This document shows, piece by piece, positions 1-64,000 of a stretch of DNA of 64,000 nucleotides (position 1 is the stretch's first letter; each line of letters begins with the position of its first letter). The position numbers and the translations under genes are program-made. The notes beneath the pieces were generated by a model. That model was not told the DNA's origin. It worked only from the letters and a program-made list of their open reading frames with translations, and did no database searches. The stretch is from Parasphingorhabdus sp. SCSIO 66989 (GTDB lineage: Bacteria > Pseudomonadota > Alphaproteobacteria > Sphingomonadales > Sphingomonadaceae). The stretch covers positions 2,393,501 through 2,457,500 of the forward strand of contig NZ_CP136594.1 of the NCBI RefSeq assembly GCF_032852305.1. Direction: 5' to 3'.

Positions 1-691
1 ACAGCGCAATCTCTTTTTCCTCTGCGGCGACAATCGACTGCGCTGCATCCGATTGATCATGCCGCGCCAGAAAATCGGCAAAGCGCGCCTGCATCGGGCG
101 ATAGTAATTGTCGAGCCAGCAATGCGGCGGCAACGGGAAATAGCCGATGGGTGTATAGCCATTGGCTTCAAGGATCGCCATTTTTGCTGATGCGGTGGCG
201 ACTTCAGGGTATTCTTCTGCCCAGTGCTGGTCCAGCTCGGCGGGACGCTCATCGGTGAGCCAGGTTAGCTCGGACACCGCCAATATGCCGCCGGGCTTGA
301 GATACTGTCGCCAAGCGCGGACGCCATTTTCAAAACCGATATTGTAGATCGCGCCCTCGGACCAGATGGCATCAAGCGAGGTGTCCGCAAAAGGCAAAGC
401 ATCCATGGAAATGGCATGGGTCGTAATGCGCTCGGAAAGGTCCTGCTTTTGCGCCTCAGCTTCCAGCTTTTCGAGAAATGGCGGCAAGAAATCGACCGCC
501 TCTATATGTGCATCAAGTTCCTGTGCCAGCACCAGCGTTGATGCGCCCGTGCCGCAACCGATGTCGGCGATATGCAGCCCCTGCTTCTCCTTCAAGCCAG
601 ATAAGCCAATGGCGCGCCGTGTCACATCATCACCGCCCGGCCCTTGGCGATAGCCTCCAATATGCAGGTCGATAAGCAAGTCCAGTTGCAT
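1..691 (-). CDS. Class I SAM-dependent methyltransferase (C-terminus cut by window edge)
   Basis: Reading leftward from an ATG at 689-691 gives an open frame to the window edge. It contains the class I methyltransferase motif I (ADIGCGTGASTLVLA, about residues 41-55), an acidic residue ending strand beta2 (AVDFLPPF), and a motif IV-like LDAIWSEGAIYNIGF stretch. It therefore probably transfers a methyl group from S-adenosylmethionine, in the cytosol; the substrate cannot be told from sequence. The downstream gene for an acetyltransferase ends only 4 bases before this start, on the same strand, so the two may be co-transcribed after guaA. The C-terminus is missing, so length cannot be compared with the family. 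Confidence 0.8.
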   Translation of the reverse strand, partial: MQLDLLIDLHIGGYRQGPGGDDVTRRAIGLSGLKEKQGLHIADIGCGTGASTLVLAQELDAHIEAVDFLPPFLEKLEAEAQKQDLSERITTHAISMDALPFADTSLDAIWSEGAIYNIGFENGVRAWRQYLKPGGILAVSELTWLTDERPAELDQHWAEEYPEVATASAKMAILEANGYTPIGYFPLPPHCWLDNYYRPMQARFADFLARHDQSDAAQSIVAAEEKEIAL

Positions 692-695
692 AATT

Positions 696-1109
696 CTAGG
701 GTTCTAGCCTCCGCCCAAAGGTCAACACCGGCTGCTGCTCATAGCCCAGCGATTTATAGAACGCACAGGCACTGCTATTTTCGCTGCGAACCATCAATTG
801 GATTTTGGCCGCACCTTGTTCGCGCAGATATTCCTCTGCGGCAGACATGATCTGGCGTCCTAACCCGCCTTTCTGACGTGACGGCTCTACGGCCAGATAA
901 TAGACCCATCCCCGGTGCCCATCAAAACCAACCATCGCCGAAGCCACCATCTGCTCATTTCCTTCCAGGATAAGAACATCCGATGTCTTGCCCACAACAG
1001 CTTGTTTAAAGTCGCTTTCTGCATCGTTCCAAGGGCGGGTTAAAGCGCAAGACTCCCACAAGGCAACTACGGCCTCACAGTCTTCAAGCGACGCTTGCCT
1101 CACTCCCAT
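696..1109 (-). CDS. GNAT family acetyltransferase, YpeA-like
   Basis: 137-residue GNAT fold. It starts [18 protein letters not shown], shows the acceptor-side LTRPWND element and the [16 protein letters not shown] strand, then the acetyl-CoA pyrophosphate loop ([11 protein letters not shown], about residues 78-88) and a C-terminal [11 protein letters not shown]. This order, with the 'W-C-L-RPWND' beginning, is typical of the YpeA group of small acetyltransferases; the acceptor is unknown. The start overlaps the 3' end of guaA by 10 bases, so translation is probably coupled to guaA. Family is confident, the substrate is not. Confidence 0.85.
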
Positions 1110-2659
1110 TCAATAGTACCCGGCGGCTTGCTGGTATAATCATAGACCACCCGGTTAATCCCCTTCACCTCATTGACAATCCGTGTCGCCACGCGGGTCA
1201 GGAAGGCAGCGTCGAAGGGGTAGACATCGGCGGTCATGCCGTCGGTGCTGGTGACGGCGCGCAAGCCGCAGACGCTGTCATAGGTGCGGCCATCGCCCAT
1301 GACGCCGACGGTTTTGACCGGGAGCAGCACGGCGAAAGCCTGCCAGATCGCGTCGTACAATCCGGCATTGCGGATTTCCTCGAGATAGATGGCATCAGCC
1401 TTGCGCAAAATCTCGCAGCGTTCGCGGGTGACTTCGCCAGGGATGCGGATGGCGAGGCCCGGTCCCGGGAAAGGATGGCGGCCGACAAACACATCGGGTA
1501 AGCCCAGCTCACGCCCGAGATCGCGTACCTCGTCCTTGAACAGTTCGCGCAGTGGCTCTACCAGTTCCATATTCATCCGCTCGGGCAGGCCACCGACATT
1601 GTGGTGGCTCTTGATGGTGACGCTCGGTCCGCCGGTGAAGGACACGCTCTCGATAACATCAGGGTAAAGCGTCCCCTGCGCCAGAAACGCCGCGCCGCCG
1701 ATCTTCTTTGCTTCTTCTTCAAACACATCAATAAAGGTTTTGCCGATAAATTTGCGCTTCTTTTCCGGGTCGGTCTCGCCTTTCAGCCCGCCGAGGAACA
1801 GCGTCTCCGCCTCGACATGCACCAGCGGAATATTATAGCTGCCGCGAAAGAGGCTGACGACCTGATCCGCCTCGCCCATGCGCATCAGGCCATGATCGAC
1901 AAAGACACAGGTCAGCTGGTCGCCAATCGCCTCATGGATCAGCACCGCAGCCACCGCGCTGTCGACGCCGCCGGACAGACCGCAGATAACCTTGCCATCG
2001 CCGACCTGCTCGCGAATTTCGGCGATCTTGGTCTTTTTGAACTCGGCCATGGTCCAGTCGCCCGAACAGCCACAGACATGACGGACGAAATTGGCGATCA
2101 GCTTGCCGCCATCGGGCGTGTGCACCACCTCGGGGTGGAACTGCATGCCATAATAGCGCTTCTGCTCATTGGCGATCACCGCATAGGGCGCTCCTTCTGA
2201 GGTGGCGACCACCGAAAAACCGGGGGCGAGCGCGGTCACCTTGTCGCCATGGCTCATCCACACCTGATGCTTTTCATTCGGCTTCCACAGACCAGAGAAC
2301 AACGTGCAATCCTCGGCGACATCAAGGAAAGCGCGGCCAAATTCGCCGGTCTCGCCACCCTCGACGCTACCGCCCAGTTTCTTGGTCAGCGCCTGCTGGC
2401 CATAGCAGATGCCGAACAAAGGCACGCCGCTGTCCAGCACCGCATCAGGGATATCGGGCGCGCCTTCTTCGGTCACCGATGCCGGACCGCCGGAGAGGAT
2501 AACGCCTTTGGGTTTCATCCGCTCAAACGCCGCTTCTGCGCTATTGAAAGGGGCAATTTCGCTGTAAACGCCGGCCTCTCGCACGCGCCGCGCGATGAGC
2601 TGCGTTACCTGACTGCCAAAATCGATGATAAGGATGGATTCGCCGGGAGATATGGTCAT
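1100..2659 (-). CDS. guaA: GMP synthase (glutamine-hydrolysing)
   Basis: Converts XMP to GMP using glutamine and ATP, the last step of de novo guanine nucleotide synthesis. The class I glutamine amidotransferase domain comes first, with nucleophile Cys85 in FGICYGQQ and His in MQFHPEV. It is followed by the ATP pyrophosphatase P-loop [10 protein letters not shown] near residue 230 and the dimerisation domain ending KPPGTIEWE. The frame is open upstream to 2713, but the family start is at MTISPGESI (ATG 2657-2659), giving 519 residues, close to the E. coli enzyme. No strong ribosome-binding site precedes it. The upstream gap holds a dispersed palindromic repeat. Confidence 0.97.
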
Positions 2660-2732
2660 GGCGACAGCGATAGTTTCGCGCGCGGGCCGAGTCCAGTGGC
2701 CGCAACACCACACCGTGCAGAACCTACTTTAC

Positions 2733-2806
2733 CCGTTCGCCTCGAGCGAAGTCGAGCGGCCCTAGCAAGTGGAGGGCTATGTCTCGACTACGCTCGACAC
2801 GAACGG
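2733..2806. repeat. REP-type palindrome, family I, copy 1
   Basis: The 27-nt arms begin CCGTTCGCCTCGAGCG and end CTCGACACGAACGG, forming an imperfect inverted repeat with a short variable centre. Five further copies lie at 17161, 23133, 26702, 30717 and 56422. This copy sits between the 3' end of the TPR lipoprotein gene and the start of guaA. Confidence 0.9.
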
Positions 2807-2847
2807 AATACTTCCTAAGCGATCCACGCATCGATAAGATGCTCAAA

Positions 2848-4500
2848 TCAGAGCGAGGCGGCGACTTGCTCCAGCCGGTTGCGCTGTTCGGGGCGAACGA
2901 AAGGCAGAATGACCTCAATCTCGCGCTTGGCCGCGGCGTTCTGCTTATTGGCGATCAACGCCTGCGCCAGATGCCAGCGAATTTCCATATCAGCGGGCTT
3001 GGCCATGGAAGCGGAGCGCAGCAGCTCCAGTGCCTCCACCTTGTCACCACCGCTGTTGAGCATGACCCAGGCGAGCGTATCCTGAACCGCCGGATCATCG
3101 GGGGCGAGGTCCATCGCAGCCCGCGCATGGTTCAATGCGCGTTTGTTGTTGTTCGCCTGCAATGCTGCCTGCGCTGCATTGTTACGCACCAACGCATTAT
3201 CGGCCATGCCCTTGCCAATCAGCGCTTCATAGATGGTCAACGCGTCATTGGGCCGGCCCTCTGCCAAAGCAGCTTGCGCCGCAATCAGTTGCTCGCCCAG
3301 ATTGTCGAGCTTGGGCACCTCGGCCCGACGTTCCAGACGTGCGGACAGGTCATCATCGCCCGCCTTGCCTGCCAGTTTAGCGGCATAGCCGAGCAGTTGC
3401 GGGTCAACATCGGCGCGATCAATCACCTGCCGCACCGCCTGCAGCGCGCCTTTGGCATCGCCCTGCTTCTCGCGCGCTTCGGCAAGCAGAAACGCGCCCT
3501 TGGTATGATTGGGGAAGAGTTTGACAAAGCGCGACAGCCTTTGCTCCGCCTGATTGAAATTGCCCTGGCGGATGGCAATCTCGCCGCTGAGCAACACCGA
3601 TGGCGGATGGTCATCCAACACATCGCCCGTTTCCTGCATCAGATTATAGGCGGTCTGCACATCATCCTGGGCGAACGCGATGCGCGCGCGCAGATAGACC
3701 GAAACCGGCTGCACATTGGCCATGGCATCGGCCCGGTCAAGATAGTCGAGAGCCGCATCATAATCCTGATTATCCGCCTGGATCGCGGCCATGCTGATCA
3801 GCGGAAAAACAGAGTCGGGATAGGCTTGCAATGCCGCGCTAAAAGACTCTTCTGCCGCCTCCAGATCATTCTCAAACAGTGCCAACTGGCCGCGGATCAA
3901 CAGGGCCTCAAGATTGTCCGGCTCGGCCTTGAGAGCCTTGGCGATCTGGCTGCGCGCCTCGCTGACCCGGCCCTGCTCAATCGCCAGCGCCGCCGACAGC
4001 GCCAGCAACCCGGCATCATCGCCATGCAGGGTCAAGCCGTTAGAAAGCCGGGTAGATGCCGCAGTAAAATCGCCGCTTTCAAACAGCGCCCGCGCCATCA
4101 GCCGATGCCATTCTGCCTGACCCTCAGACGGTGCCGCCTCCAGCATATCCAGCGCCTCACGATATTTTCCCTGCAGGATATTCGCACGCGCGCGCAAGCG
4201 AACCAGCGCATCATCGGACAGGTCCCCACTGGCCTTGACCTTGGACAGGGCGTTTTCCGCACCCAATCCGTCGCCAAGTTCCAGCAAGGTGCGCGCGAAC
4301 AACAGATTGGCCTCGGCTGATGTTGGTTCCGCCTTGATCGCATTCAACAAATGGATACGCGCATCGGCGAAATTGTTTTCGGCAAAGGCCTGCTTGCCAG
4401 CCTCGAGTGGATCCTGTTCCACAATCCCGCAACCGGCAAGGGCCAGCGGCAGAGCGAGCGTTGCGATCATTACGCGGTAGAGTGACAAATGCCGTGGCAT
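2848..4500 (-). CDS. TPR-repeat lipoprotein of the PEP-CTERM/exosortase type (PrsT-like)
   Basis: 550 residues. The signal peptide ends in a lipobox LALAGC with the lipidated Cys at residue 24, so the protein should be anchored in a membrane on its periplasmic side. The rest is a run of tetratricopeptide repeats (A-x-FAENNFADARIHLLNAIK, LEAAEESFSAALQAYPDS and so on) reaching almost to the C-terminus. Long TPR lipoproteins of this design (PrsT) belong to PEP-CTERM/exosortase exopolysaccharide systems. The neighbouring upstream gene does encode a PEP-CTERM-type protein, which supports the name; no exosortase lies in the window. It is separated from that neighbour by a terminator and probably has its own promoter. 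Confidence 0.8.
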   Translation of the reverse strand: MPRHLSLYRVMIATLALPLALAGCGIVEQDPLEAGKQAFAENNFADARIHLLNAIKAEPTSAEANLLFARTLLELGDGLGAENALSKVKASGDLSDDALVRLRARANILQGKYREALDMLEAAPSEGQAEWHRLMARALFESGDFTAASTRLSNGLTLHGDDAGLLALSAALAIEQGRVSEARSQIAKALKAEPDNLEALLIRGQLALFENDLEAAEESFSAALQAYPDSVFPLISMAAIQADNQDYDAALDYLDRADAMANVQPVSVYLRARIAFAQDDVQTAYNLMQETGDVLDDHPPSVLLSGEIAIRQGNFNQAEQRLSRFVKLFPNHTKGAFLLAEAREKQGDAKGALQAVRQVIDRADVDPQLLGYAAKLAGKAGDDDLSARLERRAEVPKLDNLGEQLIAAQAALAEGRPNDALTIYEALIGKGMADNALVRNNAAQAALQANNNKRALNHARAAMDLAPDDPAVQDTLAWVMLNSGGDKVEALELLRSASMAKPADMEIRWHLAQALIANKQNAAAKREIEVILPFVRPEQRNRLEQVAASL

Positions 4501-4589
4501 TAGGCGTTTCTACATCATCAAAGACTAAAAAATACCGAAAAAAGCCGTTTCGCGCTGAATATTCACAGGTACCAATGCATCAGATGTGC

Positions 4590-4617
4590 AAAAGGCGCTG
4601 AAGCATGCCTCAGCGCC
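4590..4617 (-). terminator. Rho-independent terminator of the PEP-CTERM gene
   Basis: On the minus strand an 8-bp stem (GGCGCTGA / TCAGCGCC) with an 8-nt loop is followed by TTTT. It lies about 40 bases past the stop codon of the PEP-CTERM protein gene and before the TPR lipoprotein gene. Confidence 0.75.
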
Positions 4618-4653
4618 CTCGTTCTTTAGGAGATAAAGAACTGCAATCGCATA

Positions 4654-5352
4654 TCAGTTCTGCCGATATTCCCGGCGGCGACGGCGCAGAGCTACGCCCA
4701 GACCGGCCAAACCCAGAGCCATCAGGCCAAGACCAGCGGGTGCAGGAACCGGTGTGCCAGGGCGCTCATGCAGGTTGAGATTGAAATCCCAATGCTTGCT
4801 CAGAGGATGACCATAAGGGTCGAGAATGTTGAGCCAAGCTGACGCGCCGAAATTCTTGTTCTTGTCATTGGCACCCGGGCCGATTTGCACGGCAGTGTTG
4901 CCGGCAAAGGGATCGTTGGGATTAAGCGTGAACACCCGGCCATCTATGGTGATGGTGCCCGACCCGGTGGTAAAGAAATCAATATCCGGCGTGTCGGTAC
5001 CCGGATTATAGGGCCCGCCGCCTGCTTTATAGATGAAGTTGGTTCCGTCGATAGTCTCGAGAAAACCGCCAAAGCTCAGATCAATCTGCGCAACGGCGCC
5101 CTTATTATTGATCGCACTGCCGGTGAAGGTCGCGGTCTGGTTATGCTCATCGACGGTGAACAGCGAACCATCCTGCATCGAATAGTGACGGCTACAACCG
5201 GAATTGTAGTTGCCGGTCCAAAGACCATGCGAACAACTGCCCTTATTGTTGGCGTCTTTCGCATCGAACTCAATGACATTGGCCGAAGCCATTTGCGGCA
5301 CAGCCAGCAGCGCCGCCACCGCCATCGCTCCTTTGATGATCGTCTTGATCAT
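4654..5352 (-). CDS. PEP-CTERM-type sorted surface/secreted protein
   Basis: 232 residues with an N-terminal signal peptide (cleavage likely after QMASA). The C-terminal tripartite sorting tag consists of a PVPAPA motif replacing the usual PEP, a hydrophobic helix (GLGLMALGLAGLGVAL) and an arginine cluster (RRRRR). Such tags are recognised by exosortase, which processes the protein at the membrane for export. The middle part is rich in Asn, Gly and Thr and has no domain I recognise. The start is fixed by AAGGAAG seven bases before the ATG. A sigma-54-type promoter lies upstream and a terminator downstream, so it is probably a single-gene unit. Confidence 0.85.
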   Translation of the reverse strand: MIKTIIKGAMAVAALLAVPQMASANVIEFDAKDANNKGSCSHGLWTGNYNSGCSRHYSMQDGSLFTVDEHNQTATFTGSAINNKGAVAQIDLSFGGFLETIDGTNFIYKAGGGPYNPGTDTPDIDFFTTGSGTITIDGRVFTLNPNDPFAGNTAVQIGPGANDKNKNFGASAWLNILDPYGHPLSKHWDFNLNLHERPGTPVPAPAGLGLMALGLAGLGVALRRRRREYRQN

Positions 5353-5430
5353 GGTTTTCTTCCTTTTGATCCTAAAATCGCGAACAGATATTTCATCCGT
5401 TCAGTCCCACCTTCTTGATATGACAAAGGT

Positions 5431-5448
5431 TAAGCAGGACTCGTGCCA
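5431..5448 (-). promoter_or_regulatory. Sigma-54 (RpoN) type -24/-12 promoter for the PEP-CTERM gene
   Basis: The minus strand reads TGGCACGAGTCCTGCTT. GG and GC are exactly 10 nt apart, and the -24 element TGGCACG is a perfect consensus match; the -12 element is CTGC instead of TTGC. Transcription would begin near 5423, giving a leader of about 70 nt. PEP-CTERM genes are known to be RpoN-controlled in several exosortase systems, so context fits. Confidence 0.7.
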
Positions 5449-5590
5449 GAAGGAGTCAAATGGCGAGATTCGGGGATTCAAAAGGTTAACGCTCGTTGTA
5501 ATGACTGCAGGAGTGTAAAATTCCCCGACACGAGGAGGACTTGGAAGTGAGATTGCTATTGAGGCCATTCACGCTGTTTCTGGCCAAGCA

Positions 5591-8500
5591 TCAGTCAACA
5601 GTTAGTTTGGCGATAACGGGTTCTTCACCATTACTTTCACGCTTTATCTCGAAATCGATTGACTCCTCACTCTGGTTAGCGCGGCCAAAATTGCGAAAGA
5701 TCGAGGCAGTGAGAATGCTAGCGCCATTGGGGTTTAAACGATCAGGGCGAAAAGTATTGGCACGAATAACATAATCACCCTTACGTGCCTGCCTGAGCAT
5801 ATATTCCTCAGGACCATAGCCTCTAATCATATCTTTCGACATATGCCCGCCAATTGCTGTCAGCTTCTCAGCGTAGTACGCGCGTTGGCCGGTTGGCTCT
5901 TCGACCCAAAGGTCAATATCTGTATTGTCCGTAGTCCATTCGATGACAACACGCACATCGCTATCAATCAGATTGGTGAACTTATCTGGCAAAGGGTTCT
6001 TGGCACCAGCCAGTAACGCGACAGGCAGTGCTGCATTGGCCTCTACCAGCGCTATAAGGTCAATACCCTCATAAGCATCGGGCACCGGGGACATAGCGAT
6101 GTCATTCAAGAGCGACAGTGCATTGTCATAGTCTTTGGCAGCTTCCTGCATCTGTTGTGATTTGCCGCGCGACAATAATGCCAGAGCAAGTTTTCGCCTC
6201 GGCTGCGGAATTTCCGGCTGGATCGCGGCGAGGTAGCTGAACAGTTCTATCGAACGATCAATTTGGCCGTAGCGTTGCAAGCGGTGAGCTACGATGGTGA
6301 CTGTCTCGATATTGGCGGTCGGCAAATCCAATGCCGAGAGCAACACCTCTATTGCCTCATCTGGACGGTCCCTTTCATAAAGCCAATGGGCGACATCCAG
6401 ATAGAATAAAGGAACGCTACCATATTCTTCATTCTGCCGGGCAAACACAGCATCGAAATCATCTGTTTCCGCAGCAAGCGCCTGAATATAAGGTTTATCG
6501 TCAGCTACCGAAGCCAAATCAATGTCCACAGACACCGAGGCAGGCTCTGCGCTTCTCGCTGCTTGGCCAGTAGCTATGTTCCCTCCGGCAATAACGATAT
6601 TACTACTATCAGCTTCTGCGGCTTCCACGTTCGTGCTCGAAACCGATACAGCGACTGGGGCTTCTTGGACTTGTTCGCGGGAAATGGCAGCCCCAGTGAC
6701 TGTAACTTCGTTGTCAATAGCATTCGCAGCTTCAGATGATGGTGGAGGTGGGGGCGGAGGTGCAGGTGGAGGCGGCGGAGCGGGGGGCAATTCACGTGCA
6801 AACTCCACTGATCGTTCAGCAGAACCTTCACCGTCATCCAAAGACTGGTCTACACTAACCTTACTAAAATCCTTATCTCTCCATTCCAGCAGATCGGCCC
6901 ATCGCGACGTTAGACTATCAATGTGATACTTTTGGTCACTGCGTGCATTGCTGTCAGCTATTTTTCTTGCTTCAACAAAGTCACGCATCAGGTCTGCGGG
7001 GTAGGATTTAGGCGGCTCTATATCGCTACCAACGTAATCTGCGGGGTCTTCCAGAACCAGAAAGGATAGACTTGGGGCCTCAACAGAATAGGCCCTCGCC
7101 ATGGCCAGATAGCTCTCGCGATCTGGATCATTCTCCCGCCGTTGTAGCTGACTAAAGGCCCATAAGGCACCTGCCCCGTCAAAAGCGCGCGATTGCGAAA
7201 GCAAAGACACATCCTCGACATAGGCGCGGCGCGCATTGCCCGCTCTTATCCGCGCGATATCCGCTTTTCGCTTTACAATTGCTGACCAATGCCCGGTTTT
7301 GGACTCTAGCGAAACAAACTGCTCCCGCTCACCGGATGCACTCGAGATTCTGGTCAAATTGGGGGCGTCAGACAAAATCCGCTCAGCTATGCTCTCAATC
7401 TGTGATGGATTCTGCAGTGTGAAGAAACCGCCACCATGTTGACTGGCCAAATTGGCCAGCACCGCTTTACTGGCCGATTGCGAACTGCTGATTACGTGCA
7501 GCCTACAATCAGGGTCGAAGGTTACGTCCCTGTCAATTGTAACCTGCCCATCACTAAACATCAGACACAGGCTTGCTTTTTCTTCGCTGTCCAGCGCTGC
7601 ATAGCTGCTTGCCCCAATATATGCGATGTCCGACAACAAAGATGCTAGATGCTCACTATCACGGACAGCATATTCCCGCCGATGCTCGCTATTGAACAAA
7701 ACCAAGTCGATTGACTGCGCTGCCAAGCTTTGAACGAGGCGCTGCAGCAACCGACTTTCTTCCTCAAGCCTGTCCTCGCCGCGGGAACGGCTGTTATCCC
7801 AATATATCTTGACGCTCTCAAGCGGCTGCTCGTCGCTGATTACATCGCGATACTCCCCGGTTATCTGGACAAACTCCTCACCATTTCTGTGCCGGGATAC
7901 AAGGACGGGAGCAATCGAAAGTGGGGCCACCCATATCTCACCACTGATATGGGTCTTGGTCCCACTCGTTGTCAGCAGAAAAGTATCTTTGGCGCTTTCA
8001 TCCCGGCTCACGAGACTCTCGCCAAAAATAGAAGCCTCGGGCACCTCTTCAATCCCGGAAATTCGTATCTTTGCCGCCCACTCGCTGACGCTATATTCAG
8101 TCTCAACCGGCATACGAAAACCGGATACTCCGCTGACTGGAAATGCAAAGCGCAGTCTTAGGGTTCTCGTGTCATCCGGATTTACGGGGTAGATAACGGT
8201 CTCAAAAAAACCTTCGCGTGATACGTTCGCCAATCCCGGATCAATGCGTCCTCGAACTTGACGCTCGTAAGCAGACTTGGCTTTGCTCTTTTCCAACAAC
8301 ACTCCATCAACAAGTGTCCCACGCTTGGCAAACTCGTCCGAAGCCAAATCGATGGCGTAACCAGTGACCACCGCACCATCGGGCAACTGCAATCCAAATT
8401 TTGCTTCCAGCCCGTCATCGCTATCGTTGCGGATAATCGCGGTAATCTCACCCTCGCCAATGCTGCCATAGATGGTGAAATCAAAGTCCAGCCGCTCAAA

Positions 8501-8674
8501 TCGCAGTGCATCGCTGCTTGTTGCCGCGCTTTGAATACCGTCAATCTCTGCTGTAAGAGACGGATTCGCCATGCGGGTGTCACCTGTCGATTCCGCGCGG
8601 GCATGCGACATGGTGCAGAGGTTAAGCAACACGAAAATGGTCAAGAAACCTGTAAGTGCTTTGTGCATCATCAC
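5591..8674 (-). CDS. Secreted VIT / VWA / TPR / DUF2135 multidomain protein
   Basis: 1027 residues with a signal peptide ending near SHARA (residue 27). Next comes a VIT domain (about 50-190; GTLVDGVLLEKSKAKSAYE is typical). A VWA-like domain follows from about residue 285, with a DxSxS metal site (YWDNSRSRGED). A proline-rich stretch lies near residues 628-648, then a short segment resembling the start of a TonB-receptor plug (NEVTVTGAAISREQVQ). TPR-like helices occupy about 730-860, and the C-terminal domain resembles DUF2135/YfaP (DVRVVIEWTTDNTDIDLWV). VIT-VWA proteins are usually envelope or extracellular adhesion or scaffold proteins. The gene is noticeably less G+C-rich than its neighbours. 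The exact function is unknown. Confidence 0.85.
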   Translation of the reverse strand: MMMHKALTGFLTIFVLLNLCTMSHARAESTGDTRMANPSLTAEIDGIQSAATSSDALRFERLDFDFTIYGSIGEGEITAIIRNDSDDGLEAKFGLQLPDGAVVTGYAIDLASDEFAKRGTLVDGVLLEKSKAKSAYERQVRGRIDPGLANVSREGFFETVIYPVNPDDTRTLRLRFAFPVSGVSGFRMPVETEYSVSEWAAKIRISGIEEVPEASIFGESLVSRDESAKDTFLLTTSGTKTHISGEIWVAPLSIAPVLVSRHRNGEEFVQITGEYRDVISDEQPLESVKIYWDNSRSRGEDRLEEESRLLQRLVQSLAAQSIDLVLFNSEHRREYAVRDSEHLASLLSDIAYIGASSYAALDSEEKASLCLMFSDGQVTIDRDVTFDPDCRLHVISSSQSASKAVLANLASQHGGGFFTLQNPSQIESIAERILSDAPNLTRISSASGEREQFVSLESKTGHWSAIVKRKADIARIRAGNARRAYVEDVSLLSQSRAFDGAGALWAFSQLQRRENDPDRESYLAMARAYSVEAPSLSFLVLEDPADYVGSDIEPPKSYPADLMRDFVEARKIADSNARSDQKYHIDSLTSRWADLLEWRDKDFSKVSVDQSLDDGEGSAERSVEFARELPPAPPPPPAPPPPPPPSSEAANAIDNEVTVTGAAISREQVQEAPVAVSVSSTNVEAAEADSSNIVIAGGNIATGQAARSAEPASVSVDIDLASVADDKPYIQALAAETDDFDAVFARQNEEYGSVPLFYLDVAHWLYERDRPDEAIEVLLSALDLPTANIETVTIVAHRLQRYGQIDRSIELFSYLAAIQPEIPQPRRKLALALLSRGKSQQMQEAAKDYDNALSLLNDIAMSPVPDAYEGIDLIALVEANAALPVALLAGAKNPLPDKFTNLIDSDVRVVIEWTTDNTDIDLWVEEPTGQRAYYAEKLTAIGGHMSKDMIRGYGPEEYMLRQARKGDYVIRANTFRPDRLNPNGASILTASIFRNFGRANQSEESIDFEIKRESNGEEPVIAKLTVD

Positions 8675-8723
8675 TCCCCCTTAAGCGTAAGCTCTTATCT
8701 AAAAGGACATGAAGATGCGATGA

Positions 8724-10286
8724 CTAGCCAGCCTTTAGCCGCGCTCGCAATTCCGTCTTAAGAATTTTGCCAATATGACTACGCGGCAGCTCATCAATCA
8801 CATGCAACGCCGAAAGCCGCTGGGTCTTGCCCAGCTCGGCGTTAGTCGCAGCCAGTAACGCATCCGGATCAAGCGCCTCACCCGCCGCGGCAACAACAAA
8901 GCCCACTGGCGTCTCGCCCCAGCGCTCTGACGAGACGCCGACAACGGCAGCATCGGCGACCCCCGGCTGCGCCACCAGCGCTTCTTCAAGATCGCGCGGA
9001 TAGATGTTGAAACCACCGGAGATGATCATGTCCTTGGACCGGCCCATCAACGTTATAAATCCATCCTCATCGACCCGGCCAATATCGCCCATGCGCTGCC
9101 ATCGGTTGCCGTCTGCATCATACCAGCTGGCTTCCTCGGTCTTTTTCGGCTGGTTCTGATAGCCGCTCATCATTGTCGAGGAACGCCCGACCAGCTCACC
9201 CATTTCGCCAGGCGGTAACTGGTTGCCCTCCTCATCAATGGTTATGACTTCGCTGCCGCCCCAAGCGACACCCACTGAATGCAGCTTGTCGGGATGCTCA
9301 TGCGCCATCAGCAGGCAGACAACCCCGCCCTCGGTCATTGAATAAATCTCAACCAGCCCGCCGGGCCAGCGGCGCAACACCTCGGCCTTGAGCTCGGCAG
9401 AAAATGGCGCGCTGGTGCAATATTTGAGCTGGAATGAGGATAGATCGAAATCGTCAAATTGGGGGTAATCCATCAACCGCTGATATTGCACCGGTACCAG
9501 CATGGTGTGCGTAACACGATGCTGCGCGGCCAGCTCCAAATAGCGGGCGACATCAAATTTGCGCATCAGCAGCACCGTGCCGCCATAGCAGATAGTCGGG
9601 TTGAACAGGCCCAGCGTGGTGTTGGAATAGAGCGGCGTAGAGAGTAACGTCACTTGGCCCTCTGCGCCATAGCCCGAGCGCTCGCCCACCGCCGATTGCC
9701 GCCAGCGCATCAGCCGCGAATGGACGATACCCTTGGGCGTTCCGGTGGTGCCGCTGGAATAGATGATATTGTAGGGATCATCCGGCCCGACATCTGGGGT
9801 GGCTGGCTGCGCGCCTTCTGCCGCCATCCAGTCCATCAGCGCCGGGCAATCATCCATAGCAGCGTCGAGCATAATATGTTTAAGGTCAGGGAGTTCGACA
9901 CCGCTTTCGAGTAATTCGGTGCGCTTGGCAGAATCGATAAACAACATGTCCGCGCCGCTGTCCGCCATCATCGCAGCAAGCTGTTTCGGGGTCGCCGAAG
10001 TCGTCAGCGGTGCCGCACAGCCGCCCCCGATAATCGTCGCAATATAGACCAGCGCATAGCGCACCGTTGTCGTGCCAAGGATCGAAACCGCCTGCCCTTT
10101 GCGCAAACCCTGCGCCTGCAACTGCGCCGCAAGGCGATGGATTAGAGGAACGGCCTCACCCCAGGTCAGCCGTTCTTCATCATCATCAAAGGCCAGCCTA
10201 TCCGGTCGCTGTTCGCCATGCATCGCGATCAGGTCATGCAGATGCCCGAAAGGCTGATCGAGATAGGGCACAAGGGTATCAGGCAT
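8724..10286 (-). CDS. AMP-binding acyl-CoA synthetase
   Basis: 520-residue member of the adenylate-forming (ANL) family, which activates a carboxylic acid with ATP and joins it to CoA. The P-loop YSSGTTGTPKG lies at residues 176-186. The A5-like motif IYSMTEGG, the A7 motif QRMGDIGRVDEDGF and the A8 hinge GRSKDMIISGGFNIYPRD follow, with the catalytic lysine in RSHIGKILKTEL near the C-terminus. The acid substrate is not evident; residues near IYSMTEGG suggest a fatty or aromatic acid ligase rather than acetyl-CoA synthetase. It stands alone on the minus strand, after the VIT protein's promoter region and before the GxxExxY cassette. Confidence 0.9.
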   Translation of the reverse strand: MPDTLVPYLDQPFGHLHDLIAMHGEQRPDRLAFDDDEERLTWGEAVPLIHRLAAQLQAQGLRKGQAVSILGTTTVRYALVYIATIIGGGCAAPLTTSATPKQLAAMMADSGADMLFIDSAKRTELLESGVELPDLKHIMLDAAMDDCPALMDWMAAEGAQPATPDVGPDDPYNIIYSSGTTGTPKGIVHSRLMRWRQSAVGERSGYGAEGQVTLLSTPLYSNTTLGLFNPTICYGGTVLLMRKFDVARYLELAAQHRVTHTMLVPVQYQRLMDYPQFDDFDLSSFQLKYCTSAPFSAELKAEVLRRWPGGLVEIYSMTEGGVVCLLMAHEHPDKLHSVGVAWGGSEVITIDEEGNQLPPGEMGELVGRSSTMMSGYQNQPKKTEEASWYDADGNRWQRMGDIGRVDEDGFITLMGRSKDMIISGGFNIYPRDLEEALVAQPGVADAAVVGVSSERWGETPVGFVVAAAGEALDPDALLAATNAELGKTQRLSALHVIDELPRSHIGKILKTELRARLKAG

Positions 10287-10304
10287 CGCTGCTCTCCTTT
10301 ATAA

Positions 10305-10780
10305 TATTTCACGCAAAGAGCGCTAAGATTTTTAAGAGGTCATTTCCTGGCTTCACGGTAATTATTGGCTACTCGCTTCAGTCCTTCTTTTAAGGTCATA
10401 CCCCCGAAATTGATGAGCAAGCCGAGCGGCAATTTCATTAATCGTAAATAGGTTAGGGTCTGTTTTGTGTGAATTGGAGCAAGCTTGGAAACGGATTTCA
10501 CTTCAATAATAAGCTGGTCTTCGACCAGTAAATCAACGCGAAATGCGTCGGCATAATCCAGACCATCAATGCTTGCTCCGACCGGCAACTGCCGGTCAAT
10601 CTTCAAACCCTGTTGCCGCAAGCGATTGGCCAACACACCTTCATAGACTGATTCAAGTAAACCGGGACCCAAATCAACATGAACCCCCATTGCTGCATCA
10701 ATTACAAGGCCAGCAAGTTCTTCCAACCGGTCAGACACAGCCCGCCCTCTTAAAAATCTTAGCGCTCTTTGCGTGAAATA
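10305..10780. mobile_element. GxxExxY cassette bounded by perfect 35-bp inverted repeats
   Basis: The left arm 10305-10339 (TATTTCACGCAAAGAGCGCT...) and right arm 10746-10780 are exact reverse complements over 35 nt. They enclose a single gene whose stop codon touches the left arm. The right arm's inner end supplies that gene's AAGAGG ribosome-binding site. The arms contain a 9-nt-periodic CGCAAAG/CGCTAAG motif, shared with gene-free hairpins at 19399-19478 and 47571-47650 and a solo arm at 20477-20512. No transposase is present and no target duplication is evident, so calling it mobile is an inference from structure. Confidence 0.6.
10340..10738 (-). CDS. GxxExxY family protein (PD-(D/E)XK nuclease-like fold)
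   Basis: 132 residues with the name-giving GLLESVYEGVL (GxxExxY) near residue 24 and the nuclease-like core YADAFRVDLLVEDQLIIEVKSV, which has the D-x(n)-ExK pattern of PD-(D/E)XK enzymes. The C-terminus carries the typical TYLRLMKLPLGLLINFG. The function of the family is not established. The start is GTG at 10736-10738, seven bases after AAGAGG in the flanking inverted-repeat arm; the stop codon abuts the opposite arm. It is thus expressed from, and contained in, the repeat-bounded cassette. Confidence 0.88.
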   Translation of the reverse strand: MSDRLEELAGLVIDAAMGVHVDLGPGLLESVYEGVLANRLRQQGLKIDRQLPVGASIDGLDYADAFRVDLLVEDQLIIEVKSVSKLAPIHTKQTLTYLRLMKLPLGLLINFGGMTLKEGLKRVANNYREARK

Positions 10781-10798
10781 ATCTGAATATGCGCAAGC

Positions 10799-11197
10799 TT
10801 AAAGATAAATCTGGCTCTGCGTCACTACCGCAACCAGTTCGCCATCTTCGCGGGTGATTTTGGTCTGCCATACCGATAGACGCTTGCCCACTTTCAGCGG
10901 CACCGCCTCGCCTGTCAGCACCGAGCCAATGGGCGCATGGCTGAGGAAATTGGTCTTGCTTTCCGAGGTCGTAGATGCCTCGCATCCCTCAGGCAGGTTC
11001 TGAAAAGCCCCAAAAGCCCCCAGCGCATCGGCAAAGGTCATCAACGCGCCGCCATGGATACTCGCAGCAGGCCCACTGGCGATATTGCATATCTCCGAAC
11101 GCACGGTCAGCGTGCCGACAACGCGGTCTTTTTCCAATGTCTGGATTTCTATGCCCGTCAGCTTGGCAAACGGGACGATATCGGCGGGATTGGCCAT
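10799..11197 (-). CDS. PaaI-type hotdog-fold thioesterase
   Basis: 132 residues with the hotdog thioesterase core. IHGGALMTFADALGAFGAF carries the HGG and the catalytic-helix acidic residue, and the C-terminal strand is VVTQSQIYL. These enzymes hydrolyse acyl- or aryl-CoA thioesters in the cytosol. The frame opens at 11260, but the better start is ATG 11195-11197 (MANPADIVPFAKL), which has AAGGAG eight bases upstream. Lying beside an acyl-CoA synthetase, it may recycle CoA esters, though the GxxExxY cassette now separates them. Confidence 0.85.
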   Translation of the reverse strand: MANPADIVPFAKLTGIEIQTLEKDRVVGTLTVRSEICNIASGPAASIHGGALMTFADALGAFGAFQNLPEGCEASTTSESKTNFLSHAPIGSVLTGEAVPLKVGKRLSVWQTKITREDGELVAVVTQSQIYL

Positions 11198-11343
11198 GGC
11201 ATCTGCTCCTTGTGTTTTCTGTTCAAGGAGCAAATTACCATGGCCATCTATCACCGCCAAAGGCGCTACGGCCAGCCCTAGCGCCGGAGCCGCGTCACGC
11301 GAGACTCACATGGTGCGGCCTGGAACATGGCCGCAGATTTGGC

Positions 11344-12036
11344 CTATTCCTGATAAGCAGGCTGGGCCGCCTCACGATTGGCCTGACCGTCAAGAAAACG
11401 CTTGCGGATAAAGCCATACACAACGCTGGCAATCGCAAGGATCAGGCTCAACATCAGGATAAACCCGGGATTACCGTCCTTTTGCAGCGCAACTTCACGA
11501 CCGTCCTTAAAGACGTTGATCGTAACAAAGTTTTCGGCAAACTGGGTGTTGGGAAGCGCTTCTTCAGCACCGCTGTTTCCTCCACCTTCAAGCTGGCCGT
11601 TAAGCTCAAGCACCGGACCGGCAGGGCCTTCGGCGACCATCAGGCTTTCCAGTTGCTGGTCAAGAATCTTGCCGCGCACTTCCATTACCGCCGGAGCAGG
11701 TGCAGAAAAATCTTTCGCATCAGCCGGATAAAGCGGCATGTACAGCTTGGTAATGGTGCGGCTGCCACCGCGACGCCGACGGATGGTTTCTGTGGTTTCA
11801 ATGATCTTGCTGGCATCGCCCTGCGCGCGGACAACAACCTCGTCATAGTCATTATCGGTCTCACCGCTGGCAACCGCATCCAGACCAACAGCCGCCGGTG
11901 CTTCATGCGAACGTGCTGCGGCACGTTCTGCATTGTCGGCATAGCTGCTATAACCGAGCCAGGCGGCAATAGCCAAAATCACCGGCGCGGCGATGAAATA
12001 GGCAATTGGCGGCAAACGAAACAATCTGTTCAACAT
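11344..12036 (-). CDS. Conserved membrane protein of unknown function, two TM segments
   Basis: 230 residues from ATG 12034-12036, preceded by GGGGAAGTAAAG, which fixes the start 81 bases inside the longest frame. A transmembrane helix lies at about residues 10-30 (IAYFIAAPVILAIAAWLGY) and another near the C-terminus (FILMLSLILAIASVVYGF) followed by basic residues. The roughly 160-residue region between them is polar and probably periplasmic. I recognise no domain. It is transcribed away from gyrB; the 240-base gap between them contains a perfect 11-bp palindrome. Confidence 0.7.
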   Translation of the reverse strand: MLNRLFRLPPIAYFIAAPVILAIAAWLGYSSYADNAERAAARSHEAPAAVGLDAVASGETDNDYDEVVVRAQGDASKIIETTETIRRRRGGSRTITKLYMPLYPADAKDFSAPAPAVMEVRGKILDQQLESLMVAEGPAGPVLELNGQLEGGGNSGAEEALPNTQFAENFVTINVFKDGREVALQKDGNPGFILMLSLILAIASVVYGFIRKRFLDGQANREAAQPAYQE

Positions 12037-12135
12037 CTTTACTTCCCCTTCACGGATATCCCGAATATCGCGCGCGCTATATTTGCGGAAAGTTGTCGGG
12101 GACAGGCTAAATCCCAAGAAAAACGTAAAGAATTA

Positions 12136-12166
12136 TATCTCCGAAATGCTGTTGTTTTCGGAGATA
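12136..12166. other. Perfect 11-bp palindrome between the membrane protein gene and gyrB
   Basis: TATCTCCGAAA at 12136-12146 and its exact complement at 12156-12166 flank a 9-nt loop. No T-run follows on either strand, so it looks more like a protein-binding operator or leader hairpin than a terminator. It sits in the divergent space upstream of gyrB. Confidence 0.5.
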
Positions 12167-12239
12167 ATTGCTCTGCTCGCCAACGTGGAAAGGCAGCCGG
12201 AAAAACGTCTGCAAAAATGTGGAAAAAAACCGCTTTTGA

Positions 12240-14813
<2,574 letters not shown>

Positions 14814-14846
14814 CGCGCCACGGAATGCGCCGCGTTCCGAAGCGTC

Positions 14847-14874
14847 AACCCCGGCGAAGGCCGGGGTTTGTTTT
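14847..14874 (+). terminator. Rho-independent terminator of gyrB
   Basis: A 9-bp G+C-rich stem (AACCCCGGC / GCCGGGGTT) with a 4-nt loop is followed by a TGTTTT tract, about 35 bases after the gyrB stop. Confidence 0.85.
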
Positions 14875-14900
14875 CACAAGAGTTGGTTTAGCGGCTAATC

Positions 14901-15767
14901 ATGTTTTTCAGAGATCTTCAGAATGTCATTCTAGAAGACATTATATCTCTTGCGGCAGAAGGCGTTGTTGAATCTAGGACTCTTGATTTCAAGCGTGATC
15001 AGATTGGTTCAAACGATAAAGCAAAGAGAGACTTTCTTAAGGATGTGGCCGCATTTGCCAATACTGTAGGAGGCACTCTACTTCTAGGAATCTGTGAAAA
15101 GAACGGAGCAGCGTCTACAACACCGGGGATAGACTTAGATGACCCGGACAAAGAAATCTTGAGACTTACCGACATAATTAGGTCAGGCATTGAGCCTAAA
15201 GTACCTAGGGTTGATATTAGGTGGATAAGAAGGGAAGGTAAAAATGGCTTTCTAGCCATAAACGTACCGCGAAGTGTTATCGCGCCACATTGCATCACCT
15301 TTCAGCATCATGGAAAATTTTATAGCAGAGCAAACAACGCTAATTATCCGATGGATGTAGTCGAGATCAGAAACGCTTTCTTGGCTGGCAACAGCCTTCC
15401 AAAGCTGATGCGTGAATATCGTGACGAGCGACTAGCTCTTATTGCAAGCACCGAAAGCCCGGTAGAGCTAGAAAAAGGGGTAAAAGTGACAGTCCACATT
15501 TTCCCTGAAGTAAGTTTTTTGGACAAAATTCAAGTCTCCCCTAGTGACCAAAACTCCCTGATACCACCAATTGGGCATAGGCGCTCTGTAGATAGCAGGT
15601 ACACGATTGACGGTTATCTCACTGTAGCGGGAGGATACGATTTAGAGTCCAGACCTCATCCAGCGTATACACTTGTGTCATCTAACGGGATAATAGAGAG
15701 CGTTGTAATTGAAAGGAACGAGAAGAACTTGAGCTATACCCAGATTACGTTGAGCACAATATTGTAG
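14901..15767 (+). CDS. AlbA_2 (Schlafen-like) ATP-binding protein, N-terminal part of a frameshifted gene
   Basis: 288 residues. An AlbA_2 domain (about 20-150) shows VESRTLDFKRD, KRDFLKDVAAFANTVGGTLLLGI and GKFYSRANNANYPMD, the usual signature of proteins annotated as 'putative DNA/ATP-binding'. The region after it follows the layout of long AlbA_2 proteins. The frame ends at 15767, but the downstream -1 frame continues with family-like sequence, so a single frameshift between 15711 and 15767 has probably truncated it. Base composition is clearly AT-richer than gyrB, pointing to horizontal transfer. Such proteins often lie in defence or regulatory islands; its role here is unknown. Confidence 0.75.
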   Translation: MFFRDLQNVILEDIISLAAEGVVESRTLDFKRDQIGSNDKAKRDFLKDVAAFANTVGGTLLLGICEKNGAASTTPGIDLDDPDKEILRLTDIIRSGIEPKVPRVDIRWIRREGKNGFLAINVPRSVIAPHCITFQHHGKFYSRANNANYPMDVVEIRNAFLAGNSLPKLMREYRDERLALIASTESPVELEKGVKVTVHIFPEVSFLDKIQVSPSDQNSLIPPIGHRRSVDSRYTIDGYLTVAGGYDLESRPHPAYTLVSSNGIIESVVIERNEKNLSYTQITLSTIL

Positions 15768-15796
15768 AAGAAATTAGAATACGCCAAAATCAACTA

Positions 15797-16063
15797 ATGA
15801 AGTTAGGCGTACCTGCACCTCTCCATATTTTTGTTTCCATGATTGATACGCACGGATGGCGGTTTTTCCGTGAAAAGCATTACACAAAGCATCCTGCATG
15901 CCGTGCTAACCTGCTCCGTTTGCCAAGTATACAAATAGGACTAGATGAGGACGCTGGTCGCACACTTCGTCCAATTTTTGACCGATTTTGGAATGCTTTC
16001 GGTTTTGAGGAATCTTGGAACTATGATGACGATGGAAATTGGCAAGATAATCGGTATCGATGA
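15797..16063 (+). pseudogene. C-terminal remnant of the frameshifted AlbA_2 gene
   Basis: This frame is open from 15711, and its first ATG is at 15797. Read from the overlap it continues EELELYPDYVEHNIVEEIR, then LGVPAPLHIFVSMIDTHGW. That matches the pattern expected downstream of the AlbA_2 part in intact homologues (alternating acidic helix, then LGV-PP/AP-hydrophobic strand). It is therefore better read as the displaced C-terminus of the preceding gene than as an independent 88-residue protein. Composition is equally AT-rich. Confidence 0.65.
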
Positions 16064-16075
16064 GGTTACTCTAAC

Positions 16076-16354
16076 TCAATAAACCCCAATCCGATGCGCC
16101 ACGCGCACGACCAAGATTACCACCCGATCATCCTCAATCCGGGCTATCACGCGATAATCACCCATGCGCCAGCGCCAATAGCCTGACCATTCGCCTGCCA
16201 AGGGTTTGCCCAGGTCGCGCGGGTCATCCAGCGTTGCTATCCGCTCTTCCAGCACCCGGATAATCCGCGCGGCGGCGGGTTTGCCCAGCTTTTTCAGCTC
16301 CTTCGCCGCTTGGGGCGTGAATTCTATCGCCCATTTGGGCGTGTCAGAGGCCAA
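16076..16354 (-). CDS. RelE/ParE family toxin
   Basis: 92 residues with the RelE fold pattern: WAIEFTPQAAKELKKLGKPAAARIIRVLEE, then GEWSGYWRWRMGDYRVIARIEDDRVVILVVRVAHR. The C-terminal Arg, Tyr/His and Arg residues fit a ribosome-dependent mRNA interferase of the RelE group. Its start overlaps the antitoxin gene's end by 11 bases, the usual coupled arrangement. The pair lies next to the AT-rich frameshifted AlbA_2 gene. Confidence 0.88.
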   Translation of the reverse strand: MASDTPKWAIEFTPQAAKELKKLGKPAAARIIRVLEERIATLDDPRDLGKPLAGEWSGYWRWRMGDYRVIARIEDDRVVILVVRVAHRIGVY

Positions 16355-16556
16355 GATCGGCCTTCATATCTTTCAGCGACACCGCATCATCGCGGCGAAA
16401 ATCGGCCATGCGTTCCTCGGCGAGGAAATAGTCCTCCATCTCCTCCAGATGCGCCTCAATCGCCGCGCGCGCATAAAAGGTCTTGGTGCGCCCGGTCTTC
16501 TCCGCCAGCGCCGCCAACCGCTTTTCCAATGATTCATCCAGCCGTATTGCCAACAT
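16344..16556 (-). CDS. RelB-type ribbon-helix-helix antitoxin
   Basis: 70 residues (MLAIRLDESLEKRLAALAEK...), an N-terminal ribbon-helix-helix DNA-binding strand and helices followed by an acidic toxin-neutralising tail (EEMEDYFLAEERMADF). It matches the RelB/DUF6290 type of antitoxin. The start is set by AAGGAG seven bases upstream of ATG 16554-16556; the frame is open further upstream but without a binding site. A palindromic site overlaps the presumed promoter, as expected for autorepression. Confidence 0.85.
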   Translation of the reverse strand: MLAIRLDESLEKRLAALAEKTGRTKTFYARAAIEAHLEEMEDYFLAEERMADFRRDDAVSLKDMKADLGL

Positions 16557-16568
16557 GGATTTCTCCTT

Positions 16569-16586
16569 TGCTATATATGTATAGCA
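16569..16586. promoter_or_regulatory. Likely operator of the RelBE-type pair
   Basis: TGCTATATATGTATAGCA is an 18-nt palindrome with one mismatched pair, located 12 bases upstream of the antitoxin start in an AT-rich promoter-like stretch. Ribbon-helix-helix antitoxins bind such sites to repress their own operon. Confidence 0.6.
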
Positions 16587-16645
16587 TTTATGGTCGTGCA
16601 AACAAAGCTCTGTTATCTCGGCGCTGATCCGCCTAGCTTTGCGCC

Positions 16646-17116
16646 ATGCACCCCATCCACCTCCTCTATCGGCTCGCCCAGACTGTGCGCGGGGTATATT
16701 GGCGCGTGGTTCGGCCCAAGGTTTACGGGGCGAAGCTATTGGTGCGCAACCGCCAGAGTGAGGTGCTGTTGATCCGGCACAGCTACGGCCGCAGTGATCT
16801 CTATATGCTCCCCGGTGGCGGGATAAAGCGTGGCGAGACGGCGCTGGACGCGGCGCGACGGGAGTTGCGCGAGGAGGTTGGCTGCCGCGCCGAGGAACTC
16901 GCACTGCTTGGCAAGTATCTCGACACCAGCAAGGGCGCGCGCAACCATGTCAGCGTGTTTACCGCGACCACCCACGATCAGCCGCAGATTGATGGCCGTG
17001 AGATTGTCGAGGCGACATTCTTCCCGGTCACTGACCTGCCCGCCAATGCTTCCACGGCCTCGCGCCGCCGGGTTGCCGAAATGTTGGGTGAGGCGGAGAT
17101 TGATGGGCGCTGGTAG
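16646..17116 (+). CDS. Nudix hydrolase
   Basis: 156 residues with a complete Nudix box at about residues 57-79 (GGGIKRGET...RRELREEVG), which binds the metal and the diphosphate of the substrate. An N-terminal region of about 30 residues (MHPIHLLYRLAQTVRGVYW) is hydrophobic and basic. These enzymes cleave nucleoside diphosphate-linked compounds; the substrate is not predictable. It is divergent from the toxin-antitoxin pair and convergent with tag. Confidence 0.88.
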   Translation: MHPIHLLYRLAQTVRGVYWRVVRPKVYGAKLLVRNRQSEVLLIRHSYGRSDLYMLPGGGIKRGETALDAARRELREEVGCRAEELALLGKYLDTSKGARNHVSVFTATTHDQPQIDGREIVEATFFPVTDLPANASTASRRRVAEMLGEAEIDGRW

Positions 17117-17160
17117 CGCCTGCCTCTAAGGTCCATTCAGCTATAGGCGAACAACCCTAA

Positions 17161-17234
17161 CCGTTCGCCTCGAGCGAAGTCGAGAGGCCGGTGGCGTTGG
17201 ATAGCCGTGTCTCGACTAGGCTCGACACGAACGG
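17161..17234. repeat. REP-type palindrome, family I, copy 2
   Basis: Same arms as at 2733 (CCGTTCGCCTCGAGCG ... CTCGACACGAACGG), placed between the convergent Nudix and tag genes. Confidence 0.9.
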
Positions 17235-17268
17235 AGTGCTTTCAAGCAAATATAGTACCTTAAACGCT

Positions 17269-17859
17269 CTAACTATCACCCGGATAGCAATGGCACCCTT
17301 TCACATGGTCATTCACCACGCCCACCGCTTGCAGATAGGCATAGATAATCGTCGTGCCGACAAAGCTCATGCCGCGCTTTTTCAGGGCTTTGGAGATGCT
17401 ATCGGACAAGGGCGTTGAAACCGGCACATCGGCCCAGTTTTGCGGGCGATTGATAATCGGCTGACCATCAACATGACCCCAGAGCCAGTCTGAAAAACTG
17501 CCAAATTCCTGCTGCATCGCGATAAAGGCTCGGGCATTTTTGCGTGCAGAATAGATTTTCAGCCTGTTGCGGATAATGCTTTCATCCTCGCGCAGCGCCT
17601 CAAGCTCTTGATCACTCATCGCCGCGACCTTTTCGACATCAAAGCCATGGAACGCGGCGCGATAGCCCTCACGTTTGCGCAGCACCGTTTCCCAGCTCAG
17701 CCCCGCCTGCGCGCCTTCCAGGATCAGCATCTCGAACAGATGCCGGTCATCATGCACCGGCACGCCCCATTCCTCATCATGATAACGGTTATAAAATTCC
17801 TTGCCCGGCTGGCCGCCAAAGCACCGCATCTTGCCATCCGCACCGGTCACCAATTCCAT
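17269..17859 (-). CDS. tag: DNA-3-methyladenine glycosylase I
   Basis: Removes 3-methyladenine from alkylated DNA to begin base excision repair. It is 196 residues from ATG 17857-17859, chosen over the longer frame (17892) because GAGGAGAGG lies just upstream and the family begins here. Family landmarks are MRCFGG near the start, YHDEEWGVPVHDDRHLFEML, GLSWETVL and the C-terminal zinc-site region HVKGCHCYPG. It lies 10 bases after the Y-family polymerase on the same strand and is probably co-transcribed with it, forming a DNA-damage unit under that gene's SOS promoter. Confidence 0.93.
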   Translation of the reverse strand: MELVTGADGKMRCFGGQPGKEFYNRYHDEEWGVPVHDDRHLFEMLILEGAQAGLSWETVLRKREGYRAAFHGFDVEKVAAMSDQELEALREDESIIRNRLKIYSARKNARAFIAMQQEFGSFSDWLWGHVDGQPIINRPQNWADVPVSTPLSDSISKALKKRGMSFVGTTIIYAYLQAVGVVNDHVKGCHCYPGDS

Positions 17860-17869
17860 TAGCCTCTCC

Positions 17870-19342
17870 TCAATAGAGCGAACGGCTGGCATTTTGCCGC
17901 AACCGCTGATGATGCGCCATACCGGTGAGGCGGCGCTGGTCTTCCAGACTGCGGTCGGAGAACTCCGCTTTATCAGGCACCCGGCTGAACGCGATCTTCA
18001 CGCCGAGATAATTGAGGTCCATGCCTTTTTGCGAGGCCAGTATCAGCGTTTCCATGCCATATTTGCGGTTGGCCTCATCAATCCGCCGCCACAGCCCGGC
18101 CTGCAGCGCATCGCGATGATCGCTGTCGGCGCTGACAAACAGATCGCGCTCGGGCGGGCCGTTTTTCAGCGCGAACAGATGCACCGCAGCGAGCTTGATC
18201 GAACGCCGACGGCCATCGCGATAGTTGCGCGGATCGGCGAGCCAATCCATCATCGGCCACCACATTTCGTCGAGCTTGTCCAGAAAACGCCAGCTATTCT
18301 GGCTGCCGCGAAAGCGCACTTCCTGACTCAACCGCCCCTCGGGATAAAAGCGCAGCGACAGGTGCAGGCCCGAGGCGTACATCCCGTAATGCCGCAACCG
18401 GCTCGCCGCCTTGAGCAGCAGCGCGCGGGCGACAATCCGCGCGCCTTCCGGCCGCCGATGCGCACCGGAAAGAACCCGGCTATGGCCGATCATCGCCTTT
18501 TTCGGCGCCGCGCCATCGGGGACATCATGGCCTTTCAGCCCATAGATAAACCGCTCGCCGGTGACCGAACCCCAGATTGCCCGCGCCTGTTTCGGCGCCA
18601 GATTCCACAGGCTGGTAAAATCGGTAATACCAGCCCGAATCAGCCGCTGCGAGACGCCCCTGCCGACACCGGGAATCGCCTCGAGCGGCAAATCGCGGAG
18701 CCGAGCAGGCAGGCTTTTGGGCATTATCACCGTCAGGCCATCGGGCTTTTCCAGATCGCTCGCCAGTTTGGCCAATAAGGTGCTCGACGCCAGCCCGATG
18801 GAACAACGCATCGCCGGACCAAAGCGCGCCGCCAGCCCCGCCTTGATCCGCCGCGCCAGAGCCCTTGCCGCTTCCGGTTCGGCTTCTTCAGGGTTGAGGC
18901 GACAGACGCACTCGTCAATCGAGCAAACGCGCTGGATCGGCACATGCCGCTCAATCTCTTCCAACAGCTCGTGATGCATCACAACATAACGGTCATGCCG
19001 CGCCGGTAGCACCGCGACATCACCGCAGATCGCCCGCGCCTCGCGCATCGTGGTGCCGCGCTTGATACCCAGCGCCTTGGCCTCATAACTCGCCGCAATC
19101 GCGCCGCTATGCTCGGAATCCAGCGGGATGACGATCACCGGGCGACCGATCAGCTCAGGCGCATCATGCTGCTCCACACTGGCGAAATAGGCGTTAAAAT
19201 CGATGAAGATATAGCGCAGCCCAGCAGCGCTATCAGCAAAGGCCAGCCCCTCACCCGTGTCACCTTCAGGGAGCGGGGCCAATAGGCGCGCATCATCGCG
19301 GGACCCGTCGGTAGTGGGTTGGGGTATGGGTTGAGGCTGCAT
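17870..19342 (-). CDS. Y-family (UmuC/DinB-like) error-prone DNA polymerase
   Basis: Translesion polymerase of 490 residues from ATG 19340-19342. The palm has IFIDFNAYFASVEQ with the first catalytic Asp and CSIDECVCRL with the catalytic Asp-Glu pair. A helix-hairpin-helix follows (LEAIPGVGRGVSQRLI), then a little-finger domain and a C-terminal extension with the LASQKGMDLNYLG segment. It differs from the canonical DinB 1.3 kb away. An SOS box and promoter overlap the start region and predict a leaderless mRNA. The frame remains open to 19381, but that start would place the SOS box inside the gene. tag follows in the same direction. Confidence 0.9.
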   Translation of the reverse strand: MQPQPIPQPTTDGSRDDARLLAPLPEGDTGEGLAFADSAAGLRYIFIDFNAYFASVEQHDAPELIGRPVIVIPLDSEHSGAIAASYEAKALGIKRGTTMREARAICGDVAVLPARHDRYVVMHHELLEEIERHVPIQRVCSIDECVCRLNPEEAEPEAARALARRIKAGLAARFGPAMRCSIGLASSTLLAKLASDLEKPDGLTVIMPKSLPARLRDLPLEAIPGVGRGVSQRLIRAGITDFTSLWNLAPKQARAIWGSVTGERFIYGLKGHDVPDGAAPKKAMIGHSRVLSGAHRRPEGARIVARALLLKAASRLRHYGMYASGLHLSLRFYPEGRLSQEVRFRGSQNSWRFLDKLDEMWWPMMDWLADPRNYRDGRRRSIKLAAVHLFALKNGPPERDLFVSADSDHRDALQAGLWRRIDEANRKYGMETLILASQKGMDLNYLGVKIAFSRVPDKAEFSDRSLEDQRRLTGMAHHQRLRQNASRSLY

Positions 19343-19347
19343 GGTTG

Positions 19348-19381
19348 GAACAAAATAAGAACATTTGTTCTGATTCGTCAA
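19348..19381 (-). promoter_or_regulatory. SOS (LexA) box over the promoter of the Y-family polymerase
   Basis: GAACAAAATAAGAAC (19348-19362) matches the alphaproteobacterial LexA box GAAC-N7-GAAC exactly. On the minus strand TTGACG (19376-19381), an 18-nt spacer and TATTTT (19352-19357) form a promoter whose -10 lies inside the box. Transcription would start at or within a few bases of the ATG at 19342. Confidence 0.8.
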
Positions 19382-19398
19382 GGTTGAACGGGTTAGGG

Positions 19399-19478
19399 TT
19401 TCACGCGAAGGCCGCGAAGGTTTTCAAGAGGGCGTTGCTTGGCGAAACCTCTTCGCGCCTCCGCGGCTCCGCGTGAGA
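19399..19478. repeat. Gene-free 80-nt hairpin related to the GxxExxY cassette arms
   Basis: The left arm 19399-19431 (TTTCACGCGAAGGCCGCGAA...CAAGAGG) aligns without gaps to the left arm of the GxxExxY cassette at 27 of 33 positions. The right arm 19448-19478 is its imperfect reverse complement. The loop is 16 nt. It lies just upstream of the SOS promoter of the Y-family polymerase. Confidence 0.75.
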
Positions 19479-20285
19479 TTATTCCCCGCCCGCTTGCGGG
19501 AGAGGAGTGACTGGGTGGGTCTTCTCTGTAAGAACTACACAAGCAGACAGCCCCAATACAACCATCCCGGTCACCATAGGATCATAATGCGATCCCATAA
19601 CCGGAATCAGCATCCAGCTCAGATTACTCATGGTGTGGAACAGCACGGCAGACATAAGCGCCTGACCGCTGCGCATATACAGCCAGATAATGATGATCCG
19701 CCGTGCTATGGTGCCAAGCGCCCACCAGAGGATCCATTCCACATTGCGGTCCGCCTGTAACAGCGGCGGCAGGTGCCAGATTGCGGCGATGAGCCCGACA
19801 CATACACCCGCGCCGACTATCCCGTATCTCCGGGCAAGCGGAGCGGTGGCAAATTGGGTCCAGCCATATTCCTCTGCCAGAGCAGACACGAAAAAGAGGC
19901 CGAACAGCAATACTATCTGAACCAGGTCCCATTGCGGCGCAGGCAGTGTGTCACCGGTTGCTGCCTGGATCGCTGCAGAAACCAGCATCACAAAGGGCAT
20001 TGTGCCGATCGCCAATATCCAGACCCATAGCTTCATCCCGCGAATGTCTGCCACGCTGGCGAGAAATGATCCCAATGTTGCTCGTCCTTCGGCTCGCAAG
20101 ACCAGCAGCGATGCCGTCAGGAACGGAACCACCACCATGGTAGCGCTGACGGGTAATCCGGGTAGGATTTGGGCATCGGCCTGCCAGCCTATCCACCAGA
20201 ATGGTATTGAGAGCAGAAAGACCAGCGCGAAGAATGTGAAGGCACTTCTCTCGGGCAAGGGTTGGTCTAAATCTGCGCTGGTCAT
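19479..20285 (-). CDS. CPBP family intramembrane metalloprotease
   Basis: 268 residues with about seven or eight hydrophobic helices. It carries the CPBP/Abi motifs: a glutamate pair in SALAEEYGWTQF, a first histidine in AAIWHLPPLL and the last motif FHTMSNLSW. Members cleave or modify substrates within the membrane (CAAX-protease/bacteriocin-processing type), and several act in peptide self-immunity. The last residues (HPVTPLPQAGGE) are encoded by what looks like an intergenic repeat, so the C-terminus may have been altered by repeat insertion. It stands alone between repeats. Confidence 0.85.
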   Translation of the reverse strand: MTSADLDQPLPERSAFTFFALVFLLSIPFWWIGWQADAQILPGLPVSATMVVVPFLTASLLVLRAEGRATLGSFLASVADIRGMKLWVWILAIGTMPFVMLVSAAIQAATGDTLPAPQWDLVQIVLLFGLFFVSALAEEYGWTQFATAPLARRYGIVGAGVCVGLIAAIWHLPPLLQADRNVEWILWWALGTIARRIIIIWLYMRSGQALMSAVLFHTMSNLSWMLIPVMGSHYDPMVTGMVVLGLSACVVLTEKTHPVTPLPQAGGE

Positions 20286-20640
20286 TCAGTTTTGGCCTGT
20301 TTTGCCACCACATGCGTTATCAGGGGCGAGATTTCACGTTTGAGCGCTCAACCTGCGTAGTGCAAGCGGATATCCCCCACCCCGCTGCGACTAACCGCCT
20401 TCGCTAAAGCTACGGCGCTAAGTCTCGCTACCCCTCCCCTGAAGGTGGAGGGGAAACACTGGCGCAATCCCCTTCGCGCTCTTGATAATCTTCGCGGCCT
20501 TCGCGAGAAATACTTGGCTTGGTGAGGGCTTGCCACCGATAGAATTGGTCGCGACCATCGTAAAGCTCGCCTCCGGCTTCGCCCCCTCCACCGTCTTCGA
20601 CGGTCCCCCTCCCCGAGCAAGCTCGGGGAGGATTTACGGT
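20286..20640. other. 355-base intergenic space filled with repeat fragments
   Basis: No gene is visible. It holds a fragment of the CCCCTCC/GGAGGGG repeat family with the CCCCGCTGCGACTAA core (about 20374-20454), a solo arm of the 9-nt-periodic family (20477-20512), and a short hairpin (CTCCCCGAG / CTCGGGGAG, about 20608-20632) just past the stop codon of dinB. Confidence 0.7.
20477..20512. repeat. Solo arm of the GxxExxY-cassette repeat family
   Basis: CTCTTGATAATCTTCGCGGC followed by CTTCGCGAGAAA matches the right-arm orientation of the family (CCTCTT...CGCGTGAAA). No partner arm is found nearby. Confidence 0.55.
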
Positions 20641-21777
20641 TCACAAAAAGCCGAAGCTCTGCTGCTCCGGCTTCACCGGTACATCATCATCCGCTTCCTC
20701 ATCCCCACCCAAATCCAACGCACTCAGCGTCAGCCCCAACAACCGCACCCCCTGCTCCACCGGTAGCAATGCTTCCAAAAGCACATGGCCAATCTCCGCA
20801 AATTCCGCCTTGCCTTCGACCCAGCGGTCGAGCGAGTGGGCGCGGGTTATCTGGTGGAAATCGGCATATTTGACCTTGAGCGTCACCGTGCGGCCGCGCG
20901 CCTCGTTCTTTTCGATCCGCTCCCAGACAATATCGACAATATGGTTGAGCGCTTCACGCATTGCGTCATCGGCGATGATATCCTCGCCATAGGTACGCTC
21001 GCCGCCGATGGATTTGCGGATGCGATTGGGTTGGACCGGGCGATGGTCGATGCCGCGGGCGGCACCGTAGAGATAGTTTGCGAATTTGCCGAAATGCTCC
21101 TGCATCCATTCGCGGGGGCGGGCGCGCAGATCGGCGCCGGTTTCTATCCCCAGCCTCGCCATCTTCTCCGCTGTACGCGGGCCGACGCCGTGAAAGCGTC
21201 GCACCGGCAGGCTGGCGACAAAGTCCGGGCCCTGTTCGGGGCGGATGACGCACAGGCCATCGGGCTTGTTCTGATCGCTGGCGATTTTAGCGATAAATTT
21301 GTTGTATGACACACCGGCACTGGCGGTGAGTTGCGTTTCCTCTCTTATGCTGGCGCGAATAGACTCGGCAATTAGCGTTGCTGACCCGATCCCCTGCTTG
21401 TCCTCGGTAACATCGAGATAGGCCTCATCCAGCGATAGCGGTTCGACCAGATCGGTATGCTGGTGAAAGATCGCACGGATCTGCTGCGACACTTCTCGAT
21501 AGACATCAAAGCGATGTTTGACGAAGATCAGATCAGGGCACCGCCGCGCCGCCGTGACCGAGGGCATGGCCGATTTCACCCCGAATTTGCGCGCCTCATA
21601 GCTTGCCGCGGCCACCACGCCGCGCCGCGCTGATCCGCCCACAGCCACGGGCTTGCCGCGCAGTTCCGGATGATCGCGCTGCTCTACACTGGCGAAAAAG
21701 GCGTCCATATCGACATGGATGATCTTGCGCAGCGGCGCGGCTGCCGGATCGTCACTGGTGGCCTTCATCTCATCCAT
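20641..21777 (-). CDS. dinB: DNA polymerase IV
   Basis: 378-residue DinB-type Y-family polymerase. The palm motifs are HVDMDAFFASVEQRDHPELRGKPVAV and LSLDEAYLDVT (catalytic Asp-Glu). The helix-hairpin-helix FHGVGPRTAEKMARLG follows, then a little finger with RTVTLKVKYADF and a C-terminal QQSFGFL that resembles a beta-clamp-binding peptide. It bypasses damaged template bases. The frame stays open to 21813 and other starts (ATG 21807) are possible; none has a clear ribosome-binding site. No SOS box is visible upstream. Its 5' end overlaps or abuts the divergent MFS gene. Confidence 0.94.
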   Translation of the reverse strand: MDEMKATSDDPAAAPLRKIIHVDMDAFFASVEQRDHPELRGKPVAVGGSARRGVVAAASYEARKFGVKSAMPSVTAARRCPDLIFVKHRFDVYREVSQQIRAIFHQHTDLVEPLSLDEAYLDVTEDKQGIGSATLIAESIRASIREETQLTASAGVSYNKFIAKIASDQNKPDGLCVIRPEQGPDFVASLPVRRFHGVGPRTAEKMARLGIETGADLRARPREWMQEHFGKFANYLYGAARGIDHRPVQPNRIRKSIGGERTYGEDIIADDAMREALNHIVDIVWERIEKNEARGRTVTLKVKYADFHQITRAHSLDRWVEGKAEFAEIGHVLLEALLPVEQGVRLLGLTLSALDLGGDEEADDDVPVKPEQQSFGFL

Positions 21778-21806
21778 GAACCGCAAAATAGTCAGAGGAG
21801 AAACCA

Positions 21807-23111
21807 TTGGCAATTATTCCCAAGCCACCCCATAGGGCAGAAATGGACCAACCCAGCTCCACTTTTGACCAGGCATCGCCTCGGGTGAAGCGCCGCTTCC
21901 CCGGCCAGCGCGAATTTGTCGCGATGATGGCGGCGATGATGGCGTTGAATGCGCTGGCGATCGACGCAATGCTGCCCGCCTTTCCGGCGATTGGCGCAGC
22001 GCTCGACGTGGCGACGGCGAATGACCGGCAATATGTCATCTCGGTCTATATCGGCGCGATGGGCATTGGCTCACTGCTCTATGGCCCGCTGGCCGACCGT
22101 TATGGCCGCCGCCCGGTGCTGTTCACCGGTATCGGCGTCTATATCCTGTTCTCGCTGCTCTGCGCACTGGCCGAGAGCTTTACCGCGCTGCTGACGTTCC
22201 GCTTTTTGCAGGGCTTTGGTGCGGCCGCGATTGGCGTATTGGTAACATCGGTGATCCGCGACCGCTATTCGGGCGACACCATGGCCAAGCTTATGTCGAT
22301 GATCTTTATCGTCTTCATGGCGGTGCCGGTGGTCGCGCCGACTATTGGTCAGGCGATCCTAACCATCGCTGGCTGGCGCTGGATTTTCGGCGTTTTTGCC
22401 ATTGCCGGTTTTGCGGTGATCGCCTGGGTTTGGGCGCGGCTGCCCGAGACGCTGGAGCCGTGCAATGTCAAACCAATCAAGCCGACTGTACTCGCCAACA
22501 CCTGGCGCATGGTGTTCTTCAACCGCATGGCCATGGGCTATGTATTGGGCGCAGGTCTGATCTTTGGCGGCTTGTTCGGCTTCCTCAACAGCTCGCAACA
22601 GATTTTTGCCGATGTCTTCGATGCAGCGGATATCTTTCCCTATGCCTTTGCCGCGGTTGCGGGTGGGCTGGCACTGGCCAATTTCGTCAACAGCCGGGTG
22701 GTCGAACGCATTGGCGCACGGAGGGTATCGCACAGCGCGTTATTCGCCTTTATTGCGCTGTCTTTGAGCCAGATCGCCGCCGCGTATTATGCGCCGGAAA
22801 GCATGGTGCTGTTTCTGGGTCTGGCGACGGTCAATATGGCGATGCTCGGCTTTACCGGCTCCAATTTCAGCGCCCTTGCGATGGAGCCTTTTGGCGAGGT
22901 GGCCGGGGCAGCCTCCTCGTTCCAGACTTTTGTGCGCACCGTGTTGGGCGCTATTATCGGCGGGTCTATCGGCCAGTTTTTCGATGGCACCGCCATGCCG
23001 ATGGCTATAGGCTTTCTGCTCGCAGGGATAGCGGCGCTGGCGCTGGTGCTATGGTGCGAAAAGGGCAAGCTGTTCCAGCGTCCGCAGACCTGTCCGAATG
23101 TGCCTTATTGA
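21807..23111 (+). CDS. MFS drug-resistance-type exporter (Bcr/CflA-like)
   Basis: 434 residues with about 12 transmembrane helices. The MFS motif between helices 2 and 3 is GPLADRYGRRPVLFTG, and the antiporter-type helix 5 region is VVAPTIGQAI. Bcr/CflA relatives export drugs and small molecules across the inner membrane using the proton gradient. The start is uncertain: TTG 21807 has an excellent AGAGGAG six bases upstream, whereas ATG 21843 (MDQPSSTFDQ) has a weaker AGGG. The gene is divergent from dinB and ends next to a family I repeat. Confidence 0.88.
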   Translation: MAIIPKPPHRAEMDQPSSTFDQASPRVKRRFPGQREFVAMMAAMMALNALAIDAMLPAFPAIGAALDVATANDRQYVISVYIGAMGIGSLLYGPLADRYGRRPVLFTGIGVYILFSLLCALAESFTALLTFRFLQGFGAAAIGVLVTSVIRDRYSGDTMAKLMSMIFIVFMAVPVVAPTIGQAILTIAGWRWIFGVFAIAGFAVIAWVWARLPETLEPCNVKPIKPTVLANTWRMVFFNRMAMGYVLGAGLIFGGLFGFLNSSQQIFADVFDAADIFPYAFAAVAGGLALANFVNSRVVERIGARRVSHSALFAFIALSLSQIAAAYYAPESMVLFLGLATVNMAMLGFTGSNFSALAMEPFGEVAGAASSFQTFVRTVLGAIIGGSIGQFFDGTAMPMAIGFLLAGIAALALVLWCEKGKLFQRPQTCPNVPY

Positions 23112-23132
23112 AGCGTATTCATCCCCACCCAT

Positions 23133-23199
23133 CCGTTCGTCTCCAGCGTAGTCGAGAGACCTCAGCGCAAAGTGTCTCGACTTCGCTCGACACGAACGG
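23133..23199. repeat. REP-type palindrome, family I, copy 3
   Basis: Arms CCGTTCGTCTCCAGCG and CTCGACACGAACGG with the shorter centre, between two convergent genes. Confidence 0.88.
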
Positions 23200-23213
23200 G
23201 GATAGTGCTTTTT

Positions 23214-24800
23214 CTAATTCGGCGGATTGGCGATAGCATTTCTGATATGCTGCCTCTCATTTTCGGGCAGCGTTACCGGCACCAGCGCGCCAAATGAGCC
23301 GCGCGCACCGCAGCCGACAAAATTGACGGCTTCAGGCCAACGCTTATAGCTTGGCTTGCCATCACCGATGATATGAATTGCGCCATTGTCATAGCGAAAT
23401 ATCGGCTGCTTACTACCATCCTCCAAAGTGACACTATACCAGCCAGTCGCCGCATCGAGTATGGTCCCGGAGGCACCGACACTGCACATATGGCCATTGG
23501 CGCGCACCGCATCGCCTCTGATTGAATAGCGCCCTTCCGCATCGCGCGACAGCAACAGGTGCGCACCCGATTCATAGGCTAAGGCGCGTTGCAGCCTGGG
23601 GTAATAGGGCGCCTCCTGCACCGTATCCGGTAGTGGTAGATCTTCATCCACAAATAGTCGCTTTTCGCCGCGTTCCAGCCAGTCCTGCTCACCCAGCGCG
23701 CCGAGCAACTGGCCGATACGTTTGTCATAAGACTCGTTCAGGCAATCTGATAAAAACTCGATAAAGTTGCAGTCATTGCGCGCACGCAGCCATTTTCGCT
23801 GGCTCGATCTAGAGACCTTCCGGGCGTCCCGCGCACGTTTGTAAAGACGCGCCATATCACGATCCTTGCGGCGCAATTCAGATTGATACTCACCGCAAAT
23901 CTGGTTTTCCACATTGGTGCTCGCTTTGCTGCAGTCAAAGGAAGGCGCATCGGCTTCGGTCACAGTGTGAGATGCGGCGGCAATGGCGCGCATCTCTTCT
24001 GGCGAGAATAGTATGTCATCCGAAAAGGATCTAGTCCGCACCACACCGATCAGAGAAGCCTCGGCAAATTCGGGAAATTGTGAGACCGACAGGCGCGTAT
24101 TGTTGATCAGAGCATCCTTAACTGTCTGATAATGGCCGTAGGTCGACAGATCAGCATCGGTGAGATTAGCCCTTGCCAGCGAGATGCCGGGTTCACCAGT
24201 ATAGACCGGGCAACCATCTTCGAGCGTGATACTACACGCAAAACGAAAACCGATCAGCTTGGCATTGTCCAGCCTCCAACCATCAATCTTGGCCTTGAAC
24301 CAGCCGCCGTCAAACTGGCCATGGCGGAAATCTGCGCCGGTGGAATTGGTATCGACAAGGCCGGTATTGCGAAACAACACCCCCGGCATCTCAGCACCCA
24401 CCATATTGGCGCCACCCAGATCAGCCTCGATAAAGCCGATCTGCCTCGCCTCTACCTCCTGCCAATTGCTGCCTGTCAGTTTGGTTTTGTAAAAGCACAC
24501 TCGGCGCAGTTTTGCTTCGCGGAAATCCCAACTGGAAAAATCGCCGCCTGTGATGATGGTGGCAGGCGCAGCAATCGCTTCCAGCATCGTGACCAATTCG
24601 TCGACGGAAGCAATTTCGCTGCCATCGATGACATTGCCGTCAAATTCGCGGTCTTCGGGAGAAGTTGCACTCCAAATATCACCCATGATTTTAGTGCAGA
24701 AAGGAGCAAGGCGATCTGTCTCTTGCTGTTGCGCAAATGCCGTCGCTGAAAAAGCAATACTAAGTAAAATCAGACATATACCGCGCAACAATAACCGCAT
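23214..24800 (-). CDS. Secreted pentapeptide-repeat protein with an LprI-like domain
   Basis: 528 residues with a signal peptide ending near AFAQ (residue 24). A right-handed pentapeptide-repeat section follows (about 85-215: FREAKLRRVCF, FIEADLGGANMVGAEM, GADFRHGQF, ISLARANLTDADL). Next is a Cys-containing LprI/DUF1311-type segment around residues 290-365 (SFDCSKASTNVENQIC ... WLRARNDC), as in periplasmic lysozyme-inhibitor lipoproteins. The last 150 residues are not recognised. The combination suggests a periplasmic protein, perhaps protecting or sensing the cell wall, but that is inference. It stands alone on the minus strand, upstream of nothing it clearly belongs with. Confidence 0.75.
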   Translation of the reverse strand: MRLLLRGICLILLSIAFSATAFAQQQETDRLAPFCTKIMGDIWSATSPEDREFDGNVIDGSEIASVDELVTMLEAIAAPATIITGGDFSSWDFREAKLRRVCFYKTKLTGSNWQEVEARQIGFIEADLGGANMVGAEMPGVLFRNTGLVDTNSTGADFRHGQFDGGWFKAKIDGWRLDNAKLIGFRFACSITLEDGCPVYTGEPGISLARANLTDADLSTYGHYQTVKDALINNTRLSVSQFPEFAEASLIGVVRTRSFSDDILFSPEEMRAIAAASHTVTEADAPSFDCSKASTNVENQICGEYQSELRRKDRDMARLYKRARDARKVSRSSQRKWLRARNDCNFIEFLSDCLNESYDKRIGQLLGALGEQDWLERGEKRLFVDEDLPLPDTVQEAPYYPRLQRALAYESGAHLLLSRDAEGRYSIRGDAVRANGHMCSVGASGTILDAATGWYSVTLEDGSKQPIFRYDNGAIHIIGDGKPSYKRWPEAVNFVGCGARGSFGALVPVTLPENERQHIRNAIANPPN

Positions 24801-24819
24801 GATGCTCTCCAGATGGCGA

Positions 24820-25200
24820 CTACACCGACATCAGCATCGGCCCCAATGGCCGACCGCCGAAGAGATGCACGTGCAGATGCGGCACTTCCTGATGGCCATG
24901 GCCGCCAATATTGGCGAGCAGGCGATAGCCCGGCTCAACCAGTCCCATGGTACGCGCAACATGGCCGACGGCGCGTACAAATCCGGCAATCTCTTCGGCT
25001 TCCGCCTTGGCCGAGAAATCATCCCAGCTCACATAACGACCCTTGGGGATTACCAGCACATGTGTCGGCGCCTGTGGGTTGATGTCATGAAAGGCGAGCG
25101 CGAAATCATCTTCATAGACCGTCTTGTTGGGGATTTCCCCGCGCAGAATTTTGGCGAAGATATTGTCATCATCATAAGGCTGGGTCGCGTCGATAGGCAT
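24820..25200 (-). CDS. HIT-family (HINT-like) nucleotide hydrolase
   Basis: 126 residues with the histidine triad HLHVHLFGG near residue 110 and the N-terminal DNIFAKILRGEIPNK typical of HINT branch proteins, which hydrolyse nucleoside phosphoramidates. It begins 5 bases after the hisE stop on the same strand. HIT genes commonly close the hisE end of alphaproteobacterial his operons, so it is probably the last gene of this operon. Confidence 0.93.
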   Translation of the reverse strand: MPIDATQPYDDDNIFAKILRGEIPNKTVYEDDFALAFHDINPQAPTHVLVIPKGRYVSWDDFSAKAEAEEIAGFVRAVGHVARTMGLVEPGYRLLANIGGHGHQEVPHLHVHLFGGRPLGPMLMSV

Positions 25201-25205
25201 GGCAA

Positions 25206-25526
25206 TCAGTCCTTTCTGGATGCTTTTTCGGTGAGGCCGGAAACGCCTTCGCGGCGGGCGAGTTCCTGTTCAATATCAGCCAGGCTCACTCCGGTTTCCA
25301 CCAACAAGATCAGCAGATGAAACAGAAGATCGGCACTTTCGGCAATGATCGCCTGCTGGTCATCCTGCATCGCGGCGATCACGGTTTCCACCGCCTCCTC
25401 ACCTACTTTTTGCGCAACCTTTTCGCGTCCGTTGTGCAGCAAGCGCGCAACATAGGACGCGTCAGGATCACCTGCCTCTTGCCGTTCCCGAATAAGATTT
25501 TCCAATTGCTCCAGCATAGGGGGCAT
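25206..25526 (-). CDS. hisE: Phosphoribosyl-ATP pyrophosphatase
   Basis: 106 residues from ATG 25524-25526, with GGAG eight bases upstream. It hydrolyses PR-ATP to PR-AMP, the second step of histidine synthesis. The MazG-like helical signature is clear: KVGEEAVETVIAA and ESADLLFHLLILL, holding the metal-binding Glu/Asp residues. The longer frame to 25583 would overlap the gene upstream and lacks support. There is no fused hisI. Confidence 0.95.
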   Translation of the reverse strand: MPPMLEQLENLIRERQEAGDPDASYVARLLHNGREKVAQKVGEEAVETVIAAMQDDQQAIIAESADLLFHLLILLVETGVSLADIEQELARREGVSGLTEKASRKD

Positions 25527-25557
25527 GTCGAACTCCAAGTGTCTTGTGACCGAACTA

Positions 25558-25899
25558 TCACATATATCCTTCAGCATCAGCAATGTTGCGTAGCTGGTCC
25601 GGCGTTATGTAGTTTTGCTTTTCATCCAAATTAAAGTCTGACCATTTCTCATCGTACAAAATCTCGAAAAGAAAGGGTTCTTTCGAATTGTCTTCAAAGA
25701 TCTCAAGTATTGCGTTGATCTGGCGAGAGCGCTCCACATGGTCATTCATATACAGCATACACGTATAGAATAGGGTTTTACCGGGCTGTTTTGCTGCGCG
25801 TTTCAGATCGATCAGACCGATGCCGGTTTCCTTGTGCAGGGCCATGAGCATCTTCGGCGATACGTCCGCTTCCCCAAATCCTATCCCGATTTGTGACAT
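25558..25899 (-). CDS. Unknown 113-residue protein inside the his operon
   Basis: Open frame with a strong AAGGGGAAATGGC before its ATG, lying 21 bases after hisF and before hisE, all on one strand. The sequence is charged and soluble (ALHKETGIGLIDLKRAAKQP, FEDNSKEPFLFEILYDEKW). It is AT-richer than the his genes around it. I recognise no family; the KETGIGLIDLKRA stretch only loosely recalls UBA/L7-L12-like helices. It looks like an inserted passenger expressed with the operon. Confidence 0.65.
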   Translation of the reverse strand: MSQIGIGFGEADVSPKMLMALHKETGIGLIDLKRAAKQPGKTLFYTCMLYMNDHVERSRQINAILEIFEDNSKEPFLFEILYDEKWSDFNLDEKQNYITPDQLRNIADAEGYM

Positions 25900-25920
25900 G
25901 CCATTTCCCCTTGCAGGCGT

Positions 25921-26685
25921 TTATCGACGTGCCGCCAAACCGGCTGCTCTCAGCGCTTCATGGGCCTCGGCGATACTATATTCGCCAAAGTGGAAGATCG
26001 ATGCCGCAAGCACGGCGCTGGCACCGCCCTTGGTCACGCCCTCAACCAGATGCTGTAGGTTGCCGACACCGCCACTGGCGACAACCGGAACCGTCACCTG
26101 ATCGACAATGGTGCGCGTCAGGTGCAGATCAAAGCCATCTCGTGTACCATCGCGGTTCATCGAGGTAACGAGCAATTCGCCCGCACCCAGTTCGACCACA
26201 CGCCGTGCATGCTCCATCGCATCCACACCCGTTGCGCGGCGTCCGCCATGGGTGTAGATTTCCCACCCCTCGTCGTTGCCCCGCGCGCGCGCATCAATCG
26301 AGGCGACAACGCACTGGCTGCCGAAACGCTCGGCGATCTCGGCGATGACCTCGGGCCGTGCCACGGCCGCGCTGTTGATCGCCACCTTGTCCGCGCCCGC
26401 CAGCAACAGCGCCCGCGCATCCTCCACCCCGCGCACCCCACCGCCCACGGTCAGCGGCATAAAGCACACTTCCGCAGTGCGGCGCACGACATCGAGAATG
26501 GTATCGCGGTTCTCATGGCTGGCGGTGATATCGAGAAAGCACAGCTCATCCGCGCCCGCCGCATCATAGGCCTGTGCCTGCTCTACCGGATCACCGGCAT
26601 CCTGCAAGTCGACAAAGTTCACACCTTTGACGACGCGGCCATTGGCGACATCGAGACAGGGAATAACGCGAGTTCGGACGGTCAT
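25921..26685 (-). CDS. hisF: Imidazole glycerol phosphate synthase, cyclase subunit
   Basis: 254-residue TIM barrel that, with HisH, closes the imidazole ring and releases AICAR. Catalytic Asp12 lies in [17 protein letters not shown] and the second Asp in VVASIDARA near residue 131. Phosphate-binding loops are GGGVRG and ASGGVGN. It ends the segment downstream of hisA, separated from it by a family I repeat. Confidence 0.97.
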
Positions 26686-26701
26686 GCGTACCCTCCCACT
26701 C

Positions 26702-26774
26702 CCGTTCGCCTTGAGCGCAGTCGAGAGGCCGTGGCCACTTGCAAAAGTGTCTCGACTTCGCTCGACACGAACGG
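26702..26774. repeat. REP-type palindrome, family I, copy 4 (inside the his operon)
   Basis: Arms CCGTTCGCCTTGAGCG and CTCGACACGAACGG. It is one of only two family I copies in the window lying between same-strand genes that are probably co-transcribed. Confidence 0.9.
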
Positions 26775-26788
26775 ATTGATAGCTTCCA

Positions 26789-27514
26789 TCACCGGTTTGC
26801 CATCTTCACAGCGGTGGCGAGGTCCAGCCGCCCGTCATAGAGCGCGCGGCCGGTAATAACGCCTTCAATGCCATCCTCAGCGTGCAGGCTGAGCAAATGG
26901 ATATCGTCGAGCCCCTTCACCCCGCCGCTAGCGATAACAGGAATTGAGGACTGACGTGCTAGCTCGACCGTCGCCTGAACATTGCAGCCTTTCAGCAGAC
27001 CATCGCGCCCGACATCGGTGAACAACAGCGAAGCGACACCGGCATCCTCGAACCGCCGCGCCATATCGGCGACCGGGACATCGGAGACATCGGCCCAGCC
27101 CTCGGTCGCGACAAAGCCGTCGCGCGCATCGACCGCGACGACAATACCATTTTCATATTCGCGCGCCATGTCGCGGACAAAATCCGGATCTTTCAATGAT
27201 GCGGTACCAATCACCACCCGAGCGACGCCGAGATCAAACCAGCCATCAACGGCTTTGCGATCACGGATGCCTCCGCCGAGTTGCACATAGCCGGGAAACT
27301 CGGCGAGAATGGCTTTCACCGCCTCGGCATTGACCGCTTCGCCGGCAAAGGCGCCGTCCAGATCGACGACATGCAGATGCTGCGCCCCAGCCTCAGCAAA
27401 TTGCATCGCCTGTGCTGCGGGGTTGTCGCCATAGACGGTGGCGCGGTCCATATCGCCTTCTGCAAGACGGACAACTTCGCCGTTTTTGAGGTCTATTGCA
27501 GGGAAGACGATCAT
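26789..27514 (-). CDS. hisA: Phosphoribosylformimino-5-aminoimidazole carboxamide ribotide isomerase
   Basis: 241-residue TIM barrel isomerising ProFAR in histidine synthesis. Asp8 is in [17 protein letters not shown], the second Asp in VVAVDARDG, and the phosphate loops are LGGGIRD and [10 protein letters not shown]. The start is ATG 27512-27514. Its Shine-Dalgarno sequence (GGAGGGG) lies in one arm of a perfect GAGGAGGGG hairpin belonging to a dispersed repeat, so translation may be affected by that structure. Confidence 0.97.
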
Positions 27515-27517
27515 AAG

Positions 27518-27666
27518 CCCCTCCTCTTCAGAGGAGGGGTTGGGGTGGTGGCGAGGCAAAGCCGAGCTCGCGTCAGCGAACTCATCGCGTGCGGCAACAC
27601 CACCCCGCTGCGACTAAGCTCGCTTCGCTCACTAAGTCGCACTGCCCCTCCTCTGAAGAGGAGCGG
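27518..27666. repeat. Dispersed CCCCTCCTC/GAGGAGGGG repeat, copy between hisH and hisA
   Basis: Begins and ends with a perfect 9-bp hairpin (CCCCTCCTC-TTCA-GAGGAGGGG; the outer copy has one mismatch) and contains a CCCCGCTGCGACTAAG core with its partial complement. Related copies lie at 20374, 33733, 38215 and 43437. Confidence 0.85.
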
Positions 27667-27677
27667 AGATGTGTTGA

Positions 27678-28295
27678 TCACGGCTTCCATTGCAAAAACC
27701 CTTTGAGAAAATTGAGCCCATATTTCTGGCTCTTTTCCGGGTGAAACTGCACCCCGATAATATTGTCTCGATGTACCGCCGCCTCCAGTGGACCGCCATG
27801 ATCGCTATGCGCCGCGACATGCGCCGGATCATCCGCAACAAAATGGTAGCCGTGCAGAAAATAGGCCTCGCCCTGTGTGAGCAACCCGGCATTGCCCTCA
27901 GTCGGGATCACATCATTCCAGCCCATATGTGGCACTTTGACCGCATCGCTGGGTTCTATCGCGCGGACTTCACCGCCGATCCAGTCCAGCCCATCATGGC
28001 TGCCAAATTCAATCCCCCGCGTCGCCAAAAGCTGCATTCCGACACAGATGCCGAGAAACGGAACCGCGTCATTCAGCACCCGCTGTTCCAATGCATCGAC
28101 CATACCATCAATCGCGCGCAGGGCATTGGCGCAGGCGGCAAAGGCTCCTACTCCGGGCAATATGATCCGGTCAGCTCTAGCGACAAGGTCCGGGTCGGCG
28201 GTCACGGCGACATCTGCACCAACCGCGCGCACCGCATTGTGCACCGAATGAAGATTGCCCGCGCCATAATCAATCAGCGCAATGGTTTCAGCCAC
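27678..28295 (-). CDS. hisH: Imidazole glycerol phosphate synthase, glutaminase subunit
   Basis: 205-residue class I amidotransferase supplying ammonia to HisF. The nucleophile is Cys84 in [10 protein letters not shown], and the His-Glu pair is in [10 protein letters not shown] near the C-terminus. The N-terminus [12 protein letters not shown] is typical. Its start overlaps the hisB stop by 8 bases. Confidence 0.97.
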
Positions 28296-28881
28296 TTAAC
28301 GTGCCCTTTGTCGAGGGGATGGCATCACCCTTGCGCGGATCGCGTTCGACCGCCAACCGCATCGCGCGGGCGAAACCCTTGAAGATGCTCTCGATAATAT
28401 GATGGTTATTCTGGCCACGCAGCAAATCGATATGCAGCGTCAATCCGGCGGTTTGCGACACTGAATGGAACCAATGTTCAAACAATTCCGTGTCCATTTC
28501 GCCCAGGCGCGGCTGTGAAAAGGCTGCGTTCCAGATAAAATATGGCCTGCCACTAATGTCCACCGCCACCCGGCTCAGCGTCTCGTCCATTGGCGAGTAG
28601 GCACTGCCATAGCGGACAATGCCCGCCTTGTCGCCCAAAGCCTCGCTGATCGCCTGGCCGATCGAGAGCGCACAATCCTCGGTGGTGTGATGCTGGTCGA
28701 CATGCAGATCGCCGTTGATTTTGACCTCAAGGTCAATCAGCGAGTGGCGTGAAAACTGCTCCACCATATGGTCGAGAAAACCGATCCCGGTGGAGATATC
28801 ATACACCCCGGTGCCATCCAGATTGAGGTGGACGGCAATATCGGTTTCCTTGGTGGTACGGACGATCGACGCTTTTCTCAT
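28288..28881 (-). CDS. hisB: Imidazoleglycerol-phosphate dehydratase
   Basis: 197 residues, a monofunctional dehydratase without the phosphatase domain. Two metal-binding motifs are present: [17 protein letters not shown] with DQHHTTED, and the repeated [15 protein letters not shown] half. The start ATG 28879-28881 ([14 protein letters not shown]) follows AGGGG. It is the first gene of the his operon here and is divergent from sspB. Confidence 0.96.
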
Positions 28882-29026
28882 GGCCCCTGCTATAGTCCTG
28901 AAAGCGGCAGGAACAAGAGGATATGCGCCATTAATTGCAGGTCGACCAATGGTTTCCCTCCGCTTTAGCACTATTTGCTTCCGTAACCATCTTGACCACA
29001 CCCGACCAAAAGGCCACCAAAGGGGC

Positions 29027-29518
29027 ATGAGTGACGACGCGCCCGACAGCCTGATTCCCTATGATGAAATCGTGCAGGATGCCCTGCGCGCGGTGATTGG
29101 CCGGGTGTTGCGGACGATTGAGGATGAGGGCCTTCCGGGCGAACATCATTTCTACATCACGTTCCGCACCAAGGCACCGGGCGTGGATATTCCCAAGCAT
29201 TTGACCGAGCGTTTCCCCGAGGAAATGACCATCGTGCTGCAGAATAAATTCTGGGATCTGCATATTGATGACGAGCTGTTTTCCGTCGGTCTCAGCTTTA
29301 ACCAGATACCCGCCAGCCTCACCATTCCCTATGCGGCGGTGACCGCTTTTGTCGATCCGGCGGTGGATTTTGGCCTGCAATTTCAGGTCGATGATGACGC
29401 ATCGGGCGAGCCGGAACCGCATGAAGAGGCGGAGAATGATCATCCCGAAGAGGATGATGCACAGGATCGCGAGGATGGCTCCAATGTCGTCACCGTCGAT
29501 TTCGGCAAGAAGAAATAG
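29027..29518 (+). CDS. sspB: ClpXP adaptor SspB (alpha type)
   Basis: 163 residues. SspB delivers ssrA-tagged proteins to ClpXP. The alphaproteobacterial form is recognisable: [65 protein letters not shown] and FGLQFQ. A long acidic linker follows, ending in the ClpX-binding tail [10 protein letters not shown]. The start ATG 29027 follows AGGGG. smpB, also part of the tagging pathway, occurs elsewhere in the window but is unlinked. Confidence 0.92.
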
Positions 29519-29564
29519 CCTTTAGAACAGGCAGATTTGCCAATCCCGAGGGGATGGACAAGGC

Positions 29565-29972
29565 ATGACAGAAACACAAGACGAGCCGACAGCCGAAAAA
29601 GCGGCAGCAGACGCGCCGTCCAACGATGCGTCCACGGTGAAGCCGGAAAAGAAAAGCGCCATCACCAGCGGCAAGGAATTTATCGGCAATGTGCTGAAAG
29701 ACCCGGCGGTGCAGACGGTCGTTACCGGCTTTGTCACCAGCGAGGCGGCCAAGCATCTGAAAAAACCCGGCATTGGCTATACCATATTGGGCTTTGCCGC
29801 GACCCGGATTGCCAAACGTTCACTGCCAGGCGCGATGGTCATCGGTGCTGGGATCGCCGCCAAATCGCTCTATGACTATCGCAAGAAAAAGAAAGCAGAA
29901 GACGCCGCGGATGGCACGGTAAAGGCGCTGCCCGATGCAACAGATGCGGATAGCGCCACCGGCGACGCTTGA
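29565..29972 (+). CDS. Small protein with Gly-rich helices, function unknown
   Basis: 135 residues. The first 30 are acidic and Ala-rich. The middle (VQTVVTGFVTSEAAKHLKKPGIGYTILGFAATRIAKRSLPGAMVIGAGIAAKSLYD, in parts) forms two moderately hydrophobic helices that could lie on or in a membrane. The tail is charged (RKKKKAEDAADG). No family is recognised. It lies between sspB and gmk, all rightward, with the next gene starting just after its stop. Confidence 0.6.
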   Translation: MTETQDEPTAEKAAADAPSNDASTVKPEKKSAITSGKEFIGNVLKDPAVQTVVTGFVTSEAAKHLKKPGIGYTILGFAATRIAKRSLPGAMVIGAGIAAKSLYDYRKKKKAEDAADGTVKALPDATDADSATGDA

Positions 29973-30004
29973 CGGCATGCCCCTTTTGCGGCCACAGAGC
30001 CGCG

Positions 30005-30685
30005 ATGACCGAACCAGCCGATAATGCCATGACCGTCGATCAGGATACGCTGCACCGTCGCGGCTTGCTTTTCATCCTGTCCTCACCTTCCGGAGCGGGG
30101 AAATCGACTATCGCGCGGATGCTGCTCGAGGCCGATGCCTCGCTGCAACTCTCGGTCTCGGTCACCACCCGCCCGCCACGCCCCGGCGAGGTGGATGGCA
30201 AAGACTATTTCTTTATCGGTGAAGAACGCTTTGAAGAGATGGTCAAGCAGGACGAGCTGCTCGAATGGGCGCATGTCTTCGGTTATCGCTATGGTACGCC
30301 CAAAGCAACTGTAAAACAGGGCCTTAGAGAAGGTACTGACTTCCTTTTCGATATTGACTGGCAAGGGACGCAACAGCTCTACCAACGCGCCGAAGGTGAT
30401 GTTGTCCGGGTATTTATCCTGCCCCCTTCCATTGGCCAGTTGCATGACCGGCTGCGCAAACGCGGCACCGATAGCGAAGAGGTGATCGCCAAGCGCATGG
30501 CCGAAGCGCAAAGCGAAATCAGCCATTGGGACGGCTATGATTATGTCGTCATCAATGATGATGTGGACGGCTGCTTCGCCAAGGTGCGCGAGATATTACA
30601 CGCCGAACGCATGCGCCGCGCGCGCCAGACCGGCCTGATTGATTTTGTTCGCGACCTGATGGTGGCGGACGACAGCGCCAGCTAG
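30005..30685 (+). CDS. gmk: Guanylate kinase
   Basis: Phosphorylates GMP to GDP. The P-loop SSPSGAGKSTIARM and the GMP-binding segment TTRPPRPGEVDGKDYFFI are both intact, as are the Tyr- and Arg-containing GYRYGTPK and the lid RLRKRGTDSEEVIAKRM. It is 226 residues from ATG 30005 (MTEPADN); ATG 30029 is an alternative. The TTG at 29969 given by the longest frame is unlikely. Confidence 0.95.
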   Translation: MTEPADNAMTVDQDTLHRRGLLFILSSPSGAGKSTIARMLLEADASLQLSVSVTTRPPRPGEVDGKDYFFIGEERFEEMVKQDELLEWAHVFGYRYGTPKATVKQGLREGTDFLFDIDWQGTQQLYQRAEGDVVRVFILPPSIGQLHDRLRKRGTDSEEVIAKRMAEAQSEISHWDGYDYVVINDDVDGCFAKVREILHAERMRRARQTGLIDFVRDLMVADDSAS

Positions 30686-30716
30686 GCATCTTTTTAGCGT
30701 CAGTTGACCCAGCTTT

Positions 30717-30790
30717 CCGTTCGCCTCGAGCGAAGTCGAGAGGCCGGTGCAAGTGGAGAGCAGTGTCTCGACTGGGCTCGACACGAACGG
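30717..30790. repeat. REP-type palindrome, family I, copy 5
   Basis: Arms CCGTTCGCCTCGAGCG and CTCGACACGAACGG, between the convergent gmk and DUF4197 genes. Confidence 0.9.
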
Positions 30791-30828
30791 CGCAGCTCCG
30801 AGCCGATTCACTCTATGCAGTAGCCGAT

Positions 30829-31533
30829 CTATTTGCCGAAAATCCCGTCCAGCAGACCCTTGCCCTTCTCCAGCGGATTGTCGCGGAACTTTGCTTCTTC
30901 GCGGCCAATATAGTTGAAAATGCCATCCATCGCCTGATCGGTGACGCTGTCAGTCAGGCCATCATTACTGATATCGGCACCGGCGAGAGACGCGATTTGC
31001 TGCACCTCCTGCAGCTTGTTCAGCTGATCAAACGCGCCGACATCGCCCAACGCAGATGCCACCAGCGGGCGGACCTTTTCGCGCAAGACTTCGCCAGAGG
31101 TGCGGCGCAGATAGTCGGTGCCTGCCCTGTCACCGCCGGTGACAATGCCAATGCCATCGGTCAGGGTAAGCTCGTCAATGGCGGCGCGAAACACCGGCTT
31201 GGCCTCTTCTGCTGCCCTGCCAGCCGCATCATTCAGACTGCGGGTCAGATCATTGGCTATCCCGGCATTGCCGAGAAAGCGCAACATGCCGCTCGCTTTT
31301 TTGAGCGGTCCGGGCAGTCCGATGCGCACATCCTTGTCATTGTAAAAGGCGTCAGGCTGGGCCAGCTTGTCGAGCGCGCTGTCGCTGGCATCACCCAAAA
31401 TATCGGTAATCGAAAAGCCCTGATAGGCGGTGGCCGCCATCACCGGCTGCGCCGTGACCGAAACCGGGGCAATCGCGGTCGAAAGCGCCGCGATTGCCAA
31501 GAGCGTTGATCCAAAAAGATGTGCACGACGCAT
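30829..31533 (-). CDS. DUF4197 family exported protein
   Basis: 234 residues with a signal peptide ending near VTAQ. The body matches DUF4197: ALDKLAQPDAFYNDKDVRIGLPGPLKKASGML (in parts), LNDAAGRAAEEAKPVF, then TDSVTDQAMDGIFNYIGREEAKFRDNP near the C-terminus. It is probably periplasmic and mostly helical; the function is unknown. It is a single-gene unit. Confidence 0.85.
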   Translation of the reverse strand: MRRAHLFGSTLLAIAALSTAIAPVSVTAQPVMAATAYQGFSITDILGDASDSALDKLAQPDAFYNDKDVRIGLPGPLKKASGMLRFLGNAGIANDLTRSLNDAAGRAAEEAKPVFRAAIDELTLTDGIGIVTGGDRAGTDYLRRTSGEVLREKVRPLVASALGDVGAFDQLNKLQEVQQIASLAGADISNDGLTDSVTDQAMDGIFNYIGREEAKFRDNPLEKGKGLLDGIFGK

Positions 31534-31647
31534 AACGCTGCTCCTCCTGCTTTAATGACCGGAAGATTATGCCATCAAACCGCGCGGATCGCCACGCCAA
31601 AACCGCCCATATTCGGGAAAACGGGTGCGACCATCGGGCCGCGTTCG

Positions 31648-32448
31648 TCAATTCCCTTCAGGGTCCGTGCCGCCACCTGGCGCCGAGGCGTTAACAATAC
31701 CGCCATCAATCGGAATGGTGGTGCCGACCACATAATCCCCTGCCCGGCTGGCCAGATAGATCGCACCTGCCGCCATATCCTCGGCGGTGCCGACGCGTTT
31801 CAGCGGGATGAATTTGGCAACCACTGCTTCGGCATCACGAGCGGCCTTGTTCATTTCCGATGGGAAAGCCCCCGGCGCAATGCCGCTGACGATGATATTG
31901 TCTTTGAGCAGACGCACCGCCATGCGCTTGGTCAACTGGATCAGCGCCGCTTTCGACGCCTGATAGCTGTATGTCTCCCAGGGGTTAATGCGAATGCCGT
32001 CAATCGAGGAGATATTGATCACCTTGGCCGGTTCTTCCACCGAAGCGGCGGCCTTGAGCTGCTCATGCAAAGCCTGAGTCAGGAAGAATGGCGATTTGAC
32101 ATTGAGGTCCATCACCTTGTCCCAGCCAATCTCGGGGAATTCCTCAAACTCCGCGCCCCATGCGGCACCGGCATTGTTGACGAGAATGTCGACCTTGCTT
32201 TCATGCTCGGCAAATTGCGCGGCGAAGGTTTTTGCGCCTTCAATCGTGCTCAGATCACCCGGCAGCGAGATGCAGTTTTCGCCTAGTTCCTCAGCGGTGG
32301 CGTTGCAGACTTCTGCCTTGCGCGCAGTGATATAGACTTTGGCTCCGGCGGCGAGATAGCCCTCAGCGATCATCTTGCCGATACCGCGCGAACCGCCGGT
32401 GACGATGGCGACTTTGCCTTCAAGCGAGAATAGTTTTTGCAGGTCCAT
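31648..32448 (-). CDS. SDR-family oxidoreductase
   Basis: 266-residue short-chain dehydrogenase. The cofactor loop TGGSRGIGK is at about residues 17-25, NNAG is present, the catalytic Ser is in ISSIDG, and YSYQASK carries the Tyr and Lys. The C-terminal GGIVNASAPGGG completes the fold. It is the last gene of a leftward group with two acyl-CoA dehydrogenases and probably acts on a hydroxyacyl- or ketoacyl-CoA in the same route. Confidence 0.9.
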   Translation of the reverse strand: MDLQKLFSLEGKVAIVTGGSRGIGKMIAEGYLAAGAKVYITARKAEVCNATAEELGENCISLPGDLSTIEGAKTFAAQFAEHESKVDILVNNAGAAWGAEFEEFPEIGWDKVMDLNVKSPFFLTQALHEQLKAAASVEEPAKVINISSIDGIRINPWETYSYQASKAALIQLTKRMAVRLLKDNIIVSGIAPGAFPSEMNKAARDAEAVVAKFIPLKRVGTAEDMAAGAIYLASRAGDYVVGTTIPIDGGIVNASAPGGGTDPEGN

Positions 32449-32468
32449 AATTATCCCTCATCCTATTT

Positions 32469-32546
32469 CGTCATGCTGAACGTGTTTCAGCATCTCCAAC
32501 AGTGGCGCATTATGGCCTGAGATCCTGAAACAAGTTCAGGATGACG
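32469..32546. repeat. Dispersed palindrome with CGTCATCCTGAAC-type arms
   Basis: The arms 32469-32496 and 32519-32546 are 28 nt each, near-perfect reverse complements (CGTCATGCTGAAC... and ...GTTCAGGATGACG). This type of repeat is common in alphaproteobacteria. It separates the SDR gene from the acyl-CoA dehydrogenase upstream of it. Confidence 0.8.
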
Positions 32547-32568
32547 AGTTATTTTATTGCTAAGTTAA

Positions 32569-33705
32569 TCAATAGCCATGCATCTGCGCGACGCGGTTGG
32601 CGTGATAATTGGCATCACCCATAAATTCGTTCAACGCCCGATCGCGCTTCATATAGAAGCCGATATCATATTCATCGGTCATGCCGATGCCGCCATGCAT
32701 CTGCACGCCTTCGCGCACGGCCAGACCGGTGGTGCGTCCGGCTTTGGCCTTGGCGACCGAGACCATGACGTCCGCGCCCTCATTGCCCTGATCGAGCAAT
32801 TGCTGCGCCTTCATCACTGCGGCACGGGCAATTTCCATCTCCGAATAGAGATGCGAAGCGCGATGTTGCAGTGCCTGAAACTCACCGATCAGCTTGCCGA
32901 ACTGCTTGCGCTGCTTGAGATAGTCGACGGTCATATCCATCGCGCCCGAACCGACGCCGACCAGCTCTGCGGCTGAACCGGCGCGGCTGGCATGGAGCAG
33001 CGCATCGAGCACATCCTGCCCCTGATCAACCTCGCCAATCACCGCATCGGCATCAACCTCGACATTGTCGAAGGTGACCGCAGCAGCCATCGAGCTATCG
33101 ACCAGCCGCGCCGCTTCAGCGCTCAGGCCAGCCGCATCCTTGTCGACCATGAACAGGGTCAGGCCTTCGCTGTCACCTGCGGAACCGCTGGTACGTGCCG
33201 CGACGATCAACGCATCGGCAGACGCGCCATGGATGACAAAGCTTTTTTTGCCATTGAGCTTGAAACCATTGCCCGAGCGTTCGGCTGCCATGGCGATCTG
33301 GTCGGGGCGATGCTTGGCACGCTCTTCAATCGCGATGCCCAACACCGTGTCACCGCTCAAAATGCCGGGGAAGTATTTCTCACGCAGCGCCTTGCCGCCC
33401 GCATTCAACGCCGAGACTCCCGCGACCGAAGTCGTCAGAAACGGCGAAGGCGTCAGATTGCGGCCAATCTCTTCGAGCACGATACCGGCTTCGACATGGC
33501 CAAGACCAAGCCCATCATCCTCTTCCGGGATGAGGATCCCGGTGAACCCCATTTCGGCAAACTGCTTCCACAGCGCATGGCGGAAGCCATCCTTGCACTT
33601 CTCATCACGCAGCGCACGCATATGCGAGACGGGGGCTTCGGTAGCGATAAATTCACGCGCACTGTCCTGCAGCATCGCCTGATCTTCGTTCAAATACATG
33701 GGCAT
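32569..33705 (-). CDS. Acyl-CoA dehydrogenase, probable subunit of a heteromeric enzyme
   Basis: 378 residues with the ACAD fold: an N-terminal helical domain (GFTGILIPEEDDGLGLGHVEAGIVLEEIG), a middle beta domain, and the C-terminal FAD-contacting helices (RKQFGKLIGEFQALQHRASHLY; QMHGGIGMTDEYDIGFYMKR). The C-terminus lacks the usual EGTxE-type sequence seen in its neighbour. Pairs of unlike, adjacent ACAD genes typically encode heterotetramers, for example in steroid side-chain degradation, and these two may form such a pair. Confidence 0.88.
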   Translation of the reverse strand: MPMYLNEDQAMLQDSAREFIATEAPVSHMRALRDEKCKDGFRHALWKQFAEMGFTGILIPEEDDGLGLGHVEAGIVLEEIGRNLTPSPFLTTSVAGVSALNAGGKALREKYFPGILSGDTVLGIAIEERAKHRPDQIAMAAERSGNGFKLNGKKSFVIHGASADALIVAARTSGSAGDSEGLTLFMVDKDAAGLSAEAARLVDSSMAAAVTFDNVEVDADAVIGEVDQGQDVLDALLHASRAGSAAELVGVGSGAMDMTVDYLKQRKQFGKLIGEFQALQHRASHLYSEMEIARAAVMKAQQLLDQGNEGADVMVSVAKAKAGRTTGLAVREGVQMHGGIGMTDEYDIGFYMKRDRALNEFMGDANYHANRVAQMHGY

Positions 33706-33732
33706 TTTGGTGTTTCCTTGTCGCTATAAGCT

Positions 33733-33893
33733 CTCTCCCCTTGCGGGAGAGAAGCGAGACTTAGTGAGTTCCGAGCTTGTCGAGGGACGAACTTAGTCGC
33801 AGCAGAGAGGGGGGCAAGGCTGGGTGGAGTCTTTCAGCCCCTCTCCCTTCGCCGCTTCGCGGCTCTTCCCTCTCCCGTAAAGGGAGAGGGCTA
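33733..33893. repeat. Variant of the dispersed CTCTCCC/GGGAGAG repeat
   Basis: Begins CTCTCCCCTTGCGGGAGAG and ends CCCTCTCCCGTAAAGGGAGAGGG, two hairpins enclosing a GACTTAG...ACTTAGTCGCAGCAGAG core. It lies between two acyl-CoA dehydrogenase genes on one strand. Confidence 0.75.
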
Positions 33894-33897
33894 CAGG

Positions 33898-35091
33898 CTA
33901 CGCCCCCGGCAGATCGAGAATCCGCTTGGAGATAACATTGAGCATCACCTCGCTGGTGCCGCCCTCAATGCTGTTGGCCTTGGTGCGCAACCATGTGCGT
34001 GGCTTGGCGCCATGACCGGAGGTTTCGCTTTCCCATTCCAGCGCATCCGAACCGCCCGCAGCCATGACCAGTTCATGGCGTTGTTTGTTAAGCTCGGTGC
34101 CCGCATATTTCATCATATTGGGTTTGGCGGGATGGCCTTTCCTAGCCTTCATTTCATCGACAAATTTCTCGGCCATTGCTTTGAATGCCAGTGCATCGAC
34201 ATCAAATTGCGCCAATTGAGCGCGCAGCATCGGATCATCCAGATTGCCAGCATCGTCGGTGCCAATGACCTTGGTCATTCTCGCACCCAGCGACGGCGCG
34301 CCATCGCCGAGGCCACCGCCCGAGATCATTTCACGCTCATGGCCCAGCAGATATTTGGCCACATCCCAACCGCGATTAAGCTCGCCGACAATTTGGTCCT
34401 TGGGAACGACAACATTGTCGAAAAACGTCTCACAGAACGGTGAATTGCCTGAGATCAGCTTGATCGGCTTGGTCGAAACACCCGGCGTTTCCATGTCGAA
34501 CAGCAGGAAGGAAATACCGCGATATTTGTCTTCCTTGTCGGTGCGCACCAGACAGAAGATCCAGTCGCACTTATCGGCATAGCTGGTCCAGATTTTCTGG
34601 CCGTTGACGATCCAGTGATCGCCCTTGTCCTCGCCAAAGGTCTGCAGGCTGACAAGGTCGGAACCCGAACCCGGCTCCGAATAGCCCTGACACCAGCGGA
34701 TTTCACCGCGGGCAATCTGGTTGAGATAATGCACTTTCTGCTCTTCAGTGCCAAAGTGCAGCAGCGCCGGGCCGAGCATCCAGATGCCGAAGCTCTGCAG
34801 CGGCGCACGCGCCTTTATGCGGGCCATTTCCTGCTTGAAAATCTTGTGCTGCGCTGGGCTCAGGCCGGCGCCGCCATAATCCTTGGGCCAATCGGGAACG
34901 GTATAGCCCTTGGCAACGCATGCTTCGAACCACGCCTTTTGCGCGTCGCTGGCGAAGGTCGCATTGCGGCCACCCCAATAGATATCGTCCTCGCTCTTGA
35001 CGGGCTGACGCATTTCTTCGGGGCAATTGGCTTCGAGCCAGCCGCGCAATTCGCTGCGGAATTGATCGAGATCGGAAGAGCTCTCGGACAT
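33898..35091 (-). CDS. Acyl-CoA dehydrogenase, partner subunit
   Basis: 397 residues. The N-terminal helices (WPKDYGGAGLSPAQHKIFKQEMARIKA), the central beta domain with RWCQGYSEPGSGSDLVSLQT (substrate and flavin contacts) and the C-terminal SIEGGTSEVMLNVISKRIL, which holds FAD contacts, are all present. It is the first gene of the leftward group and faces the GPH transporter gene across a 320-base divergent region. The substrate is not defined by sequence. Confidence 0.9.
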   Translation of the reverse strand: MSESSSDLDQFRSELRGWLEANCPEEMRQPVKSEDDIYWGGRNATFASDAQKAWFEACVAKGYTVPDWPKDYGGAGLSPAQHKIFKQEMARIKARAPLQSFGIWMLGPALLHFGTEEQKVHYLNQIARGEIRWCQGYSEPGSGSDLVSLQTFGEDKGDHWIVNGQKIWTSYADKCDWIFCLVRTDKEDKYRGISFLLFDMETPGVSTKPIKLISGNSPFCETFFDNVVVPKDQIVGELNRGWDVAKYLLGHEREMISGGGLGDGAPSLGARMTKVIGTDDAGNLDDPMLRAQLAQFDVDALAFKAMAEKFVDEMKARKGHPAKPNMMKYAGTELNKQRHELVMAAGGSDALEWESETSGHGAKPRTWLRTKANSIEGGTSEVMLNVISKRILDLPGA

Positions 35092-35413
35092 GGGGGCATA
35101 TCTCCTATACGAAACAAATGGGACCAGATGGGGGCGGCAAGACGATTCTGCGTCGCTTTTCCGCGCAAATGATGCGGCGGACCGTAATCCAGCAAATGCA
35201 GCGCGGCAAGTGTTTCAATCCGCATCCAGCTTGCCGTAACGGCGCAAAGCCGCCGGTTGACGCGCCGCATAGGTCGCATATGGTGGCGATGCGGAAGCAA
35301 CACACAGACTCGGCGACAAGACCGGGCGCAGGAGAGAGAAATATGGGTCCAGAGAAGGCGAGAAAGCCTGATCGCTGGCGCGCTGCTATCCGCGCGATTG
35401 GTTGGTGTGCTGA
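35092..35413. other. 322-base divergent intergenic region
   Basis: No gene is supported. It must hold the promoters of the leftward ACAD group and the rightward transporter group. One rightward candidate is listed separately. No clear regulator-binding palindrome is evident, and no regulator gene is adjacent. Confidence 0.55.
35257..35284 (+). promoter_or_regulatory. Possible sigma-70 promoter for the transporter/catabolic group
   Basis: TTGACG, a 16-nt spacer and TATGGT, about 130 bases upstream of the GPH transporter gene. The -35 match is good; the -10 match is modest. Confidence 0.25.
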
Positions 35414-36883
35414 ATGACCGCCGCCCCCTTCTCCGAGAAAGTGCCGCTCAAAACCAAACTTGCCTTTGGTACGGGCGCAATTGCTTTCGGAATCAAGGAC
35501 AATGGCTTTTCTGTTTTCCTGCTGATTTTCTATAATCAGGTTGTCGGCTTGCCCGCCAATCTTGTTGGCCTGGTTATCGGGCTCGCTTTGTTGATCGACG
35601 CCTTTATCGATCCGCTTGTCGGCAATCTGTCCGACCGGACCCGCACCAAATGGGGGCGTCGCCATCCCTGGATTTACGGCTCTGCCGTGCCGATCGCTCT
35701 GGCCTGGTTGCTGATCTGGAATCCGCCAGAAATGGGTACGGGTGCTACGCTTGGCTATTTGCTGGCAGCCGGCGTCATGGTCCGCGCCTCACTATCGGCC
35801 TATGAAGTGCCCTCGATATCCTTGATGCCGGAAATGACCAGCGATTATGACGAGCGCACTATGGTGGTGCGCTATCGTGCGCTGCTGGGATGGGCTGGCG
35901 GCTTGTTCATGCTGGCAATGGCCTATGGCGTCATCCTTGTGCCCTCGGCGGAGTATCCCGACGGAACGCTTAATCCAGCCGGCTATCCGCGTTATGCCTT
36001 TATCGGCGCGATCATCATGTTCGTTGCGGTGATGATTTCAGGCATCGGCACCCATCGCGATTATGCCAGACCGCCAAAGAATGAAGCGGCGACAGCGGAG
36101 AGCCTTAAAGAGATACTCTCGACGCTTGGCTATACGCCCTTCCTGATCCTGATGATCGCCGCGCTGTTTGGTTATGCGGGTCAGGGTCTGACCTTCGCCC
36201 TCACCAACTATCTGTTTGAATATATCTGGGAGTTTGGTCAAACAGAGCTGGTCATCTACTCCGGCGTTCTGTTCACCAGCGCCATTATCGCCTTTATCGT
36301 CATCGCGCCTGTGGCCAAGCGTGCCAGCAAGCCACGCGCTGCTGCGGTTATGGCGCTGATATCCGGCATTTTCGGAACCGCGCCCTATTGGCTACGCTAT
36401 CTTGATCTCGCGCCCGAAAATGGCTCCCCCATGGTGCTGCCATTTCTGTTTACCTTTATCGGCATTGGCATTGTCGGCTTTATCTCGACCATGACGCTCA
36501 CCGTTTCCATGGTGGCCGATGTCACCGATCATGCCCGCCGCCACAATGGCAAGCAAACCGAAGGCCTGTTCTATGCAGGCTATTTCTTTGTTCAGAAAGC
36601 GGTGACCGGGCTTGGTATTTTCTTCGCCGGGCAACTGCTCGGGCTGGTTGGCTTTCCCGAGGATGCGCAACCCGGCTCAGTCGCTCCGGACCTTCTCGAC
36701 AATCTGGCGATTACCTATGCCAGCCTCTCCGCCCTGCTCTCACTCGGCGCGATGATCAGCTTCTGGAAGTTCCCGCTGGGGCGGGATGATCATGCAGAGA
36801 TCATCGAACCCCGGCCACCGCTGGCCGCGTTGGACAATGATAGCAATTCCGCTCTCGACTCTTCACCGGCCAAAGCGCCATAA
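35414..36883 (+). CDS. MFS transporter of the GPH (sugar/organic solute:cation symporter) type
   Basis: 489 residues with about 12 transmembrane helices. The motif DAFIDPLVGNLSDRTRTKWGRRHPWI after helix 2 (given in part) is characteristic of the GPH family, as is ADVTDHARRHNGKQTEGLFYA near helix 8. Members import glycosides or other solutes with a cation. Leading a rightward catabolic group, it probably brings in that pathway's substrate. Confidence 0.88.
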   Translation: MTAAPFSEKVPLKTKLAFGTGAIAFGIKDNGFSVFLLIFYNQVVGLPANLVGLVIGLALLIDAFIDPLVGNLSDRTRTKWGRRHPWIYGSAVPIALAWLLIWNPPEMGTGATLGYLLAAGVMVRASLSAYEVPSISLMPEMTSDYDERTMVVRYRALLGWAGGLFMLAMAYGVILVPSAEYPDGTLNPAGYPRYAFIGAIIMFVAVMISGIGTHRDYARPPKNEAATAESLKEILSTLGYTPFLILMIAALFGYAGQGLTFALTNYLFEYIWEFGQTELVIYSGVLFTSAIIAFIVIAPVAKRASKPRAAAVMALISGIFGTAPYWLRYLDLAPENGSPMVLPFLFTFIGIGIVGFISTMTLTVSMVADVTDHARRHNGKQTEGLFYAGYFFVQKAVTGLGIFFAGQLLGLVGFPEDAQPGSVAPDLLDNLAITYASLSALLSLGAMISFWKFPLGRDDHAEIIEPRPPLAALDNDSNSALDSSPAKAP

Positions 36884-36913
36884 CCCTTTACACCCTCAAT
36901 TTCGGAGACAGTC

Positions 36914-38206
36914 ATGGATTTTGATCTTACAGAACGGCAGCAATATTGGCGCGATCGTGTGCGCGATTTTATCGAGAAACATGTTCGCCCGCGCGAGGGT
37001 GATTACAAGAATGAGCAGGCGACTGGCGACCGCTGGAAGGTGCTGAAAACGATTGAGGAAGAAAAAGAGCGCGCCAAGGCACAGGGCATCTGGAACCTGT
37101 TTATGCCGCCTTCCAACCCCAATCTAACCCATGTCGATGACAGCTTTGAATTTGACGGGCCGGGCCTCACCAACCTGGAATATGCGCTGTGCGCCGAAGA
37201 AATGGGCCGCATCGCTTGGTCATCCGAAGTGTTCAACTGCTCCGCGCCTGACACCGGCAATATGGAAGTGTTCCACCGCTATGGCACCCGCGAGCAAAAG
37301 GACCAATGGCTCAAGCCGCTGATGGAAGGCGAAATCCGCTCGGCCTTTCTGATGACCGAGCCGCAGGTCGCTTCATCCGATGCGACCAATATCGAAACCT
37401 CGATCAAGCGCGAGGGCGATGAATATGTCATCAATGGCCGCAAATGGTGGTCATCGGGCGCGGGCGATCCACGCTGCAAAGTCGCCATCGTCATGGGCAA
37501 AACCAATTTTGAGGAAAGCCGCCACAAGCAGCAATCAATGGTGCTGATGCCGCTTGACGCGCCGGGTGTCAAAATCCTGCGCCACCTGCCGGTCTTCGGT
37601 TATGATGATGCACCGCATGGCCATATGGAAATTGAGCTTGAGAATGTCCGCATCCCGGCATCGAATATGCTGCTCGGCGAAGGCCGCGGTTTCGAGATCG
37701 CGCAAGGTCGCCTTGGCCCCGGCCGTATCCATCACTGCATGCGCACCATCGGTACCGCCGAGGAAGCGCTTGAGAAGATGATCAAACGCCTGACCACACG
37801 CGTCGCCTTTGGCAAGCGGATCTCGGAACACAGCATCTGGGAGCAGCGTATCGCCAAGGCACGGATTGATATCGAGATGACTCGCCTGCTTTGCCTGAAA
37901 GCGGCGGACATGATGGACAAGGTCGGCAACAAGTCCGCCAAGGCCGAGATCGCGATGATCAAGGTACAGGCACCAACCATGGCGCTGCAGATTATCGACG
38001 ATGCGATCCAGGCGCATGGCGGCGGCGGCGTGTCGGAGGACTTTGGTCTGGCGTCGGCCTATTCCGGTCAGCGCACGCTGCGCCTCGCCGACGGCCCGGA
38101 CGAAGTCCATGCCCGCACCATCGCCCGTCTGGAAATGGGCAAATATCGTGACCGCGACACCGAAGCGACGCAGGTCTCTTCAGGCGATATGGGCGTGGCG
38201 CGGTGA
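36914..38206 (+). CDS. Acyl-CoA dehydrogenase, ACAD10/11-like
   Basis: 430 residues, longer than the other two ACADs here. It contains [44 protein letters not shown] and the C-terminal [13 protein letters not shown] with [16 protein letters not shown]. These features mark the ACAD10/11 (LvaC-related) branch. In that branch the dehydrogenase-like enzyme works with an APH-like kinase on phosphorylated 4-hydroxyacyl-CoA. Such a kinase is encoded two genes downstream, which supports the assignment; the actual substrate is an inference. Confidence 0.85.
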
Positions 38207-38214
38207 GCTACACT

Positions 38215-38345
38215 CCCCTCCTCTTCAGAGGAGGGGCAGTGAGACTTAGCGAGCATAGCGAGCTCTAGTCGCAGCGGGGTGGTGCAGCGGCACGGACTGC
38301 ACTTTGCGACTCCACCACCCCAACCCCTCCTCTGAAGAGGAGGGG
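38215..38345. repeat. Dispersed CCCCTCCTC/GAGGAGGGG repeat, copy before the alcohol dehydrogenase
   Basis: Starts CCCCTCCTCTTCAGAGGAGG and ends with the complementary CCCCTCCTCTGAAGAGGAGG hairpin. The core has GACTTAGCGAG...AGTCGCAGCGGGG. It begins 9 bases after a stop codon. Confidence 0.85.
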
Positions 38346-38366
38346 CTATGAGAAGGGAGAAGCCCA

Positions 38367-39452
38367 ATGAAAGCAGCCTTGTGCACCGCTCCGGCCCAGC
38401 CGCTGGAAATTGCCGATATCACCATCGACAAACCGCGCGGGCATGAGGTTCTGATCCGCACCCATGCGGTCGGCATGTGCCATTCGGACCTGAAATTCAT
38501 TGATGGCGCTTTTCCCTTTCCCATGCCCTTTGTCCCGGGACATGAGGCATCGGGCGTGGTCGAGGCGGTGGGTGATCAGGTAACGCGGCTCAAGCCGGGT
38601 GATCATGTCATCACCGTCCTCACCGCCTATTGCGGCCATTGCGAATCCTGCCTCACCGGCCATATCACCCTGTGTCAGGAACCAACGCTGAAGCGCGATG
38701 AGGATGAAGAGCCTTGCCTGCACAAGGCGGACAACACCCCGCTGCCGCATTTTCTCAATCTCTCCGCCTATGCCGAACAGTTATTGGCGCATGAGAATAG
38801 CTGTGTTGCGATAAACCCGGACATGCCGCTGGATATTGCGGCGTTAATGGGGTGCGCCGTGGTCACCGGATCGGGCGCGGTCTTCACCGATTGCAATATT
38901 GAGCCCGGTCAGAGCATCGCGGTTATCGGTTGTGGCGGTATTGGTCTTGCCGCGATCAATGCTGCGAGTATTGCTGGCGCTGGCCAGATCATTGCCATCG
39001 ACCCGGTACCGGAAAAACGCGCGCTTGCTGAAAGTCTCGGCGCGACCCACAGCTTTGATTCCGCCGATGAAAGTCTTGTCGAAGCCGTCATCACAGCAAG
39101 CCATGGCGGTTGCCATGCGGTGGTGGAAGCCGTTGGTCGGTCACAGACCGTGGCGCTCGCATGGGAGATCACCCGACGCGGGGGCATCACCACTGTTCTC
39201 GGCATGGTCAGCCCCAATGACCCGGTCACCCTGCCCGGCCCCAGCTTCCTGCAGGGGCGCACGCTCAAAGGCTCGCTTATGGGGTCTGCACCCTTCCCGG
39301 TCACGGTGCCGCGCCTTGTTAATTTCTATCTGCAGGACCGGCTGAAACTGGACCAGCTTGTCGGTGAACGCCTGCCGCTGGACCAGATCAATACAGGACT
39401 GGACAAGCTGCGCGCCGGAGATGGCTTGCGCACGCTTATCACCTTCTCCTAA
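38367..39452 (+). CDS. Zinc-dependent alcohol dehydrogenase (class III-like MDR)
   Basis: 361 residues. Catalytic zinc ligands lie in GMCHSDLK (Cys) and PGHEASG (His-Glu), and the four-Cys structural zinc lobe is CGHCESCLTGHITLC. The Rossmann motif VIGCGGIGLAAI marks NAD binding. It oxidises an alcohol to an aldehyde or the reverse, in the cytosol. AAGGGAG precedes the ATG. It lies between the ACAD10/11-like gene and the kinase. Confidence 0.92.
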   Translation: MKAALCTAPAQPLEIADITIDKPRGHEVLIRTHAVGMCHSDLKFIDGAFPFPMPFVPGHEASGVVEAVGDQVTRLKPGDHVITVLTAYCGHCESCLTGHITLCQEPTLKRDEDEEPCLHKADNTPLPHFLNLSAYAEQLLAHENSCVAINPDMPLDIAALMGCAVVTGSGAVFTDCNIEPGQSIAVIGCGGIGLAAINAASIAGAGQIIAIDPVPEKRALAESLGATHSFDSADESLVEAVITASHGGCHAVVEAVGRSQTVALAWEITRRGGITTVLGMVSPNDPVTLPGPSFLQGRTLKGSLMGSAPFPVTVPRLVNFYLQDRLKLDQLVGERLPLDQINTGLDKLRAGDGLRTLITFS

Positions 39453-39489
39453 ACCACCCGATAACCACCCCCATGAAGAAAGAACTGTT

Positions 39490-40560
39490 ATGAGTCAGGA
39501 TGCCCAACAGACCATGACCGGGACGATGGATGTGCCCGAAGCCGACCGGCTTGATGAAGCGCGGTTGACCGAGTGGATGGACGCCAATGTCGAGGGCTTT
39601 GCCGGGCCACTCACATTGCGCAAGTTCAAGGGTGGCCAGTCCAACCCGACCTATCGCGTTGATACCGAGCACCAATCCTATGTGCTGCGCCGCAAACCCT
39701 TTGGCAAATTGCTGCCTTCCGCCCATGCGGTTGACCGCGAATATCGCGCCATGGCTGCGCTGCATCCGCAAGGCTTTCCGGTGCCGAAACCCTATGGACT
39801 GTGCGAGGATGATGACGTTATCGGATCAATGTTCTTCATCATGGGCATGGCCGATGGCCGCAGCCTGTGGAACGGAACCCTGCCCGACTATCAGCCCAAG
39901 GATCGTGGCGAAATCTATGCAGCGATGACCGATACGCTGGCGCATCTGCATCGCTTTGATCCCGAAGCCATCGGTCTCGGCGATCATGGCAAGCCGGGCA
40001 ATTATTGCGAACGCCAGATTTCGCGCTGGACCAAGCAGTATAAGCTCTCGGAAACCGAGACTATCGAGAAGATGGATCGGATGATGGCCTGGCTCGCCGA
40101 GACCGTCCCCGAACAGCGCGGCTACTCCATCGTCCACGGCGATTATCGCATCGACAATATGATCTTTCACAAAAGCGAAAACCACGTCATCGCGCTGCTC
40201 GATTGGGAGCTGTCGACTCTCGGCGATCCGATTGCCGATCTCTCCTATTATCTGATGAGCTGGATCACGCCGCCTGAGGGTCGCAACGGCATTGCCGGGC
40301 TGGACCTGAAGGAACTCGGCATCCCCGACATCGAGCAGACCATTGCACGCTACAGTCAGCAATCAGGGATCACCGACATTCCCGATATGGACTGGTATTT
40401 CGCCTATAACCTCTTCCGCATGGCGGCGATTCTGCAGGGCATCAAAAAGCGTGTCATCGACGGCACCGCATCGAGCAAACATGCCAAGGGCATGGCCGAG
40501 CGTGTGCCCGGACTGGTCGAGGCAGGATGGCAATTCGCGCTCAAAGCTGGGATTGAATAG
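39490..40560 (+). CDS. APH-like phosphotransferase (ACAD10/11 kinase-domain type)
   Basis: 356 residues with the aminoglycoside-phosphotransferase fold. SNPTYRV and YVLRRKPFGKLL (ATP-binding lysine) lie in the N-lobe, IVHGDYRIDNMIF holds the catalytic Asp and Asn, and LLDWELSTLGDP the metal-binding Asp. This sequence type is the kinase half of human ACAD10/11 and resembles LvaA of levulinate catabolism, which phosphorylates 4-hydroxyacyl-CoA. It is not an antibiotic-resistance enzyme by this context. The start is ATG 39490; the longer frame to 39358 overlaps the alcohol dehydrogenase gene. Confidence 0.88.
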   Translation: MSQDAQQTMTGTMDVPEADRLDEARLTEWMDANVEGFAGPLTLRKFKGGQSNPTYRVDTEHQSYVLRRKPFGKLLPSAHAVDREYRAMAALHPQGFPVPKPYGLCEDDDVIGSMFFIMGMADGRSLWNGTLPDYQPKDRGEIYAAMTDTLAHLHRFDPEAIGLGDHGKPGNYCERQISRWTKQYKLSETETIEKMDRMMAWLAETVPEQRGYSIVHGDYRIDNMIFHKSENHVIALLDWELSTLGDPIADLSYYLMSWITPPEGRNGIAGLDLKELGIPDIEQTIARYSQQSGITDIPDMDWYFAYNLFRMAAILQGIKKRVIDGTASSKHAKGMAERVPGLVEAGWQFALKAGIE

Positions 40561-40616
40561 AATCTAAACCCCTCCCCTAAAGGAAGAGGGGGTAATAAGA
40601 AAAGGAACTCAAGAAG

Positions 40617-41393
40617 ATGTCTCAATTTGATCTGACCGGCAAGGTCGCGATTATCACCGGCTCGTCGCGCGGCATTGGCAAGGCGATTGCCGAGCAGATG
40701 GCGGTACAGGGCGCGAAAGTTGTTATCTCCAGCCGCAAACAGGAGGCCTGTGATGAGGTCGCCAATGCGATCAACGCAGAGCATGGCGATGGCACTGCGC
40801 TTTCTGTTCCGGCGAATATTTCCTCCAAGGATGATCTGCAGAATCTGGTTGATCAGACCCGCAAGGCATTCGGCAAGGTCGATATCCTTGTCTGCAACGC
40901 CGCCTCCAACCCCTATTATGGCCCGATGTCGGGGATTGAGGACGAGCAGTTCCACAAGATTTTGCAGAACAATATCGTCTCCAATAACTGGCTGATTCAG
41001 ATGGTGGCGCCGGAAATGCTTGAGCGTAAAAATGGCTCGATTGTGATTATCTCATCCATTGGCGGCTTTACCGGCACCGCAACCATCGGTGCCTATAACA
41101 TCTCGAAAGCAGCGGACTTCCAGCTTGCACGCAACCTTGCCACCGAATTTGGCAAACAGGGCGTGCGGGTGAACTGCATTGCGCCCGGCATCATCAAAAC
41201 CGATTTCGCCCGCGCACTCTGGGAGAACCCCAAGCTGATGGCCTATGTCGAGAACGCCACACCGCTGGGCCGTATCGGCGAGCCATATGAAATTGCCGGG
41301 GCCGCCGTATTCCTTGCCTCGGATGCGTCGACCTTTATGACCGGCCAATCGATCACCGTCGATGGCGGCACCACCATTGCGGCAGGACTGTAA
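40617..41393 (+). CDS. SDR-family oxidoreductase
   Basis: 258 residues. TGSSRGIGKAIAEQM is the cofactor loop; CNAASN, the catalytic Ser in ISSIGG and YNISKAADF (Tyr-x3-Lys) follow, and the C-terminus is GQSITVDGGTT. This pattern resembles DHRS4-like and 3-ketoacyl reductases. A short hairpin made of the CCCCTCC repeat lies just upstream. It is part of the rightward catabolic group. Confidence 0.9.
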   Translation: MSQFDLTGKVAIITGSSRGIGKAIAEQMAVQGAKVVISSRKQEACDEVANAINAEHGDGTALSVPANISSKDDLQNLVDQTRKAFGKVDILVCNAASNPYYGPMSGIEDEQFHKILQNNIVSNNWLIQMVAPEMLERKNGSIVIISSIGGFTGTATIGAYNISKAADFQLARNLATEFGKQGVRVNCIAPGIIKTDFARALWENPKLMAYVENATPLGRIGEPYEIAGAAVFLASDASTFMTGQSITVDGGTTIAAGL

Positions 41394-41396
41394 TCC

Positions 41397-42203
41397 ATGG
41401 AACTCACCAACAAGACCGCGATCATCACCGGTGCGGGCAGCGGCATTGGCCGCCGTACCGCCCTGCTCTTCGCGCAGGAAGGCGCGCATGTCATCGCCAG
41501 CGATATCACCGATGCGGTGGACGAAACCGCAGCGCTGGCGCCCGACAAAATTACCGCCGTCAAAGGTGATGCCGGAGACGAGGCATCGGTCAAGGCGCTG
41601 GTTGATCGTGCGGTTGCCGATCATGGCGGGCTGGATATCTTTTTCGCCAATGCGGGCATCTCGGGCGGTTTTGATGGCATTTTCGACCAGGGTGTCGAGG
41701 AGTGGGAAAGTATCCTGCGCGTCAATTTGATCGGCGTATTTCTGGCGATCAAATATGGCGGTCAGGCTATCGTCGAAACCTCCAAAGCCAATGGTAATCG
41801 CGGTGGTTCTCTCATCGCCACCGCCTCGGTTGCCGGACTGCGCTCGGGTGCGGGTGGCCCGGCCTATACCGCGTCCAAAGCGGGCGTGGTCAATCTTGTG
41901 AAGATCGCGGCGCAACAGCTCACTGGGAGCAATGTCCGCTGCAACGCCATCTGCCCCGGCCTGATCGAAACCGGCATGACCAGCTTCATTTATGAAACCG
42001 CGCGCGCCAAGGGCCGCGAGGTCACGGTCGGCCAGTTGAACCCGATGCAACGCGGCGGCGAGGCCGACGAGATCGCCGAAGCGGCGCTGTTCCTAGCCTC
42101 TGACCGCTCCAGCTATGTCAATGGCCATGCTCTGGTCGTCGATGGTGGCCTCTCCACCTCGCATCCCTATAACCGCCAGACTTTCGGCAAAACGGCAGTA
42201 TAA
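41397..42203 (+). CDS. SDR-family oxidoreductase
   Basis: 268 residues starting 3 bases after the previous stop, so it is co-translated. [24 protein letters not shown], the Ser in TASVAGL and [11 protein letters not shown] are all present, with the C-terminal [11 protein letters not shown]. It probably performs a second oxidation of a hydroxyacyl intermediate in the same route. Confidence 0.9.
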
Positions 42204-42208
42204 TCCCT

Positions 42209-43429
42209 ATGACACTCACCGTATCAGACCCTGATTCGCTTGGCTTTCATGGGCCCCTGCTCGATCGCATACCCGCCTTTATCAAGGCGAAGTATCTCGA
42301 CACCGGCCTGATGCCGCATGCCGCGCTGCTCATCGGGCGCGGCGACGAGATTGCCCATCTCTCGCTGCAGGGCGAAGCGCGCCCGGGCCAGCCGCTGACC
42401 GAAGACGCAATCTTCCGCATCGCCAGCATGACCAAACCGGTGACATCGGTTGCGTTTATGCAGCTGGTCGAACAGGGCAAGGTGGCGCTGGCCGATCCGG
42501 TGCATCGCTATCTGCCCGAATGGAAAGACATGGGCGTTTTCGTCAGCGGCGGTGGCGATCAACCTTTTATCACCCGTCCGCCGGCGAGCCCGATGCGGAT
42601 TATCGACCTGCTCCGCCATACCAGCGGCCTGACCTACAGCTTTCAGGAGCGCACACCCGTCGATGCCGCCTATCGCAAGCTTGGCTTTGAGCGTTTTGAT
42701 GGCGGCGATATCGACCATTTCATCGCATCGCTGGCCAAGATTCCGTTGCAATTTGACCCCGGAACCAGCTGGAATTACTCGGTTTCTACGGATGTCCTCG
42801 GCGCGATTATCGAGCGGATTTCCGGCCAATCGCTGGCGGAGTATTTTCAGCAGCATATCTTCGATCCGCTGGGCATGGAAGACACGCATTTCGCGCTTCC
42901 CGCCGAGAAGATCGACCGCGCCACCGACAGCTACAGCTTTGACCCGAAAGCCAAGATGAAGCCCTATGATTCCGGTGCCGATACCGCATGGGCCAAAACA
43001 ATCGGCTATTTCTCCGGTGGCGGCGGGCTGATGTCGACGCTGAGCGACTATCACCTGTTCTGCCGCATGCTGCTCAATGACGGCCAGTTGGACGGCGCGC
43101 GGATTATCGGACGCAAGACACTGGAACTGATGACCAGCAACCACCTGCCCGGCGGCGGCGATCTGACCCAGCACAGCAAGGCATTGTTCTCTGAGGCGGA
43201 GAATGCCGGGGCTGGCTTCGGTCTTGGCTTTGCCACCACCATCGACAATGCGGCCACCGCTATTCCCGGCTCAACCGGCGATTTCTATTGGGGCGGCATG
43301 TTCTCGACCGCTTTCTTTGTCGATCCGGTCGAAGATGTGATCATGATTTTTATGACGCAGTTGATGCCGTCTTCAACCTATCCGATACGCCGCGAAATCA
43401 AGACGATGCTCTACGCGGCTTTGGATTGA
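42209..43429 (+). CDS. Serine hydrolase, class C beta-lactamase/EstB-like esterase
   Basis: 406 residues without a signal peptide, so probably cytosolic. The SxxK nucleophile motif is SMTK (Ser73, Lys76), the YxN-like motif is around [11 protein letters not shown], and GFGLGF lies near the C-terminus. It starts 5 bases after the preceding SDR and ends the rightward group. In a catabolic setting it is more likely an ester or lactone hydrolase than an antibiotic-degrading enzyme. Confidence 0.88.
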
Positions 43430-43436
43430 ATATTAG

Positions 43437-43627
43437 CCCCTCCTCTTCAGAGGAGGGGAGTGATCGGGTCGAAATGTCTCCCAGGCATTTCTGAACCTTG
43501 CCGGGGGCAAGGTTCACCCGAACACTGGTGGTGGAGTCACTAAGCGCAACACCACCCCGCTGCGACTAACCACCTCGGCTTACGCTCCGGCGCTAAGTCT
43601 CACTGCCCCTCCTCTGAAGAGGAGGGG
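43437..43627. repeat. Dispersed CCCCTCCTC/GAGGAGGGG repeat, copy after the esterase
   Basis: Starts CCCCTCCTCTTCAGAGGAGG and ends CCCCTCCTCTGAAGAGGAGG. The core includes CACCACCCCGCTGCGACTAA. It fills the gap between the convergent esterase and ATP12 genes. Confidence 0.85.
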
Positions 43628-43632
43628 AGATA

Positions 43633-44370
43633 CTACCGGACCATTGCGCCCCACATCATCACTGCCGCATCATAGCGCTCCCGTCGCGCCTGTAACTGCG
43701 CTGTTGCCTCGGCATCCTCGCCCCATTGCTCAGCCTGCCAGAGCTGCTCCAGAAAAGCCGCATCCCAGACAGCATCCGCCGTCTGCCGCCCCTCGCGCAA
43801 AGCCAGTGCCAGCGCAAAGGAGCCCGTCAGTTCGACGATCTGGCTGAAAGCGGTCAGCCGAAACGCATCATCATCGGCGACAACCGCCTGCGCCAATGCC
43901 AGTACGTCAGGCGATTGCGGCTGTGGCATCACGCCCGATATCCGCGCCCATTCGACACCATGCGCCGCTTCCAGATCGCGGATAATCGGCTCCCAAACCG
44001 CCTGTTGCCTCGCAAACAGTGGCGCGTCCGGATCATCGCGATAAGATAGCGTATCGGTCTCGGCAAAACCTACAATCGCGCCAATGATCTCGGCACGATT
44101 GTCGGCAATATGATCAATCGCGGCATTGCAAAAACCGGTGAGCACCATGGTCTGCGGCTCGATAAACTCCTGCTGCGCCCGCCATTCTTCCGCCACCAGT
44201 TCTGCCAGTCGCTGCGCGGGAATAGCAAGCGCCCGCTTCAGCGGCGTTTTCACCGCGCGACCATCCAGCAATATCGCATGACCATCTTCGCCGGAACCAA
44301 GAGATACCTCTTTATAGAAGCGTTTAGCACGCGGATTTTGCGACTCTTGGGTCGGCGTTTTCACCGTCAT
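43633..44370 (-). CDS. ATP12-family F1-ATPase assembly chaperone
   Basis: 245 residues from ATG 44368-44370. ATP12 binds the alpha subunit of F1-ATPase during assembly and is found in mitochondria and alphaproteobacteria. Landmarks are RFYKEVSLGSGEDGHAILLDGRAVKTP (in parts), LVAEEWRAQ, TDTLSYRDD and the C-terminal WDAAFLEQLWQAEQWGED. Its start overlaps the preceding small gene's stop by 4 bases (ATGA), so translation is coupled. Confidence 0.92.
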   Translation of the reverse strand: MTVKTPTQESQNPRAKRFYKEVSLGSGEDGHAILLDGRAVKTPLKRALAIPAQRLAELVAEEWRAQQEFIEPQTMVLTGFCNAAIDHIADNRAEIIGAIVGFAETDTLSYRDDPDAPLFARQQAVWEPIIRDLEAAHGVEWARISGVMPQPQSPDVLALAQAVVADDDAFRLTAFSQIVELTGSFALALALREGRQTADAVWDAAFLEQLWQAEQWGEDAEATAQLQARRERYDAAVMMWGAMVR

Positions 44371-44609
44371 GGCTCGGGGACATCCTCGGGCGGCGTGCGC
44401 CACATTCGTGCCAACACAATCGGTACAAAGAAAAACTCAACCAACCCAATGGCTAACAGGCCATAGCTGAAAATATCTGGTAATCCGACGATCACGCCAT
44501 TGATGGCCAGCAATGCCACCATGACAATGATGACGCCACTGAAACGCACCAGCGAGATAATCATGAACCGTCGTCTTGCATGTGCCTCATCCATGGCTTG
44601 TTCCCTCAT
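44367..44609 (-). CDS. Small membrane protein, two TM segments
   Basis: 80 residues (or 75 if ATG 44594 is used). A basic N-terminus (HARRRFM) precedes two hydrophobic helices (VIIVMVALLAINGVIVGL and YGLLAIGLVEFFFVPIVL). No family function is known to me. It overlaps the HAD gene upstream and the ATP12 gene downstream, so it clearly belongs to this operon. Confidence 0.75.
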   Translation of the reverse strand: MREQAMDEAHARRRFMIISLVRFSGVIIVMVALLAINGVIVGLPDIFSYGLLAIGLVEFFFVPIVLARMWRTPPEDVPEP

Positions 44610-45255
44610 TCAAAGCATCAAACAGCGCATCCATGCTGGTCACCACCTGCTCCGCTCCGGCGGCATGCAGCTCGTGCGCATCATGATAGCCCCAATCGAC
44701 CCCAATGGCGCGCACGCCTGCATTGATCGCCATTTCCATATCAAAGCTGGTATCACCAATCATCACCGCACCAGCAGGCGCGGCACCGGCATCGTCAAGC
44801 GCCTGCATAATCATCGAAGGATGCGGTTTGGACGGATGTCGGTCGGCAGTCTGCAGACTGATAAAATGGTCGGCAATGCCATAATGCTCGACAACAAATT
44901 TAAGTCCCCGGTCCGATTTCCCCGTAGCCACCGCGCAGAGCCACTCCGCCGCGCGCAGCTTTTCGAGCAACTCAATCAGTCCGCCATAAAGCGGCTCGGT
45001 TCGATCGCCCTTTGCGCGCAAAGCCTGAAACGCCTGACGATAATTCTCGGCAAGCCGTTCATGCAAAGCATCATCCGGTTCAGGCGCGAGCCGTCGCATA
45101 GCCTCAATCAGCGACAGACCGACAATCCGCCGCGTCAGATGATGGTCGGGCGGTGTCAGATTTTCCGCCACAAACGCCTGCTCCATCGCGGTGCAGATAT
45201 TGGCCTGACCATCGACCATAGTGCCATCGCAATCGAATATCGCCAGACGCGTCAC
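44587..45255 (-). CDS. HAD-superfamily hydrolase, phosphoglycolate phosphatase-like
   Basis: 222 residues. Motif I is IFDCDGTMVDG with the nucleophile Asp, motif II VATGKSDRG, motif III lysine in HPSKPHPS, and motif IV MIGDTSFDMEMA. The helical cap after motif I is of the small C1 type, as in Gph. It dephosphorylates a small phosphomonoester; the substrate is unknown. It overlaps the genes on both sides by a few bases. Confidence 0.88.
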   Translation of the reverse strand: MTRLAIFDCDGTMVDGQANICTAMEQAFVAENLTPPDHHLTRRIVGLSLIEAMRRLAPEPDDALHERLAENYRQAFQALRAKGDRTEPLYGGLIELLEKLRAAEWLCAVATGKSDRGLKFVVEHYGIADHFISLQTADRHPSKPHPSMIMQALDDAGAAPAGAVMIGDTSFDMEMAINAGVRAIGVDWGYHDAHELHAAGAEQVVTSMDALFDALNEGTSHG

Positions 45256-45860
45256 GCATCACTCTCCACATTGCGCATTAGCATCGCCATCGCCTTGCGC
45301 CCGCTGGCCTCTACCTTGTCGGCCGCTGCCAATCGCGTCGCCTCGGGTTTGTTCTGGCTCAGCTTGGCGGTACCCCGCCACGCTTTTATCTCCATGCGAA
45401 AACCGACAATGCCCTGCAACATGCCTTCAAATTTGCCCGGGGCCATTTTATCACGGGTCCAGGGTGGGTCTTCGCCAGCTTTGGCCTCATGATGCGCGGT
45501 GACCTGATCGATCAGATCCGGCATGGCATCGCGCTCAATCCGGCTGACCGCACCCTCCAATTCGATGCTGAGATAGTTCCAAGTCGGCACCTGATCGGGA
45601 ATGTCATACCAGTTGGCGCTGATATAGCTGTCCGGCCCGTTGACCACGAACAGCGCATCGCCCTCGCATATGTACCGCGTCAGCGCATTGCCGCGCGAGA
45701 GATGAAATTCGAGCGTGTCCGGCCCTTCAAACAGCACCGGAATATGCGCCACACGCGGGCCATTGGGCGTCTGCGCGAAGACCATGCCAAAGCCGATTTC
45801 CTCGACCCAGTGCCGCATCAGATCGCGGTCGGTGATATGGAAGCTGCGATCGGGATGCAT
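45252..45860 (-). CDS. PaiB-like FMN-binding protein
   Basis: 202 residues with the PaiB/FMN-binding split-barrel pattern: HIPVLFE...LEFHLSRGNAL, DALFVVNGPDSYISANWY, VPTWNYLSIELEGAV and KFEGMLQGIVGFRMEI. Bacillus PaiB is called a negative transcriptional regulator, but relatives are better described as flavin-binding proteins. It overlaps the HAD gene by 4 bases and abuts the pseudouridine synthase gene stop. Confidence 0.88.
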   Translation of the reverse strand: MHPDRSFHITDRDLMRHWVEEIGFGMVFAQTPNGPRVAHIPVLFEGPDTLEFHLSRGNALTRYICEGDALFVVNGPDSYISANWYDIPDQVPTWNYLSIELEGAVSRIERDAMPDLIDQVTAHHEAKAGEDPPWTRDKMAPGKFEGMLQGIVGFRMEIKAWRGTAKLSQNKPEATRLAAADKVEASGRKAMAMLMRNVESDA

Positions 45861-47077
45861 CAGCTACGCCTGCCCCTTGGCGCATTGCGCGCGGGCCGCT
45901 TTTTGGCCGCCGCTTTGCCCCGCGTTGCCGGTTTGCGTCCCGGCTTTTTGCCTGTTTTGGCCTTGGCCGCGCTCGCCGCCGATGTACTGCGGCTGCGGCG
46001 CTCCCCACGTCGCGCCTTGCGCACCTGCTTGGCATGCGCCTTGGCTTTGCGCTTCTGGTTGGCACGATCAGGCAGCGGCTCGCTATCGACCGGATCAAAG
46101 GCATCACCCAGAGCAGTATCAAAGCCCATGCTCTCCATCGTCTCGGCAAAATGCGGCGGCAGTTCGGCCTGCACATCAATGCGATGACCCTCAGGCTGCT
46201 CAATCACCAAACGCCGCGCATGCAGATGCATTTTGCGGCTCACCGGGCCGGTGACATAGGCCTCCTTGCCGCCATATTTGGCATCGCCGACAATCGGATG
46301 GCCAATCGCCGCCATATGTACGCGCAGCTGATGCGTCCGCCCGGTCAGCGGGTGCAGCTCAACCCAGCTCACCTTGCCGCCGGCATGCTCAATCACGCGA
46401 TAGCGGCTGCGGCTCGGCTGGCCCTGTTCATGGTCGACATACATTTTCTCGCCGCCCGTACCCGGCTGTTTCGCCAGCGGCAGGTCAATCTGCCCCTCGC
46501 GGATTTCCGGCAGACCCATAACCAGCGCCCAATAGACTTTCTTGGCCGAACGCCCGGAAAAGCGCTTGGAGAAAAAGGCGGCGCTGCCCGGCGTGCGCGC
46601 GATCAGCAATACCCCCGATGTATCTTTATCGAGCCGGTGCACCAGACGCGGGCGCGGATCATCGTCATCACGATAGGCGTCGAGCAAGCCATCAATATGG
46701 CGATAGGTCTTACTGCCGCCCTGCGTCGCCAGCCCCGGTGGCTTGTTGAGGATGATGGCCGATCCGGTCTTCTCGATGACCAGACTTTCGGCCAGCGCCT
46801 TGTCCTCATCGGATAACTCGCGCACCGGACGCGCGGCGTGGCGCTTATGATCGGGGTCTTCGGGCGGCACCCGCAACAATTGGCCGGTACTGAGACGATC
46901 CCCCGGAGCTACCCGGCGGCCATTGACGCGGATCTGACCGGTCCGCGCCCATTTGGAGATGGTACCAAAGCCGATATGCCCCATATGCCGCGCAAACCAG
47001 CGGTCAACGCGGATATCGTCATCGTCTTTGGCAATGCGAAATTCGCGCACCCGCGGCGTCTGCTCACTCTCGCTCAT
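45860..47077 (-). CDS. RluA-family 23S rRNA pseudouridine synthase with a Lys/Arg/Ala-rich tail
   Basis: 405 residues from ATG 47075-47077. An S4 RNA-binding domain (IRVDRWFARH...ISKWARTGQIRVNG) is followed by the catalytic domain with HRLDKDTSGVLLIART (catalytic Asp) and LTGRTHQLRVHMA. This is the RluC/RluD layout, isomerising uridines in 23S rRNA. About 75 C-terminal residues are very basic and Ala-rich (KRKAKAHAKQVRKARRGERR, KKPGRKPATRGKAAAKKRPA), a histone H1-like extension that the core enzyme does not need. The start overlaps the fluC stop by 4 bases. Confidence 0.92.
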   Translation of the reverse strand: MSESEQTPRVREFRIAKDDDDIRVDRWFARHMGHIGFGTISKWARTGQIRVNGRRVAPGDRLSTGQLLRVPPEDPDHKRHAARPVRELSDEDKALAESLVIEKTGSAIILNKPPGLATQGGSKTYRHIDGLLDAYRDDDDPRPRLVHRLDKDTSGVLLIARTPGSAAFFSKRFSGRSAKKVYWALVMGLPEIREGQIDLPLAKQPGTGGEKMYVDHEQGQPSRSRYRVIEHAGGKVSWVELHPLTGRTHQLRVHMAAIGHPIVGDAKYGGKEAYVTGPVSRKMHLHARRLVIEQPEGHRIDVQAELPPHFAETMESMGFDTALGDAFDPVDSEPLPDRANQKRKAKAHAKQVRKARRGERRSRSTSAASAAKAKTGKKPGRKPATRGKAAAKKRPARNAPRGRRS

Positions 47078-47469
47078 ACCCAGAGCCTCGCCAGCATCAG
47101 TCCACCGAACAGTGCAGCCACCGAGGCGATAACCGAGAGCAACGCATAGCCCGCAGCCACACCCCATTCACCGCGCATCACCATATTGGCTGTCTCGAGC
47201 GAAAAAGCGGAGAAGGTAGTGAAACCGCCGAGCAGGCCGACGCCGATAAGCAAACGCCAGGTTTCGCCGCCACTGGCCTGCTGCGCCAATATGCCAACAA
47301 GGCAGCCCATCAAAAAACCGCCGCTGAGATTGGCAATCAGTGTTCCCCAAGGCCATCCGGGTCCGAAAAACTGCAATGCTATACGGCCTAAATGAAAGCG
47401 CCCGACAGCGCCCAGACCGCCGCCGAGAGCGACCAATAACGTAGCACTGCTGAGGGAGACACTAGACAT
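47074..47469 (-). CDS. crcB: Fluoride ion channel (Fluc)
   Basis: 131 residues with four hydrophobic helices. GGGLGAVGRF, the conserved PWGTLIANLSGGFLMGCL with its Asn, and GGFTTFSAFSLE (pore Phe and Ser/Thr residues) are present. It exports toxic fluoride across the inner membrane as a dual-topology dimer. The start is ATG 47469 rather than 47496. It heads the overlapping operon running to ATP12. No fluoride riboswitch is evident upstream; instead a repeat hairpin lies 100 bases away. Confidence 0.94.
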   Translation of the reverse strand: MSSVSLSSATLLVALGGGLGAVGRFHLGRIALQFFGPGWPWGTLIANLSGGFLMGCLVGILAQQASGGETWRLLIGVGLLGGFTTFSAFSLETANMVMRGEWGVAAGYALLSVIASVAALFGGLMLARLWV

Positions 47470-47570
47470 GGGCAGCGTCTTAGCCGGACTTGTCACGAAA
47501 GGCTATGGGGTGCCTAAGGGAGCGCTCAATTTCCCTGATTCCGCGCAAGCGGAAACTATGCACATTTATA

Positions 47571-47650
47571 GTCTCGCACAAAGGCGCAAAGGCACGAAGA
47601 GCGCGCATCAAGAATAACGCTCTTTGTGCCTTTGTGGCTTCGTGCGAAAC
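47571..47650. repeat. Gene-free 80-nt hairpin of the 9-nt-periodic CGCAAAG family
   Basis: The arms 47571-47603 and 47618-47650 are 33 nt each, reverse complements at 28 positions, with a 14-nt loop. Each arm repeats a 9-nt unit (CACAAAGGC type) three times. Size and layout equal the hairpin at 19399-19478. It sits between alaS and crcB. Confidence 0.8.
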
Positions 47651-47700
47651 AAAACTAAGAGCCGCTTGCGCGGCGCTGGCGATGTTGCTCAAAGCCCCGC

Positions 47701-50349
47701 TTAACCCGCAATCGCAGCGCGCACAGCGGCCAGTGCATCGTCCGCCGCATCACCATTCGGTCCCCCACCCTGCGCCATGTCGGGGCGGCCACCGCCGCCC
47801 TTGCCGCCCAGCGCTTCGACCGCAACGCGCACCAGATCGACCGCGCTATGGCTTTCGACCAGATCATCAGTAACGCCGACAGCGGCAGCAGCGCGGCCGT
47901 CATTGACCGCGATCATCACCGCAACGCCGCTGCCCAGATCGGCCTTGGCATTGTCGAGCAGGCCGCGCAGTTCCTTGGGGTTAAGCCCGTCAAAGCACTG
48001 GCCGCGAAACCGAACATCGCCAATGCTTTCATCAGCGGCAGGCTTATCGTCGCCGCCACCAGCATTGCCCGCCAATGCCAGTTTCTTACGGCTCTCGGCA
48101 AGCTCTTGTTCGAGCTTTTTGCGTTCTTGCACCAAAGCTGCGACGCGCTCGGTGACTTCCGCCGGAGATGTTTTGAGCGCGCTCGCGGCTTCTTGCAACG
48201 CATGGTCGCGCTGCACCAGCCAGTCGCGCGCCGCCTCTCCCGTCAGCGCCTCAATCCGGCGCACACCACCCGAGACAGCGCTTTCCGAGGCGATATGCAA
48301 CAGACCAATATCGCCCAGTGCATTGACATGCGTACCGCCGCACAGTTCGACCGAATAGTCACTGTCATCCCATGCGCCCATGGAGAGCACGCGGACCTCA
48401 TCGCCATATTTCTCACCAAACAGCGCCAGCGCGCCTGCGGCCACGGCATCATCGGGGGCCATCAGCCGGGTCTGGACCGCATCATTGCCGCGTATCTGCG
48501 CGTTGACCTCGGCCTGGATCGCCGCGATCTCTTCGGGCGTGACCGCCTTGGGATGCGAGAAATCAAAGCGCAGGCGATCTTCGGCAACAAGGCTGCCCTT
48601 TTGCGTGACATGCTCGCCGAGATGACGGCGCAGTGCGGCGTGCAGCAAATGCGTTGCGCTGTGGTTCGCACGCAGGCGATCACGACGTCCGCCATCAACA
48701 CGGAGGGTGACGGTATCGCCTGTGGTCAGAGCGCCGTCGGTCATGGTGATATGGTGCGCATGCAAACGTCCCAATGGCTTGCTGACGGTTTCCACGCTGG
48801 CGATCTGGTTGTCGCCGGATAGCACCGTACCGCTATCGCCTTCCTGCCCACCGGATTCGCCGTAAAAGGGCGTCTGGTTGGTGAGCAATATGCCGCTATC
48901 GTCCGCTTTGAGCGCATCAACCTCGGCACCGTCGCGGATCAGCGCGACGACTACGCCATCGCCGCGTAGCGCGGTATAGCCGGTAAATTCGGTGCTGCCC
49001 TCGCGCTCGGCAATGTCGAACCAGATATCATCCGAGGCGGTTTCGCCCGAGCCTTTCCATGCGGCGCGTGCGGCAGCCTTCTGTTCCGCCATGGCAGCGT
49101 CGAAACCGGCGCGATCCACGCTGATATCCTGTGCGCGCAGGGCGTCTTCGGTCAGGTCATAGGGGAAGCCATAGGTGTCATAGAGCTTGAATGCGGTTTG
49201 ACCGGGCAGCGTATCACCCGCTTTCAAATCTGCGACAGCCTCATCTAACAGCTTCAGACCCTTATCGAGGGTTTTGCGGAAGCGGATTTCCTCGCGTTCC
49301 AAGGTCTCGGCGATAAGCGGCTGTGCGCGCGCGAGTTCGGGATAGGCCTGCCCCATCTGACTGACCAGTGTCGGCACCAGACGGTGCATCAGCGGCTCGG
49401 ACGCGCCGAGCAGATGCGCATGGCGCATAGCGCGGCGCATGATGCGGCGCAGCACATAGCCGCGGCCTTCATTGGCGGGCAGAACGCCATCGGCGATGAG
49501 GAAGCTGGTCGAGCGCAGATGGTCGGCGATAATGCGGTGACCGGCATTATCGGCATCGTCCGATCCGGTGAGGCGCACCGAGGCGCTGATCAGCTCTTCA
49601 AAGGTATCGGTGCGGTAATTGTCGTGCGTGCCTTGCAAGACCGCGGCGATACGCTCCAGGCCCATGCCGGTGTCGATGCTCGGTTTGGGCAGCGGATTGA
49701 GCGTGCCGTCTGCATCGCGGTCATATTGCATGAAGACGAGATTCCATATCTCGACAAAGCGGTCGCCATCCTCGTCCGGGCTGCCCGGAGGGCCGCCGGG
49801 GATGTGGTCGCCATGATCGTAGAAGATTTCGCTGCACGGGCCGCAGGGGCCAGTGTCGCCCATTGACCAAAAATTGTCATCGGTGGCGATGCGGATGATA
49901 CGCTCATCGGGCAGGCCGGAAATACGCTGCCACAATGCGAATGCTTCATCATCATCATGATAAACGGTAACGGTCAACTTGTCCGCTGCAATGCCCCAGA
50001 CTTTGGTCAGCAATTCCCATGCGTGGCTGATCGCGTCTTCCTTGAAATAATCGCCAAAGGAGAAATTGCCGAGCATCTCAAAAAAGGTGTGGTGACGTGC
50101 GGTATAGCCGACATTGTCGAGGTCATTATGCTTGCCGCCAGCGCGGACGCATTTCTGCGATGAGGTTGCGCAAGGCGCGGGCGCGCTTTCAAGGCCGGTA
50201 AACACATTTTTGAACGGCACCATCCCGGCATTGACAAACATCAATGTCGGGTCCGCCTGTGGGATCAGCGGTGCAGAGGCAATGGCTTTGTGGCCCTTGC
50301 CTGCAAAGAAATCGAGAAAGCTCTGCCGAATGTCATTGGTCGAAGTCAT
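47701..50349 (-). CDS. alaS: Alanyl-tRNA synthetase
   Basis: 882 residues charging tRNA-Ala. The class II catalytic domain shows [32 protein letters not shown] and [13 protein letters not shown]. The editing domain carries [16 protein letters not shown] and [13 protein letters not shown], with the zinc-binding Cys and His residues, and the C-terminal domain ends in [15 protein letters not shown]. The length is typical. It lies downstream of recA and the lipoprotein gene, a common alphaproteobacterial order. Confidence 0.97.
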
Positions 50350-50558
50350 TCAGGCGATTTAGGGTAGCGTTTAGACCGAGGCAAGGCTTTGCTTGCGCCG
50401 TCGGCAACAACATAGGTCGAGCGCTATTGCATATTGCGATCATGGCGGACGCCAAAGGACACTTGCCCCAATACCTTTGGTCAGTCCACCAGTTTGGCGC
50501 CTTCTAAAGTGAATGTATCGACCAACACCCGGCAGCAGCTCGGTGGAAGCCCCCGCAG

Positions 50559-51044
50559 TCAGTTGTGAAACTGCGTATGGGCGTACTCAGCCACTTCCTC
50601 AATCGCTTCCTGAATGCCGGACTTGTTCGAGCCACCAAAAAAACCGCCTGACACGGTGCCTTCACCACGAACGGTAGACATCACCGTACCATTGGGATCG
50701 ACAAAATCGACCTCCATCACGACTTTTGAACCACCCGCAAAAGGCCCGGCAAAATAGCGAGTTGTCTGACTTCCCTCATCAAAAGCCAGATAGCGATAGC
50801 GGACGGTCATGCCATCGCCCTTTGTGAATAGAGGTTCATCACCGCCGAAAAAGGCTTCTTCCATTTCCTTCTGCGTATAGGTGAGGTTTTCTTCATCGAC
50901 CTCGACAGTCGAATTATCGTAAACGATATTCGCGCTATCCGAACGATATGTGCTGGAATTGGGTCTTTCTACCAACAATGAACTATTTGCACATGCAGCT
51001 ACACTCAATGCCATTGCGCTTGCCAATATAACCTTTTTCAGCAT
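50559..51044 (-). CDS. Lipoprotein, DUF4410-like
   Basis: 161 residues with a lipobox (LSVAAC, Cys18), so it is anchored in a membrane facing the periplasm. The body has a beta-rich pattern ending in GFFGGSNKSGIQEAIEEVAEYAHTQF, similar to DUF4410 proteins, whose C-terminus is a helix. Function is not known. It stands alone between alaS and recA with about 200 bases on each side. Confidence 0.7.
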   Translation of the reverse strand: MLKKVILASAMALSVAACANSSLLVERPNSSTYRSDSANIVYDNSTVEVDEENLTYTQKEMEEAFFGGDEPLFTKGDGMTVRYRYLAFDEGSQTTRYFAGPFAGGSKVVMEVDFVDPNGTVMSTVRGEGTVSGGFFGGSNKSGIQEAIEEVAEYAHTQFHN

Positions 51045-51206
51045 CCTACTTCCTCGTCATTTCAACAGTATCTTGTCGCTTTTGTCGATGTGAAGGCAGC
51101 GCATCATCGCTGCTCACGCTGGCGAATACCGTAATGTACCTTGACGAGGAAGAATTACAAAGTGTGCGCTATTGGCAAGTCAAATCCTGTTTTCAGAACA
51201 AGAATA

Positions 51207-51239
51207 TGCATCAGCTCAATCGGTTGTCGAGCTGATGCA
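51207..51239 (-). terminator. Hairpin downstream of recA, probable terminator
   Basis: A perfect 11-bp stem (TGCATCAGCTC / GAGCTGATGCA) with an 11-nt loop lies 8 bases past the recA stop. On the minus strand it is followed by TATTCTTGTT rather than a pure T-run, so efficiency is uncertain. Confidence 0.55.
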
Positions 51240-51246
51240 CACAATA

Positions 51247-52320
51247 TTACGCGTCACTATCGGCGTCTGGTCCGGTCATCATCTCTTCAGCAACTTCATC
51301 TTCCTTGCCGCGAATGGCGTTTTCCAGTTTTGTCATCATTTCCGGATTTTCCTTGAGGAAGGTCTTGGCATTTTCGCGGCCCTGGCCGATGCGGACCGAG
51401 TCGTAAGAGAACCAGCTTCCGGATTTCTCGACCAGCCCGGCCTTGACGCCGAGGTCAAGTATCTCGCCAATCTTGGAGATGCCCTCGCCATACATGATAT
51501 CGAACTCGACCTGCTTGAACGGTGGTGCGACCTTGTTCTTGACGACCTTCACCCGGGTGGAGTTGCCGATAATTTCATCGCGATCCTTGATCTGGCCGGT
51601 GCGGCGGATGTCGAGACGGACCGAGGCATAGAATTTGAGGGCATTACCGCCGGTGGTGGTTTCCGGATTGCCATACATCACGCCGATTTTCATGCGCAGT
51701 TGGTTGATAAAGATCACCATACAGCGCGAACGGCTGATCGAACCGGTCAACTTACGCAGCGACTGGCTCATCAAACGCGCCTGCAGGCCGACATGGCTGT
51801 CGCCCATCTCGCCTTCAATTTCCGCGCGCGGCACCAATGCAGCAACCGAATCGATCACCAGCACATCAATCGCATTGGAACGCACCAGCGTATCGGCAAT
51901 TTCCAGCGCCTGCTCGCCGGTATCGGGCTGCGATACGATCAGCTCGTCAATATCGACACCGAGCTTTTTGGCATAGACCGGATCAAGCGCATGTTCGGCG
52001 TCGACAAATGCCGCCGTGCCACCGGTTTTCTGCGCTTCCGCCACGGTGTGCAGCGCCAGCGTTGTCTTGCCCGAGCTTTCAGGGCCATAAATCTCAATCA
52101 CCCGGCCCCGCGGCAGTCCGCCTATGCCCAGCGCTATATCCAACCCCAGCGAGCCGGTGGACACCGCCTCAATATTCATCGCCTCGCGTGAGCCCAGCTT
52201 CATCGCCGAACCCTTGCCAAATGCGCGGTCTATCTGTGCCAGTGCGGCGTCTAGTGCTTTTTGCCGATCCATAGTCTTTGTCTGCTTCTCTGCGTCAACG
52301 AGTTTCAACTGTCCGGCCAT
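51247..52320 (-). CDS. recA: Recombinase RecA
   Basis: 357 residues. RecA forms filaments on single-stranded DNA, drives strand exchange and activates LexA self-cleavage. The Walker A motif [13 protein letters not shown] is near residue 73. Walker [13 protein letters not shown] and loop L2 [27 protein letters not shown] (in part) are intact, with the C-terminal acidic tail. GGGAG precedes the ATG. An SOS box lies 72 bases upstream. Confidence 0.98.
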
Positions 52321-52391
52321 GTGCCTGCTCCCGTGCTAGATGCCTAATTGCAATCAATCAATGGAGAAGCTGTACCGGATTTGTTCTATAA

Positions 52392-52406
52392 GAACAAGGG
52401 GTGAAC
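52392..52406 (-). promoter_or_regulatory. SOS (LexA) box of recA
   Basis: GAACAAGGGGTGAAC matches the alphaproteobacterial box GAAC-N7-GAAC exactly. It is 72 bases upstream of the recA start; a TTGTTC hexamer partly overlapping it could be the -35 element. Confidence 0.8.
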
Positions 52407-52412
52407 ATAAAT

Positions 52413-52775
52413 TTATCCATCAAGCGTGGAAAGCGCCTCCTCCAGACTGGTGAGAGAAAAGGGCTTGGCCAGCTTTTGCACCGGCTTCACACCATCAGGT
52501 GGCGTCGCAGCATTATCGCCACTGGCGACCAGAAACGGAATACCGCGCTGCTGCAATTGCTGCACCAAGGGCCAGCTTTCTCCATCGCTTAGGTTGAGAT
52601 CGAGAATCGCCGCATTTACGTGGCCCTGCTCCAGCACTTGCATAGCGGCGCTGCAGCTGTCGACCACTGCGGCGACATCATGGCCAAGCGTCTCGATAAT
52701 ATCCTCGAGCATCATGGCGATCATCGATTCATCTTCAGCGATCAGGAAATTTTTGCGCGTCTCTACCATTGTCAT
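52413..52775 (-). CDS. Single-domain response regulator coupled to cckA
   Basis: 120 residues, one receiver domain with no output domain. The acidic pair is Glu14/Asp15, the phosphorylated residue Asp59 (AAILDLNLSDG), and the conserved Ser and Lys lie in LVASGD and QKLAKPFS. Its ATG overlaps the cckA stop by 4 bases, so it is made with the kinase. This suggests a phosphate sink or carrier for the CckA pathway, which is an inference. Confidence 0.88.
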   Translation of the reverse strand: MTMVETRKNFLIAEDESMIAMMLEDIIETLGHDVAAVVDSCSAAMQVLEQGHVNAAILDLNLSDGESWPLVQQLQQRGIPFLVASGDNAATPPDGVKPVQKLAKPFSLTSLEEALSTLDG

Positions 52776-55243
52776 GCCTCAGCCTTGCTACGGCATTTGC
52801 GCAAGGCCTTTTGCGCGCTGTCGCAAATCTGCGCCACGGTGAACGGTTTGGGTAGAAAGCCCATATTATCGACATCAATCGACTTGCGTAGCTGCTCCTC
52901 GGCATAGCCCGACATGAAGATCAGCGGCACCTGCGGGTCACGCTCGCGGATGATGCGCGCCATAGCAGGGCCATCCATCACTGGCATAACAACATCCGAA
53001 ATCACCAGATCAATATCATCATGTGCGGCGAATTGCTCGACGCCATCCTCGCCATCGCTCGCGGTGATAACGCTATAGCCCTGGCGGGTCAGCGCGCGTT
53101 CAGCCACGGCCCGCACCATATCCTCATCTTCGACGAGCAATATCGTGCCGCTGCCCCATTGCTCATCGGGTGCGTCCTCAAAGGACTTGGCTTCCGGTTC
53201 GGCCGCAACCTCGCCGCGCATGTCGTGCACCGGGAAGTAGATCGAGAAGGTGGTACCCTCACCCAGCGCTGAATCGACAAAGATATAACCGCCCGACTGT
53301 TTGACGATGCCGTAAACGGTGGAGAGGCCGAGGCCAGTGCCCTTGCCGACATCCTTGGTGGTGAAAAACGGCTCAAATATCTTGGCCTGATTTTCGGCGC
53401 TAATGCCGCATCCCTGATCACGCACAATAATCGCGGAATAATCGGCGACCGGCAGTACATCGCTGTTCATTGCGCGCACATCGCTGGCACTGATCCGCTT
53501 TGTCTCAATACTCAGTATGCCGCCCTGTTCCATGGCGTCGCGGGCATTGACGGCAAGGTTGATAATCACCTGCTCCAGCTGCCCCGGGTCGGCGCGGATC
53601 GCGCCCAGATTGCGGTCATGCCGCACTTCCAGCGTTACTTTCTCACCAATCAGGCGCTGCAACAAATGCGAGGTTTCGGCAATAACATCGGGCAGTTGCA
53701 GTATTTGCGGTCGCAATGTCTGTTGCCGGGAAAAGGCGAGTAGCTGCCGCGTCAGGCTGGCGGCGCGGCCGGCATTATTCTTGATCTGCTGCACATCATC
53801 ATAATCGCTGTCTCCAGGGCTATGGCGCAGCAACATCAGGTCGCAATGACCGAGAATGGCGGTGAGCACATTGTTGAAATCATGCGCCACGCCGCCGGCA
53901 AGCTGGCCCACAGCCTGCATCTTGGTGGCTTGTGCTACCTGCTGCTTGAGCGTCGCTTCCTCGCTGCTATCGCGCAGAGAGAGCAGCACCGCCGCATCGC
54001 CAAAACCGCGCACGCCGGCGATGCTGAGCGATACCGGTTCCTCCGGCTGATGCCGAAAGCGCACCGCCAAATCACCGCCCTGCGCCGGGCCGGAGGCAAA
54101 GCGCCGCACCGCATCCGCCATCGCCGCCTTGTCATCGGCAATCACCAGATCACCCGGATAGGAAGGCGGTGAGTCGTCGGCGATACCGCTGGCCTTGGCA
54201 AAGGCGCTATTGGCAAAAAGAAACCTGCCATCACGGCTGACCATTGCCAGTCCAAAGGGCAGCAGCGACAGCATCATTTCCAACTGCAAAAGCGTAGAAT
54301 CGCTGCGTGATGAGATGTTCTGGCGATCTAGCAATAGCACCAAGGCGGGGTGCTCACTCTCGCTGCCATCCATCGCCACATCATTGTCGGTCAGCGGCAT
54401 ATGCAGCAGATGCAGCGCCGGACCGGTTTGCCCTTCACGCTCAAAAAAGATGTTCTGTGCATCATCAACGCGCATGAAACTGGCGAAATCGCGACCAACC
54501 GCATTGGCATTGCCATCACCCATAGCCCGTAAGGCGAACGCACTGTTGACAGAACGGATGCGCCCTTCCGGCCCAACCACCGCAGCGATCAGCCCGGCAT
54601 TGCTCGCCACCCTGCCCGCAGCGCCGCCGACCAGCCGCTTGGCCTCTTCCACCACACTCGCCTGCAGCAAAGCCCTAAAACGCCAGAGCAGATGGTCCTC
54701 CGCGCGGCCAATGCGCAGCACTTCCAGTGCATAGTCATTGCCCTGATGCCGCAGCGAGTCCGCCTCAGCCGCACCATCGCGCCACGCCGCGCGCCCGGCT
54801 TCCATCGCGATGGCTGCACTGCCGCTGTCCAGCTTGAGGTCTGTGGGCGGCACATATTGACCAAATGTGCGGGCATAGAGCGCATTGGCACAGACCAGCC
54901 TGCCCGCACGATCGGTAACCGCGATAATCTGATCGCTCTGATCGGCAACAGCAGAGGTGATCGCCCAGTCGGCGATATAGCTATCCAATTCGCTCGCATC
55001 TGATGTCGCCGAGACATAAAACCAGACAAGCGCGGCAAAGAACGCCATGGCTCCCGCAAGAAGCAGGGCGATCATCGTCTCGCCGGTCAACAGATAGGCG
55101 CTGGCGACGGTAATCGCCATGGCGGCAAACACAGCGGCGGCCACCGGCTTGGGGAAGCCCGTCGCATCATCGTCCGCAGCGATCAGGCTGTCCGCCCTGC
55201 TATTCACGCGTAAACGCCCTCTTTCCTGTCCATAGTCGCGCAT
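52772..55243 (-). CDS. cckA: CckA-type hybrid histidine kinase
   Basis: 823 residues. Two transmembrane helices (about 37-75) are followed by PAS-like sensor domains (about 110-440), a histidine phosphotransfer domain with GGVAHDFNNVLTAI (His near residue 452), a catalytic ATPase domain with NLAVNARDAM and DQGCGISAENQAKIFEPFFTTKDVGKGTGLGLS (in parts), and a C-terminal receiver domain with the phospho-Asp in LVISDVVMPVMDG. In alphaproteobacteria CckA drives the CtrA cell-cycle and motility pathway through ChpT. ChpT and CtrA are not in the window. Confidence 0.93.
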   Translation of the reverse strand: MRDYGQERGRLRVNSRADSLIAADDDATGFPKPVAAAVFAAMAITVASAYLLTGETMIALLLAGAMAFFAALVWFYVSATSDASELDSYIADWAITSAVADQSDQIIAVTDRAGRLVCANALYARTFGQYVPPTDLKLDSGSAAIAMEAGRAAWRDGAAEADSLRHQGNDYALEVLRIGRAEDHLLWRFRALLQASVVEEAKRLVGGAAGRVASNAGLIAAVVGPEGRIRSVNSAFALRAMGDGNANAVGRDFASFMRVDDAQNIFFEREGQTGPALHLLHMPLTDNDVAMDGSESEHPALVLLLDRQNISSRSDSTLLQLEMMLSLLPFGLAMVSRDGRFLFANSAFAKASGIADDSPPSYPGDLVIADDKAAMADAVRRFASGPAQGGDLAVRFRHQPEEPVSLSIAGVRGFGDAAVLLSLRDSSEEATLKQQVAQATKMQAVGQLAGGVAHDFNNVLTAILGHCDLMLLRHSPGDSDYDDVQQIKNNAGRAASLTRQLLAFSRQQTLRPQILQLPDVIAETSHLLQRLIGEKVTLEVRHDRNLGAIRADPGQLEQVIINLAVNARDAMEQGGILSIETKRISASDVRAMNSDVLPVADYSAIIVRDQGCGISAENQAKIFEPFFTTKDVGKGTGLGLSTVYGIVKQSGGYIFVDSALGEGTTFSIYFPVHDMRGEVAAEPEAKSFEDAPDEQWGSGTILLVEDEDMVRAVAERALTRQGYSVITASDGEDGVEQFAAHDDIDLVISDVVMPVMDGPAMARIIRERDPQVPLIFMSGYAEEQLRKSIDVDNMGFLPKPFTVAQICDSAQKALRKCRSKAEA

Positions 55244-55311
55244 GCTTTATGCGCTTTTACCGCGCGCAGGAAAACCACCTGCACCAAGTTATCCGCGCCA
55301 AAACCGGGAAC

Positions 55312-55860
55312 TCAAACGCTTCGTCTCAATAGGACCTGCGAACGGCGGCGCTTATGGGCGATCCAGTAACGCCAGCCAAAGGAACTGATGACATAGCCCA
55401 ATGTCGCCGAAACGATTGCGAGGAAAGCAAAACCGAAAGCCGTGACACCGGTTTGCAGGAAAAGCCAGTTGACCCATTCGCCAAGAGTGCTGCGCATCTG
55501 GGTATTGAGTGGTTCGCCAAAGGTCATGGAATCGATCTGCAATATGAACTTACCGGTCTTGTTTGCGAGAATGCCCCACAGGCCGATGGTCAGCGGATTT
55601 GTAATGAAGGTGGTGAGCGCCGCCACTGGCACATTGGCGCGCAAGGCAGGTGCGAGAAACGCCGCAAGAAATATCTGGCCGAGGGGAATGATAAACGCAG
55701 CGAACATGCCGAGGGCCACACCACGCGGCACCGAACGGCGGGTGAAACGCCATAATTCTGAGCGCAGGAAACGGTGCGCAATAGGGCGCATATAGCGGTT
55801 GCGCTCCATGCTCTCGCGCGTCGGCATCTTGGCGAGAATCCAGGCCCAGACGCTTTTCAT
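55312..55860 (-). CDS. DUF2062 membrane protein
   Basis: 182 residues with three or four hydrophobic helices. The DUF2062 signature is SVPRGVALGMFAAFIIPLGQIFLAAFLAPALRANVPVAAL (in parts), followed by ITNPLTIGLWG. The tail is arginine-rich. Members are inner-membrane proteins of uncertain role. The ATG at 55860 is preferred to the TTG two codons upstream. It lies 27 bases after smpB on the same strand. Confidence 0.85.
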   Translation of the reverse strand: MKSVWAWILAKMPTRESMERNRYMRPIAHRFLRSELWRFTRRSVPRGVALGMFAAFIIPLGQIFLAAFLAPALRANVPVAALTTFITNPLTIGLWGILANKTGKFILQIDSMTFGEPLNTQMRSTLGEWVNWLFLQTGVTAFGFAFLAIVSATLGYVISSFGWRYWIAHKRRRSQVLLRRSV

Positions 55861-55887
55861 GCGCAATAATTCCGAAAAGAGGACATC

Positions 55888-56370
55888 TTAGCCATTATCT
55901 TTAAGTAGGCGTCCCTGTTGGCGTTTCCAATCGCGCTCTTTGATGGTCGCGCGTTTGTCCGGCGCCTTTTTGCCCTTGGCCAGCGCTAGTTCGACCTTGG
56001 CGCGACCTCGCGAATTGAAATAGATGGAGAGCGGCACCAGCGTCATGCCCTTGCGCGCCACCGCCCCATGCATCTTGTTGATCTCGCGCTCATGCAGCAG
56101 CAATTTACGCGGGCGCTTGGGGTCATGGTTGAAGCGGTTGCCATGACTGAATTCCGGGATATTGGCGTTGATCAGAAAGACCTCGCCATCCTTCACTTCG
56201 GCATAGCTCTCGGCAATCGAGCCCTCACCAAAGCGCAGGCTCTTTACCTCGGTACCCTGCAACGCAATGCCCGCTTCAAAGACATCATCAATAGCAAAAT
56301 CAAACCGCGCACGACGGTTCTCCGCGACGGTTTTTGCCTTGTCAAAAGTGCTGTGTTTGGGCCTGGCCAT
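55888..56370 (-). CDS. smpB: SsrA-binding protein SmpB
   Basis: 160 residues. SmpB carries tmRNA to stalled ribosomes. The beta-barrel core contains [22 protein letters not shown]-like sequence (here [16 protein letters not shown]), [14 protein letters not shown] and the C-terminal basic tail [19 protein letters not shown] that enters the mRNA channel. It is upstream of the DUF2062 gene and downstream of dapA. Confidence 0.97.
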
Positions 56371-56421
56371 GAGGGTTGTTTCTAAACGTCTTACTATTGT
56401 TCTTCTTGATACCGCTCTTGC

Positions 56422-56487
56422 CGTTCGTCTCGCGCGAAGTCGAGAGACATTGCGCGAAATGTCTCGACTGCGCTCGACACGAACGGA
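56422..56487. repeat. REP-type palindrome, family I, copy 6
   Basis: Arms CCGTTCGTCTCGCGCG and CTCGACACGAACGG with the shortest centre of the six copies, between the dapA stop and smpB start on the same strand. Confidence 0.88.
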
Positions 56488-56547
56488 TAGGGTTAGCTGT
56501 TTGTTGCCTTAATAGCCGCGCATTGCCTTATTCAAGCTTAACACAGC

Positions 56548-57423
56548 CTAGATCAGGCCCGCATGGGCCAGTGCGGCGTCCACAGCCTTGCAGCTTGCCG
56601 CCGATGGCGGTGTCATCGGCAGGCGCAGTTCTGCGGGGAAATCGGCAATCACCTTGCTCATCGCATATTTGACCGGACCCGGCGAAGCATCGGAAAACAG
56701 GGCTTTGTGCAACGGAAACAGCCGATCCTGCAACGCCAGTGCCCGGTCCATATCCTTCGCATCCAGTGCCAGCTGGAATTGCGCGCACAATTCCGGCGCA
56801 ACATTGGCGGTGACCGAGATGCACCCTGCCCCGCCCATCGCACGATGGCCGAGTGCAACATCATCATTGCCCGATAGCTGGCAAAAATCTGATCCGATAT
56901 GGGCGCGATGATCGCTGACCCGGTCCAGCTCGCCCGTCGCATCCTTGACACCGACAATGCTGGGATATGCCGCCAGTTCGGCCATGGTCTCACAGCTGAT
57001 ATCGGTTACCGTGCGCGAGGGGACATTATAGACGACAATCGGCAGATCGCAGCCTTCAACCAATGTCGCAAAATGCGCTTTGATGCCTTCCTGATTAGGC
57101 CGGTTATAATAAGGCGGTACCACCAGCGCCGCCGCTGCGCCCGCCGCTTTGGCGGCATGCATATGCTCCAGCGCCACCTTGGTATCATTGGAGCCGCAAC
57201 CGGCAATCACTGGCACTCTTCCGGAGGCTTGTTCGATACATACGGCAACCACATGATTATGCTCGGCAATTGTCATTGTCGCCGCTTCACCCGTTGTGCC
57301 GCAAGGAACCAGTGCGCTGCTGCCCATGGCGATCTGCCAGTCAATCAGGGCGCGAAATTCTTTTTCCGCAAACGATCCGTCGCAAAAGGGAGTCGCCAGA
57401 GCCGGAATGGAACCGGAAAACAT
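56548..57423 (-). CDS. dapA: 4-hydroxy-tetrahydrodipicolinate synthase
   Basis: 291-residue TIM barrel joining pyruvate and aspartate semialdehyde in lysine and diaminopimelate synthesis. The Schiff-base lysine is Lys160 in SIVGVKDATGEL, the catalytic Tyr is in VVYNVPSRT, and PCGTTGEAATM and PPYYNRPNQEG are family signatures. It is divergent from the lytic transglycosylase gene, 122 bases away. Confidence 0.97.
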   Translation of the reverse strand: MFSGSIPALATPFCDGSFAEKEFRALIDWQIAMGSSALVPCGTTGEAATMTIAEHNHVVAVCIEQASGRVPVIAGCGSNDTKVALEHMHAAKAAGAAAALVVPPYYNRPNQEGIKAHFATLVEGCDLPIVVYNVPSRTVTDISCETMAELAAYPSIVGVKDATGELDRVSDHRAHIGSDFCQLSGNDDVALGHRAMGGAGCISVTANVAPELCAQFQLALDAKDMDRALALQDRLFPLHKALFSDASPGPVKYAMSKVIADFPAELRLPMTPPSAASCKAVDAALAHAGLI

Positions 57424-57545
57424 GGATTTGCTCCTAAAAAGTCGCCACTAGGGCATTGTTGCGTCTGGCAACAGAGATATTACCTTCGAATATTAATCCA
57501 TTGCCTGCAATGTGTTCAGCGCCTGATAAGGAGCAAAGGCCCATA

Positions 57546-59582
57546 ATGTCCAGCATGACATCATTTTTCCCCGCACCTAAAGTGCCCGCTCGTTCATTTT
57601 CCCGTTCCATCATCACCCTGCTTGCCGCCACCGCGCTCAGCGTGCCCATGGCCTGCGCTGCCCAGCCCAGCGGCCCGGAAAGCGACTGGGAACGCGCCCG
57701 TTCCGTGCTGCAAGACCGGACATCGGGCAATATCAATGCCGCGATTGACCGCTGGGAAACGCTGCGCAAATCGGGCAATTACAGCTTTGAGGAATATGCC
57801 AGCTTCCTGGTCAACTATCCCGACTGGCCCTATGAGAGCCGTTTCCGCCGCAATGCGGAACAGGCGATCAATATGGAGAGCTATTCGCCGACACAGGTGC
57901 TCGCCTATTTTGACCGCTTCCCGCCCGTCACCAACACCGGTCGCGCCCGCTATGCCGTCGCGCTCAACACCGCCGGTCAGCGCGACAAGGCGGTAGAGGT
58001 CGCGCGCGAAGCATGGCGCAACGGCACCATGACCGAGCCAGATGAGGCGCGGATGCTCGGCCTGTTTTCCAGCGAATTCACCGTCGCCGATCATGATGCA
58101 CGCATGGATGCGCTGCTCTGGGCCAATGCCGCCAGCCGCGCCAATGCTCAGCTCAGTTTCGTATCGCCGCAAAAGCGCCCGGTTTATGCCGCGCGCCTTA
58201 ACATGATCCGCAAACAGCCGGTTAATCATGCCAGCCTGCCCGATAGTGTGCGCAGCGATCCGGGATATCTCACTGCCTATGCGACACGGCTGCGCGCATC
58301 GGGGAATTCGATCACCTCGCGCAATCTGCTTGCCAATCGTCCCAAGCTGGCCAGCTATCCCCTTGATGCAGAAGAATGGTATGAAACGCTGCTGGTCAAT
58401 GCCCGCGCCGCCGCAAATGATAGCCAATGGACGCTGGCCTATAATATCGCCTCCAAGGTTGATGACGCCTTCCCCGAAGGCACAGATATCAGCCAGGAAA
58501 ATCTGGGCGTCCGGGATGACTATACCAGCCTGACATGGCTGGCAGGCACCACCGCCCTGCAGAAACAGCGCCAGCCCGCCAAGGCTGTCGGCATGTTCGC
58601 CCGCTATGGCAATGCGGCGCAAACCCCGCAAACCCGTTCCAAGGGCTTTTACTGGGCGGGTAAGGCCGCGGCAGAAGCTGGCGACACGGCGCAGGCGGAA
58701 AAATACTTCTCCATGGCCGCGCAATATGATGACCATTTTTACGGGCAACTGGCGGTTGAAAGGCTGGGACGCGAAGTCGGCCCCTTTGCAACATCGGCCC
58801 CGTCTGACCGGGTAAACATGACCGATCGCGGCCAGTTTAACAGCGACCGTCTGGTACAGGCGGCCAAGCTGGCCACCCGGCGCAGCGGCGACTGGCGGGT
58901 GCATAACAGCTTCTTCCGCGCCCTCTCCGCCCGCGCGGAAAGCGAAAGCGATTTTCTGCTGCTCGGCGAACTCTCAAAAGAAATCGGTCGCCGCGATCTT
59001 GCGGTGATTGCCGGGCAAAGCGCCCGCAAACAGGGTATAGATCGGCTGCAGGCGATTGCCTTCCCCGATATGCCGGTGCCCGGCGGTTATCAGAATAACT
59101 GGACCTTTATCCACGCGATCACCCGGCAGGAAAGCCAGTTCAGCCAGCGCGCCGTCAGCCACGCCAAGGCGCGCGGTCTGATGCAGCTTCTCCCCTCCAC
59201 CGCGCGCGAACAGGCGGGCAAGATCGGCATGGCCTATAATTTCGGCTCGCTGACCGAGGATCCGCTGTACAATATACGCTTGGGCTCCAGCTATTTCGAG
59301 CGTATGCGCCGTTATTATGGTGGCAGCTATCCGCTGGCGGCAGCGGCCTATAATGCCGGCCCCGGCAATGTGAACAAATGGCTGCGCCGCAATGGCGACC
59401 CGCGCACCGGCGCGATTGGTATCATCGAATGGATTGAGAAAATCCCGATTTTCGAGACCAAAAACTATGTCCAGCGGGTGATGGAAAACGCCGTGGTCTA
59501 TGATGTGATGCATCCCGACAAGGCGGGCTATAACGGCCCCAATCGCCTCAGCCACTATCTCGGCAAGCGCACACCGGGTTGA
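57546..59582 (+). CDS. Soluble lytic murein transglycosylase
   Basis: 678 residues with a signal peptide (cleavage likely near ACAA). A long superhelical domain of alpha-hairpins is followed by a C-terminal lysozyme-like domain. The catalytic Glu is in ITRQESQFSQRAVS (about residue 530), then AKARGLMQLLPSTA, AAAYNAGPGNVNKW and ETKNYVQRVMEN. It cleaves peptidoglycan glycan strands in the periplasm to form anhydromuropeptides. The start at ATG 57546 lies after AAGGAG; the frame is open from 57456 but without a binding site. Confidence 0.92.
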   Translation: MSSMTSFFPAPKVPARSFSRSIITLLAATALSVPMACAAQPSGPESDWERARSVLQDRTSGNINAAIDRWETLRKSGNYSFEEYASFLVNYPDWPYESRFRRNAEQAINMESYSPTQVLAYFDRFPPVTNTGRARYAVALNTAGQRDKAVEVAREAWRNGTMTEPDEARMLGLFSSEFTVADHDARMDALLWANAASRANAQLSFVSPQKRPVYAARLNMIRKQPVNHASLPDSVRSDPGYLTAYATRLRASGNSITSRNLLANRPKLASYPLDAEEWYETLLVNARAAANDSQWTLAYNIASKVDDAFPEGTDISQENLGVRDDYTSLTWLAGTTALQKQRQPAKAVGMFARYGNAAQTPQTRSKGFYWAGKAAAEAGDTAQAEKYFSMAAQYDDHFYGQLAVERLGREVGPFATSAPSDRVNMTDRGQFNSDRLVQAAKLATRRSGDWRVHNSFFRALSARAESESDFLLLGELSKEIGRRDLAVIAGQSARKQGIDRLQAIAFPDMPVPGGYQNNWTFIHAITRQESQFSQRAVSHAKARGLMQLLPSTAREQAGKIGMAYNFGSLTEDPLYNIRLGSSYFERMRRYYGGSYPLAAAAYNAGPGNVNKWLRRNGDPRTGAIGIIEWIEKIPIFETKNYVQRVMENAVVYDVMHPDKAGYNGPNRLSHYLGKRTPG

Positions 59583-59607
59583 GGCTTGAATATTCTATTT
59601 CAACAAG

Positions 59608-59693
59608 ACCGTTAGGGCTGAGCCTGTCGAAGCCCGTTTCTCAGTTAAGAACGAACCTGAGAGACACCCTTCGACAGGCTCAGGGTTAACGGT
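59608..59693. repeat. Dispersed palindrome of the CTGAGCCTGTCGAAG type
   Basis: Both arms carry GCTGAGCCTGTCGAAG-like sequence, bounded by ACCGTTA and TTAACGGT. This motif is widespread as an intergenic repeat in many bacteria. It lies just before greB. Confidence 0.85.
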
Positions 59694-59696
59694 TAT

Positions 59697-60194
59697 ATGT
59701 ATGACCGCATGCCCACTACCCAACCCAAGCCCAACTATATCAGCGCCCAGGGCCTTGCCGCCCTGCAAGCACGCTATGATGCGCTGTTCCATGGCGAGCG
59801 GCCCAAGGTGGTGGAAACCGTCAGCTGGGCCGCAGGCAATGGCGACCGTTCGGAAAATGGCGACTATATTTACGGCAAAAGGCGGCTACGCGAAATCGAC
59901 CGCGAAGTGCGCCACCTGTCGCGGCGGATCAAACAGGCCGAAGTGATCGACCCCGCCGCGCATCCCGACAAGAGCCGGATATTCTTCGGCGCGACGGTCG
60001 AACTGGCAGATGGAGATGATAACCGCCGAACGGTGACGCTGGTCGGCGATGACGAGGCCGATGCCGGAGCAGGCCGGATCGGCTGGAACTCGCCACTGGC
60101 AGGCGCTTTGCGTGGTGCTTCCGTGGGTGATTTGCGGACAGTCAGATTGCCAGCGGGGCCGAAGGAATGGGAAGTGATGGCGATTGGCTATTGA
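59697..60194 (+). CDS. greB: Transcription elongation factor GreB
   Basis: 165 residues (161 if ATG 59709 is used). GreB enters the RNA polymerase secondary channel and stimulates cleavage of backtracked RNA. The coiled-coil N-terminus contains SWAAGNGDRSENGDYIYGKR and RLREIDREVRHLSRRI, the GreB version with RxxYxYGKRRLRxID. The C-terminal FKBP-like domain ends RLPAGPKEWEVMAIGY. A repeat abuts its start, and no good ribosome-binding site is visible. Confidence 0.93.
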   Translation: MYDRMPTTQPKPNYISAQGLAALQARYDALFHGERPKVVETVSWAAGNGDRSENGDYIYGKRRLREIDREVRHLSRRIKQAEVIDPAAHPDKSRIFFGATVELADGDDNRRTVTLVGDDEADAGAGRIGWNSPLAGALRGASVGDLRTVRLPAGPKEWEVMAIGY

Positions 60195-60264
60195 GGCATG
60201 CCCATCCTGGAAACGAAGTTGGACAGAAGCAATCAGTCATTTGCATCAAAAAGTAGGCCAGAAA

Positions 60265-60627
60265 ATGAAATACGAAAAGCCAAAATTTAGGAGCGACGAA
60301 GAGATACTAGTCATTCTTTCAAGAGAAGGCACATCGACGAACGACCGCATAGAAGCAGTCCTTTCCGCATTATATTACGGATCTAGCATACAATTTTCCG
60401 GTGATATTCTAATTGAAGAGTTCTCAAATGCTAAGTACCCAGAAAGAATTTATCTGAAAAATCTTTTTGAAACTTATTACGGTATGTGCGCAACTGATTA
60501 TAGAATCGAAGACAGCATAAAGCTTTTAAAAGAATATATACATGAAAACCCTATAGATAAAGACGCAATAGAAACGACTATAGAAGCTATATTAGAGTAT
60601 AAAGTTATGTACGCAAGTGGGCCGTAA
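60265..60627 (+). CDS. AT-rich orphan protein, unknown
   Basis: 120 residues starting at ATG 60265 (MKYEKPKFRSDEEILVILS). The composition is strikingly AT-rich compared with greB and ppk2 on either side, and codons ending in A/T dominate. The sequence is acidic, soluble and probably helical (DRIEAVLSALYYGSSIQFSG, EDSIKLLKEYIHENPIDKDA). I recognise no domain. The size and composition are like orphan immunity proteins, but there is no toxin beside it, so this is only a guess. Confidence 0.6.
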   Translation: MKYEKPKFRSDEEILVILSREGTSTNDRIEAVLSALYYGSSIQFSGDILIEEFSNAKYPERIYLKNLFETYYGMCATDYRIEDSIKLLKEYIHENPIDKDAIETTIEAILEYKVMYASGP

Positions 60628-60694
60628 GAATAAATAATAATAGAAGCTAGGGTAGCGGCTCTATGAATCTCAAATTACACCAATTCCCCCAAAC

Positions 60695-61516
60695 CTATTC
60701 CTTCTCCGGCTTATACCCGAACGCTTTTTTCGCCAGCTTGACCAGCTCCGCGTCAATCTCCGGAAACTCCACAGGCACCGCCTCTTCCAGACGATCGGCA
60801 ATATGGTTCATCACCGCGATGCGCGCGGCTTTTTTGTTGTTGCTGTCAAACACCGCCCAGGGCGCCCAGCGGGTGTCGGTATGGGCGAACATATCGGCAT
60901 AGGCGGTGAGATACTCCTCGCGCCGGGCGCGGTTGCGGAAGTCATCTGCGGTCATCTTCCAGCGTTTGCGCGGCGTGTTGAGGCGGTCGGCAAAGCGCTT
61001 ATCCTGCGTTTTTTGCGTCGTGTGCAGGAATATCTTGATCAGCGTAGTGCCATCATCGACCTGCTGCGCTTCAAATTCGTTGATCTCGTCATAGGCGCGG
61101 CGCCATTGTTCTTCGGTGCAAAAGCCTTCCACCCGCTCGACCAGCACACGGCCATACCAGCTGCGGTCAAACACCGAGATATTGCGCGTCCCCGGCAGAT
61201 TGCGCCAGAAGCGCCAGAGGAAATGCCGTTCCTTCTCGGCCTTGCTCGGCGCGCCAATGGGATAGACCTCGAAATAGCGCGGGTCCCATTCGGCGGACAT
61301 ACGGCGGATGATGCCGCCCTTGCCCGCCGCATCCCAGCCTTCAAACACGATCATCGCGCGCTTTTGATGCACGATATGGGCAAAATGCACCCGCGCCAGC
61401 CGCCGCTGCACCGCTTTCAGCGCATCGCCATAATCGCCGTCAAAAGACGCACCCTTCTCATAATCTGACAGGTTTATCGTCATACGATCCCCAAATTGGC
61501 CGGTTAAACCGTGCAT
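60695..61516 (-). CDS. Polyphosphate kinase 2
   Basis: 273 residues from ATG 61516, which has AAGGGG eight bases upstream; a shorter start at 61483 (MTINLSDYEKG) is also possible. PPK2 uses polyphosphate to phosphorylate nucleotides. The Walker A motif is IVFEGWDAAGKGGIIRRM, followed by SWYGRVLVERVEGF, and the lid carries RLNTPRKRWKMTADDF. This is the single-domain PPK2 form. It is convergent with the AT-rich orphan gene. Confidence 0.93.
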   Translation of the reverse strand: MHGLTGQFGDRMTINLSDYEKGASFDGDYGDALKAVQRRLARVHFAHIVHQKRAMIVFEGWDAAGKGGIIRRMSAEWDPRYFEVYPIGAPSKAEKERHFLWRFWRNLPGTRNISVFDRSWYGRVLVERVEGFCTEEQWRRAYDEINEFEAQQVDDGTTLIKIFLHTTQKTQDKRFADRLNTPRKRWKMTADDFRNRARREEYLTAYADMFAHTDTRWAPWAVFDSNNKKAARIAVMNHIADRLEEAVPVEFPEIDAELVKLAKKAFGYKPEKE

Positions 61517-61622
61517 AGCATGATCCCCTTGCAACAGGTTTAATGCCACCAGTTTAATCCGCCGCGGTCAAGCCGCTTCCGCCACCATATTCGAGGGATT
61601 TGGCGAATGTCTCAATATGGGA

Positions 61623-62003
61623 TCAGGCGGGGAGGCAGCGGATATCATAGCGCGCAAAGACAGAATCCGCCGTGACAATTACAGCATCCACACCCATGGC
61701 CTGGGCGATAATCATATGATCAAAAGGGTCGCCATGATGCCACGGCATTGCCTCGACCCTTGCGCAATCTTCAGCATTGAATGGCAGCAGGGTAAAGCGC
61801 TGGTCATCGAGCAATTGCATAATCGCATCACTGCTGATGCCCAGCTTGCCGATCTGATGTTTGATCGCAATCTCCCAAACCGAGGCAAAGCTGACAAAAG
61901 CCTCGCTGGCAGGGTCGGCAATGGCGGCGCGGACGCGTGGCTTTAACCGGGGGCTGTCCTCCAACCACCACAGCAGGATATGGGAATCCAGCAACAACCG
62001 CAC
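61623..62003 (-). CDS. PIN-domain toxin, VapC-like
   Basis: 126 residues. The acidic metal-binding residues are in LLLDSHILLWWLED (Asp6), VWEIAIKHQIGKL (Glu), PWHHGDPFDHMIIAQA (Asp pair) and VTADSVFARY. It is probably an RNA endonuclease of a type II system. It starts with GTG, 8 bases after the upstream antitoxin gene's stop. Confidence 0.9.
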   Translation of the reverse strand: MRLLLDSHILLWWLEDSPRLKPRVRAAIADPASEAFVSFASVWEIAIKHQIGKLGISSDAIMQLLDDQRFTLLPFNAEDCARVEAMPWHHGDPFDHMIIAQAMGVDAVIVTADSVFARYDIRCLPA

Positions 62004-62011
62004 GCGTCCGC

Positions 62012-62413
62012 TCAGTCCTGACCGTTGTCGTCGTCATATGGCCAAGCCTCAAACGAGGCGAGGATGTCCTCCGGCCATTCGTCGAAATCATCGGCCATGC
62101 CAATCTTGCCGCGCAATGCCCCGGGCTGACGTGGCTTACCATCGGGTGTAAACACCCATTTCCCATCGACAAAATAGGGCTGCCCCTCAGGGCCCTTGCC
62201 TGTTGGCGACGCCTTGGAGGCAGGCGCGGATTGTGCATGATTAAACGGCATGGCCTGCTCCTTCACTGTGTTTTGTGATGCCATATCTGGCCCTTCATCA
62301 CCCGCAATCAGCTTCTCAAGGCACAGCTTCACCAGCCCGGACAGAGACAAGCCCTGTTCGGCGGCAAGGACGCGTGCCTTGCGATGCAAAGCGTCATCCA
62401 ATGCGATCGTCAC
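62012..62413 (-). CDS. Antitoxin with N-terminal ribbon-helix-helix and C-terminal toxin-binding segment
   Basis: 133 residues. The N-terminal MTIALDDALHRKARVLAAEQ resembles a ribbon-helix-helix antitoxin. The middle is a flexible Pro/Gly/Ser region with PYFVDGKWVFTPDGKPRQPG. The C-terminal GALRGKIGMADDFDEWPEDI is the DUF2281-type peptide that blocks PIN toxins (KxxxxDDFD). It overlaps nothing downstream; the PIN gene begins 8 bases later. The two-part structure is longer than classic VapB. Confidence 0.8.
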   Translation of the reverse strand: MTIALDDALHRKARVLAAEQGLSLSGLVKLCLEKLIAGDEGPDMASQNTVKEQAMPFNHAQSAPASKASPTGKGPEGQPYFVDGKWVFTPDGKPRQPGALRGKIGMADDFDEWPEDILASFEAWPYDDDNGQD

Positions 62414-62454
62414 ATTCTCACAGAATCACAAGTGCGGCGATGCGCGCTTGCAGA

Positions 62455-64000
62455 TCACCCCTGTTTCGGCGGCTCGACCACGCGGACATGCAGTTCACGC
62501 AGCTGTTTGAAATCAGGCTGTGACGGCGCGCCCATCATCAGGTCTTCACCCTTCTGGTTCATCGGGAAGGCAATCACTTCGCGGATCGCTTCCTCGCCCG
62601 CAAGCAGCATCACGATCCGGTCGATCCCCGGTGCCGAGCCGCCATGGGGCGGTGCGCCCAGCTTGAACGCCTCGATCATCCCGGAGAATTCGCGGTCGAC
62701 ATCTTCCCGGCTGTAACCGGCAATCTCGAACGCCTTGTACATGATATCCGGACGATGGTTCCGGATCGCACCCGAGCTAAGCTCATAGCCGTTGCAGACA
62801 ATGTCATATTGCCACGCCTTGATCTCCAGCGGGTCCACCGTCTCCAGCGCTTCCATCTCCCCTTGCGGCATGGAGAACGGATTGTGGCTGAAATCGATCT
62901 TCTTCGCGTCCTCATCATATTCGAACATCGGGAAGTCGACGATCCAGCAGAATTTGAAGCAGCCCTGTTCAATCAGACCGAGCTGCTCGCCAATCTGGGT
63001 GCGCGCGGCACCGGCGAGCTTGGCGGCGTCCTTTTCCTTGCCTGCAGCGAAGAACAGGCCGTCATCGGGGCCAAGGCCCAGTTCATTGTAGAGCTCTTCC
63101 ATCCGCTCCGGGCCGTGGTTTTTGGCGATGGGGCCGCCAAATTCGCCGCCCTTGCGGGTGACATAGCCAAGCCCGGCAAAACCTTCGCCGCGTGCCCAGT
63201 TGTTCATGTCATCGAAGAACTTGCGGCTTTTTTCGTTGGTGTTCGGGGCCGGAATCACGCGAACGCATCCGCCGCCGCCAACGATTCTCTCGAACAGGCC
63301 AAAGCCGCTCTTTTCAAAGTGGCTGGTCACATCGCTGATAATCAGCGGGTTACGCAAATCGGGCTTGTCTGTGCCATATTTCAGCATTGCCTCGGCATAG
63401 GGAATGCGCGGGAATTCGCCCGACGGCGTTACAGTCTTGTCACCGGAGAACTCTTCAAAGCACCCGGCAAGCACCGGTTCCAATGCTTGGAACACGTCTT
63501 CCTGCGTGACAAAGCTCATTTCAAAGTCGAGCTGATAGAATTCCAGACTGCGGTCGGCACGCAGGTCTTCGTCACGAAAGCATGGCGCGATCTGGAAATA
63601 GCGGTCAAAGCCGGACATCATCAGCATCTGCTTGAACATCTGCGGCGCTTGCGGAAGCGCGTAGAAATTGCCCGGATGCATGCGGCTAGGCACGAGGAAG
63701 TCGCGCGCGCCCTCTGGCGAGGAGGCGGTCAGGATCGGTGTCTGAAACTCGGTAAAGCCCTGCTCCACCATCCGCTTGCGCAAGGATGTAATTACTGCCG
63801 AACGCAGCATGACATTGGCGTGCATCTTGTCACGGCGCAAATCGAGGAAGCGATAGCGCAAGCGAATATCTTCGGGATATTCCGCCTCACCAGCGACCGG
63901 CATCGGCAATTCTGCAGCTTCGGACTGGACGGTCACTTCGCGTGCCACCACTTCAATCTCGCCGGTCGGCAGATTGGGGTTCACCGTCTCGTCAGAACGC
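62455..64000 (-). CDS. aspS: Aspartyl-tRNA synthetase (N-terminus beyond window edge)
   Basis: Over 500 residues visible, read from the window edge (the frame includes the [17 protein letters not shown] segment of the anticodon-binding domain). The class II motifs are intact: [38 protein letters not shown], the bacterial GAD insert, and the C-terminal [15 protein letters not shown]. It is a bacterial-type AspRS charging tRNA-Asp (possibly also tRNA-Asn if non-discriminating, which I cannot tell). The start lies outside the window. Confidence 0.96.

Follow-up and report, generated by a model that had tools for sequence, protein, structure and literature searches.

In the REPIN/RAYT systems, as set out in PMC3116915, the copies of the RAYT gene are mutually distinct and lie beside inverted palindromic repeats. 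Gene-less inverted REP doublets of about 70 nt, with a short spacer, are abundant there, and the flavour of the repeat is tied to the resident gene. REP hairpins carry a GTAG tag according to PMC3733652. The same source treats the CGTC REPs, which in the words of its authors are without a dedicated transposase; some CGTC REP dimers have spacers with complementary ends, and Caulobacter is named as CGTC-positive. A further system is the intervening sequence in the 23S rRNA of Coxiella, which PMC4990558 describes as a small ORF between 28-bp terminal inverted repeats, with heptamer repeats upstream of the start codon and excision by RNase III.

The locus considered here lies in a window of 64,000 nt from the genome of Parasphingorhabdus sp. 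SCSIO 66989 (G000, 3.27 Mb), where a gene encoding a GxxExxY protein is enclosed by two inverted arms (Table 1). To our knowledge, no function goes with the family name GxxExxY, and the repeats that surround these genes lie dispersed over genomes with no explanation. In PMC8934634 GxxExxY is only a passing domain name, and the term also occurs in PMC12085832.

Table 1. Positions of the arms, the gene and the gene-less arm copies in the 64-kb window
Feature	Position in window	Strand	Basis or remark
Left arm (3' arm of the gene)	10305..10339	+	exact 35-nt inverted repeat
28-nt core of the left arm	10309-10336		three units: CGCAAAGAG CGCTAAGAT TTTTAAG
Gene for GxxExxY protein, 132 aa, predicted PD-(D/E)XK nuclease fold, GTG start	10340..10738	-	PF13366, TIGR04256; AlphaFold2 model
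Right arm (5' arm of the gene), left-arm core inverted	10746..10780	-	exact 35-nt inverted repeat
AAGAGG, Shine-Dalgarno-like, at the inner end of the right arm, 7 nt before GTG	10746..10751	-	read from sequence
Gene-less doublet of the window arm type, about 78 nt	19399..19476	.	sequence; minus-strand arm also matched by R1 (genome 2412951-2412976)
Lone arm of the type found in the window element; faces the arm at 19399	20471..20512	-	sequence
Gene-less doublet of 80 nt, nested between the palindromes CCGCGCAAGCGG / CCGCTTGCGCGG	47571..47650	.	both arms matched by R1

An earlier note on this DNA, made from its letters, had described the arms as exact reverse complements over 35 nt, and this is borne out. 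With 406 nt between them (10305-10339 / 10746-10780), they form the longest perfect inverted pair in the window in an exhaustive scan, which took in perfect pairs from 16 nt upwards whose arms are less than 2 kb apart; the next longest measure 22, 22, 19, 16 and 16 nt. At 93% identity the pair extends to 42 nt (10298-10339 / 10746-10787). A chance palindrome is ruled out by this rank and by the family-wide occurrence of the arms. That the gene fills the interval was also read correctly, since its stop codon (10340-10342) directly adjoins one arm, which ends at 10339, and 7 nt separate its GTG from the AAGAGG of the other. The neighbours of the element are long protein-coding frames, by eye an acyl-CoA ligase and a thioesterase. 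No T run of the kind a terminator or attenuator would call for was seen in the arms by eye, and an Rfam search of 10000-11100 gave no family at gathering score, two matches far below it and no rRNA match.

The packing of the gene between its arms was compared in 60 elements, out of 128 loci, in which both arms were recognised. The start codon stands beyond the arm in 58 of the 60, at a median of 9.5 nt after it and within 16 nt in 41 of these 58. At sensible spacing, 23 of the 41 close starts have a Shine-Dalgarno-like tetramer. The proposal that the boundary repeat is also the translation signal is thus apt for the window element and describes a common arrangement, but does not stand as a universal rule. 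At the opposite end, 19 of the 60 elements have their stop no more than 20 nt from the inner edge of the 3' arm, and in 25 the frame runs on for more than 20 nt into this arm or beyond it.

All eight TIGR04256 matches in the Parasphingorhabdus genome have bounding inverted arms, which differ from element to element. The window arm recurs at three more places in the genome with at most three mismatches (reversed control 0). Among the eight elements, L010 is close kin of the window element, with 83% protein identity and a shared arm tail, GCGCTAAGATTTTTAAG. In another (L009), the left arm of the GxxExxY element appears to be broken at approximately 513-1440 by a sequence that recurs identically several times elsewhere in the genome and is, to judge by these copies, probably an insertion sequence.

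The arms are not peculiar to this genome. A set of relatives was made up of the best 80 of 575 loci from named genomes together with the eight own loci, and 82 remained when six at contig ends were left out. By the criterion of a local score of at least 14 for an inverted pair between 220-nt flanks, 69 of the 82 loci have an arm pair over threshold, namely 8/8 of the own loci and 61/74 of the relatives, which belong to many phyla. Windows shifted by 900 nt gave 0/157, and upstream flanks set against the downstream flanks of other elements gave 65/406. By record title, the armed loci come from Alphaproteobacteria, Desulfobacteraceae, Verrucomicrobiota, Planctomycetota, Chloroflexi, Cyanobacteria, Bacteroidota, Gemmatimonadaceae, Fermentibacteria and KSB1. 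In a further set of loci, from 398 genomes of the phylum, arms were found in 20 of 28 (30 of the places listed, less two at contig ends; control 0/52). A regular-pattern search found 119 inward-facing arms within 260 nt of the 82 genes versus 30 outward-facing ones, with an inward arm on both sides of 46 genes and on one side of 17; the pattern occurs 16 times in 277 kb of distant DNA. The search for the same arms at other GxxExxY genes, which the earlier note had proposed as a check, therefore turned out in its favour. The GxxExxY gene with its arms is one member of a large and widespread family of small repeat elements. The titles and abstract beginnings listed by searches of open-licence PMC papers contain no account of such arms, and the family is apparently undescribed.

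Each arm consists of three tandem octamers, TCNCRCNNAG-N-CRCNNAG-N-CRCNNAG, in an ungapped alignment of 44 chosen arms; because these arms were picked by regular expression, the invariant columns of the consensus partly reflect that choice. The 8-nt period also appears in an unforced test on 98 elements, where identity at lag 8 is 0.39 versus 0.28 after shuffling and lesser peaks stand at lag 2 (0.35) and lag 10 (0.34). Agreement between arms was measured in the 60 elements, out of 128, whose two arms could both be parsed, taking the best-matching pair where several fit. The two arms of one element agree at 23.6 of 26 positions, compared with 19.2 after shuffling. For the variable NN, the two arms match in 69% of cases (22% shuffled) and the units within one arm in 62% (21% shuffled). 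Pairing of the arms does not demand this likeness of units within an arm; it would follow if the same protein recognised every unit, or if units were copied locally. Elements with more similar proteins also tend to have more similar arms (Mantel r 0.36 between arm similarity and protein identity, with a maximum of 0.15 in 2,000 permutations, phylogeny ignored).

The arms also occur without the gene. With R1, a sequence-only model of the arm, at least 150 arms were found at E up to 1 in the Parasphingorhabdus genome, five in its congener G001 and none in the congener G002; TIGR04256 genes number eight in the first and none in either congener. Among the 149 arms listed for the own genome there are 51 inward pairs and 47 arms without a listed partner, while one adjacent pair faces outward and two lie on one strand. 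Most of the inward pairs (43 of the 51) are gene-less and 60-79 nt long, whereas two are gene elements of about 440 nt. In the second doublet of the window, the R1 matches lie at genome 2441074-2441099 on the plus strand and 2441122-2441147 on the minus strand. Near the first doublet, two window-type arms face each other across approximately 1.1 kb (19399-20512), around what by eye is a gene for a CPBP-like membrane protease (19479-20285). These two arms are possibly an arm pair with a passenger gene.

Arms and gene tend to be found in the same genomes. In the survey of 398 genomes (E 0.01, stricter filters, at most 19 arms scored per genome), arms were detected in 54, the gene in 65 and both in 35, versus 9 expected (Fisher 5e-19, relatedness ignored). 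Among genomes of the bacterial family of the window, arms occur in 7/7 with the gene versus 4/12 without it (p 0.013). No R1 arm match was obtained in 30 of the 65 gene-bearing genomes, some of which carry arms of another flavour, and no gene was detected in 19 of the 54 arm-bearing ones. In 15 further genomes, chosen for having the gene, R1 matched in 13 at E 0.1, from 1 to 121 times. Among 20 stretches around R1 matches, those of Cerasicoccus and Sphingomonas have the same hairpin plan, with some doublets back to back. Several others contain a single recognised arm, and L252 (Nostoc) encloses a gene.

A closer tie between gene elements and doublets comes from three rare arm variants. Each links a gene element with a gene-less doublet in its own genome, and among 263 loci none was met in a second genome. 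Variant GCGCTAAGATTTTTAAG is found in the gene elements of the window and L010 and in gene-less doublets of L003 and L004, two loci that were chosen through this variant. The links through the other two variants were unselected: GTTTCATAAAAGCCACAAAG joins the gene element L012 to a gene-less doublet nested in L004, and GGTTCAGGGAAGGCGC joins the gene element L203 to a gene-less doublet in L212. The earlier suggestion that the ends are recognised by the encoded protein finds only indirect support, in these private variants, in the tendency of the units to share one flavour and in the way in which arm similarity follows protein identity. Doublets nested inside other doublets were seen in L003, L004, L205 and L212. 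In the genome G247 (L206, L208) the arms are interleaved (A B A' B') rather than nested, and arm stacks of unequal number stand on the two sides.

At six of the seven other own loci, the same neighbours are found in G001 without the element, for example dppB-dppC and hemB-carbonic anhydrase (genes named by eye). Gene-less doublets of G247 (L208, L209) and G253 (L211) are likewise absent from congeners. The empty sites that the earlier note had suggested looking for thus exist for six own loci, but not for the window locus itself: its orthologous site in G001 (L021 1228-2076) holds a gene, by eye for a PIG-L-like deacetylase, between the same two neighbours, and so is not a clean empty site. 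In alignments against relatives of approximately 70-92% identity, no target-site duplication was readable at the six own loci or at four loci of another genus, among which the alignment of L207 is uninformative. The reading of the locus as a repeat-bounded cassette is strongly upheld: the arms accompany the gene family in many phyla, there are copies that lack the gene, and in relatives the neighbouring genes are present with no element between them. No related strain was found with the gene at the same locus and no arms, and the arms do accompany the gene elsewhere, although 13 of 82 and 8 of 28 homologues lack an arm pair over threshold. A non-autonomous mobile unit is a better description of the gene-less doublets than of the copy that carries the gene.

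A different history may apply next to fabG. Of 128 loci, 19 have the start of a FabG-like gene just downstream, and the flavours of their arms differ; the end of a FabD-like gene lies upstream in 13 of those 19 versus none of the other 109. This suggests that some of the family is of old standing and vertically inherited, or that the site is a hot spot; if old, it is a site at which both arms have changed together. In many sphingomonads a GxxExxY gene is retained just upstream of fabG while the arm flavours change.

The window protein matches PF13366 (E 4.7e-35, 120.9 bits, cut-off 22), the only family found in the gene of the element, and TIGR04256 (E 5.7e-36, 123.4 bits, cut-off 35), and it has the GPGLLE..Y motif, with G24..E29..Y32. 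Its AlphaFold2 model (pLDDT 93.9, pTM 0.87) has the order alpha-alpha-beta-beta-beta-alpha-beta-beta. The putative catalytic residues E29, D69, E79 and K81 are conserved in 128/128 homologues, and 126/128 have no stop within the matched region. On the model, the fold can be assigned with confidence to PD-(D/E)XK, the core D and (D/E)xK being present, and nuclease activity is predicted. The structural matches include SSO0001 (4ic1; Z 9.3, rmsd 4.2, 100 residues), which we take to be a Cas4, the Cas4 Pcal_0546 (Z 6.7, rmsd 3.4, 106 residues) and Hjc 1gef (Z 6.7, rmsd 3.4, 87 residues). Restriction nucleases, Cas4 and Hjc are among the matches at Z 6-8, a range in which values below 8 may reflect merely a common arrangement. 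By title, the PD-(D/E)XK entries are mostly DNA nucleases; tRNA-splicing endonucleases are also present. Foldseek with the model gave no match at E 0.001 or better, and a PDB sequence search with the protein gave none at E 1. Phage or plasmid cargo was rejected as an identity for the gene, the protein query matching 0 of 50,697 phage records and 8 of 72,556 plasmid records.

The layout is met a second time around an unrelated protein. Genes of TIGR02436 (S23, four-helix bundle) have inverted arms in 20 of 30 loci (L153-L182; control 0/59), and the 20 armed loci show a 7-nt period, with lag-7 identity of 0.59 versus 0.31. The Parasphingorhabdus genome itself has no TIGR02436 match. These arms are built of tandem 7-mers such as GTAGGCA and resemble the heptanucleotide repeats known from cyanobacteria. 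The ORF within the Coxiella intervening sequence is of the same S23 kind. The S23/four-helix-bundle protein is not known as a nuclease, and the shared layout argues that arms may have a purpose other than being recognised by a nuclease.

Other repeats are present as well. In the Parasphingorhabdus genome, a loose pattern finds palindromes of the form CGTCGGCCCCGCGCAGGCGGGGCCA on both sides of 14 of 20 sampled doublets, on one side of three and on neither side of three; under a strict CGTC REP pattern the figures for the same doublets (L183-L202) are 10, 5 and 5. These palindromes agree with the CGTC REPs of PMC3733652. Two repeat families, CGTC-type REP pairs and doublets, are thus compounded in this one genome. 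The strict pattern was found around arms in 0/30 loci sampled in other genomes. The genome has a single Y1 transposase gene (PF01797), elsewhere than the window element, with no GGCCCCGC or GCGGGGCC within 1.5 kb of it. That GxxExxY is the general CGTC-REP enzyme is unlikely, because Caulobacter, though CGTC-positive, had no TIGR04256 match among the control genomes. Palindromes of the type CCCCTCCTCTTCAGAGGAGGGG, another repeat, form inverted pairs in the window at 38215-38345, 43437-43627 and 27521-27663.

Taken together, the locus is on balance probably part of a REPIN/RAYT-like system, with a nuclease gene and hairpin doublets maintained in trans, built on an unrelated enzyme that would recognise, cleave and copy or insert the arms. 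The paired arms, each of three tandem octamers, would be the terminal sites of the element. The PD-(D/E)XK nuclease may act on these sites at the DNA level, most likely on a hairpin or cruciform of the inverted pair. In this way it would support its own element in cis and, in trans, the gene-less doublets with two arms around a short loop, a Cas4/Hjc-like nuclease taking the place of the HUH tyrosine transposase of REPIN/RAYT. Mobility of the element by the encoded nuclease is a prediction, and the best reading. If it is true, a nuclease that is neither HUH nor DDE stands at the centre of a REPIN-like system, which also bears on the question, raised in PMC3733652, of what mobilises CGTC REPs. 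Tying GxxExxY to the arms makes both testable, since it provides a defined protein, a defined site and a set of gene-less copies.

Alternatively, pairing of the arms might take place in the transcript: a host RNase such as RNase III would cleave the stem, the encoded protein would bind the RNA or trim it, and spread would be rare and passive. Such an RNA element would share its layout with the Coxiella intervening sequence as described in PMC4990558. The arms of the TIGR02436 genes, with their strong 7-nt period, would suit it too, and elements that stand between close genes, as before fabG, are likely transcribed. An RNA role of the arms is weakened, however, by mismatches between them that show no G-U bias: in the sense RNA of strict arms, 44 are G-U-compatible versus 41 of the A-C type, and in a looser arm set the numbers are 144 and 160. 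The structured-RNA alternative of the earlier note accordingly finds no support in the mismatch patterns. Nor does pairing require the tandem units of one arm to agree, the fold matches are by title mostly DNA nucleases in spite of the tRNA-splicing endonucleases among them, and Rfam knows no family at this place at gathering score. We regard an RNA element of this kind as unlikely.

It is quite unlikely that the doublets are moved by a RAYT or an unknown CGTC-REP enzyme, with GxxExxY as a passenger or as a cleavage or repair factor that is tolerant of hairpins. Many doublets of this genome do carry CGTC-type REPs, so that another system may have amplified them, and a Y1 transposase gene is at hand. 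The strict REP pattern is nevertheless confined to this genome among the loci sampled, the Y1 gene lacks GGCCCCGC and GCGGGGCC within 1.5 kb, and private arm variants tie the doublets to resident GxxExxY genes. A host-kept small regulatory or defence gene is very improbable; in that case the arms would be autoregulatory operator repeats and the dispersed arms additional places where this protein binds. The tandem octamers look like binding sites in series, one arm lies 5' of the start codon and a copy stands upstream of fabG in 19 of the 128 loci, but this leaves the 3' arm, the gene-less inverted doublets, their nesting and the patchy presence unexplained. The REPIN/RAYT-like reading can be carried further, although only tentatively and with some doubt: GxxExxY may be the enzyme of an undescribed, phylum-crossing hairpin transposition that reads octamer arms specific to each element, moves or copies doublets in trans and has here captured CGTC REP dimers, with the S23 heptamer elements as a second such system. 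Were this so, one lineage of orphan CGTC REPs would gain a candidate mobiliser.

Among known systems, Cas4, archaeal Hjc and other PD-(D/E)XK nucleases are alike in fold, while the window protein is only 16-18% identical to them and shorter than Cas4. CGTC-tagged REP dimers are similar in that CGTC-type REP pairs frame many gene-less doublets of this genome, and differ in that no such REP accompanies the 30 loci sampled in other genomes. The intervening sequences of 23S rRNA, as portrayed in PMC4990558, likewise have a small ORF between terminal inverted repeats of about 28 bp and short tandem repeats before the start. Their helical-bundle protein, however, is unrelated to GxxExxY and their repeat unit is 7 nt instead of 8. 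Those described there lie in rRNA and are cut by RNase III, whereas the window element lies between protein-coding genes and its ORF belongs to PF13366 rather than S23. REPIN/RAYT differs in its HUH Y1 enzyme, in place of which the window element has PD-(D/E)XK, and in its GTAG-tagged hairpins, where the window element has arms of three octamers that pair with each other; several distinct GxxExxY genes also share the one genome. Because the enzyme is different and the GTAG tag is absent, the element family is not a member of REPIN/RAYT. With the REPIN/RAYT systems it nonetheless has in common distinct gene copies beside inverted repeats, abundant gene-less doublets that carry the flanking repeat of the gene, and a repeat flavour tied to that gene.
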